Below are positions 1 through 35,376 of a DNA stretch of 35,376 bases, piece after piece (the stretch's first letter is position 1; each line of letters starts with the position of its first letter). The notes below the pieces were generated by a model that did not search any database, was not told the origin of the DNA, and saw only the letters and a list, made by a program, of their open reading frames with translations. The stretch spans positions 1-35,376 of the forward strand of contig DUPC01000046.1 of NCBI GenBank assembly GCA_012838545.1. Direction: 5' to 3'. This stretch comes from Acholeplasmataceae bacterium. GTDB lineage: Bacteria; Bacillota_I; Bacilli_A; ML615J-28; CAG-313. Made by a program: the position numbers and the translations under genes.

Positions 1-3000
1 AATCGCCAAGGATTTCGAATGCTTGAGGAATAATTGCTTCAACCAAACTCATCGAAACGAGTTCTCTTAAAGCATCGATTAAGGCATAGGCATAGTCGTC
101 ACGGACTAAATCCATGTAATCGAATTCTTTGGTTCCGTTGATTAAATCAAGGATGTCATCTAGGGTCTTAACGATGAAGTCTTCATCGGCAAGAACTTGG
201 GCCAATTCAACATAGAAGCGGCCGAGTTTTTCGCCGTCAGAAGCTAAATCGACATCACTTAAGTCCACACGATTCAAGTCCATATCCAACACATTTTCGG
301 CTACCCCGAGAATTTTTTCTTTATGCAATTCTAGATAGTTCAATCCAAATAAGGCATTAAAGATTGCGACAACTGGTTCAGTATTGGCGAAATCAATTGG
401 ATATCCATTGTAAATGTCGACTGCGCCGAATTCGTTGGCACTGTCAAGGATAAAGACTATTGTTCTTAAGTCTTCGATAAGTTCGTTTTCGGTGTATGTA
501 TTATCGAAGTCAAGAAGTTGAGCAAATTCGGTTCCTTCAACCATCGGAACAACAAAGTTGTCGATAGCAGGGAATGCTAAAACTTTAACGGTGCTTAAGC
601 GGGTTAAAGCTTCAAGGATGCGAGCCACGCTGTCAACGTTGGCGGAAGTTAAATAATCAAAGTAATCAAGTTCGCCGCCTGTAGCATCTTCGATTAGATT
701 TAAGACGTCAGTTACTTTTACAAGATCGTTGTTGGCAAATACGTCAAATACTACGGCAACAACTTCTGTTAATACGGCTAAGTCGTCTTTGAGAACGATT
801 CCGCTGGTATCTGCATCCATATCCAAGTACGACAAGGCAAATTCAAAGATTGCGCTTTCTTTACCGACTAGGATATTCAATTCTTTGACTAGATTGATGA
901 CGTTAATGACAATCGGTTTTAATGGCAATAAGTCAGTATCTTCGTATTCTAAGTATCCCACTATGTCGCCTTTGGCAGCTTCATGGAGAATGCTTACGAC
1001 GGTTCGCAAGTCTGCCATTAATTCCGCATTTGTTAGTGCACTGATGTCAACGATGTCTTGAATCATCGGATCAAGTTCATCAACAATCGGAGCGCCGAAT
1101 TTGTCATAAACGACTTTGACTAGTTCTTCTAAAGTTTTCGATAAAACAACTTGATCCAAAATTGCAAGTACCGAAGTAATGTTTTCGTTAGTAACGTAGT
1201 CAAGCGGACTTACGCTTCCTTCAGAAATAGCATCTACTTCTTCCATTAAAGTTTTATAGGTTTGGAAGCCGTTGTTTTGGAGAACGACGAATACCTCGTG
1301 GATAATCGCTTTAAGGATTTCCACTTCAGCAAGCCAGTCAACTGCTTCTTCAGCGAATTCATATTCGATTTCCGCAAACGACAATCCCAATTCAACGATT
1401 TGGTTGCCTTTGCCGCTTAAGAGGCTCATGTTTGCGATAACGTCGATGAGGTTCAATACTTCGTCTTCAAGGTCGAGCGAAATATCGTCAACGCGCAAGA
1501 AGTCGAGAACTTCTGCGTCAATGAACGGACGAAGCGCTTCGATTAACGCATTGAGATCGGCTATAACATTTTCCGCATTCGTATTCTTCAAATCGAGCAA
1601 GAAGTCAAATTCGTCTGGAATCATGGTCTTCGCATAAACAAAGACATCTGGAATAACAAGACGAAGGGTTGGCAAGTTGACAAGTTTTGTTAGAGCGTCA
1701 AGCGCGATATGACCGAATTCGTCTTTGCTGTAGAAGAAGTCAAATGGGATTTCTTCAAGTTTTTCGATGTCGCCGAAAGTCTTCAAGAAGAAGTCAGAAT
1801 CGGTTAGAATCTTCAATAAGTCTTGATATACGGCAACAAGTTGTTCGCCGTCTGCAACAAGATTCATTTCATCAACCGGAACATGAGTTAAATAAATTCC
1901 GAAGTTATCAGTTACAAAATCAAGAATGCCTTGAATATTGTCGTTGAGGATATTTAGGCTGGTTAGAGTTGTGAAGATGAATGGAATGATTTCGTGATCG
2001 TATGGGATTGCTTGATTGTAAACTGTCAAATCGTTGATTGTTCCGTCAAGGAAATCTCTTGCGATATCAAGATAGTTAGGGATAGTGTTTGCAACCTTGA
2101 TGATTTCAACGATTGCTAGGAGGTCTGCTTCAAGTTTGCTACCGGTGTATTCGGCAACCGATAGATATTGAGCATAATCGCCAAGGGATTCTTTGAGCAA
2201 TTGTTCATAAGCAGGGTGGAAAACAACTTTGACTAATTCAAGTTTGAAAAGGTATTCCAATGCTTCCGCAACCTTGCTTACAACATCGGTAGTAACATTA
2301 GCCAAATAGTCGCCAGCTTCAATGTAGTCTAGGACGGCTTGCAATGTCGATAATTCAGTGCCTGCCAAAGCATCGCCAAGGGCAAGGATTGCTTGCGCAA
2401 TGAGATCTGCTTCGCTAGACCAATTGATACCTGCGAAGTCTTCTTCAACCATTTCAATGCTGGCCATGCCTAGGACTTTAACCATAATCTTGGCAGGATT
2501 GAAGTTGAAGAGATTCAACTTGAACAATTCTTTAACGATATTAGCTACCGGTTCAAGGTTGGTAAGCGTTAATTCTTTGAATTCAGATTTGTAGAATTCA
2601 ACAAGTCCTAACGACAAGGCATCGCGACCGATCTTAACAATCGAACGCAAATCTTGTACCAATTGGGCAGCTGTTAAACCTTCGGTGATTTCAAGACGTT
2701 CATTTTGAACCGCAATCAAATCGCGATATTCTTCCGGAATCATATCAACAATCATTTGATGATAGATTTCAGGCAACAATTCAGCAAGCAAATGCGAATC
2801 AAGGAAGGTTTCGAGGAAGTTTAGACCGTGTTCGATTACAAAATCGCTGATAAAGTAATCGATATTGAAGACTTTTTCGCCGCTTTCGTTTTCAACCATT
2901 AGAGCGAATTCGGGGTCAGTCAATACAGGTCTTAACATTTCAATCGCATTCAACAAAACGTCTTTTTCGCCGGTAAAATCAACATCGTTAAGGTAACCTT

Positions 3001-5521
3001 CGGAAAGTTCCAAAACATCGAAGACCACTAGCAAAGCACGGATAACTCTTCCTTCGCGGCCTTTGAGGAAACGCGAAGATAATAGGCTATCGAGGATGCC
3101 TTTAATGGCGTCAACTTCGCTGAATTTGATGCGATCGATTAGTTCGCCTTCTTTACCGAAGTCGATAAGTTTCGAAATGTTTTCGATAATGGTAATTAAG
3201 TTTTCGATTTCTTCTTTTGCGGTTTCGGATGTAATATCATCGAATAAACCGGCATCGGCTAGTTCATCGCCTAAATCTCTGAGAATCGGCGTTACATATT
3301 CATCCAATGCTTGTGGAAGAATCGTTTTGATGAGTTCGGATTTAGCCGTAACTTCAAGGATTTCGATGGTGAATTCATAGAATTGGTCTTGATCCATCAA
3401 TTTGTTAAAATCGATGTTACCAAGGTCTTCTAGGTCAAATCCTTCGAGCGTATTGAATTTGGCTAAAATACCGATAAGTTCTTTAATGTTGTCCTTTTCA
3501 GCTGTCCAATCGACTTTGCTGAAGTCTAATTCGGAAACATCAAGGATTTCAAATTGTTTTAATGCAGCAGTCAATAATTCGGTTTCTTTGCCCTTAATCA
3601 AGTTGAGCGAGAAGAGCAATTCAACCGCTTGTTGCATTTTGTCGGTATCGCTTAATTTGATTTCACCGGTAAAGACACCCAATTGTTCCAAGATGCTGGC
3701 GAGCTGAATGAGAGAATCGAAATCCCCTAGCCATTGCTCGGGTGTCAAACCAACCAAATCAAGGATATCTTTGAATTCGCCTAAGCCCAAATCTTCAAGT
3801 TGTTTGTTGAGCGAGTCGTTAATTACCGGAACAATAATCTTCATGAAGAGGTCGGTAATACCTAATTTTTCGAGAATCGAAAGCAATAAGGCACGCTTCG
3901 CATCGTCTTGAAGCAATTGGATAAGGGTATCAAGATTTAAGTTATCAAAATCAAGTTCCAATGCTTTAAAGTCGTCATATACATCAACAATGGTTAAGAG
4001 GGTTTGTTGCCAATTAACTTCTGATGTATCGACTTTGCCAATGTCGCCGATTAAATCTTGAACGAAGTCAAGTTTTAAGGCAGCATTGATTGCAACCGGC
4101 ATTAACTCTTTGATGAAATCTGTCGAACCGATGTTTAAGACAATTTCGCGTAAGACGTCACTGTCAAGATCGAATGGATCGAATTCATCACTGGTAAAGT
4201 CGCCGAGTTTTAGTGCTGTTCTTACAGCACGGAAAATCTTTGGCAAATCGTTGGCCCAATCGACTGCAATCAATTTGTCAAGCGATTGATTGGATTTTTC
4301 CAATAAATCTTTGACTGTGTCGATGGTACCTGCATATTCGATTCCTACCGGAATGATTTCCGCAATCAATTTCGCATCATTCAAGTAATCGAAAATGACA
4401 TCCAAATCCGCATCAGACAATGACCAAATATCAAATGAGCCGGTTTCTGGATCGTATGCTTTTAAAGCTACGTTGGCCACATTGATATAAGTGATGAGTT
4501 CTTCGCGAAGGTAAATGGTTTGCGAAGATGTTTCAAACTTAGCCATTGCGTCGAAGAGATAGATATCGATGGATTGGCCGAAGAAGAATTTAGATGAATT
4601 GATAAAACGTTGTATTCCCGCTTTGTCGTATTCTTTGGCAAGTTCAAAGATAAAGTCGAGTGTCGATTCACTATCGGCTACCCAAACATGGCCATTTTCG
4701 GATATCTTGCCGTCGAGGTTCAAAGCTGATTCCAATACATCAACAGTACCAGGATCAACCGAATTAACAATCGAGAATATACCGGTAAACGGAACGCTTA
4801 ACAAAATAACGAAAAGCAATCCCTTCAATAGACCTACACCCGCGCCCCACAAGCGACGTTTGCAACCGGTTTTTACTTTACGAGGTTGTTTTGAAATGGT
4901 GATGACTACATCTCCGGTGTAGTCTTCTGCTTCCACGATGACAACACCTTCATCTTCAGAAGCAGTTTCAGAAACGGTTTCCGTAGGTTCTGGAGTCGTT
5001 TCTGTTTCGATAGTTTCTACTTGTTCGGTTAATTTAGCAGCGCGTTTTGCTTTTCCTCTCTTAACAAGAGAAATAATCCCACGGACTATGAAAGCAATGA
5101 AGCGGATTAGACCTGCCAAAATAAACGCAAACAAAGTACCTACAAGCAATCCAACTAACCGGACCACGCCTTCGAGAATGCTTGTAAAGAGGGCATAAGC
5201 TCTGGACCCTTCAACCAACAATTGTCCGCCAATTTCGATTCCGCGAACAATTTCTTCCACAATCTTTTTTAAGGATGTGGCATTGCTGGAGAGGTCAAAG
5301 CTTGATTGGAAGATGTTTGATACGAAACCAGGTAGTTTCATATCGAGTAAATTGGAGCCGTTGCCGAAGAAAGCCCATACTATTAGCAGTATGATGATTA
5401 AAACGGCGGTGAACTTGAGCTCTCGTTTGAGCCCAGCGATAAAGCCCCAAAGCGCAAACAATGCTATAATTGCAACCATGGCCAAGCTGAAATATAGCAT
5501 TATTGCATTAGCGTTTAACAT
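1..5521 (-). CDS. Giant CvpA-like membrane-anchored helical-repeat protein (3' end outside window)
   Basis: I read this frame through from the ATG at 5521 to base 2: there is no stop in at least 1840 codons, so the C-terminus lies beyond the left edge. The start has a strong Shine-Dalgarno (GAGGTG, 6 nt before ATG) and a promoter upstream. Residues 1-252 look like a CvpA-type membrane domain: helices at about 9-30, 37-52, 117-152 and 224-252, the last preceded by KRRLWGAGVGLLKG, typical of the final CvpA helix. An acidic Thr/Glu-rich insertion (about 160-205) separates helices 3 and 4. The remaining 1590 or more residues are acidic, Leu/Ile/Asp/Glu-rich and predicted helical. A hinge motif '[VI][DN]W..E' recurs, with Trp at about 422, 504, 597, 672, 1034 and 1396, alongside a second motif 'L..DLR.IV' at about 955, 1130, 1495 and 1680. 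No catalytic motif was recognised. The protein is probably exposed on the cell surface, but its function is unknown. It is paralogous to the 837-aa protein encoded upstream. Confidence 0.9.
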   Translation of the reverse strand, partial: MLNANAIMLYFSLAMVAIIALFALWGFIAGLKRELKFTAVLIIILLIVWAFFGNGSNLLDMKLPGFVSNIFQSSFDLSSNATSLKKIVEEIVRGIEIGGQLLVEGSRAYALFTSILEGVVRLVGLLVGTLFAFILAGLIRFIAFIVRGIISLVKRGKAKRAAKLTEQVETIETETTPEPTETVSETASEDEGVVIVEAEDYTGDVVITISKQPRKVKTGCKRRLWGAGVGLLKGLLFVILLSVPFTGIFSIVNSVDPGTVDVLESALNLDGKISENGHVWVADSESTLDFIFELAKEYDKAGIQRFINSSKFFFGQSIDIYLFDAMAKFETSSQTIYLREELITYINVANVALKAYDPETGSFDIWSLSDADLDVIFDYLNDAKLIAEIIPVGIEYAGTIDTVKDLLEKSNQSLDKLIAVDWANDLPKIFRAVRTALKLGDFTSDEFDPFDLDSDVLREIVLNIGSTDFIKELMPVAINAALKLDFVQDLIGDIGKVDTSEVNWQQTLLTIVDVYDDFKALELDFDNLNLDTLIQLLQDDAKRALLLSILEKLGITDLFMKIIVPVINDSLNKQLEDLGLGEFKDILDLVGLTPEQWLGDFDSLIQLASILEQLGVFTGEIKLSDTDKMQQAVELLFSLNLIKGKETELLTAALKQFEILDVSELDFSKVDWTAEKDNIKELIGILAKFNTLEGFDLEDLGNIDFNKLMDQDQFYEFTIEILEVTAKSELIKTILPQALDEYVTPILRDLGDELADAGLFDDITSETAKEEIENLITIIENISKLIDFGKEGELIDRIKFSEVDAIKGILDSLLSSRFLKGREGRVIRALLVVFDVLELSEGYLNDVDFTGEKDVLLNAIEMLRPVLTDPEFALMVENESGEKVFNIDYFISDFVIEHGLNFLETFLDSHLLAELLPEIYHQMIVDMIPEEYRDLIAVQNERLEITEGLTAAQLVQDLRSIVKIGRDALSLGLVEFYKSEFKELTLTNLEPVANIVKELFKLNLFNFNPAKIMVKVLGMASIEMVEEDFAGINWSSEADLIAQAILALGDALAGTELSTLQAVLDYIEAGDYLANVTTDVVSKVAEALEYLFKLELVKVVFHPAYEQLLKESLGDYAQYLSVAEYTGSKLEADLLAIVEIIKVANTIPNYLDIARDFLDGTINDLTVYNQAIPYDHEIIPFIFTTLTSLNILNDNIQGILDFVTDNFGIYLTHVPVDEMNLVADGEQLVAVYQDLLKILTDSDFFLKTFGDIEKLEEIPFDFFYSKDEFGHIALDALTKLVNLPTLRLVIPDVFVYAKTMIPDEFDFLLDLKNTNAENVIADLNALIEALRPFIDAEVLDFLRVDDISLDLEDEVLNLIDVIANMSLLSGKGNQIVELGLSFAEIEYEFAEEAVDWLAEVEILKAIIHEVFVVLQNNGFQTYKTLMEEVDAISEGSVSPLDYVTNENITSVLAILDQVVLSKTLEELVKVVYDKFGAPIVDELDPMIQDIVDISALTNAELMADLRTVVSILHEAAKGDIVGYLEYEDTDLLPLKPIVINVINLVKELNILVGKESAIFEFALSYLDMDADTSGIVLKDDLAVLTEVVAVVFDVFANNDLVKVTDVLNLIEDATGGELDYFDYLTSANVDSVARILEALTRLSTVKVLAFPAIDNFVVPMVEGTEFAQLLDFDNTYTENELIEDLRTIVFILDSANEFGAVDIYNGYPIDFANTEPVVAIFNALFGLNYLELHKEKILGVAENVLDMDLNRVDLSDVDLASDGEKLGRFYVELAQVLADEDFIVKTLDDILDLINGTKEFDYMDLVRDDYAYALIDALRELVSMSLVEAIIPQAFEILGD

Positions 5522-5554
5522 ATAATCACCTCATTTTCCTATGATTATGACCTT

Positions 5555-5583
5555 ATTTTATCAAAAGAACGAAAAAATTGCAA
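5555..5583 (-). promoter_or_regulatory. Sigma-A-type promoter of the giant gene
   Basis: On the minus strand a -35 box TTGCAA (5578-5583) and a -10 box TAAAAT (5555-5560) are separated by exactly 17 nt. The transcript would start about 25-30 nt before the ATG at 5521. The giant gene is therefore probably transcribed on its own and not only from its upstream paralogue, which ends in a terminator. Confidence 0.65.
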
Positions 5584-5720
5584 GCAATTATGCATGTATT
5601 TTTGAAAACGTTTGATTTATTTTTCGACTATTTATTTATTCAAGTTAACCGATGGCAAATAAACCTTTATCAAAAACACTGAAAAATAGGAAATATTCGT
5701 TTAATATTTTTGAAAAAAAC

Positions 5721-5756
5721 AAAAGAAAAAAGTCCTAAGTTTACACTTAGAACTTT
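5721..5756 (-). terminator. Rho-independent terminator after the 837-aa CvpA-like gene
   Basis: A 12-bp stem (5729-5740 with 5745-5756, one G-T wobble, 4-nt loop) on the minus strand is followed by a T-rich tract. It lies 22 nt after the stop codon of the 837-aa gene. The rest of the 5522-5778 gap is AT-rich, with only the giant gene's promoter and ribosome binding site recognised. Confidence 0.85.
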
Positions 5757-5778
5757 ATGCACGAGCTTATGTTTTTAT

Positions 5779-8292
5779 TCAAATCAAGGGATTCCAAGCC
5801 ACGAATACTTCTTTTGCCAAATAGGAATTTGTTTGAATATCCAACGCTATTACGGTAAAAGTACCCTTATCGTCTTCATTGAGCGCTTTAAAGAAATCAA
5901 CAAGCAATTGCCCTTCATAAGCATAAGTTTTGCCACTGGAAACTAGGCCTTCGGTAGTAATCGAGGAACCAGGCACTTGAGCATAATTTAAAATAGCAGG
6001 AAGGTAATAATCGATTGGCGTAGGACGTTCTTCGCCGACTTTTTCAAATTTTTGAATGGCTTCCCCGAGCGCAATTTTTTTATCCGGAGAGAATAAATCC
6101 GGGTCGCTATATGCTTCTTTCATTGCATTCGCGAAGTCAATCAAATCCCTCATGTCATCTGCATTCCCCGCCAAAATATCTTTATCGGTATAGTCAAAAA
6201 CAAGTTTTCCGTCAACTTTCGGATTGTGTTCTTGGAACATTTCTTCCAAACTTTTGTTAATCATTTTGCCGACCATTAAGGTGGTGATATCTCCTTTGGC
6301 AGCATTAATCATCAATTGTTCGATTGTCTCTCCCGTTAACAATTCGATTCCGTCTTCTAAAGCTTCGACTTGTTCTTTAATTTCCTTGATGGCTTCAAAT
6401 TCAACAACCCAATCAATTGCGTCAAAATCAATGCTTGACAAATCGAGGGAATCGTCAATCTCGTTAATTAAAGATTCCACAACGGTTCTTAAAGCCGGCT
6501 GTAATAAGGCACTGGCGTTAATTGCCTCAAACAATTCGCTGAGTTTATCTTTTCCTTCCTGGGTTTCGAGCGCATCATAAATCAATTCGAGACTGAAATC
6601 CTCAATCGAACCCAATCGCGTCAAAGCAATAAGCATACGTGCCAAATTGTTTGGTTCGGTATTCCAATCGATTTGCGAAAAGTCTTGGGATACGCCCCAT
6701 TCGTCAAAAGTTTCTTTCATATTTGTGAATTTGATTAACAGATTCAATAAATCCGCTTCTTTGCCTTGGACTTTCGTCAGTTCAAACGGTTTGGTAATCA
6801 GACGTCTAAGGGCATCTTCTTTGGTGAAATCAATTTGATCCGATTCTTCAAACAAACCCAATTCATAAGCAGCTCTGACGATGTTGGAAATGGTTTTAAA
6901 GTTTTTGCCCCAATCATCTTCAGACATATTTCTTAAATCGGCAAGTTCAATCAAAACGGTTACGTCGACTCCTTCTTCGGTGCCGAATTCCGTCAAAGCT
7001 TTGCTGAGTTCTTCGTAAAGGAAACTTGCGCCAAGTTGGGAAATAAGCTCTGATTTGGCAATGGCTTTACCGAGTTCTTCCATCGCATCGTCAAGCGCGG
7101 GGATTGTCAAACTCTTGGCCAGATCATCAAAGTCAAATTCGCCGACTTCCAACAAATTGGCTATTTTATTCAAGATTAAAGCTATGGCTTCGTTTTCTTT
7201 TTCCCAATCGATTTGTTTCAGAGCTTCGATATCGATATCGTTTTCGTCCAACAAATCGTTGGCATCAAGGTATTCGATAAGGGCGGGAGCGAACATCGGA
7301 AGAAAATCATGTTTGATTATCAAATCAAACAAGGCTTCTTTTTCGTTGATAATCAACTCCGAAATATCAATTTCACCGTCTTTACGGTATTGGTTTAAGA
7401 CATTTAATGTTGTTTTTACATCGTCAATCAAATAAACAAAATTGATGGTCCCCTGTTTGGTTTTAACGCGCGTTAGGTAGCCAAAATACAAAGCGTCAAG
7501 CGGTTTGTCTTTGCTGCCGAAACGATTCAAAATTCTCCTAATCGTAATTCGGTCGAATTGTTCCAAAACTTTAAAGGCATTTTCAAGTTGCTCTTTGTTT
7601 TGTTCGTTTTCATTGACTAACACTTCGCTTGTTTGGTTGACCAACGTGGTGTCGAAGCTGTCCATCATTTCTTCTTTCAAATCCATTAAAAGCGAAACCG
7701 AACCAAAGAGCGGCAAAGTAATAATCAAGAAGACCAGCACATATTGCAAGCCGCCGAGCCCCATTCCAATCAGACGGGACAAGATGTTTTTCTTTGGTTT
7801 CTCAACTCGACCGTCCGGTCCATAACTTGGACGCTCGAAGATTTTACGAATGATAAACAAAATGAAATTCAATAAAGGCGTTACGATAAACGTACATATC
7901 GCAACCCCTATATAGAAGACAATAAAGCGTGACACGCTGATGCCCAGCGAAAGTACCAATTGGTACATTTCGCTCGTTTGATCAAGCGAAACACCGTTAT
8001 TGAATTCTTTGGCAACATAATTGGATACGATATCAAGTACCGAATTGCCTAGTTCAATATTGATAAAACCCGGAAATTGCCAGGTCAAAACCATTTTGGC
8101 AAACAGGTCAATAAACAAAAGCAATGTAATCAGCGGTACTATTCTGGTCAAAAAACGAAATATTGACTTTTTCATCCCTCTGATAAAGCCAATCAATAAA
8201 GCGATTACAAAGGAACCAAGCACCGCCCAATTAAATATGGTAATCGACAATTCAACATTTTTGATTACTTCAGGTGTAATTGACATGCCCAT
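5779..8292 (-). CDS. CvpA-like membrane protein with long helical-repeat domain
   Basis: This 837-residue protein has the same architecture as the giant protein encoded next. Its four membrane helices lie at about 18-39, 46-71, 110-150 and 173-203, and the last follows a CvpA-like SRLIGMGLGGLQ segment. About 630 acidic helical residues follow. The hinge motif containing Trp recurs at residues 363 (IDWEKE), 461 (DDWGKN), 543 (IDWNTE) and 628 (IDWVVE), a period of about 82-98 residues. I chose the ATG at 8292 because AGAAGG lies 6 nt upstream; an in-frame TTG at 8319 has no good ribosome binding site, and a second ATG at 8286 is also possible. CvpA proteins are usually about 160-200 residues, so this C-terminal extension is unusual. 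No enzyme motif is visible. A role in the cell envelope or at the surface is inference. Confidence 0.88.
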   Translation of the reverse strand: MGMSITPEVIKNVELSITIFNWAVLGSFVIALLIGFIRGMKKSIFRFLTRIVPLITLLLFIDLFAKMVLTWQFPGFINIELGNSVLDIVSNYVAKEFNNGVSLDQTSEMYQLVLSLGISVSRFIVFYIGVAICTFIVTPLLNFILFIIRKIFERPSYGPDGRVEKPKKNILSRLIGMGLGGLQYVLVFLIITLPLFGSVSLLMDLKEEMMDSFDTTLVNQTSEVLVNENEQNKEQLENAFKVLEQFDRITIRRILNRFGSKDKPLDALYFGYLTRVKTKQGTINFVYLIDDVKTTLNVLNQYRKDGEIDISELIINEKEALFDLIIKHDFLPMFAPALIEYLDANDLLDENDIDIEALKQIDWEKENEAIALILNKIANLLEVGEFDFDDLAKSLTIPALDDAMEELGKAIAKSELISQLGASFLYEELSKALTEFGTEEGVDVTVLIELADLRNMSEDDWGKNFKTISNIVRAAYELGLFEESDQIDFTKEDALRRLITKPFELTKVQGKEADLLNLLIKFTNMKETFDEWGVSQDFSQIDWNTEPNNLARMLIALTRLGSIEDFSLELIYDALETQEGKDKLSELFEAINASALLQPALRTVVESLINEIDDSLDLSSIDFDAIDWVVEFEAIKEIKEQVEALEDGIELLTGETIEQLMINAAKGDITTLMVGKMINKSLEEMFQEHNPKVDGKLVFDYTDKDILAGNADDMRDLIDFANAMKEAYSDPDLFSPDKKIALGEAIQKFEKVGEERPTPIDYYLPAILNYAQVPGSSITTEGLVSSGKTYAYEGQLLVDFFKALNEDDKGTFTVIALDIQTNSYLAKEVFVAWNPLI

Positions 8293-8356
8293 CACTTCCC
8301 TTCTTTTAGGCAATCTCAAAAAAAATTTTTCCTTGTTTTCAATATTATTTTAACAA

Positions 8357-8382
8357 TAAAAAAAAGATTTTCATACGAAAAT
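8357..8382 (-). terminator. Probable terminator after murA
   Basis: On the minus strand a 6-bp stem (ATTTTC/GAAAAT with a GTAT loop) is followed by C and eight T residues, 19 nt after the murA stop. The short AT-rich stem makes it weak, so some read-through into the 837-aa gene is possible. Confidence 0.5.
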
Positions 8383-8400
8383 GCATTTTTTATTATCAAT

Positions 8401-9648
8401 TTAGATTTCGTCGATTAGGAAACCAATGGATTTTAGTTTAAGAATAGGGTTTTCATAACCCCTCAGCACGTTTTCCGCATTCTCCACAATCGTCGAGTTA
8501 TTTGCCATTCCTCCGGCCACAATAAGACCAAAAGTGCATCTTAAATCGTGCGCTTTTACTCGGGCGCCGATTAAATCGCTTTTATTTATTACGATTTTGT
8601 TTTGGGGTTCGTCAAGATAAATATTTCCTCCCAGTTTTTTAAGTTCGTTGATGTGGCTGATGCGTCCCGGAAAAACCGTATCTTCAATCACCGATTTCCC
8701 TTGGGCTCTTAAAAGCATGGCTGATAAAATCTGTTGAAGGTCGGTAGGGAAAAAAGGATAGGGACCAATTAAAACATTAAGCGGTTGAAGGTTTTCCGTA
8801 CTGACGATATTAATCGAATCGTTCATGATTTTCACTTTGGTTTTGGTGGAACGGATAACCGATATTACGGTTCTTAACAAACTTGCGTCAACCGGATAAA
8901 TGGTAAGGTTGCTGTTGGGAAGACTTGAGGCCAGAAGCATATAACTGCCCGCTTCCATTCGGTCAAAAATGACTTTGTGCATTGTGCCTTTTAACTTTTT
9001 AACTCCGGTAACGGTTATTACATGGTTATCGTTTTTTTCGATTTTCGCACCCATTTTATTCAACAACTCGATGATGTCAATTACTTCCGGTTCCAAGGAA
9101 GCATTTTCGATTACCGTAACCCCTTCCAGTCTGCAAGAGGCGAATAACGCATTGATAGTTCCGCCTACGGTTTCTTTGACGAAACGCAAGCGGTGTTTTT
9201 TTGTTCCGTTATACACAATATGCAAAAACTTTTCTTCTTCGGTTATTCTGTATCCCAAATCGTGAAAAGCTTTCAAATGAAAGTCGATTGGGCGTTTGCC
9301 TAAATTGCAGCCCCCGGGATATCCAATCAATACTTTTTTCTTTCGGGATAAAAGGGCACCCATTAAATAATAAGAAGCCCGAATATCTCCGACCACTTCG
9401 GTCAATACTTTGTGGTTCGGGTTGGGCGAACGGATTTGAACCGTATGGTTTTCCACCGTATATTCGCATCCGATACTTTTTAAAATAGCGAGCATTTTAT
9501 ATATATCGTCGATTAAAGGTACGTTTTCGAGGGTAAGCCACTCTTTGGTTAGCAGGCTGGCGCAGAGCGCAGGCAAAGAGGCGTTTTTCGAACCGCTGAT
9601 TGCTAATTCCCCATGCACTCCGGTTGTTTTGGATACTTTTACGATCAT
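8401..9648 (-). CDS. murA: UDP-N-acetylglucosamine 1-carboxyvinyltransferase (MurA)
   Basis: MurA catalyses the first committed step of peptidoglycan synthesis, moving enolpyruvate from PEP to UDP-GlcNAc in the cytoplasm. The 415-residue product has the family's normal length. It carries the N-terminal SGSKNASLPAL motif with the conserved Lys-Asn, and the flexible-loop catalytic Cys at residue 114 in GGCNLGKRPID. The Cys is the residue alkylated by fosfomycin in sensitive enzymes. I chose the ATG at 9648 because AAGGGGG lies 8 nt upstream; an in-frame ATG at 9678 would add ten residues not typical of MurA. The gene is divergent from malic enzyme and upstream of the CvpA-like genes. Its presence suggests that the organism makes peptidoglycan. 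The family contains two paralogues in many Firmicutes (MurA/MurZ), and I cannot say which this is. Confidence 0.93.
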   Translation of the reverse strand: MIVKVSKTTGVHGELAISGSKNASLPALCASLLTKEWLTLENVPLIDDIYKMLAILKSIGCEYTVENHTVQIRSPNPNHKVLTEVVGDIRASYYLMGALLSRKKKVLIGYPGGCNLGKRPIDFHLKAFHDLGYRITEEEKFLHIVYNGTKKHRLRFVKETVGGTINALFASCRLEGVTVIENASLEPEVIDIIELLNKMGAKIEKNDNHVITVTGVKKLKGTMHKVIFDRMEAGSYMLLASSLPNSNLTIYPVDASLLRTVISVIRSTKTKVKIMNDSINIVSTENLQPLNVLIGPYPFFPTDLQQILSAMLLRAQGKSVIEDTVFPGRISHINELKKLGGNIYLDEPQNKIVINKSDLIGARVKAHDLRCTFGLIVAGGMANNSTIVENAENVLRGYENPILKLKSIGFLIDEI

Positions 9649-9740
9649 AATATCTACCCCCTTAATCTTATTAAACATTTTTTTAACTTATGAGCGATAC
9701 TTGATTTTTATGTTTTAATTACCTATTTTTTTCGATATTA

Positions 9741-9749
9741 TGGTATGAT
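9741..9749 (+). promoter_or_regulatory. Extended -10 promoter of the malic enzyme operon
   Basis: TGGTATGAT is an extended -10 (TGn plus TATGAT) 22 nt before the ATG at 9772. No good -35 lies at the expected distance, which extended -10 promoters tolerate. Confidence 0.5.
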
Positions 9750-9771
9750 ATTATCGAAAAGAGGTTACTTT

Positions 9772-10962
9772 ATGAGTAGTGATGATTTAAAAAATCAATC
9801 TTTGGCACTGCATAAAAAATACCAAGGAAAAATAAAAATGGGGGCAGTTGCCAAGGTTAAATCAAAAGAAGATTTAAGCTTGTTGTATTCCCCGGGAGTG
9901 GCTTATAGTTCGCTTGCCATCAAAAACGACCCTAGCCTTGCCTACGAATATACCTGCAAAGGGAGAATGATAGCGGTGGTGTCGGACGGCAGCGCCGTTT
10001 TAGGCTTGGGCAACATCGGTCCTCTGGGAGCGCTTCCCGTCATGGAAGGCAAATGCTTGTTGTTTAAATCGTTTGCAGGGGTGGAAGCAGTCCCGATTTG
10101 TCTCGATACTCAAGATACCGAAGAAATCATTAGGACGGTTAAGATTTTGGCACCGAATTTTGCGGGAATCAATTTGGAAGACATCAGCGCGCCAAGATGC
10201 ATTACCATCGAAAGACGATTAAAAGAAGAATTGGATATTCCGGTTTTTCACGATGACCAACACGGTACATCGATTGTGGTATCGGCCGCTTTACTAAACT
10301 TATCCCGACTTTATAAAATGAATTTATCCGATTTGACCGTTGTGTTATCGGGCACCGGGGCAGCCGGTTCTTCAATTGCCAGAAGGATAAAAAAACTCGG
10401 CATCAAAACGCTATATGCCTATAATGCCCAAGGCGTGGTAACAAAAGCAAAATACGATCGATACAACTTTGTCGTAAAAGAAATGTTGAATGAAGGAATC
10501 ATCGATTCTTTTGACAAAGAAGATGCGAAACTCGAAGATTTAATGACGGAAGCAGATATCTTTATCGGAGTAAGCGTCGCAAATCTGTTAAAGCCGGAAA
10601 TGGTCAAATCGATGAAAAGACGGATAGTTTTTGCCTTAGCCAATCCCAATCCGGAATTGTCGATGGAAGACGCCAAACTTTGCGAACCTTTAATCTATGC
10701 AACGGGCCGAAGCGATTTGCCTAACCAAATCAATAATGTTTTAGCTTTTCCGGGATTGTTTAAAGGCGCTATCGACGCCCATGCAACCAAGATTACCGAC
10801 GGAATGATTGAAGCAGCCATTTACGCTTTGGCAAATGTCATCAAAGACGAAGAACTGCGTTCCGATTATCTAACCCCAAATCCTTTTGATAAACGGGTTG
10901 CCAAAGTAATCGCCAAAGCCGTCAAGAAACAAGCCATTAAAGAAGATGTCATAAGGAAGTAG
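9772..10962 (+). CDS. NAD(P)-dependent malic enzyme (oxaloacetate-decarboxylating)
   Basis: This 396-residue enzyme would oxidatively decarboxylate malate to pyruvate and CO2. Family signatures are visible in order: YSPGVA near the N-terminus, YTCKGRMIAVVSDGSAVLG, the metal-binding FHDDQHGTSIV, the Rossmann dinucleotide-binding VLSGTGAAGSSIARRI, and ALANPNPE. The length matches the short bacterial type without a phosphotransacetylase domain. I chose the ATG at 9772 because AGAGG lies 7 nt upstream; an in-frame ATG at 9745 has no support and lies within the -10 box. The gene opens an operon with aspartase, which begins 6 nt after its stop. Cofactor preference (NAD or NADP) cannot be read with confidence. 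Confidence 0.93.
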   Translation: MSSDDLKNQSLALHKKYQGKIKMGAVAKVKSKEDLSLLYSPGVAYSSLAIKNDPSLAYEYTCKGRMIAVVSDGSAVLGLGNIGPLGALPVMEGKCLLFKSFAGVEAVPICLDTQDTEEIIRTVKILAPNFAGINLEDISAPRCITIERRLKEELDIPVFHDDQHGTSIVVSAALLNLSRLYKMNLSDLTVVLSGTGAAGSSIARRIKKLGIKTLYAYNAQGVVTKAKYDRYNFVVKEMLNEGIIDSFDKEDAKLEDLMTEADIFIGVSVANLLKPEMVKSMKRRIVFALANPNPELSMEDAKLCEPLIYATGRSDLPNQINNVLAFPGLFKGAIDAHATKITDGMIEAAIYALANVIKDEELRSDYLTPNPFDKRVAKVIAKAVKKQAIKEDVIRK

Positions 10963-10968
10963 GTTAAT

Positions 10969-12393
10969 ATGCGCTACCGAATAGAAACTGATTCACTTGG
11001 GGAAATGAAAGTCCCCGCAGAAGCGTATTACGGTATTCAAACCTTACGCGCAAAAGAAAATTTTCAAATTACCAAACGCGGCATCAACCGCCAAATGATA
11101 AAAGGCTTGGCGATTGTCAAAAAGGCCGCCGCGCGAGCTAATGCAGATATCGGTATGCTTGACGAAGAAGTCGCAAAAGCCATTATGTTAAGCTGCGACG
11201 AAATCTTAAACGGCCGTCTGCACGGGCAATTTATAACTGATGTTATCCAAGGCGGAGCTGGCACAAGCATGAACATGAACGCAAATGAAGTAATAGCCAA
11301 CCGCGCCAACGAAATGATGGGCGGGGAAAAAGGCAAATACAATTTTGTCCATCCGTTGGATCATGTAAACTTCAGCCAATCCACTAACGATGTCATTCCA
11401 ACGGCGGGAAAAATTGCCACCATTCGCCAAACCAAAAAACTGATTGTCGAATTAAAAAAACTCCAAAACGCTTATCTGGAAAAAATGGTAGAGTTTAGCG
11501 ATGTATTTAAACTCGGACGGACCCATCTCCAAGAAGCCGTGCCAATGCGCTTGGGACAAATGTTTGAAGCGCTGACGAGTCTTTTGGGACGCGACATCAG
11601 CCGAATCGAACAAGCGATGGCTGGCTTGCGCGATATCAATATGGGTGCCACCGCAATCGGAACCGGGCTGAATGCCAATCCGAAATACATAAAAAAAGTT
11701 GTGCAATATATCGCCAAATACACCGGCGAAGATTTCAGAAGCGCCAAGAACCTCATCGATTCGACCCGTCATCCGGACGGACTGTTAGCCATGAGTACCG
11801 CGCTTAAAATCTTAGCGGTCAATTTATCGAAAACAGCCAACGATTTAAGACTTATGGCAAGCAGCGCTTTCCAAGAAATCAATTTGCCGAAAGTGCAACC
11901 GGGTTCCTCCATTATGCCGGGCAAATTCAATCCGGTTATCCCGGAAGTTGTCAATCAAGTTGCCTTCTATATTATGGGACTTGATGTAACAATTACCAAA
12001 GCCGCGGAAGCCGGCCAGCTTGAATTAAATGTTTTTGAACCGGTTATTTTTAATTCGCTTTTCGAAATGCTTAACACGCTTCGCAGAGCCGCACGGACCC
12101 TGAGGGAAAAAGCCATTGAGGGACTAACCGCTAACAGCGAATACTGCGCATACGTGGTGGAACACAGTCCGATTATTGTTACCGCTCTTTCTCCTCACTT
12201 AGGTTACAACCTTTCCGCTAAAATCGCTCAAGAAGCCATGGCAACCGGCAAATCAGTTCGTGACATTGTACTTGAAAACCGCTATTTGACGGAAATGGAA
12301 GCCAATATTATACTCGACTTGCATAAGATGACCACACCGGGCATCAACGGCGAAGAATTGCTTTATCGCAAGAAAAATAAAAAGGAGGAATAA
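10969..12393 (+). CDS. aspA: Aspartate ammonia-lyase (aspartase)
   Basis: Aspartase interconverts L-aspartate with fumarate and ammonia. The 474-residue protein begins with the aspartase-like RIETDSLGEMKVPAEAYYGIQT and carries the superfamily signature GSSIMPGKFNPVIPE, whose Ser residues include the catalytic base. It also has GRTHLQEAVP in the substrate-binding region. The N-terminus fits aspartase better than class II fumarase, although the two families are close. The Phe in PGKFN (usually Val) is a small deviation. The gene lies 6 nt after malic enzyme and 15 nt before the M55 peptidase, so the three form one operon. Aspartase, a fumarase elsewhere in the genome, and malic enzyme would together route aspartate to pyruvate; that pathway is inference. 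Confidence 0.9.
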   Translation: MRYRIETDSLGEMKVPAEAYYGIQTLRAKENFQITKRGINRQMIKGLAIVKKAAARANADIGMLDEEVAKAIMLSCDEILNGRLHGQFITDVIQGGAGTSMNMNANEVIANRANEMMGGEKGKYNFVHPLDHVNFSQSTNDVIPTAGKIATIRQTKKLIVELKKLQNAYLEKMVEFSDVFKLGRTHLQEAVPMRLGQMFEALTSLLGRDISRIEQAMAGLRDINMGATAIGTGLNANPKYIKKVVQYIAKYTGEDFRSAKNLIDSTRHPDGLLAMSTALKILAVNLSKTANDLRLMASSAFQEINLPKVQPGSSIMPGKFNPVIPEVVNQVAFYIMGLDVTITKAAEAGQLELNVFEPVIFNSLFEMLNTLRRAARTLREKAIEGLTANSEYCAYVVEHSPIIVTALSPHLGYNLSAKIAQEAMATGKSVRDIVLENRYLTEMEANIILDLHKMTTPGINGEELLYRKKNKKEE

Positions 12394-12408
12394 TTTAAGG
12401 GGGATTTT

Positions 12409-13224
12409 ATGAAAGTATATATTAGCGTTGATATCGAAGGAGTCGCCGGAATTTGCGATTGGAAAGAAACGGAATCGGGAGATAGTTCCTACTACCAATT
12501 TCAAACCCAGATGACCAAAGAAACAATAGCCTGCATCGAGGGTCTTCAGGAAGCGGGCGTAGAGGAAATCTATGTGCGTGATGCTCACGACAGCGCCAGG
12601 AACTTAATATTATCTAAACTTCCTCAAGGAATAAAGATAATTCGCGGTTGGGAAAACCATCCTTGCGATATGTTGGCGGGCCTTGACCATAGCTTTAATG
12701 CTTGCATTTTTATCGGATACCATAGTCGGGCAAGGTCAAACGAAAACCCTTTGTCTCACACGATGAATCTTCGCCACAATCAGATTTTGATAAACGGCAA
12801 ACCAGTAAGCGAATTCCACCTAAACGCATATTTTGCCAATTCTTTAAATGTTCCCGTAATCATGGTTTCGGGCGATCAAGGACTTTGCGATCTTGTTAAA
12901 CAAGAAAACCCCGATATTTTAACCGTTGCGACCAAGAAAGGTCTGCACGGAGCGGTCATAAGCAAGCACCCACAAGATGTGTGCGAAGAAATCAAAACCG
13001 AGACAATCAAAAGTATAAATAAATTAAAGGAATTAAAACGAAAAGATTTCTTCTTCCTAAACTTAATACATCCGGTAAAAGTCGAACTATTTCTTAGAAA
13101 CCATCAACAAGCTCATCTTGCTTCCTTTTATCCGGGAGCGCAAATCGTGACAGACGATATTGTGAGCTACACCGGAAATAATATCCGGGACGTTTTAACC
13201 TTTCTTCTTTTTACCGATAAATAA
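12409..13224 (+). CDS. M55 family D-aminopeptidase (DppA-like)
   Basis: This 271-residue protein matches the DppA family of zinc D-aminopeptidases, which release D-amino acids from short peptides such as D-Ala-D-Ala. The metal ligands fall at the expected places: Asp8 and Glu10 in SVDIEGVAG, His60 in RDAHDSARN, His105 in GYHSRA and Glu135 in VSEFHLNA. His117 in SHTMN matches the catalytic His. The start is fixed by AAGGGGG 5 nt before the ATG. It is the last gene of the malic enzyme/aspartase operon and is followed by a strong terminator. B. subtilis DppA sits in a peptide-transport operon linked to adaptation and sporulation; here no transporter is adjacent, so its substrate is uncertain. 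Confidence 0.9.
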   Translation: MKVYISVDIEGVAGICDWKETESGDSSYYQFQTQMTKETIACIEGLQEAGVEEIYVRDAHDSARNLILSKLPQGIKIIRGWENHPCDMLAGLDHSFNACIFIGYHSRARSNENPLSHTMNLRHNQILINGKPVSEFHLNAYFANSLNVPVIMVSGDQGLCDLVKQENPDILTVATKKGLHGAVISKHPQDVCEEIKTETIKSINKLKELKRKDFFFLNLIHPVKVELFLRNHQQAHLASFYPGAQIVTDDIVSYTGNNIRDVLTFLLFTDK

Positions 13225-13228
13225 ACAT

Positions 13229-13266
13229 AAAAGGACCAAAAGTTTTTCGCTTTTGATCCTTTTTTT
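13229..13266 (+). terminator. Terminator between convergent genes
   Basis: A stem formed by AGGA.CAAAAG and CTTTTG.TCCT with a TTTTTCG loop is followed on plus by T9. It ends the malic enzyme/aspartase/M55 operon. On the minus strand the same stem is followed by TTTT and a T-rich stretch, so it probably also serves the convergent ATP-grasp gene. Confidence 0.88.
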
Positions 13267-14479
13267 AATAGAAATGAAATTTTAACTTTTCCAATGCTTT
13301 ATGCGCGTTTTCTTTCGCTTCTTCGCTTGACTCACCCGTGGCGATAACATAGGCATAGCGGTTTCCTAAATTAAGCGGCGGATACAGTTTCTTTCCCCGG
13401 CGCGGTTTGATATAGACAAACTGAACCCCCGGAGAAGCTATAACTTGATTTTTGCCGGTAATCCGCGCTAGGATACCGCTTTTTTTAATGGTGAGGTATT
13501 TTGCGAAGGTTGGGGTTTTTTGTTTTGGTTCCAAATCCACTTTTTCTTCCAAAGCAAGGTTAATGGTTTCTTTAACCAAATTTAGTCCAAGTCCAATCAA
13601 CAACAATTGATTCATCCCCCCACCGGAAATCCGCGGATTAATTTCAATCACTTTCCACTCGTTATCGAAATAGCGCATTTCCAAATGACACGGTCCGTGT
13701 TTAAGACCGAATTGTTTGACAATCGTTTTGACGTCTTGTTTCAGTTTTTGGTATTTTTCGGTTTCGTCATCAATTACCAAATTATAGCCTGTAACGATAA
13801 AGTGATTTTGGTTAATGAGGATTTCTTGTTCAATAATGGCAATAATGTTAGTTATTTCGTTATTCACCAGGACTTCGACGATGACTTGCGGACCGTCAAT
13901 CAACTCTTCGACCAAGACATTGCCCCTGGGATAATTTCGTAAAAGCGTACTTAAGTATCGGCAAAAATCTTCTTTGCCTTTGCATAAATAAACATCCCTT
14001 GAACCGTTCGATTCCACATATTTTAAAACAACGGGAAGCATTGCTTCAATGCTTTTTTCCACAGCATCTCGATTTTGGGAATTGACAACCAGATATCGGG
14101 GATTGTACGGAGTGTTTTCCAACACTTCCCGCGTTATCAGTTTATTCTCCATTTTGTATAAAGCTGCAGCTGTGAAACTATCCAAACGGTTTTCTTCCGA
14201 AAGCTGTGCCGCCAACCCGCAGTAAGGATCGACAAAACTGACAATCGCATAAATGACATGGTTTTGCACCTTCAAAGTCATGATGGCATTACGCACTTCC
14301 GGCAGATAATCCAAATCGACATAATACATAATGCTTACTTCGGGAAACTCATCGCGCTTTTGGATGTGGTCCATGTTTTTGGTCAACAGGCAAGTAACAT
14401 ACCCCATTTCGTTAGCTACACGCAAAGCATCGCGGCTTGAGCCTGATTTCATAGTCCCCAAAAAGACAATGGTTTTGAT
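13265..14479 (-). CDS. ATP-grasp carboxylate-amine ligase, unknown substrate
   Basis: This protein of about 404 residues has the ATP-grasp fold of the carbamoyl-phosphate synthase/L-amino acid ligase (BacD/YwfE) branch. The ATP-binding beta strands VVLKYVES and VLVEELIDGPQVIVE are visible. The metal-binding CHLEMRYF and VIEINPRISGGGMNQ follow. Such enzymes join a carboxylate to an amine through an acyl phosphate. The start is uncertain. The first in-frame TTG (14461) and ATG (14452) would remove the N-terminal strand KTIVFLG. AAAAGGGGG lies 8 nt before an in-frame ATC at 14479, which I use as the start. The gene is divergent from a second ATP-grasp gene and a MurF-like ligase, and the spacer holds a sporulation-like -10 box. 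Confidence 0.82.
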   Translation of the reverse strand: MKTIVFLGTMKSGSSRDALRVANEMGYVTCLLTKNMDHIQKRDEFPEVSIMYYVDLDYLPEVRNAIMTLKVQNHVIYAIVSFVDPYCGLAAQLSEENRLDSFTAAALYKMENKLITREVLENTPYNPRYLVVNSQNRDAVEKSIEAMLPVVLKYVESNGSRDVYLCKGKEDFCRYLSTLLRNYPRGNVLVEELIDGPQVIVEVLVNNEITNIIAIIEQEILINQNHFIVTGYNLVIDDETEKYQKLKQDVKTIVKQFGLKHGPCHLEMRYFDNEWKVIEINPRISGGGMNQLLLIGLGLNLVKETINLALEEKVDLEPKQKTPTFAKYLTIKKSGILARITGKNQVIASPGVQFVYIKPRRGKKLYPPLNLGNRYAYVIATGESSEEAKENAHKALEKLKFHFY

Positions 14480-14526
14480 TTTATTAGCCCCCTTTTACGG
14501 TTACAAAAGAATTGCAACCTCTAATT

Positions 14527-14535
14527 TACAATATG
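14527..14535 (-). promoter_or_regulatory. Possible sigma-E/K-type -10 box for the minus ATP-grasp gene
   Basis: CATATTGTA on the minus strand matches the mother-cell sigma-K -10 pattern CATAnnnTA and lies about 48 nt before the ATC start. I see no convincing -35 at the right distance, and no good sigma-A promoter either. Confidence 0.35.
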
Positions 14536-14602
14536 AAGTAATCTTTAATAAGCATGTGATATTACCCTCATTTTAAAAAAATACTCTGTTAGTTTCGCCG
14601 AT

Positions 14603-14629
14603 ACCGGTTTTTTTAATCTTCATAGAATA
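14603..14629 (+). promoter_or_regulatory. Possible sigma-K-type promoter of the YheC/D-like gene
   Basis: ACC at 14603-14605, 15 nt, then CATAGAATA at 14621-14629 resembles the sigma-K pattern (AC in the -35 element, CATAnnnTA at -10). It sits just before the ribosome binding site at 14641-14648. AT-rich sequence makes chance matches easy, so the call rests partly on the gene family downstream. Confidence 0.4.
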
Positions 14630-14655
14630 GTAGCGAAAGTAAGAGGTGTTAAAAA

Positions 14656-15696
14656 ATAGAAGCTAAAACCATTTTGATTGGCATGTTGCATAACCGTAAA
14701 AACCCCAGTCTGGTGTCAAGGGCTTATCTGTATTCTGCTATCGCCAAGCTTGAGGGAGCTGAACTGTTTTACTTTACTCCGGGAGAAGTAAATTTAAAAA
14801 ATAAAACCATTAATGGACTATATTACCATCAGGGAAAATGGCTTAACAAACGGTTTCCTTTTCCCGATGTAGTCATCAATTCGGTTAGTTTTTCCTTGTC
14901 TTGGCAAAAACAAATTGAAAACGCGTTAAAAAAGACCATACCATTCACCAGTTACCCAGTGGGTTCAAAAAACTTTGTCTATGAAAAACTGAAAAAATCA
15001 AGCGAACTGAAAAAACACGTTATTCCCTATCAGCTCCTAAATAAAAAGGAAGATTTGATTTCCTTTTTAAATACCCACTCGGAAGTCATCGTTAAACCGA
15101 CACGGAGCCATCACGGCAACAACGTCGTTAAAATTGCCAAAGTGGGCAAACGCTACTTGTTGACAAAGGATAGAGAAACAAAAGAACTGTCCGAAAAAGA
15201 ATTAGGGGATTTGGTTTTTACCACCGATTTCAAACAACTCGTCCAAAAATACATTTCCAGCAAACTCCCCACGGGCGAACCGTTCGATTTTCGGATTCAT
15301 TTGCAAAAAAACCGCAAGGGCATTTGGACCGTAACTTACATCGTTCCGCGCATCGGCAATAAAAAAGCGGTGATTACCAATCTTTCCCAAGGCTCGCAAA
15401 TGATAAAATACGACGTTTTTATGGATCTTTATTTTGGTCCCAAGTCCAATGAATTGCAAAACAAAATCAATGACTTTGCTTCAAGTTTCGGCGATTTGTT
15501 CGATTCCCTCTACCCTTACAAATTTGACGAACTGGGAGTCGATGTCGGCTTAGACGAAAACCACAACATTTGGATTTATGAAGTAAACTGGCGCCCGGGA
15601 CACGTATTTATCGAAGTCTTTACGGGGTTTAACACGGTCAATTATGCCATCTTTTTAGCAACCCAGAAACTACTTTCGGAAAGGAAGAATAAGTGA
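14656..15696 (+). CDS. YheC/YheD-like ATP-grasp protein
   Basis: The protein (346 residues from an ATA codon, 340 from TTG at 14674) resembles the YheC/YheD spore-coat-associated ATP-grasp family. Seen in order are VKPTRSHHGNNVVKI, FDFRIHLQK with a following ITNLSQGS-type segment, and the metal-binding DELGVDVGLDE and IYEVNWRPG. These are expected of an amide-bond-forming enzyme, but the substrate is unknown. The start is unusual: AAGAGGTG (14641-14648) lies 7 nt before in-frame ATA at 14656, an in-frame stop stands at 14650, and the first TTG and ATG cut into the N-terminal strand TILIGML. The stop overlaps the GTG of the MurF-like gene, so the two are translationally coupled. Confidence 0.82.
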   Translation: MEAKTILIGMLHNRKNPSLVSRAYLYSAIAKLEGAELFYFTPGEVNLKNKTINGLYYHQGKWLNKRFPFPDVVINSVSFSLSWQKQIENALKKTIPFTSYPVGSKNFVYEKLKKSSELKKHVIPYQLLNKKEDLISFLNTHSEVIVKPTRSHHGNNVVKIAKVGKRYLLTKDRETKELSEKELGDLVFTTDFKQLVQKYISSKLPTGEPFDFRIHLQKNRKGIWTVTYIVPRIGNKKAVITNLSQGSQMIKYDVFMDLYFGPKSNELQNKINDFASSFGDLFDSLYPYKFDELGVDVGLDENHNIWIYEVNWRPGHVFIEVFTGFNTVNYAIFLATQKLLSERKNK

Positions 15697-17066
15697 AACC
15701 ATTAAGTTTGTCGACAATTTTGAAAGCCGTTGGAATCAAGGAACCATCCCCTCAGGTATTAATTCATTATGTGGGAGACAATATCAAAAGAATTCAAAAC
15801 CATACGGTTATTTTTCACTTAAACAAAGAACGTTCCGTAGACTTGAAAAGATTAAAGCGTCTTGACCACTGTTACATCGTTACGGACCAACCCTTAATTA
15901 AAAATACCATTCCTGAAGAAATTTGCTTTTTTGTCCCTAATGTGCAACATGCCTATGCTAATTTTGTTAAATTTTACCGAGGAATGTTTAATTTAAAAAC
16001 AATAGCGGTAACGGGGACTTGTGGGAAAACGACCACCAAGGAAATGATTGCCCAAGCATTGCGAAAAAAGGGTCCGATAGTTGCCACTTACCAAAGCAAA
16101 AACGGTATCCGCCGCCACAACGATTATTTAATGCAAATTGACGATTCCACCAAATATCTGGTGCTGGAAACCGCACTGACCCACGCGGGGCACATCCTTC
16201 AGACTTGCGAACTATTTAAACCCCAAATCGGCATTATCACCACAATCGGAATTGACCACTTGAATAATTTCGAAAACCATGAGTCATATATCCGGGCCAA
16301 AGCGGAGCTCTTAACGGGCTTAAACAACGAAGGAATTCTCATTGTCAATAACGACGACGATTACATCAAACAAATCGATACGAGCCGCTTTAAAGGCAGG
16401 ATTGTTACCTTCGGCATTAACAACCCTTCGGACTTTAGCGCATCTCATATAGCATATCAAAAACAAAGCATGACTTTTACTTTGCATTATCATAAGCAAA
16501 ACTACTTTTTTAATGTTCAAGGTCTTGGTCTTCACACTGTTTATAATGCGCTGGGGGCGATTGTCGCTTTGACGGTTTTGGGTTTAAGAATGAAAGACAT
16601 TGTAACCTATTTGGCTCAATACAAACCTATTCGAAGCCATATCGAACCTAAAAAGGGCATTAATGACAGTATCATATTAGACGACACTTGGAGTTCCAAC
16701 CCTACTTCCATGGCCGCCGCAATTAAGGTTTTGAAAGATTTGGGAATAAACAAGCGAAAAATAGCGGTTATCGGAAGGATTTCCTATTTAGGCACTCATG
16801 AAAACGAATCATACCAAAAAATTGCCAAAATGCTTTGGAAAAATAAAATAGATATCTTGGTTACCCAAGATACCAAAGCAAAAACAATCGGCGATTATTT
16901 GTTAAAAGAAGGTTTTAATCAAAATAATATCTATCATTGCCCAAACTCAATAATATTGTTAGAAACTTTAAAGACTTTATTAACCAAAAATTCAATAGCC
17001 CTGTTTAAGTGGTCAATGCTGGACAAAAAGAACCAAGTCGTTTTGGATAATATAATCGTTAAATAA
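15693..17066 (+). CDS. MurF-like Mur ligase with atypical N-terminal domain
   Basis: This 457-residue protein is a Mur ligase family amide synthetase. The P-loop TGTCGKTTT is at residues 107-115. The Lys that is carbamylated in Mur ligases is in RAKAEL (about 203), and the MurF-like DDTWSSNPTSM is at 330-340. The central and C-terminal domains therefore look functional. The N-terminal 100 residues lack the usual UDP-MurNAc-binding motifs of MurF. They suggest a different acceptor from the peptidoglycan precursor. The start is GTG at 15693, overlapping the stop of the YheC/D-like gene (GTGA). True MurF with a divergent N-terminus remains possible. The neighbouring ATP-grasp genes suggest a peptide- or polymer-building pathway; this is inference. 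Confidence 0.82.
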   Translation: MKPLSLSTILKAVGIKEPSPQVLIHYVGDNIKRIQNHTVIFHLNKERSVDLKRLKRLDHCYIVTDQPLIKNTIPEEICFFVPNVQHAYANFVKFYRGMFNLKTIAVTGTCGKTTTKEMIAQALRKKGPIVATYQSKNGIRRHNDYLMQIDDSTKYLVLETALTHAGHILQTCELFKPQIGIITTIGIDHLNNFENHESYIRAKAELLTGLNNEGILIVNNDDDYIKQIDTSRFKGRIVTFGINNPSDFSASHIAYQKQSMTFTLHYHKQNYFFNVQGLGLHTVYNALGAIVALTVLGLRMKDIVTYLAQYKPIRSHIEPKKGINDSIILDDTWSSNPTSMAAAIKVLKDLGINKRKIAVIGRISYLGTHENESYQKIAKMLWKNKIDILVTQDTKAKTIGDYLLKEGFNQNNIYHCPNSIILLETLKTLLTKNSIALFKWSMLDKKNQVVLDNIIVK

Positions 17067-17074
17067 ATTCTTGG

Positions 17075-17209
17075 TTAATCCTTTTCTTGGTCTTCACACT
17101 GGGGTTTATAATCGTGATTGATTAATACAATTAAAAAGATTAAAAGCAATATCACTAAAGCAATCCAGAAACTGCGGTTTCGGTAATAGCAGTAATACCC
17201 ATACGACAC
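17075..17209 (-). CDS. Small Tyr-rich single-helix membrane protein
   Basis: A 44-residue reading frame starts at GTG (17209) with AAGGGG 10 nt upstream. It encodes a Tyr/Cys-rich head (SYGYYCYYRNRS), one hydrophobic helix (about residues 14-31) and a charged tail ending CEDQEKD. An overlapping minus frame (17106-17315) is longer but has less protein-like composition. It lies in a gap of 284 nt between convergent genes, downstream of glyA on the same strand but beyond its terminator. Small tyrosine-rich membrane peptides occur among spore proteins of Bacilli, but I see no direct family match. It may not be translated. Confidence 0.4.
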   Translation of the reverse strand: MSYGYYCYYRNRSFWIALVILLLIFLIVLINHDYKPQCEDQEKD

Positions 17210-17228
17210 TCAACATCAACCCCTTTTC

Positions 17229-17256
17229 ACCAATAGTATATTGGTAAAAAACCAAT
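17229..17256 (-). repeat. Alternating 6-mers able to form two exclusive hairpins
   Basis: Read on plus, ACCAAT (17229-17234), ATTGGT (17240-17245) and ACCAAT (17251-17256) are spaced so that the middle copy can pair with either neighbour. They end just upstream of the ribosome binding site of the 44-residue peptide. The arrangement resembles a simple RNA switch or the remains of a terminator. No known riboswitch class is recognised. Confidence 0.35.
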
Positions 17257-17302
17257 GGGCTTGTTTTTTTACCTAAGCAGGAATCAATAATTCTGGCTTC
17301 GT

Positions 17303-17345
17303 AAAAAAAAGGCAAGATGACTTATAGGTCATTTTGCCTTTTTGT
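17303..17345 (-). terminator. Terminator after glyA
   Basis: A 13-bp stem (17309-17321 with 17328-17340, one wobble, 6-nt loop) is followed on minus by a run of eight T residues, starting 10 nt after the glyA stop. On plus it is followed by T5, so it could also stop read-through from the MurF-like gene. Confidence 0.92.
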
Positions 17346-17350
17346 ATTGT

Positions 17351-18781
17351 TTATTCAATATGTTCGAAGCGCGGATAAATTGGGTATTTTTGGGCTAGTT
17401 TAACGACCCATTTTTTGACATTCATGTGAAGTGTTTCATCATTTGCATTGGAAAGCACTTCGTCAATCATCCCCGCAATTTCGATCATTTCTTTTTCTTT
17501 CATTCCTCTGGTGGTTATAGCCGGAGTGCCGAGTCTGATACCGCTCGCATAAGCCGGTTTTTCGCTATCCCGAGGGATGGTGTTTTTATTGCAGGTGATG
17601 TTGACTTTTTCTAAAAGCGCTTCGCACTCTTTGCCGGTTAAACCAGTTTTGGATTTGACATCAACCAAAATTAAATGATTGTCGGTTCCGCTGCTAATCA
17701 AACGGTAACCGCGAATTTTAAGTTCGTCGGCTAAGACTTTAGCGTTCCTTACCACTTGATTGATATATTCTTTAAATTCCGGTTGCATTGCTTCCAAGAA
17801 AGCTACCGCTTTTCCCGCAATCACATGCATCAATGGTCCGCCTTGAATGCCCGGGAAAACCATTTGATTAATTTTCTTGGCAATTTTCTCATCGTTGGTC
17901 AGAATGATTCCGCCCCTCGGACCTCTTAGGGTTTTGTGGGTTGTCGAAGTGACGATATGGGCATAATCAATCGGGTTTTGATGATGTCCCGTTGCCACGA
18001 GCCCTGCGATATGTGCCATGTCGACCATTAGATAAGCTCCTACTTCGTCAGCTATTTCTCGAAACCTGGCAAAATCAATTTTTCTTGGGTAGGCGCTTGC
18101 CCCCGCAACAATCAGTTTCGGTTTTACTTCTTTGGCGATTTCCAACACTTTGTCGTAATCGATATAGCCTTCTTCGTTTACATGGTAAGAATAAAACACA
18201 TAATCTTGACCGGAAAAACTCATTTTATGGCCGTGGGTCAAGTGACCGCCGTCTTCCAAACTCATGCCCAAAACCGTATCCCCAATGTTGAGAAGAGATC
18301 GGTAAGCGGCGGAATTGGCTTGGGAACCGGAGTGGGGTTGGACATTGGCAAACTTTGCCCTAAACAATTGTTTGGCGCGTTCGATAGCGATCAACTCAAT
18401 GGTATCAACGTTTTCGCAACCCCCGTAATAGCGTTTGCCCGGATAACCTTCAGCATATTTGTTGGTCAAAATCGAACCGGTTACATTTAATACATAGCGG
18501 CTAACGTAGTTTTCCGAAGCAATTAATTCCAGGTGTTCTTTTTGACGGCGTTTTTCCGCTTTGATTGCCAGGTAGATTTTTTCATCGTGTTGACGAAGTG
18601 GTTTTCCCAACAACATGGCAAAGTAGGTGATTCCGTAGCCAAAGAACAATACCGATATATAACTCCCCACAACCACCAAGATATCTCCCAAGGTTTCCGG
18701 AACCGTGATGGTTATCACATATAAACCAATAAACATGATAAAGCCCACAACCATAACAATAAAGGTAATGATGTTTTTCAC
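17351..18781 (-). CDS. glyA: Serine hydroxymethyltransferase with N-terminal membrane domain
   Basis: The core (from about residue 62) is a complete SHMT, the PLP enzyme converting serine and tetrahydrofolate to glycine and methylene-tetrahydrofolate. It has [27 protein letters not shown] and the PLP-binding Lys283 in [14 protein letters not shown]. SHMTs are normally soluble and about 410-430 residues; this one is 476 because of an extra N-terminus with two hydrophobic helices (about 4-25 and 32-57). The start is GTG at 18781, one base after the stop of the upstream gene, with GGTGGAG 5 nt before it. The extension is continuous with the core. An internal soluble start near residue 56 (ATG of AMLLGK) cannot be excluded. 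The gene is coupled to the HAAS/DUF4097-like gene. Confidence 0.92.
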
Positions 18782-18782
18782 T

Positions 18783-20615
18783 TTAACTCCACCTTTCCGC
18801 GCTAACACCTTGAATCTCTTCGGTTGCGCCATTTGACAAAATTTTAGTTATTTCTTCGAAGGACTTCGTTTCATCGTCGTTAATAAACTTTAAGTATGTT
18901 CCATCCATATTCAGAGAGAGTTTTTTGCCATAAAGGTTAGCGATTTCGCAGATACCCGAAGTTACTTTGATCTCACCAAAGTCAACCCAAGCATCGTAAA
19001 TCTTGGTTGTTTTTTCGTTTGTGATTAATTTCAGTTCACTTAAATGGGACTGTATAATTTCGGTTTCCGAATCTTTGTTGAATAAAGCCGCTTTGCCTTG
19101 CAGGTTATCGAAAAGCAGTGCTGCAGCATTTCCTTCGGTGTTGGAAAGATTGGTGTTCAATTTGGATCCCACAACTTGTCCCAAGGCGACATTCAATATC
19201 AAACTGTTGGAAACAATATCGTTTAGTTTAACGATTCCTTTATATTCGGTTTTTATTGAAATATCGCCAAGCATATTTACTTGATTTAAACTAATGGTTC
19301 CGGTACTAAGACGCGTTTCCAAATGATTCCCGGAATGTTTTTCCAAAGCTATCGTGGATGTTTCGCTATCAATCGCTAAATGGTTGATTTGTGATTCCAC
19401 AATTCCCACCCCTGCATTGTAAGTCTCAACCGTCATGGAGTCTATTTCATCTTTCATGGATTTGATCAGACCGCGGCGGGAGTGAATATTTAAATCGTCA
19501 ATTTGGCTTTTTTCGCTAATCCAATTGACATTGTCGAGCGTTAAACCGATTGCTTGGGCGTTTAAACCGTTAAATAATATATCGCCAAAATTAAATGCGA
19601 TTATTGCTTCGTTTATAACCACCTTGTTAAAAGAAAGGGTTCCTTTTTCCAAGGTAATATCCAAATCTAAAACTTTTGTTTCGGGAATCAAAACAGTAAT
19701 CACATGAATCGGTTCGGTGATGATACCCAACAAATCGTAAGTTTTGGTTGGTTCGGTCGTTACTTTGGCAATTCCGTTATCCACGGTAATTTGGAGGTTT
19801 CGGTCAAATTCATATTTATGAGCAATGGTTATTTTTTCTTCATCAGTAAATTCAAACTTTAAGGTTGCATGATAATCGTCAATAACGATTTTTTCGATTT
19901 CTTCGGCTTGAACAATATGCTTTTCTTCATATAGCGGCGTATTGGTCATAGCTCGGTATATATATGTTTTGTTGATAAAACCGATAACACCGAGAGCGAT
20001 GAAGATGGCAACCAAAATAAAAAAACTATTCTCCAACACTTTTTTCTTTTTGAATATCTTGGCAAAGAACGAACGGAAATTAAAACCGATGGCATCGAAA
20101 TGAAAGGTTTTTGGGGAAAGAGCGCGGATGTTGTCAATCAAGGGATTGGCCACAATGATGACCAAATCATAACCAAATAATAAAACGATTATTGACAATA
20201 ATATATACACTAGCAAAAAGCTTTCCGTCAAAACCCATTCCACCGGTCCCGCTTTTAAGAAGTTTGCCATCATATGGAATTTGTTGTTGATGAGAAAGAA
20301 AATAAAAGCCGTTACGCTAAATGCAACAAGCAAAAGAAAAACTAAAATAAGACTGCTGAAACAAGCACTGACGAGATCTTTCCTGCGCTGAATTTTCTTT
20401 CTTTTGATGAAATAAAGCGTGCCTTTGCTTGCATATACTTCCTTGGCAACTTGTTGGGGATTTGGCAACCGTTCAATAATCTTTTCTTCTTTTTCGCCGT
20501 AATCCAAAGCAGTATTGATTTTTTCCCGATAATAGGCAATGACTTCTTTGCGATCTTTTTGAGGTAACAATTTAAGTTCTTCTTCCAAAAGAAGAAGGTA
20601 TTCCGTTTGCGTCAT
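18783..20615 (-). CDS. HAAS-domain membrane protein with DUF4097-like C-terminal domain
   Basis: This 610-residue protein starts with a HAAS-like helical region (residues 1-65, [22 protein letters not shown] and [12 protein letters not shown]), a module common in DUF1700 proteins. Membrane helices follow at about 82-110, 128-160 and 195-216. The C-terminal 390 residues are a beta-rich repeat region of DUF4097 type, with short alternating strands such as [24 protein letters not shown] proteins are often controlled by a neighbouring PadR regulator, but none is present here. The ATG at 20615 has GGAGG 6 nt upstream. Longer in-frame starts run into the tRNA-Gln gene and are rejected. The gene leads an operon with glyA. 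Its function in envelope sensing is inferred from domain type only. Confidence 0.85.
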
Positions 20616-20636
20616 ACTTGTCCTCCAATCAATATT

Positions 20637-20665
20637 ATTATACCTATTTCTTGAAAAAATGTCGA
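20637..20665 (-). promoter_or_regulatory. Sigma-A promoter of the HAAS-glyA operon
   Basis: -35 TCGACA (20660-20665), 17-nt spacer and -10 TATAAT (20637-20642) on minus lie about 22 nt before the ATG at 20615. This is one of the clearest promoters in the window. Confidence 0.75.
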
Positions 20666-20680
20666 GAATAAACAAAAAAT

Positions 20681-20706
20681 AAAAAAACAGGTTAAGACTT
20701 AACCTG
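20681..20706 (-). terminator. Terminator of the tRNA operon
   Basis: Stem CAGGTTA/TAACCTG (20688-20694 with 20700-20706, 5-nt loop) is followed on minus by seven T residues. It lies 18 nt after the tRNA-Gln CCA end. Confidence 0.85.
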
Positions 20707-20723
20707 CAGTATCGACTCAAGAA

Positions 20724-20799
20724 TGGTAGGGCTAAATGGATTCGAACCATTGAAATGACGGAGTCAAAGTCCGTTGCCTTACCGCTTGGCTATAGCCCT
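20724..20799 (-). tRNA. tRNA-Gln (anticodon TTG)
   Basis: Cloverleaf on minus: acceptor AGGGCTA with TAGCCCT, anticodon arm ACGGA-CTTTGAC-TCCGT giving anticodon TTG, T arm AATGG-TTCGAAT-CCATT, discriminator A, then an encoded CCA (20726-20724). It closely resembles Bacillus tRNA-Gln. It is the second gene of a two-tRNA transcript. Confidence 0.95.
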
Positions 20800-20805
20800 A
20801 CTTGA

Positions 20806-20890
20806 TGGTGGAGGGGGACGGATTCGAACCATCGAACTCTGAGAGAGTGGATTTACAGTCCACCGCGTTTAGCCACTTCGCTACCCCTCC
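20806..20890 (-). tRNA. tRNA-Tyr (anticodon GTA)
   Basis: Class II tRNA on minus: acceptor GGAGGGG with CCCCTCC, anticodon arm GTGGA-CTGTAAA-TCCAC giving GTA, a long variable arm, T arm around GGTTCGAATCC, discriminator A and an encoded CCA (20808-20806). It lies 6 nt upstream of tRNA-Gln and is cotranscribed with it. Confidence 0.95.
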
Positions 20891-20896
20891 AATAAA

Positions 20897-20919
20897 CGAT
20901 TTATGACATTCCTAAATCG
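20897..20919 (-). repeat. Inverted repeat in the tRNA leader
   Basis: CGATTTA (20897-20903) and TAAATCG (20913-20919) form a 7-bp stem with a 9-nt loop between the promoter and tRNA-Tyr. It may fold in the 5' leader and affect processing, but no T tract follows it. Confidence 0.4.
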
Positions 20920-20926
20920 CTTTAAT

Positions 20927-20955
20927 ATTATACGACATTTTTTTCATTTTGTAAA
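20927..20955 (-). promoter_or_regulatory. Promoter of the tRNA-Tyr/tRNA-Gln operon
   Basis: -35 TTTACA (20950-20955), 17-nt spacer and consensus -10 TATAAT (20927-20932) on minus, about 37 nt before tRNA-Tyr. Confidence 0.82.
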
Positions 20956-21033
20956 CCGTTTTGATAATATATTCTTTGCCAATTTTTATCTTTTATCCTA
21001 TTTCGGGGCTTTTCGCATCCCATATTAACGCCA

Positions 21034-21074
21034 AAAATAAAAAACAGGTTCGCTTATAATTTAATCGGAACCAG
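21034..21074 (-). terminator. Probable terminator after yabQ
   Basis: On minus, GGTTC and GAACC pair across a 16-nt loop and are followed by T6-A-T5. The stem begins inside the last codons of the yabQ-like gene. The wide loop makes it weaker than the others. Confidence 0.55.
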
Positions 21075-21516
21075 TTTCTTTGCTTGTTTTTCGGAAAAAT
21101 AAACGCCAGGTTTCCTTCATCTTTCGGAAGGGGTAACCCAAAATGCGTAAAGTTTCTTGGGGATAAAATAAATAAACAATTGCTTTTTTAAGCGGTTTTT
21201 TGAGAAAACCCCAAAGTATTAAAAGTTGTTCCAACCCTTTTACCATTTGCTTTTTTAATAAAAAGAGATAAATCCCTCCCCCAAGTAAGAGAAAGATAGG
21301 GAAAATAATTGGGATATAACCATGATGCAAAGAATAAGTAAATTTGATTGTGACAACAACCACAGCGATGAAAAAGGCAATGTGTCCAATTATCCGGTAA
21401 AGCTTTTTCAACCTTCGGGTGATAAACAAAACAATATCATAAGTCGATAAAAGGAAGATGCCGTAAAGAATCAGATAAAAAATGATTTTTACTTCATCGA
21501 TTAACGGTGGTATCAT
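21061..21516 (-). CDS. yabQ: YabQ-like spore cortex membrane protein
   Basis: This 151-residue protein has about four hydrophobic segments (about 10-33, 41-62, 65-88 and a weaker one) and a basic C-terminus, consistent with YabQ, a mother-cell membrane protein needed for spore cortex formation in Bacillus. YabQ sequences are poorly conserved, so the call depends mainly on the yabP gene directly upstream and on the ATGA overlap (21513-21516) that couples them. It is shorter than B. subtilis YabQ, which is about 210 residues, and the missing part is C-terminal. A divIC homologue often follows yabQ, but here tRNA genes follow. Confidence 0.7.
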   Translation of the reverse strand: MIPPLIDEVKIIFYLILYGIFLLSTYDIVLFITRRLKKLYRIIGHIAFFIAVVVVTIKFTYSLHHGYIPIIFPIFLLLGGGIYLFLLKKQMVKGLEQLLILWGFLKKPLKKAIVYLFYPQETLRILGYPFRKMKETWRLFFRKTSKETGSD

Positions 21517-21800
21517 TTAAACAGTTTTCCCATTAAACTGTTTTTCTCTTTTTTGCTTTTGAGGTTATCGACATATTCGATTGAATAAACAAACCCCTTA
21601 ATCCAGAGCAGTCCTTTATCGACATCCAAATGTTGCATTTCCAAGTCGCTTCCTCTTACCAACATATCCCCTAAGGTTGTAAGGATATAAAACTGCTCGC
21701 TATTTAAACTTTCAATTTTTTTGACACCGGTTATTTCCAGTTTTTTTCGTTCTTTTAAAGTTATTTCCTGGGTTGCGCTATCCATTTTCTCGTAGTTCAT
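21513..21800 (-). CDS. yabP: YabP-like sporulation protein
   Basis: This 95-residue protein carries the YabP family pattern: an LKERKKLEITGVKKIESLN segment, then TTLGDMLVRGSDLEMQHLDVDKG and a final GFVYSIEYV strand. YabP is produced in the mother cell under sigma-E in B. subtilis and is needed for late sporulation; the molecular role is unclear. The ATG at 21800 has GAGGTGGAG just upstream. It is divergent from lysS and overlaps yabQ by 4 nt. Together the pair is the clearest sporulation marker in the window. Confidence 0.85.
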   Translation of the reverse strand: MNYEKMDSATQEITLKERKKLEITGVKKIESLNSEQFYILTTLGDMLVRGSDLEMQHLDVDKGLLWIKGFVYSIEYVDNLKSKKEKNSLMGKLFK

Positions 21801-21894
21801 AACTCCACCTCTTTAATATACATATATTCAAAGAAGACTGGTTTTATGTATCTAGCTTTATTTTTTCATTTTGCTCAAAAGTTTTTAAAAAATA

Positions 21895-21903
21895 TGGTAT
21901 AAT
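21895..21903 (+). promoter_or_regulatory. Extended -10 promoter of lysS
   Basis: TGGTATAAT (TGn plus a consensus -10 TATAAT) lies 45 nt before the lysS ATG. No good -35 is present at 17 nt. The leader is too short for a T-box riboswitch. Confidence 0.65.
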
Positions 21904-21948
21904 AAGAAGCATAAATAATAATAATGGTTTTAGAAAAGAGGTTTGTAG

Positions 21949-23996
<2,048 letters not shown>

Positions 23997-24002
23997 ACTT
24001 CC

Positions 24003-24031
24003 AACCCTTAAAAAAGGGTTTTTATTTTTTT
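24003..24031 (+). terminator. Terminator after lysS-mntP
   Basis: Stem AACCCTT/AAGGGTT (24003-24009 with 24014-24020, A4 loop) followed by T-rich sequence, 7 nt after the mntP stop. Confidence 0.85.
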
Positions 24032-24071
24032 AAAAACAAAAAACAAGTCCCTTTTCCACAGAACTTGTTTT
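24032..24071 (-). terminator. Terminator after the ABC/threonine aldolase operon
   Basis: On minus, AAAACAAGT and ACTTGTTTT pair across an 11-13 nt G-rich loop and are followed by T-rich sequence. It begins 12 nt after the threonine aldolase stop. Confidence 0.78.
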
Positions 24072-24082
24072 GAAAAAAAGTT

Positions 24083-25102
24083 TTAGTTTTTTAAAAGTTC
24101 AAGCAGTTTGTCTACGTCTTCTTCTTTGGTGGCAAAGGACGTGACAAATCTTACCGTAACTTTATCCTTGGTTTTGTTCCATACTTCAAATGCGCAAAGG
24201 TCTTTTAAATAATCGTACTTGGCAAAAGAGATGTTTACAAAGAGCTGATTGGTTTCGGAAACGCCAGCCAATTCATAACCCATGGCAATTAGTTTTTCCT
24301 GAAGTTTTAAGGCCAGGTTATTGGCGTGGCTTGCGAGTTTCAGGAATAAATTATCTTCAAAGAAAACTTGAAATTGCAGGCCCAACAAAAAGCCTTTCGC
24401 CAACATGCCCCCGTTTTGCTTAATGGAATGGCGAACAAATGGTTTCAACTCCGGATTGGTTACAATCAAAACTTCGCCCATTAAAAGACCGTTCTTCGTT
24501 CCCCCGATGGTGAACATATCCGTTAGGGAGGCAATTTCCGGTAAAGTCAAATCGTTGTTTTGGGCAACCAAAGCATTGCTTAAGCGAGCGCCGTCAATAT
24601 AAAAATATAAATTGTTTTCCTTGCATACCTTGGCTATTTTGGTTAACTCATCTTTGGTGTATATGGTGCCGATTTCGGTGGCATTGGAGATATAAACAAG
24701 TCTTGGCACAACGCCATGCTCATCATAATGCGCATCCACCGTGTTTTGAATATCCTTTGGAGTGATCTTTCCCATCACCGGTTTTACGGTTAAAATCTTA
24801 TGACCGCTTTGTTCGATGGCGCCGGTTTCATGAACCGCAATGTGACCGCTTTCCACCGCAATCACCGCTTCATATGGTCTTAAAGCATGGGCAATGGCGA
24901 TTTTGTTGGCGGAGGTTCCGCCGATTAAGAAATGGATATCGGCCTCGGTTTGAATTAAATCCTTAACCGTTCGTTTTGCTTTTTCGCTTGCTTCATCCAA
25001 ACCATAACCGTTGAAACTTGTATCCATATATTCTTTTAAGCGTTCCAACACAAGCCGATGGGCGATGTTGCTGTAGTCGTTTTTGAAATTGAGTTTTTTC
25101 AT
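24083..25102 (-). CDS. ltaE: Low-specificity L-threonine aldolase
   Basis: This 339-residue PLP enzyme belongs to the beta-eliminating lyase/threonine aldolase family, cleaving threonine or allo-threonine to glycine and acetaldehyde. The PLP-binding Lys203 lies in GGTKNG, the cofactor-contacting Asp170 in YIDGARLSN, and IGGTSANKIA binds the phosphate. ATG at 25102 has AGGTG 5 nt upstream. It is last in an operon with a MacB-like transporter and a helical protein of unknown function. Stereospecificity is not readable from sequence. Confidence 0.88.
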   Translation of the reverse strand: MKKLNFKNDYSNIAHRLVLERLKEYMDTSFNGYGLDEASEKAKRTVKDLIQTEADIHFLIGGTSANKIAIAHALRPYEAVIAVESGHIAVHETGAIEQSGHKILTVKPVMGKITPKDIQNTVDAHYDEHGVVPRLVYISNATEIGTIYTKDELTKIAKVCKENNLYFYIDGARLSNALVAQNNDLTLPEIASLTDMFTIGGTKNGLLMGEVLIVTNPELKPFVRHSIKQNGGMLAKGFLLGLQFQVFFEDNLFLKLASHANNLALKLQEKLIAMGYELAGVSETNQLFVNISFAKYDYLKDLCAFEVWNKTKDKVTVRFVTSFATKEEDVDKLLELLKN

Positions 25103-25114
25103 CTTTACACCTGC

Positions 25115-25654
25115 CTAAAATATGTTCAATTCTTCCGCAATCATCGAAAACACCGTGTACACCGCATGAAAATCATCCCTGAAAGGCGTGATGTTGCGAA
25201 TCTCTTCTTCGTAGGAATCGATTAATTCATGATTGAACGGTCCCCGTCCAACTAAAATCGAATCGATTTCGCTTTCTATGCGATCGATTACTTTGGAACG
25301 TTCTTCGTTCATTTCTTCTTTGTTCAACAAATGCCATTTGAAATCGTCCAAATAAATATGGTACAGAATCAACGGAGCATAGTGATTGAGCTCCAAAATG
25401 TTTTTCTTAAAATAATCATTATAATAAACCTTCAAATCTTCCAAGGTATTTGTCAAAAACCCAAAACCTATTTCAAAGATGTCTGCCAGTTCTTCATCGA
25501 CCTTTTCGTTTTGTTCAACGAGTTTACAGATATGATCGTTTACCGAAATCACATCTTTGAAAGTAATTAAAATCGGCGAGTTTGTCGCTTCCATTTGCTT
25601 AATCAAGGGGCGAAACTCTTTCATGTAATTGGTATAGTCTTGATAAATATTCAT
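25115..25654 (-). CDS. Hypothetical helical protein
   Basis: I do not recognise this 179-residue protein. It is acidic and mainly helical, with segments such as KVDEELADIFEIGFGFL and NEERSKVIDRIESEID, and has no signal peptide, membrane helix or metal site. The start ATG has AAAGGAGAG upstream. It lies 11 nt after the ABC transporter gene and 12 nt before threonine aldolase, so the three are cotranscribed. The conserved-looking end segment FRDDFHAVYTVFSMIAEELN might be a partner-binding region, but that is a guess. Confidence 0.82.
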   Translation of the reverse strand: MNIYQDYTNYMKEFRPLIKQMEATNSPILITFKDVISVNDHICKLVEQNEKVDEELADIFEIGFGFLTNTLEDLKVYYNDYFKKNILELNHYAPLILYHIYLDDFKWHLLNKEEMNEERSKVIDRIESEIDSILVGRGPFNHELIDSYEEEIRNITPFRDDFHAVYTVFSMIAEELNIF

Positions 25655-25665
25655 AATGCTCTCCT

Positions 25666-27963
25666 TTATTCGGTTCTTAAAGCCACCACAGGATCTTTTT
25701 TCGAGGCAATGCGCGACGGAATAAATCCGGCAATGACCGTAAGCAACATGCTGAGGCCAATTAAGATTATAGCATGGAGTGGTCTGATTTGCGCCACATT
25801 AGCAACTTCGGTTTGTTTTTCGATTACCTGGTTTATCGGGAAAGTGGCGATATAGGCAATAACCATTCCCAATAGCCCCGCAACAAAACCAATCAACATC
25901 GTTTCGGCTATAAACACCCTGGAGATATCTTTTTTTCTTGCTCCCAAGCTTCGAAGCAATCCGATTTCCTTGATTCTTTCGATAACTGATATATAGGTGA
26001 TAATTCCGATCATGATAGAGGAAACAAAAAGAGAAACGCTGGAAAAAGCAACTAGGACGAGCGTAACGGTGGAGACAACCCGCCCAATGGTTTTGGATAG
26101 CGACTCGGAACGGTCCGAATACAAGATTTTATCTTCTCTTCCTTCGTTGTATGCATCTAAGTGAGCTTTAATTAAATTTTTACTTTCGAAGGTTTTGGGG
26201 AAAATCAGAATATCGGAAGCACTCTTTTGCCCACAAATCATTATCAATTGATTTTGGTATTTGTATTCGGCAGTAATGGTTCCGGTTGGCGTTGTTTCGT
26301 CTTTAAAAGGTTCGCCCGTAAAGACGTCCCTGTCAAGCCCGTATTCCAATTGTTTTTTAACGATTTCCGATTCGCCGTTGATTTCTAAGATTTTATCGGT
26401 TAAAGTTTTAGGGTAGGCGATGCCGTTGCTTAAGAAACTCGTGGAAGTTTCCGGATACATTCGTAAGATGCCAGTTATTTTCAAGGTAATGTTTCGTTCA
26501 TCTTCATACAATGCTTGTGATGAACTCCGGTAATAGAAGGTGCCATCATCATCTTTCCCATAACGAACATCATTGGGGATAAATTTGATTTCTCTTCCCA
26601 AAATATCGTTAAAAGAATAATACTCCGTTAGGTAATCCATTCCTAAGGCATCAAGAACCGTGGTAGGAATTCGGTTGTAACGGTCTACCACCAAGGCGAT
26701 TTCGTCATAATTGGTGGGATATTTACCCGAAACAACTTGATATTCGTTTTGCATATATTCGTCGTTGTTTAAAAGTTCTTGAAAACGCAAGGAATAAGAA
26801 GAAACAAAACGGTAATCATCATTTTTTACGGTCATCAAATAAAAGTAAAACTGTCTTCTAAAGGTAATCACATTATATAAACTCGGATCAAGCTGATTGA
26901 TATATTCTTCAAACTCTAACGAGATGTTGTTGATATAGGTATAGTTTTGCGTTCTATGGTACGGATAAACCTTTTCTTCAGCGGGAAAAGGCACCCATTG
27001 ATTGGTATTTGGGGTCATGTCTTCTTCAGTCAAAGTAATTTGTTGGGAAATCGATAAAGGAAAGTTCGCCAGCGTATCAAGCTGGGCTTGGTCGATATAG
27101 TCGCTCAAACCGCTGGATATTCCCAGAATCAACGCTATTCCAATAATACCGATACTTGCAGCAAACGCCGTCAAAATAGTTCGCATTTTTTTCGTCCAAA
27201 GATTTGCGCCCGATAAAGTAAGAGCGGTAAACAAGGACATCGAGGTTTTTTCCCCCGGTCCTTTTTGGGTTTCTTTTATTTCCGCCAAAGGATTTTCGGT
27301 ATCCCTGGTAATCTCGCCGTCAAAAAGACGGATAATGCGCGTGGCATAGTCATTGGCCAATTGTTCGTTATGGGTGACCATCACAACCAAACGTTCTTTG
27401 GAAATGTCTTTAAGCAAATCGACGATTTGCCTGCTAGTTTTGGAATCCAATGCACCGGTCGGTTCATCTGCCAAAATAATTTCCGGATTGTTGATTAGGG
27501 CTCTCGCAATGCTGACGCGTTGCATTTGTCCGCCCGAAAGCTGGTTGGGACGTTTATGGGCTTGGTCCGACAGACCCACTTTCTTCAATGCTTCTAAAGC
27601 ACGGTCTTTCCGTTCTTTTTTGGATACGCCCGCTAAAGTCAAAGCAAGTTCCACGTTTTTCTGCACGGATAAATGCGGAATTAAATAGTAGTTTTGAAAA
27701 ACAAATCCTACCGAACGATTGCGATAGGCATCCCAATCGGAACCGTGAAAATGGCTTGTCGATTTCCCGTTGATAATAAGGTCGCCCGATGTGTAACGGT
27801 CGAGACCACCCAAAATATTAAGAAGCGTAGTTTTTCCGCAGCCGCTTGGGCCTAATATTGCCACAAATTCACTGCTTTGAAATGATAAATTAATGTTTTT
27901 TAATGCTTTGATTACTTGACTTCCGACATAATATTCCTTACTAATATTCTTTAAATAAATCAT
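25666..27963 (-). CDS. MacB/FtsX-type ABC transporter, ATPase fused to permease
   Basis: The 765-residue protein fuses an ABC ATPase (residues 1-215) to a MacB/FtsX permease. Walker [10 protein letters not shown] (38-46), signature LSGGQMQRV and Walker [17 protein letters not shown] are intact. A membrane helix near 265-285 is followed by a large extracellular domain (about 290-610) and three C-terminal helices including the FtsX motif [14 protein letters not shown]. MacB-like proteins act as mechanotransmission pumps for peptides, lipids or lipoproteins without carrying substrates through the membrane. No partner membrane-fusion gene is adjacent. Start ATG has AGGAGA 11 nt upstream. Substrate is unknown. 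Confidence 0.92.
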
Positions 27964-28012
27964 CTTTTTTTTCGTCTCCTATCATTCAAAGTCTGTTTAT
28001 TGCGATATTCTT

Positions 28013-28018
28013 ATTATA
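28013..28018 (-). promoter_or_regulatory. -10 box of the ABC transporter operon
   Basis: Consensus TATAAT on minus, 50 nt before the ABC transporter ATG. I see no good -35 match. The rest of the 27964-28201 gap is AT-rich and holds only this and the yebC promoter. Confidence 0.5.
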
Positions 28019-28158
28019 ATACATTTTTAAAATTTTTTTTCCTTATTTGATATGCTTTTTACTCTAATTTTACGGAGGTTAAATTTGTTTTTTAAAAAAT
28101 AAGGTTTTGATATCTTTAGTGGTTTCTTAACGTTTTTTTCCCAAACCTAGTGAACATG

Positions 28159-28167
28159 TGGTATAAT
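28159..28167 (+). promoter_or_regulatory. Extended -10 promoter of yebC
   Basis: TGGTATAAT (TGn plus TATAAT) lies 34 nt before the yebC ATG. The -35 region is poor. Confidence 0.65.
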
Positions 28168-28201
28168 AAACAAGCAAAAAACCCAAAAAGGAGATGGAAA
28201 T

Positions 28202-28930
28202 ATGGGAAGAGCGTATGAAGTTAGAAAAGCAGCGATGGCTAAAACGGCAGCTGCAAAAAGCAAATTAAACAACAAATATGGGCGTTCAATTTATCTCGCC
28301 GCAAAATCCGGAATTCCTGATCCCGAATTAAATCAAGCATTAAAGAAAGAAATCGAAAAAGCCAAAAGCGAAAAAGTCTCTGCCGATGTCATTAAACGGG
28401 CGATTGAAAAAGCCCAAGGCGTGGGTGTTGAAGCTTACATTCCGGTCCGTTACGAAGGATTCGGACCAAACAACTCGATGTTTATTATCGAATGCGAAAC
28501 GGATAATCCGAATCGGACATATATCGATGTCAGAACCGCTTTTTCAAAATCGAACTGTAAACTCGGCGTAAACGGCAGCGTTATCCATATGTTCAACAAT
28601 TTTGCCGCTTTTTCTTTCGAAGGTTTAACGGAAGACGAAGTTTTGGATGGATTGATCATGGCGGATTGCGATGTCACCGAAATTAAAGAGGAAGAAGGAC
28701 TAATCACTGTTTTTGCGCCGGTTACCGAATATGCCAAAGTAAAACAAACCTTGCTTGACTTAAAACCCGATCTTGAATTTTTAGAAGACCAAATTGCTTG
28801 GATTCCCCAAGTTTACGTTACATTAACGGATGAAAAAGACAAAAAAATGTTTGAACGTTTAATGACGCTTTTGGACGAAATCGAAGATATTCAAGACATT
28901 TTCCATAATATCGAATCGACCGAAGAATAA
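28202..28930 (+). CDS. yebC: YebC/PmpR family protein
   Basis: This 242-residue protein matches the YebC/PmpR/TACO1 family, implicated in transcriptional regulation and in translation of difficult sequences such as proline runs. The N-terminus MGRAYEVRKAAMAKTAAAKSK is close to the family start, followed by KYGRSIYLAAKSG, GVGVEAYIPVRYEGFGP and SVIHMFNNFAAF. The start ATG has AGGAG 8 nt upstream. It has the typical three-domain length. hslO follows in the same direction after 73 nt. No annotation of targets is possible from sequence. Confidence 0.92.
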   Translation: MGRAYEVRKAAMAKTAAAKSKLNNKYGRSIYLAAKSGIPDPELNQALKKEIEKAKSEKVSADVIKRAIEKAQGVGVEAYIPVRYEGFGPNNSMFIIECETDNPNRTYIDVRTAFSKSNCKLGVNGSVIHMFNNFAAFSFEGLTEDEVLDGLIMADCDVTEIKEEEGLITVFAPVTEYAKVKQTLLDLKPDLEFLEDQIAWIPQVYVTLTDEKDKKMFERLMTLLDEIEDIQDIFHNIESTEE

Positions 28931-29003
28931 CACTGCATAGATTGATTTTATCTATTTTAATAACAATTATTTTTCGGCACATAATAATACTAGGGAGATC
29001 ACT

Positions 29004-29891
29004 ATGAGCGATTTGTTAATTAAATGCCTTTCTTACAGCCAAGCGGTGCGAATATATGTGGCAAACACCAAAGATATCATCAACGAAATCGGCGATCGGT
29101 TAAACTATTTCCCGAGTGCCCTCGCCGCAATGGGCCGTGTCTTGACAGTCGGCGCCATGATTGGCAGTACCTTAAAGGGCAACGAAAGCGTAACCGTGAA
29201 AGTTGAAGGAAACGGCCCTATCGGCCTAATCATGGTAGATGCCAACCCTAAAGGGGAAGTTAGAGCTTACTCGCAAAACCCTCATTGCCATTTCGAAAAC
29301 CCGGATACGCACAAACTCGATGTTCGCAACACCGTGGGAAACCGCGGGTTTATCAGCGTCATTAAAGACCTAAAACTCAAAGAACCGTTTATCGGCACCG
29401 TTCCGATTATTTCGGGGGAGATTGCCGAAGACTTTGCTTATTACTTTAACATCAGCGAACAAATCCCTTCGGCGGTTTCTTTAGGGGTATTGGTTGACGA
29501 AGATTCGCGAGCGATTCATGCGGGGGGGTTTATGGTGCAGTTATTGCCTAATGCTTCGGAGGAAGTAATAGAAAAGCTTGAAGAAAAGATTAAACAACTT
29601 CCACCGATGTCAAAACTTTTAAGCCAAGGTAATACAATCGAGCAAATCGCCAAACTTATTGGCGACGAAACGACTACTATAATCGAAACCCTTCCTCTAG
29701 AATTTAAATGTTCTTGTTCAAAAGAACGTTTTGCCAGAGGTATTCTCTCATTAGGAGCCGAAGAAATAAAACAGATGATTGAAGAAGACAAAGAAGCCAG
29801 AACCATTTGCCATTTCTGCGGAAACGAATATTATTTTCCGCAAAATGAATTGAATACCATTTTGGAAAGTGCAAGCAAGAAAAGAAAATGA
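29004..29891 (+). CDS. hslO: Redox-regulated chaperone Hsp33
   Basis: Hsp33 is a cytoplasmic holdase activated by oxidation of a zinc-bound cysteine centre. The 295-residue protein has normal length and both C-terminal motifs: CSCSKERF (Cys236 and Cys238) and CHFCG (Cys269 and Cys272). The N-terminal domain contains GNGPIGLIMVDANPKGEVRAY, typical of the family. ATG has GGGAG 6 nt upstream. The TGA stop lies inside the stem of the following terminator. The gene may share yebC's transcript or have a weak promoter in the 73-nt gap (an AT-rich CATAAT near 28979 is a candidate). Confidence 0.95.
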   Translation: MSDLLIKCLSYSQAVRIYVANTKDIINEIGDRLNYFPSALAAMGRVLTVGAMIGSTLKGNESVTVKVEGNGPIGLIMVDANPKGEVRAYSQNPHCHFENPDTHKLDVRNTVGNRGFISVIKDLKLKEPFIGTVPIISGEIAEDFAYYFNISEQIPSAVSLGVLVDEDSRAIHAGGFMVQLLPNASEEVIEKLEEKIKQLPPMSKLLSQGNTIEQIAKLIGDETTTIIETLPLEFKCSCSKERFARGILSLGAEEIKQMIEEDKEARTICHFCGNEYYFPQNELNTILESASKKRK

Positions 29892-29915
29892 GCTATCAAA
29901 ACAGCTCATTTTTTC
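29886..29915 (+). terminator. Terminator after hslO
   Basis: 9-bp stem AAATGAGCT/AGCTCATTT (29886-29894 with 29903-29911, 8-nt loop) followed by T residues. The stop codon is part of the stem. Confidence 0.9.
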
Positions 29916-30087
29916 TTTTGCTTTTCCTAAATTCTTTTTCCTAACCCTGGCAGAAAGGAACAAATGGGAAAACCTTGTTTCGATAATCCTTAACCATTTG
30001 GTTGGAATCCCTTACAATTAAATTGCTTTTGGGCAATACTCCTATAAAAATCTAATTTTGTTTTTCAATAAAAATTGTGCACATTTT

Positions 30088-30128
30088 AACAACGTGCCCA
30101 AATTTTTTCGTTTTTTGGACACGATGTT
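30088..30128. repeat. Imperfect 15-bp palindrome in a noncoding gap
   Basis: AACAACGTGCCCAAA (30088-30102) pairs with TTTGGACACGATGTT (30114-30128) with two mismatches and a T-rich loop. It is the only structure in the 304-nt gap 29892-30195, apart from a TATAAT at 30133-30138 on plus. No T tract follows it on either strand, so it is not a standard terminator. I found no gene in the gap. Confidence 0.5.
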
Positions 30129-30195
30129 GAAATATAATCATAATTAATTCAAATAAAATTCCACATTTAATATCAAAAAAATGACTTTATTCTTT

Positions 30196-30834
30196 TTAAA
30201 TTCTTTCTCCACAACGTTTGCAGAAACGATCGTTTGAGGAAACCGTGTTGCCACAATTGCTACAGTAATTCATTTGATTGAAATCGTTTCGGTCGCTGGT
30301 TATTCCGCCGGCAGCTTTATAGGCGGCTTTCAAAGAAACATTGCCAAAGATTTTGAAAAGGAAAATCACAACGCATGCACCAATCGCAATAAAAAGAATG
30401 GGACCAAATTGAAACATATCTTGGTTGTTTTTAAAAATCAACAAGTACCCATACACTTCTTCTGGAAACCAATCCGGTGCGGTATCTGGTAGGAGCCCTA
30501 ATAGTTTTGGCAAAAAGATTAAAAACAACAAGAAAAACAAAGCGGTAAAGACTTGGTTACCCACGCGGATTTTTTGAGGTTTGGCCAATAACTTAAAAAG
30601 ATGGACAATCGCTAAAATAAGGAAACATAAAACCGGTATTCCCACCAATAGGGCAAATAACCCGAAGAAGGCTAAGCTTTCCCAAACTTTGTCTTTAACT
30701 ACTTCGATGGTTAGTTCAATTATATTGCGAAAGGTAATGGAATCGCCAAAAAGTGTTATGACCGGCATAAAAGCAAAGGCAATTAAAACGCCTAGCGAGG
30801 AAAAACCGATTAAAGCACGGAATAATTTGTTCAT
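30196..30834 (-). CDS. Membrane protein with C-terminal zinc ribbon
   Basis: The 212-residue protein has about four membrane helices (roughly 7-28, 54-83, 93-112, 142-162). It ends in a zinc-ribbon YCSNCGNTVSSNDRFCKRCG with Cys191, Cys194, Cys205 and Cys208. Such tails occur in many Firmicutes membrane proteins of unknown role. The ATG has AGGAAGG 6 nt upstream. It lies 15 nt after the trkH stop and so is the last gene of the M50-Maf/trkA/trkH operon. A role in potassium transport or protease function is inferred only from location. Confidence 0.85.
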   Translation of the reverse strand: MNKLFRALIGFSSLGVLIAFAFMPVITLFGDSITFRNIIELTIEVVKDKVWESLAFFGLFALLVGIPVLCFLILAIVHLFKLLAKPQKIRVGNQVFTALFFLLFLIFLPKLLGLLPDTAPDWFPEEVYGYLLIFKNNQDMFQFGPILFIAIGACVVIFLFKIFGNVSLKAAYKAAGGITSDRNDFNQMNYCSNCGNTVSSNDRFCKRCGERI

Positions 30835-30849
30835 AATAAACCTTCCTTT

Positions 30850-32283
30850 TTAATAACTTTTTTTCCATGTATGTGGAAGAAACAATATTAACATTGGGAA
30901 TATTTCCAATCTTCCCGCTAACATGATAAAGGATAAAACAAGTTTGGAGAAATAACTGTAACCGTTTAAGTTTCCATACGGTCCGATTTCCCCGAGCACC
31001 GGTCCCACATTGCTGATGCATGAGGCGATGGCGGTAAAGTTGGTTTCAAAATTAAAGCCGTCAAGGGATATTAGTGATAATCCCACAATGAAAACCAAAA
31101 TATAAACCATCATATAAGCCTGAACGTCTTGGATAATCGTACGTTTGACTTGAGTATTTTCAAATTTCAAGGTTTGCACCATCCGGGGACTGATCATTTT
31201 TTTAATGCTTTGGAAGGCTGATTTAAAAAGCATCGCAATCCGGGAAACTTTTATTCCCCCGGCTGTCGATCCTGCACAACCTCCGGAAAACATTAAAAGT
31301 ATTAATATTAATTTGGATAAAGCCGGCCATAAATTGAAATCGGTTGTCGCAAACCCCGTGGTGGAAATTATCGTTGTCACCTGGAAAAAGGCATAGCGAA
31401 ATGATTGACCGGAAAAAGTGGAAGAAATATTTAAGGCAATAATGATTGTTGCTAGGGAAACAAAAGCTAAATACCATTTTACTTCTTCATTGCGTAATAC
31501 AAAAATGATTTTACCCAGTAGGATAAAGTAGAAAAGATTAAAGTTGATGGCAAACAAAAGCATTCCTACCGAAATAACATAATCGATATATGCACTGTTG
31601 TAGAAAGCAATGCTAGCATTTTTAACACCAAAACCTCCGGTTCCCGCCGTGGAAAAACCATGAACGATGGCATCAAACAAAGGCATTTTGCCCAAGTAAA
31701 GCAAAATGATAAGGATTAGGGTCATCCCGGTATAAATGCCATAAAGAATTCGAGCGGTAACTTTTAGCTTGGAAACCAATTTTCCGACTTGAGGGCCGGT
31801 TGTTTCTGAACTCAGAAGATAAAAAGCTTGACTGTTGTTAGGCAAAAAAGTCAAAACAAATACGAGAATTCCCATGCCGCCTATCCAGTGCGAAAACCCA
31901 CGCCAAAGCAAGATGCCATGGGAAAGGATTTCGACATCTTGGACAATCGTTGACCCGGTTGTGGTAAAACCGGAAGCAGATTCAAAAAAAGCATCAACGA
32001 AATTAGGAATCTCCCTGCTTAAAACGAAAGGCAAAGCTCCAAACAGCGCCATCATAATCCACGCCAAAGCCACGATGACAAACCCGTCTTTGGCATAGAT
32101 TGCTTTGTTTTCGGGTTCTTTCCCCGCCATAATTTTTCCTATCACCAAACACGCGGCTATCGAAACGATAAAAGGCATTACCGGTTCGTGATAGTAGATA
32201 GTAAAGCCTAGCGGCAAAAACATCAACAGCCCTATTGTTCTTAAAATCCTGCCAAGGATAAATCTAATCATTCGATAATTCAT
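30850..32283 (-). CDS. TrkH/KtrB potassium uptake membrane subunit
   Basis: This 477-residue channel-like subunit has four M1-P-M2 repeats. Selectivity filter regions can be seen as SGFTTTGSTI, STAGTGGFG, STTGFATTD and SNVGPVLGE, with the cytosolic gating loop near GGCAGSTAGGIK. It would carry K+ (or Na+/K+) together with the TrkA regulatory subunit encoded just upstream. I chose the ATG at 32283 because GGTGA lies 5 nt upstream; an in-frame GTG at 32292 overlaps the trkA stop and has no ribosome binding site. The naming TrkH or KtrB is not certain. Confidence 0.93.
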   Translation of the reverse strand: MNYRMIRFILGRILRTIGLLMFLPLGFTIYYHEPVMPFIVSIAACLVIGKIMAGKEPENKAIYAKDGFVIVALAWIMMALFGALPFVLSREIPNFVDAFFESASGFTTTGSTIVQDVEILSHGILLWRGFSHWIGGMGILVFVLTFLPNNSQAFYLLSSETTGPQVGKLVSKLKVTARILYGIYTGMTLILIILLYLGKMPLFDAIVHGFSTAGTGGFGVKNASIAFYNSAYIDYVISVGMLLFAINFNLFYFILLGKIIFVLRNEEVKWYLAFVSLATIIIALNISSTFSGQSFRYAFFQVTTIISTTGFATTDFNLWPALSKLILILLMFSGGCAGSTAGGIKVSRIAMLFKSAFQSIKKMISPRMVQTLKFENTQVKRTIIQDVQAYMMVYILVFIVGLSLISLDGFNFETNFTAIASCISNVGPVLGEIGPYGNLNGYSYFSKLVLSFIMLAGRLEIFPMLILFLPHTWKKSY

Positions 32284-32288
32284 ATTAA

Positions 32289-33644
32289 TCACCGAATTAT
32301 TTCGTTCAAATCGTCAAACATCGTGTTGGTGGTAACAATGATAACATTATCGCCAACTTGAATTTTATCCTCGCCGCTTGGAACAATGATTTCTTTTCCT
32401 CTGATAATACATGCTACCAAAATATTATCCTTGAGTTTAAGATTTTTTAGCGGTATGTTGGTCACCCGATTGGACTTTTTCACGCTGAATTCAATGGCTT
32501 CAACCAGGTTGTTAACAAGTTTATAAAGGGTCTCAACACGGCTGCTTTTTTTTGAGCTCATGGAACGGACATATTGAACGATTAAATTGGCCGTTAACTG
32601 TTTCGGCGAGACTACCGTATCGACACCAATGCTGGAAAGCATTGGAAAAAGCGACATTCGGTTTACTTTAGTAATGACTTTCTTAAGGTTTAGTTTAGAA
32701 GCATACATCGAAGTAATGATGTTTTCTTCATCGATTCCGGTTAAAGAAACAAAAGCATCGTTATATTCGATTCCTTCTTCGATAAGTACGCTTTGGTCGG
32801 TTCCGTCGCCATAGATGATTTGGGCACCCGATAATAAAACACTTAATTCTTTGCATCGCTCCCAGTTGTTTTCGATAATTTTAACATTGATGCCATCTTC
32901 AAGCAAACGTTTGGCAAGGTAATAAGCAATTCGCCCTCCCCCCGCAATCATCACATTTTTGATTTTCTTCGATTCTAAACGGATTTTCTTGAAGAAATCC
33001 ACAATATTGCGATGGGAACCCGTGACATGAATTCGGTCCCCTTCCTCTAATACAAAGGTGCCGGTTGGAATATATACTTCGCCGTTACGCTGAACCGCGC
33101 AGATTAATACCTTAAACCCCAGCTTTTGCCTAATCGAAGATAAGCTTTCCCCGATTAACGGGCAGTCAACGGGAAGTTTTACTTCCACCATATCGACTTT
33201 GCCTTTGGCAAAATAATCGATTTTCAAGGCTTGCGCAAAATTCAATATTCTGCTGCATTCAACCGCCGCTTCCAATTCGGGATTGACAATCATGCTTAAA
33301 CCCAGGTCGTCTTTTAAACGGATTACTTGTTCTGAGTATTCCGGTGTTCTGACTCGGGCGATGGTATGCGATGCGCCGGCTTTTTTGGCAAACAGACAAG
33401 TTAAAATGTTGACTTCGTCACCGGATGTTACGGCTATCACCAAATCGGCACCATCAACTCCGGCTTCTTTTTGAATTTCAAAGCTGGTGCCGTTGCCACA
33501 TACGCCTTTAATGTCATATTTGTTAATCAGGTTTTCGATAACTTCCGAATCGCTATCGATAACGACAAGAGAATGTCCTTCCTTTGCCAAGTGATCGATT
33601 AGCGCGGTTCCGACCTTTCCACTTCCGACAATGATAATGCGCAT
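32289..33644 (-). CDS. trkA: TrkA potassium transport regulatory subunit
   Basis: This 451-residue cytoplasmic protein has two tandem TrkA-N/TrkA-C units. GSGKVGTALIDHLAKEG starts the first nucleotide-binding fold and AGGGRIAYYLAKRL starts the second. Each is followed by a TrkA-C domain ending near residues 225 and 450. This doubled form is typical of TrkA rather than the single-domain KtrA. The ATG at 33644 has AAAGGA 9 nt upstream and lies inside the 3' end of the M50-Maf gene, overlapping it by 46 nt. It regulates the TrkH/KtrB channel encoded next. Confidence 0.94.
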   Translation of the reverse strand: MRIIIVGSGKVGTALIDHLAKEGHSLVVIDSDSEVIENLINKYDIKGVCGNGTSFEIQKEAGVDGADLVIAVTSGDEVNILTCLFAKKAGASHTIARVRTPEYSEQVIRLKDDLGLSMIVNPELEAAVECSRILNFAQALKIDYFAKGKVDMVEVKLPVDCPLIGESLSSIRQKLGFKVLICAVQRNGEVYIPTGTFVLEEGDRIHVTGSHRNIVDFFKKIRLESKKIKNVMIAGGGRIAYYLAKRLLEDGINVKIIENNWERCKELSVLLSGAQIIYGDGTDQSVLIEEGIEYNDAFVSLTGIDEENIITSMYASKLNLKKVITKVNRMSLFPMLSSIGVDTVVSPKQLTANLIVQYVRSMSSKKSSRVETLYKLVNNLVEAIEFSVKKSNRVTNIPLKNLKLKDNILVACIIRGKEIIVPSGEDKIQVGDNVIIVTTNTMFDDLNEIIR

Positions 33645-35311
33645 AAATCATATTCCTTTAACCTTTCTTTTAAACTTTGATAAAGGTTGGCAATTGGCAA
33701 ACCAACCACATTGTAATATTCGCCTTTAATGCTTGTAATATATCTTCCAGCCATTCCCTGAATGGCATAAGCGCCAGCTTTGTCCAAGACATTTTCTTTT
33801 TTGATGTAGTCTTGAATTTCCTCCATCGGCATTGGAGCAAAGGTAACTTCCGTCACTTCCGCAAACGTCTTCGCTTCATCTTGATAAATTATACAAACTC
33901 CCGTGATGACCTGATGAGTTCGGCCTTGGAGTAAATTCAGCATCCTTACAGCATCCTCGGTATTTTTAGGTTTCCCTAAAACCTCGTTATCAATTAATAC
34001 GATCGTATCGGCTCCGATAACCAGATGTTTCGGTTTTTCCCGATACACCGCTTCCGCTTTCGCCTTCGCAACTTGTTGGATGGCTACGAGCGGTTCCACG
34101 TCGCTTGGGAATGTTTCTTCCGCATCCTGCACCACCACATCAAAAGGAATCTTTGCATTGGCCAATATTTCTTTTCTTCTTGGCGATTTCGATGCCAAAA
34201 TGATTAATGCTGGATTTTCGGCACGTTTGATTTGGTCTTTCAAATCTTTGGTTAACATTTTTATTTGCTCCTCTTCCGCTAGGTATGATTGTTTATGAGC
34301 TGTTCTTAATACTTTTTTTAGGATATTTTGGCTTTCCTCAGGGTTTTTATCCACGAGCCATTTCTTTATGGCATTCGCAATTCCGCCCAGTCCCGTTTTT
34401 TCTTTATTGATTTGCTTTTTGAAATTTTTTTCCAAACCGTTGTAAAGGGAAAGAGCGTGTTTTTGATCTCCGTAAAGAGCGATAGCGATAAAATACAATA
34501 CTTCAATCAAGTTTCCGTATAGCGAAATCATTGATCCCCTTTTTTGATACATTTCTTTGATTTGATCGATTCTTTGTTCATCATGACGCGCTAACAAAAC
34601 GAAAAAACGCATGATTTCGATATAAGCATCAAAAGTATTGGCGAAACTCAATCTTTCTTTTCGAGGCGGTAGCACAATGTCCTGATATAGGTTATCGTCA
34701 TTAAGTTGGGAAGCAATTTCCAAATTAAGGAGAATTTTTTTATATATATCCGGATTTTTCTTATATAAACGGTGATTGTAACCGTCATTGGTTAAACCAA
34801 TAAAAGGCAAAGCATTCATCAACGCCAACAAGTAATTCATCCATAAGCCGCTGATAAGAATTCGGTTAACTGTTTGGGCATAGGGACCAAATTGAACCAT
34901 AACCAATAAAAGAGCAAACAGAAAAAAGTTGATGATAATCCCACCGTAATTGAATAGGAAAAAGGCTTTGTTTTCTTTGTCTTTCGGAATCATCAAACAT
35001 TGCCCGCCCAAGCCGTTGAACGGAATCCGTTTTACTCGCAAAGGTTTGTTAGTCGGTTTTTGAATCAAAGTTTTTCCCACTTGAAAGGAAATAAAACGAT
35101 AACCGGTAAGCAGTCCAAAGATTAAATGGCCTGCTTCATGGATAATAATTCCCACAAAAAACCAAATAATCAAAAAAAGACAAGTCCAAAGGTTAAATAT
35201 TTCCGAAAATTCATAACGGTAAAAAAGGATCGGAAGAGGCGAAAAAGCGATTACTAATACTGCTAAGGCAAGCAAGGCTTTTTTGATTTTTTGCTTTGTT
35301 TTGTTCTTCAT
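33599..35311 (-). CDS. Fusion of M50-like membrane metalloprotease and Maf nucleotide pyrophosphatase
   Basis: The 570-residue frame has two parts. The first 340 residues form a membrane protein resembling M50 site-2 proteases: membrane helices, HEAGH zinc motif at 58-62 and a later NDGY (175-178) in place of the usual LDG. The second part, from about 366, is a complete Maf/YhdE domain: LASKSPRRKEIL (372-383), IGADTIVL with Asp435, and YYNVVGLPI. Maf enzymes hydrolyse noncanonical nucleoside triphosphates. I see no stop between the parts. An internal ATG at 34258 (Met352) has GAGGAG 9 nt upstream, so Maf (219 residues) may also be made alone. The start ATG 35311 has AGAGG 8 nt upstream. The C-terminal tail overlaps trkA by 46 nt. 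Confidence 0.9.
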   Translation of the reverse strand: MKNKTKQKIKKALLALAVLVIAFSPLPILFYRYEFSEIFNLWTCLFLIIWFFVGIIIHEAGHLIFGLLTGYRFISFQVGKTLIQKPTNKPLRVKRIPFNGLGGQCLMIPKDKENKAFFLFNYGGIIINFFLFALLLVMVQFGPYAQTVNRILISGLWMNYLLALMNALPFIGLTNDGYNHRLYKKNPDIYKKILLNLEIASQLNDDNLYQDIVLPPRKERLSFANTFDAYIEIMRFFVLLARHDEQRIDQIKEMYQKRGSMISLYGNLIEVLYFIAIALYGDQKHALSLYNGLEKNFKKQINKEKTGLGGIANAIKKWLVDKNPEESQNILKKVLRTAHKQSYLAEEEQIKMLTKDLKDQIKRAENPALIILASKSPRRKEILANAKIPFDVVVQDAEETFPSDVEPLVAIQQVAKAKAEAVYREKPKHLVIGADTIVLIDNEVLGKPKNTEDAVRMLNLLQGRTHQVITGVCIIYQDEAKTFAEVTEVTFAPMPMEEIQDYIKKENVLDKAGAYAIQGMAGRYITSIKGEYYNVVGLPIANLYQSLKERLKEYDLCALSLSEVERSEPR

Positions 35312-35331
35312 ATATCTTACCTCTTAGTATA

Positions 35332-35360
35332 ATTATAGCACTTTTTCCCTTATTATACAA
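35332..35360 (-). promoter_or_regulatory. Promoter of the M50-Maf/trk operon
   Basis: -35 TTGTAT (35355-35360), 17-nt spacer and consensus -10 TATAAT (35332-35337) on minus, 21 nt before the ATG at 35311. A second TATAAT (35352-35357) overlaps the -35; its own -35 would be near the right edge. Confidence 0.7.
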
Positions 35361-35376
35361 TATAAAACAAAAAAGG

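Follow-up and report, generated by a model that had tools for sequence, protein, structure and literature searches.

The window, a stretch of 35,376 nucleotides from an uncultured gut bacterium, starts at base 1 of contig C20 of its genome, and its left end is occupied by a minus-strand gene, P1, that encodes a giant acidic repeat protein with what is very probably a CvpA-like membrane anchor (Table 1). From an ATG at position 5521 the frame runs for some 5.5 kb to base 2, the contig end, through 1,840 codons without a single stop. Because the window begins at the first base of the contig, the gene is truncated. Searches of the assembly with the protein and with a profile of its repeats revealed no other contig carrying the missing C-terminal part, and its loss could conceivably reflect a repeat array breaking an assembly. 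Neither a chance frame nor an assembly artefact can account for P1, as independent metagenome-assembled genomes (MAGs) contain homologous uninterrupted frames of 4,045-6,049 codons and dN/dS between pairs of family members is 0.11-0.38; the frame is real. The original prediction had described a single uninterrupted frame of more than 1,840 residues over the first 5.5 kb, which held up to the cut at the contig end, and had credited it with a good promoter and ribosome binding site, which held only in part. The ribosome binding site, GAGGTGAT, looks convincing, but the promoter-like site is only plausible by position, and promoter-like sites and terminator-like hairpins are no more numerous in this DNA than in shuffled sequence. 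With the same proviso, a P1 transcript of its own may be envisaged and would fit the promoter-like site together with the hairpin that follows P2.

Immediately upstream of P1 lies P2, which combines a CvpA-like anchor with about three repeats of the P1 type, and upstream of P2 lies MurA. The order MurA-P2-P1 is kept in several relatives; the neighbours differ in a sister family. Truncation of P1, the paralogy of the next gene and the spread of the family across the class all go beyond what had originally been noticed.

Table 1. Positions of P1, its parts and signals, and the adjoining genes in the window.
Feature	Position	Strand	Details and basis
P1, giant CvpA-anchored acidic repeat protein	2..5521	-	1,840 residues up to the contig end; C-terminus missing
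CvpA-like four-TM anchor of P1 (very likely)	4757..5521	-	residues 1-255; hydrophobic segments, profile comparisons, charge pattern
PF02674 signal stretch of P1	4763..4891	-	residues 211-253 (fourth TM helix); 11.8 bits, below cut-off
Conserved juxtamembrane helical region of P1	4220..4756	-	residues 256-434; common to paralogue P2 and other families
P1 array of ~183-residue all-alpha repeats	2..4219	-	self-derived profile; AlphaFold two-unit model
Ribosome binding site of P1, GAGGTGAT	5525..5532	-	directly before the ATG
Promoter-like site before P1, TTGCAA-17-TAAAAT	5555..5583	-	9/12 match; plausible by position only
Terminator-like hairpin	5729..5756	-	directly 3' of P2; 12 pairs, T run
P2, shorter paralogue of P1	5779..8319	-	846 residues from TTG; in-frame ATG at 8292
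MurA, upstream of P2	8401..9678	-	Pfam / NCBIfam

All four hydrophobic segments of P1 fall within its first 255 residues and correspond to predicted transmembrane (TM) helices at approximately 4-30, 35-52, 107-154 and 222-253; the Lys/Arg-rich loop at about 155-221 is assigned to the cytoplasm. P1 alone misses the Pfam cut-off for PF02674 (Colicin_V), with 11.8 bits against 29.3. That this anchor is CvpA-like by homology is nonetheless very likely, because its fourth helix gives the sole PF02674 signal in the window's own genome at E<=1, at E<=0.1 the profile picks up 8 of 16 family members (best 8.6e-8), two homologues of the same family exceed the cut-off (34.2 bits in G004 and, with its neighbours, 33.2 bits for P2 of G002), and an hhalign comparison of the family N-terminus with 24 canonical CvpA proteins returns a probability of 97.2%, the pair scoring E 2.9e-11 over 132 columns. 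The CvpA resemblance proposed beforehand for the N-terminus therefore survives a test that could have refuted it. Family members are also predicted to share the CvpA layout of four TM helices with cytoplasmic loops 1 and 3, together with a G...(R/K)G-type loop after TM1 and an R..G...G..(K/R)G-type motif at TM4. AlphaFold models the anchor poorly, with pLDDT mostly under 65. Canonical CvpA proteins of the class mostly total ~160-270 residues, whereas in the P1 family TM4 is followed by acidic helical repeats spanning 1,600 to more than 5,800 residues. If this reading is true, the CvpA domain serves here as an anchor for ectodomains up to ~20 times its own size. Several families of the class also contain CvpA proteins of 374-784 residues whose C-terminal parts have no Pfam match (L228, L229, L230, L232, L233 and L234).

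Beyond the juxtamembrane region, P1 is built of tandem repeats. A profile constructed from P1 itself spaces the units ~183 residues apart and finds about nine of them: a weak first repeat at residues 316-448, four units at 435-623, 615-787, 780-984 and 976-1170, and four more at 1158-1352, 1342-1535, 1524-1714 and 1704-1840. Complete relatives carry 20-24 copies and the longest protein 31. On inspection each unit resembles two halves of ~90 residues; a profile of the half-unit alone recovered the first half only. Some units of the longest protein are ~90% identical, and one of two sister species has an extra block of 552 residues, or three units. Given such indels of whole units and the dN/dS of 0.11-0.38, copy number is labile, with gain and loss of entire units, while the repeat sequence is under purifying selection.

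AlphaFold2 predicts residues 1-1000 of P1 to be a helical chain (pLDDT 67.7, pTM 0.48; mostly 75-90 over residues 330-750), and for two repeat units, with an alignment of 48 repeats as input, the all-alpha model is confident (pLDDT 86.8, pTM 0.84). No domain in P1 exceeded its Pfam or NCBIfam cut-off, the repeats matched no Pfam, NCBIfam or PDB entry, a sequence-profile search of them found no PDB relative, and Foldseek against the PDB and viral models gave no significant match (best E 0.65-0.69), so that no known fold was recognised among these. HEAT/ARM alpha-solenoids (importins, exportins, APC), all-alpha repeats as well, are among the top non-significant Foldseek matches, but at E 0.65 or worse and TM-scores <0.27 they are no real fold match. 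Two PADLOC matches at E 0.005 were dismissed as chance-level. In other families, four proteins (L130, L132, L134 and L135) keep the CvpA/repeat layout in their first ~500 residues and continue with other, often shorter repeats (~64-90 residues by eye) that have few cysteines or none.

The part of P1 after TM4 carries a net charge of -196, or -12.4 per 100 residues, with a pI of 4.05. Larger relatives range from -181 to -848, the latter in the largest of them, and P1 and these relatives bear 8-15 negative charges per 100 residues at a pI of ~4.1-4.4; most other proteins of the window fall between -5 and +5 per 100 residues. This acidity may be no more than a compositional side effect. The acidic helical region with repeated motifs and no recognised enzyme domain, all claimed beforehand, was borne out, a full-length match to a characterised family was sought and not found, and the proposed long rod finds support in the all-alpha tandem repeats. 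That it forms a surface fibre remains an inference.

Which way the repeats face is inferred from composition. All 34 members compared are richer in Lys/Arg in loops 1 and 3 than at the N-terminus, in loop 2 or where the C-terminal part begins. Under the positive-inside rule, this leaves the long C-terminal part outside, together with the N-terminus and loop 2. Cysteine is absent after TM4 in P1 and P2 (0 of 2,216 residues, as opposed to 51 of 5,360 in soluble proteins of the window; p=5e-8), scarce over all first-round loci (0.25% versus 1.0%) and missing altogether from distant relatives of 3,121, 3,683, 3,884 and 4,450 residues. Exported proteins of Gram-positive bacteria are reported to avoid cysteine, a trend termed 'cysteine exclusion' (PMC4628341). 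A topological precedent exists in MarP (Rv3671c) of Mycobacterium, in which four N-terminal TM helices precede a periplasmic C-terminal domain (PMC4992679). MarP itself is a ~400-residue protein with a trypsin-like protease domain, whereas neither Pfam nor NCBIfam detects a MarP-type protease or other enzyme domain in P1. It is likely, then, that the long repeat part faces outward, as had been predicted, though the support from charge pattern and absent cysteine is indirect and no experiment backs it.

At its far end the protein appears to be free. No complete relative has a sortase LPXTG-type motif near its C-terminus, a single internal match in L146 being the only one, and none shows a clear C-terminal TM helix; L039 ends in a borderline hydrophobic stretch, and L034 has one shortly before its end.

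Among near genomes 25 of 60 have a match, and complete giants of the same family measure 4,045, 4,165, 4,247, 4,408, 4,557, 4,624 and 4,800 residues; the largest relative, whose end is likewise lost at a contig end, has at least 6,049. Scanning a sequence collection with the single P1 protein gave no match, and scanning it with the family alignment gave ten named loci. These are MAGs of Bacilli from sheep and goat colon, goat cecum and water deer rectum, two 'Lapin' (rabbit) bins, one record labelled Anaeroplasma bactoclasticum and one Erysipelotrichaceae. A search with a profile of residues 1-560 hits 158 of the 395 genomes of the class at E<=1e-5, in at least 12 families and mostly in frames of 650-4,800 residues; ordinary CvpA probably accounts for a few weak matches in families f11 and f19. 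Sampling across the phylum gave 77 matches, every one of them in the same class; how many of the sampled genomes fall outside it is not known. Sampled members of the mycoplasma-like families f5 and f16, whose rpoB has in-frame TGA, yielded no match. Just upstream of one giant, at L040 1-2754, is a cysteine-rich, surface-like protein of leucine-rich-repeat type.

The distribution of the giants can be set against that of cell-wall genes. Among 80 genomes tested, no sampled member of families f7, f10, f13, f15 and f22 has MraY, and most of these members carry giants; f8 has the enzyme, as do nearly all of f1 and some of f2, f18 and f21. Since giants are kept in genomes without MraY, they do not depend on peptidoglycan synthesis. 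LCP enzymes (PF03816), by which anionic polymers are attached to the wall, occur in 67 of 198 genomes of the class sample, namely in 1 of 73 giant-bearing and 66 of 125 giant-less genomes (Fisher p=6e-16, a giant being a profile match at E<=1e-10). This table was compiled by hand and assumes that the 395-genome sample contains the 198. Counted by family, LCP is found in 0 of 12 with giants and 8 of 11 without (p=0.0003), f2 and f20 being taken as LCP-negative despite one LCP match in each. A second PF00953 enzyme (TagO/WecA type) is in no listed giant-bearing genome and in most LCP-bearing ones. Two genomes, G015 and G172, are exceptions with both a giant and LCP, and their LCP genes score lower than most others.

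Giants and LCP are thus nearly mutually exclusive, a striking pattern that nevertheless rests on about three switches and is not significant once corrected for the tree. On an rpoB tree of 78 genomes, in which G172 (LCP and a borderline giant at 3.5e-10) was counted as having a giant and G116 was left out, giants appear in three places: f8, f7 with f18, and a clade of 42 genomes, the first two beside LCP-bearing families. Parsimony requires 12 changes for giants and 7 for LCP, the tree yields 4 to 9 independent pairs, and sign tests on these are not significant. As proof of function the anticorrelation was therefore rejected, the independent pairs being too few.

The reading favoured here, with a probability of roughly 0.5, is that P1 is an outward polyanionic helical rod or brush that makes up a protein surface coat. 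The CvpA-type four-helix anchor would sit in the membrane with both ends outside, and the C-terminal part, thousands of residues long in complete relatives, would emerge from the cell as a string of ~183-residue all-alpha units bearing hundreds of net negative charges, its end free, without any sortase motif or C-terminal membrane helix in view. Its role would most likely be structural: as a stalk or brush, P1 would give rise to a polyanionic layer on the outer side of the membrane, and layer thickness would be set by the number of repeats. The family, its repeats and their purifying selection, the predicted helicity and the charge are established by computation; the rod or brush shape and the coat function are inferred, the overall shape was not measured from coordinates, and there are no experimental, partner, substrate or expression data. 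A bolder and unproven hypothesis, no more than possible, is that the giants replace the anionic polymers of the Gram-positive wall, that is, teichoic acids and capsules attached by LCP. In lineages losing or lacking a wall, giant acidic helical brushes encoded in the genome would then supply the outer negative charge. If true, such a substitution would explain the charge, the retention without MraY and the LCP pattern together.

Several other explanations deserve consideration. The most serious rival, and a possible one, is an adhesion fibre in which the repeats hold the molecule out to host mucus, feed particles or other bacteria, with repeat number selected for reach or escape from recognition. 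It is favoured by the named relatives, which are MAGs mostly from animal guts, by the variation of repeat number in whole units and by the leucine-rich-repeat-type protein next to one giant (L040). Against it, NCBIfam finds no distinct binding domain at the free end of the complete 4,800-residue relative, selection is purifying rather than diversifying, and the family is conserved throughout the class, including very diverse families. A tether or scaffold running from membrane to wall and organising peptidoglycan synthesis seems unlikely. The adjacency of murA and the MurA-P2-P1 order of several relatives speak for it, but the start of P1 appears to be separated by a terminator, giants persist in many genomes without MraY and the neighbours change in the sister family.

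Equally unlikely is a reading in which function resides in the CvpA part, as a module for transport or stress resistance, and the repeats act as a regulatory or sensing ectodomain. In enteric bacteria CvpA has been linked to colicin V export and to resistance to deoxycholate and bile salts (PMC6705877), and the class does contain medium-sized CvpA proteins with undescribed C-terminal parts. However, the P1 anchor has diverged so far that it drops under the Pfam cut-off, and the ectodomain is many times the size of the anchor and varies freely in length. Least credible, and very unlikely, is a cytoplasmic long part serving as an acidic internal scaffold. Its only support is that the topology lacks direct proof, and it is contradicted by the positive-inside pattern in 34 of 34 members, the lack of cysteine and the MarP precedent; the outward orientation, which a cytoplasmic location would have refuted, survives.

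Some elements of the surface-coat reading are familiar. CvpA-like anchors with an outside C-terminal domain are known from MarP, and giant helical surface proteins have been described: the Ebh-type proteins of Gram-positive bacteria are likewise very long, helical, repeated and exposed at the surface, but are not known to be anchored by CvpA. What appears to be new is a CvpA-anchored, class-wide family of acidic helical-repeat giants, which is absent from the family libraries used and from the open-access literature searched; within these limits the early impression that no described system has this layout is supported. Should the coat reading hold, the predicted outer surface in many members of this whole class, whose bacteria have small genomes and are related to mollicutes, would be dominated by a large unannotated family that persists through the loss of peptidoglycan synthesis and would offer a concrete handle on what replaces wall polymers when bacteria lose them.

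Elsewhere in the window, the minus strand at 21061-21800 shows weak similarity to YabQ (PF09578, E 1.7e-4, short of the cut-off), with a small gene alongside; the same pair recurs in a relative (L033 8513-9216). The pair might be a sporulation remnant, and the sister family of this lineage includes genomes without MraY. Two tRNA genes lie at 20727-20890 on the minus strand, and the plus strand at 14674-17066 carries the unusual combination of a YheC/D-type ATP-grasp gene with a MurF-type ligase gene directly after it.
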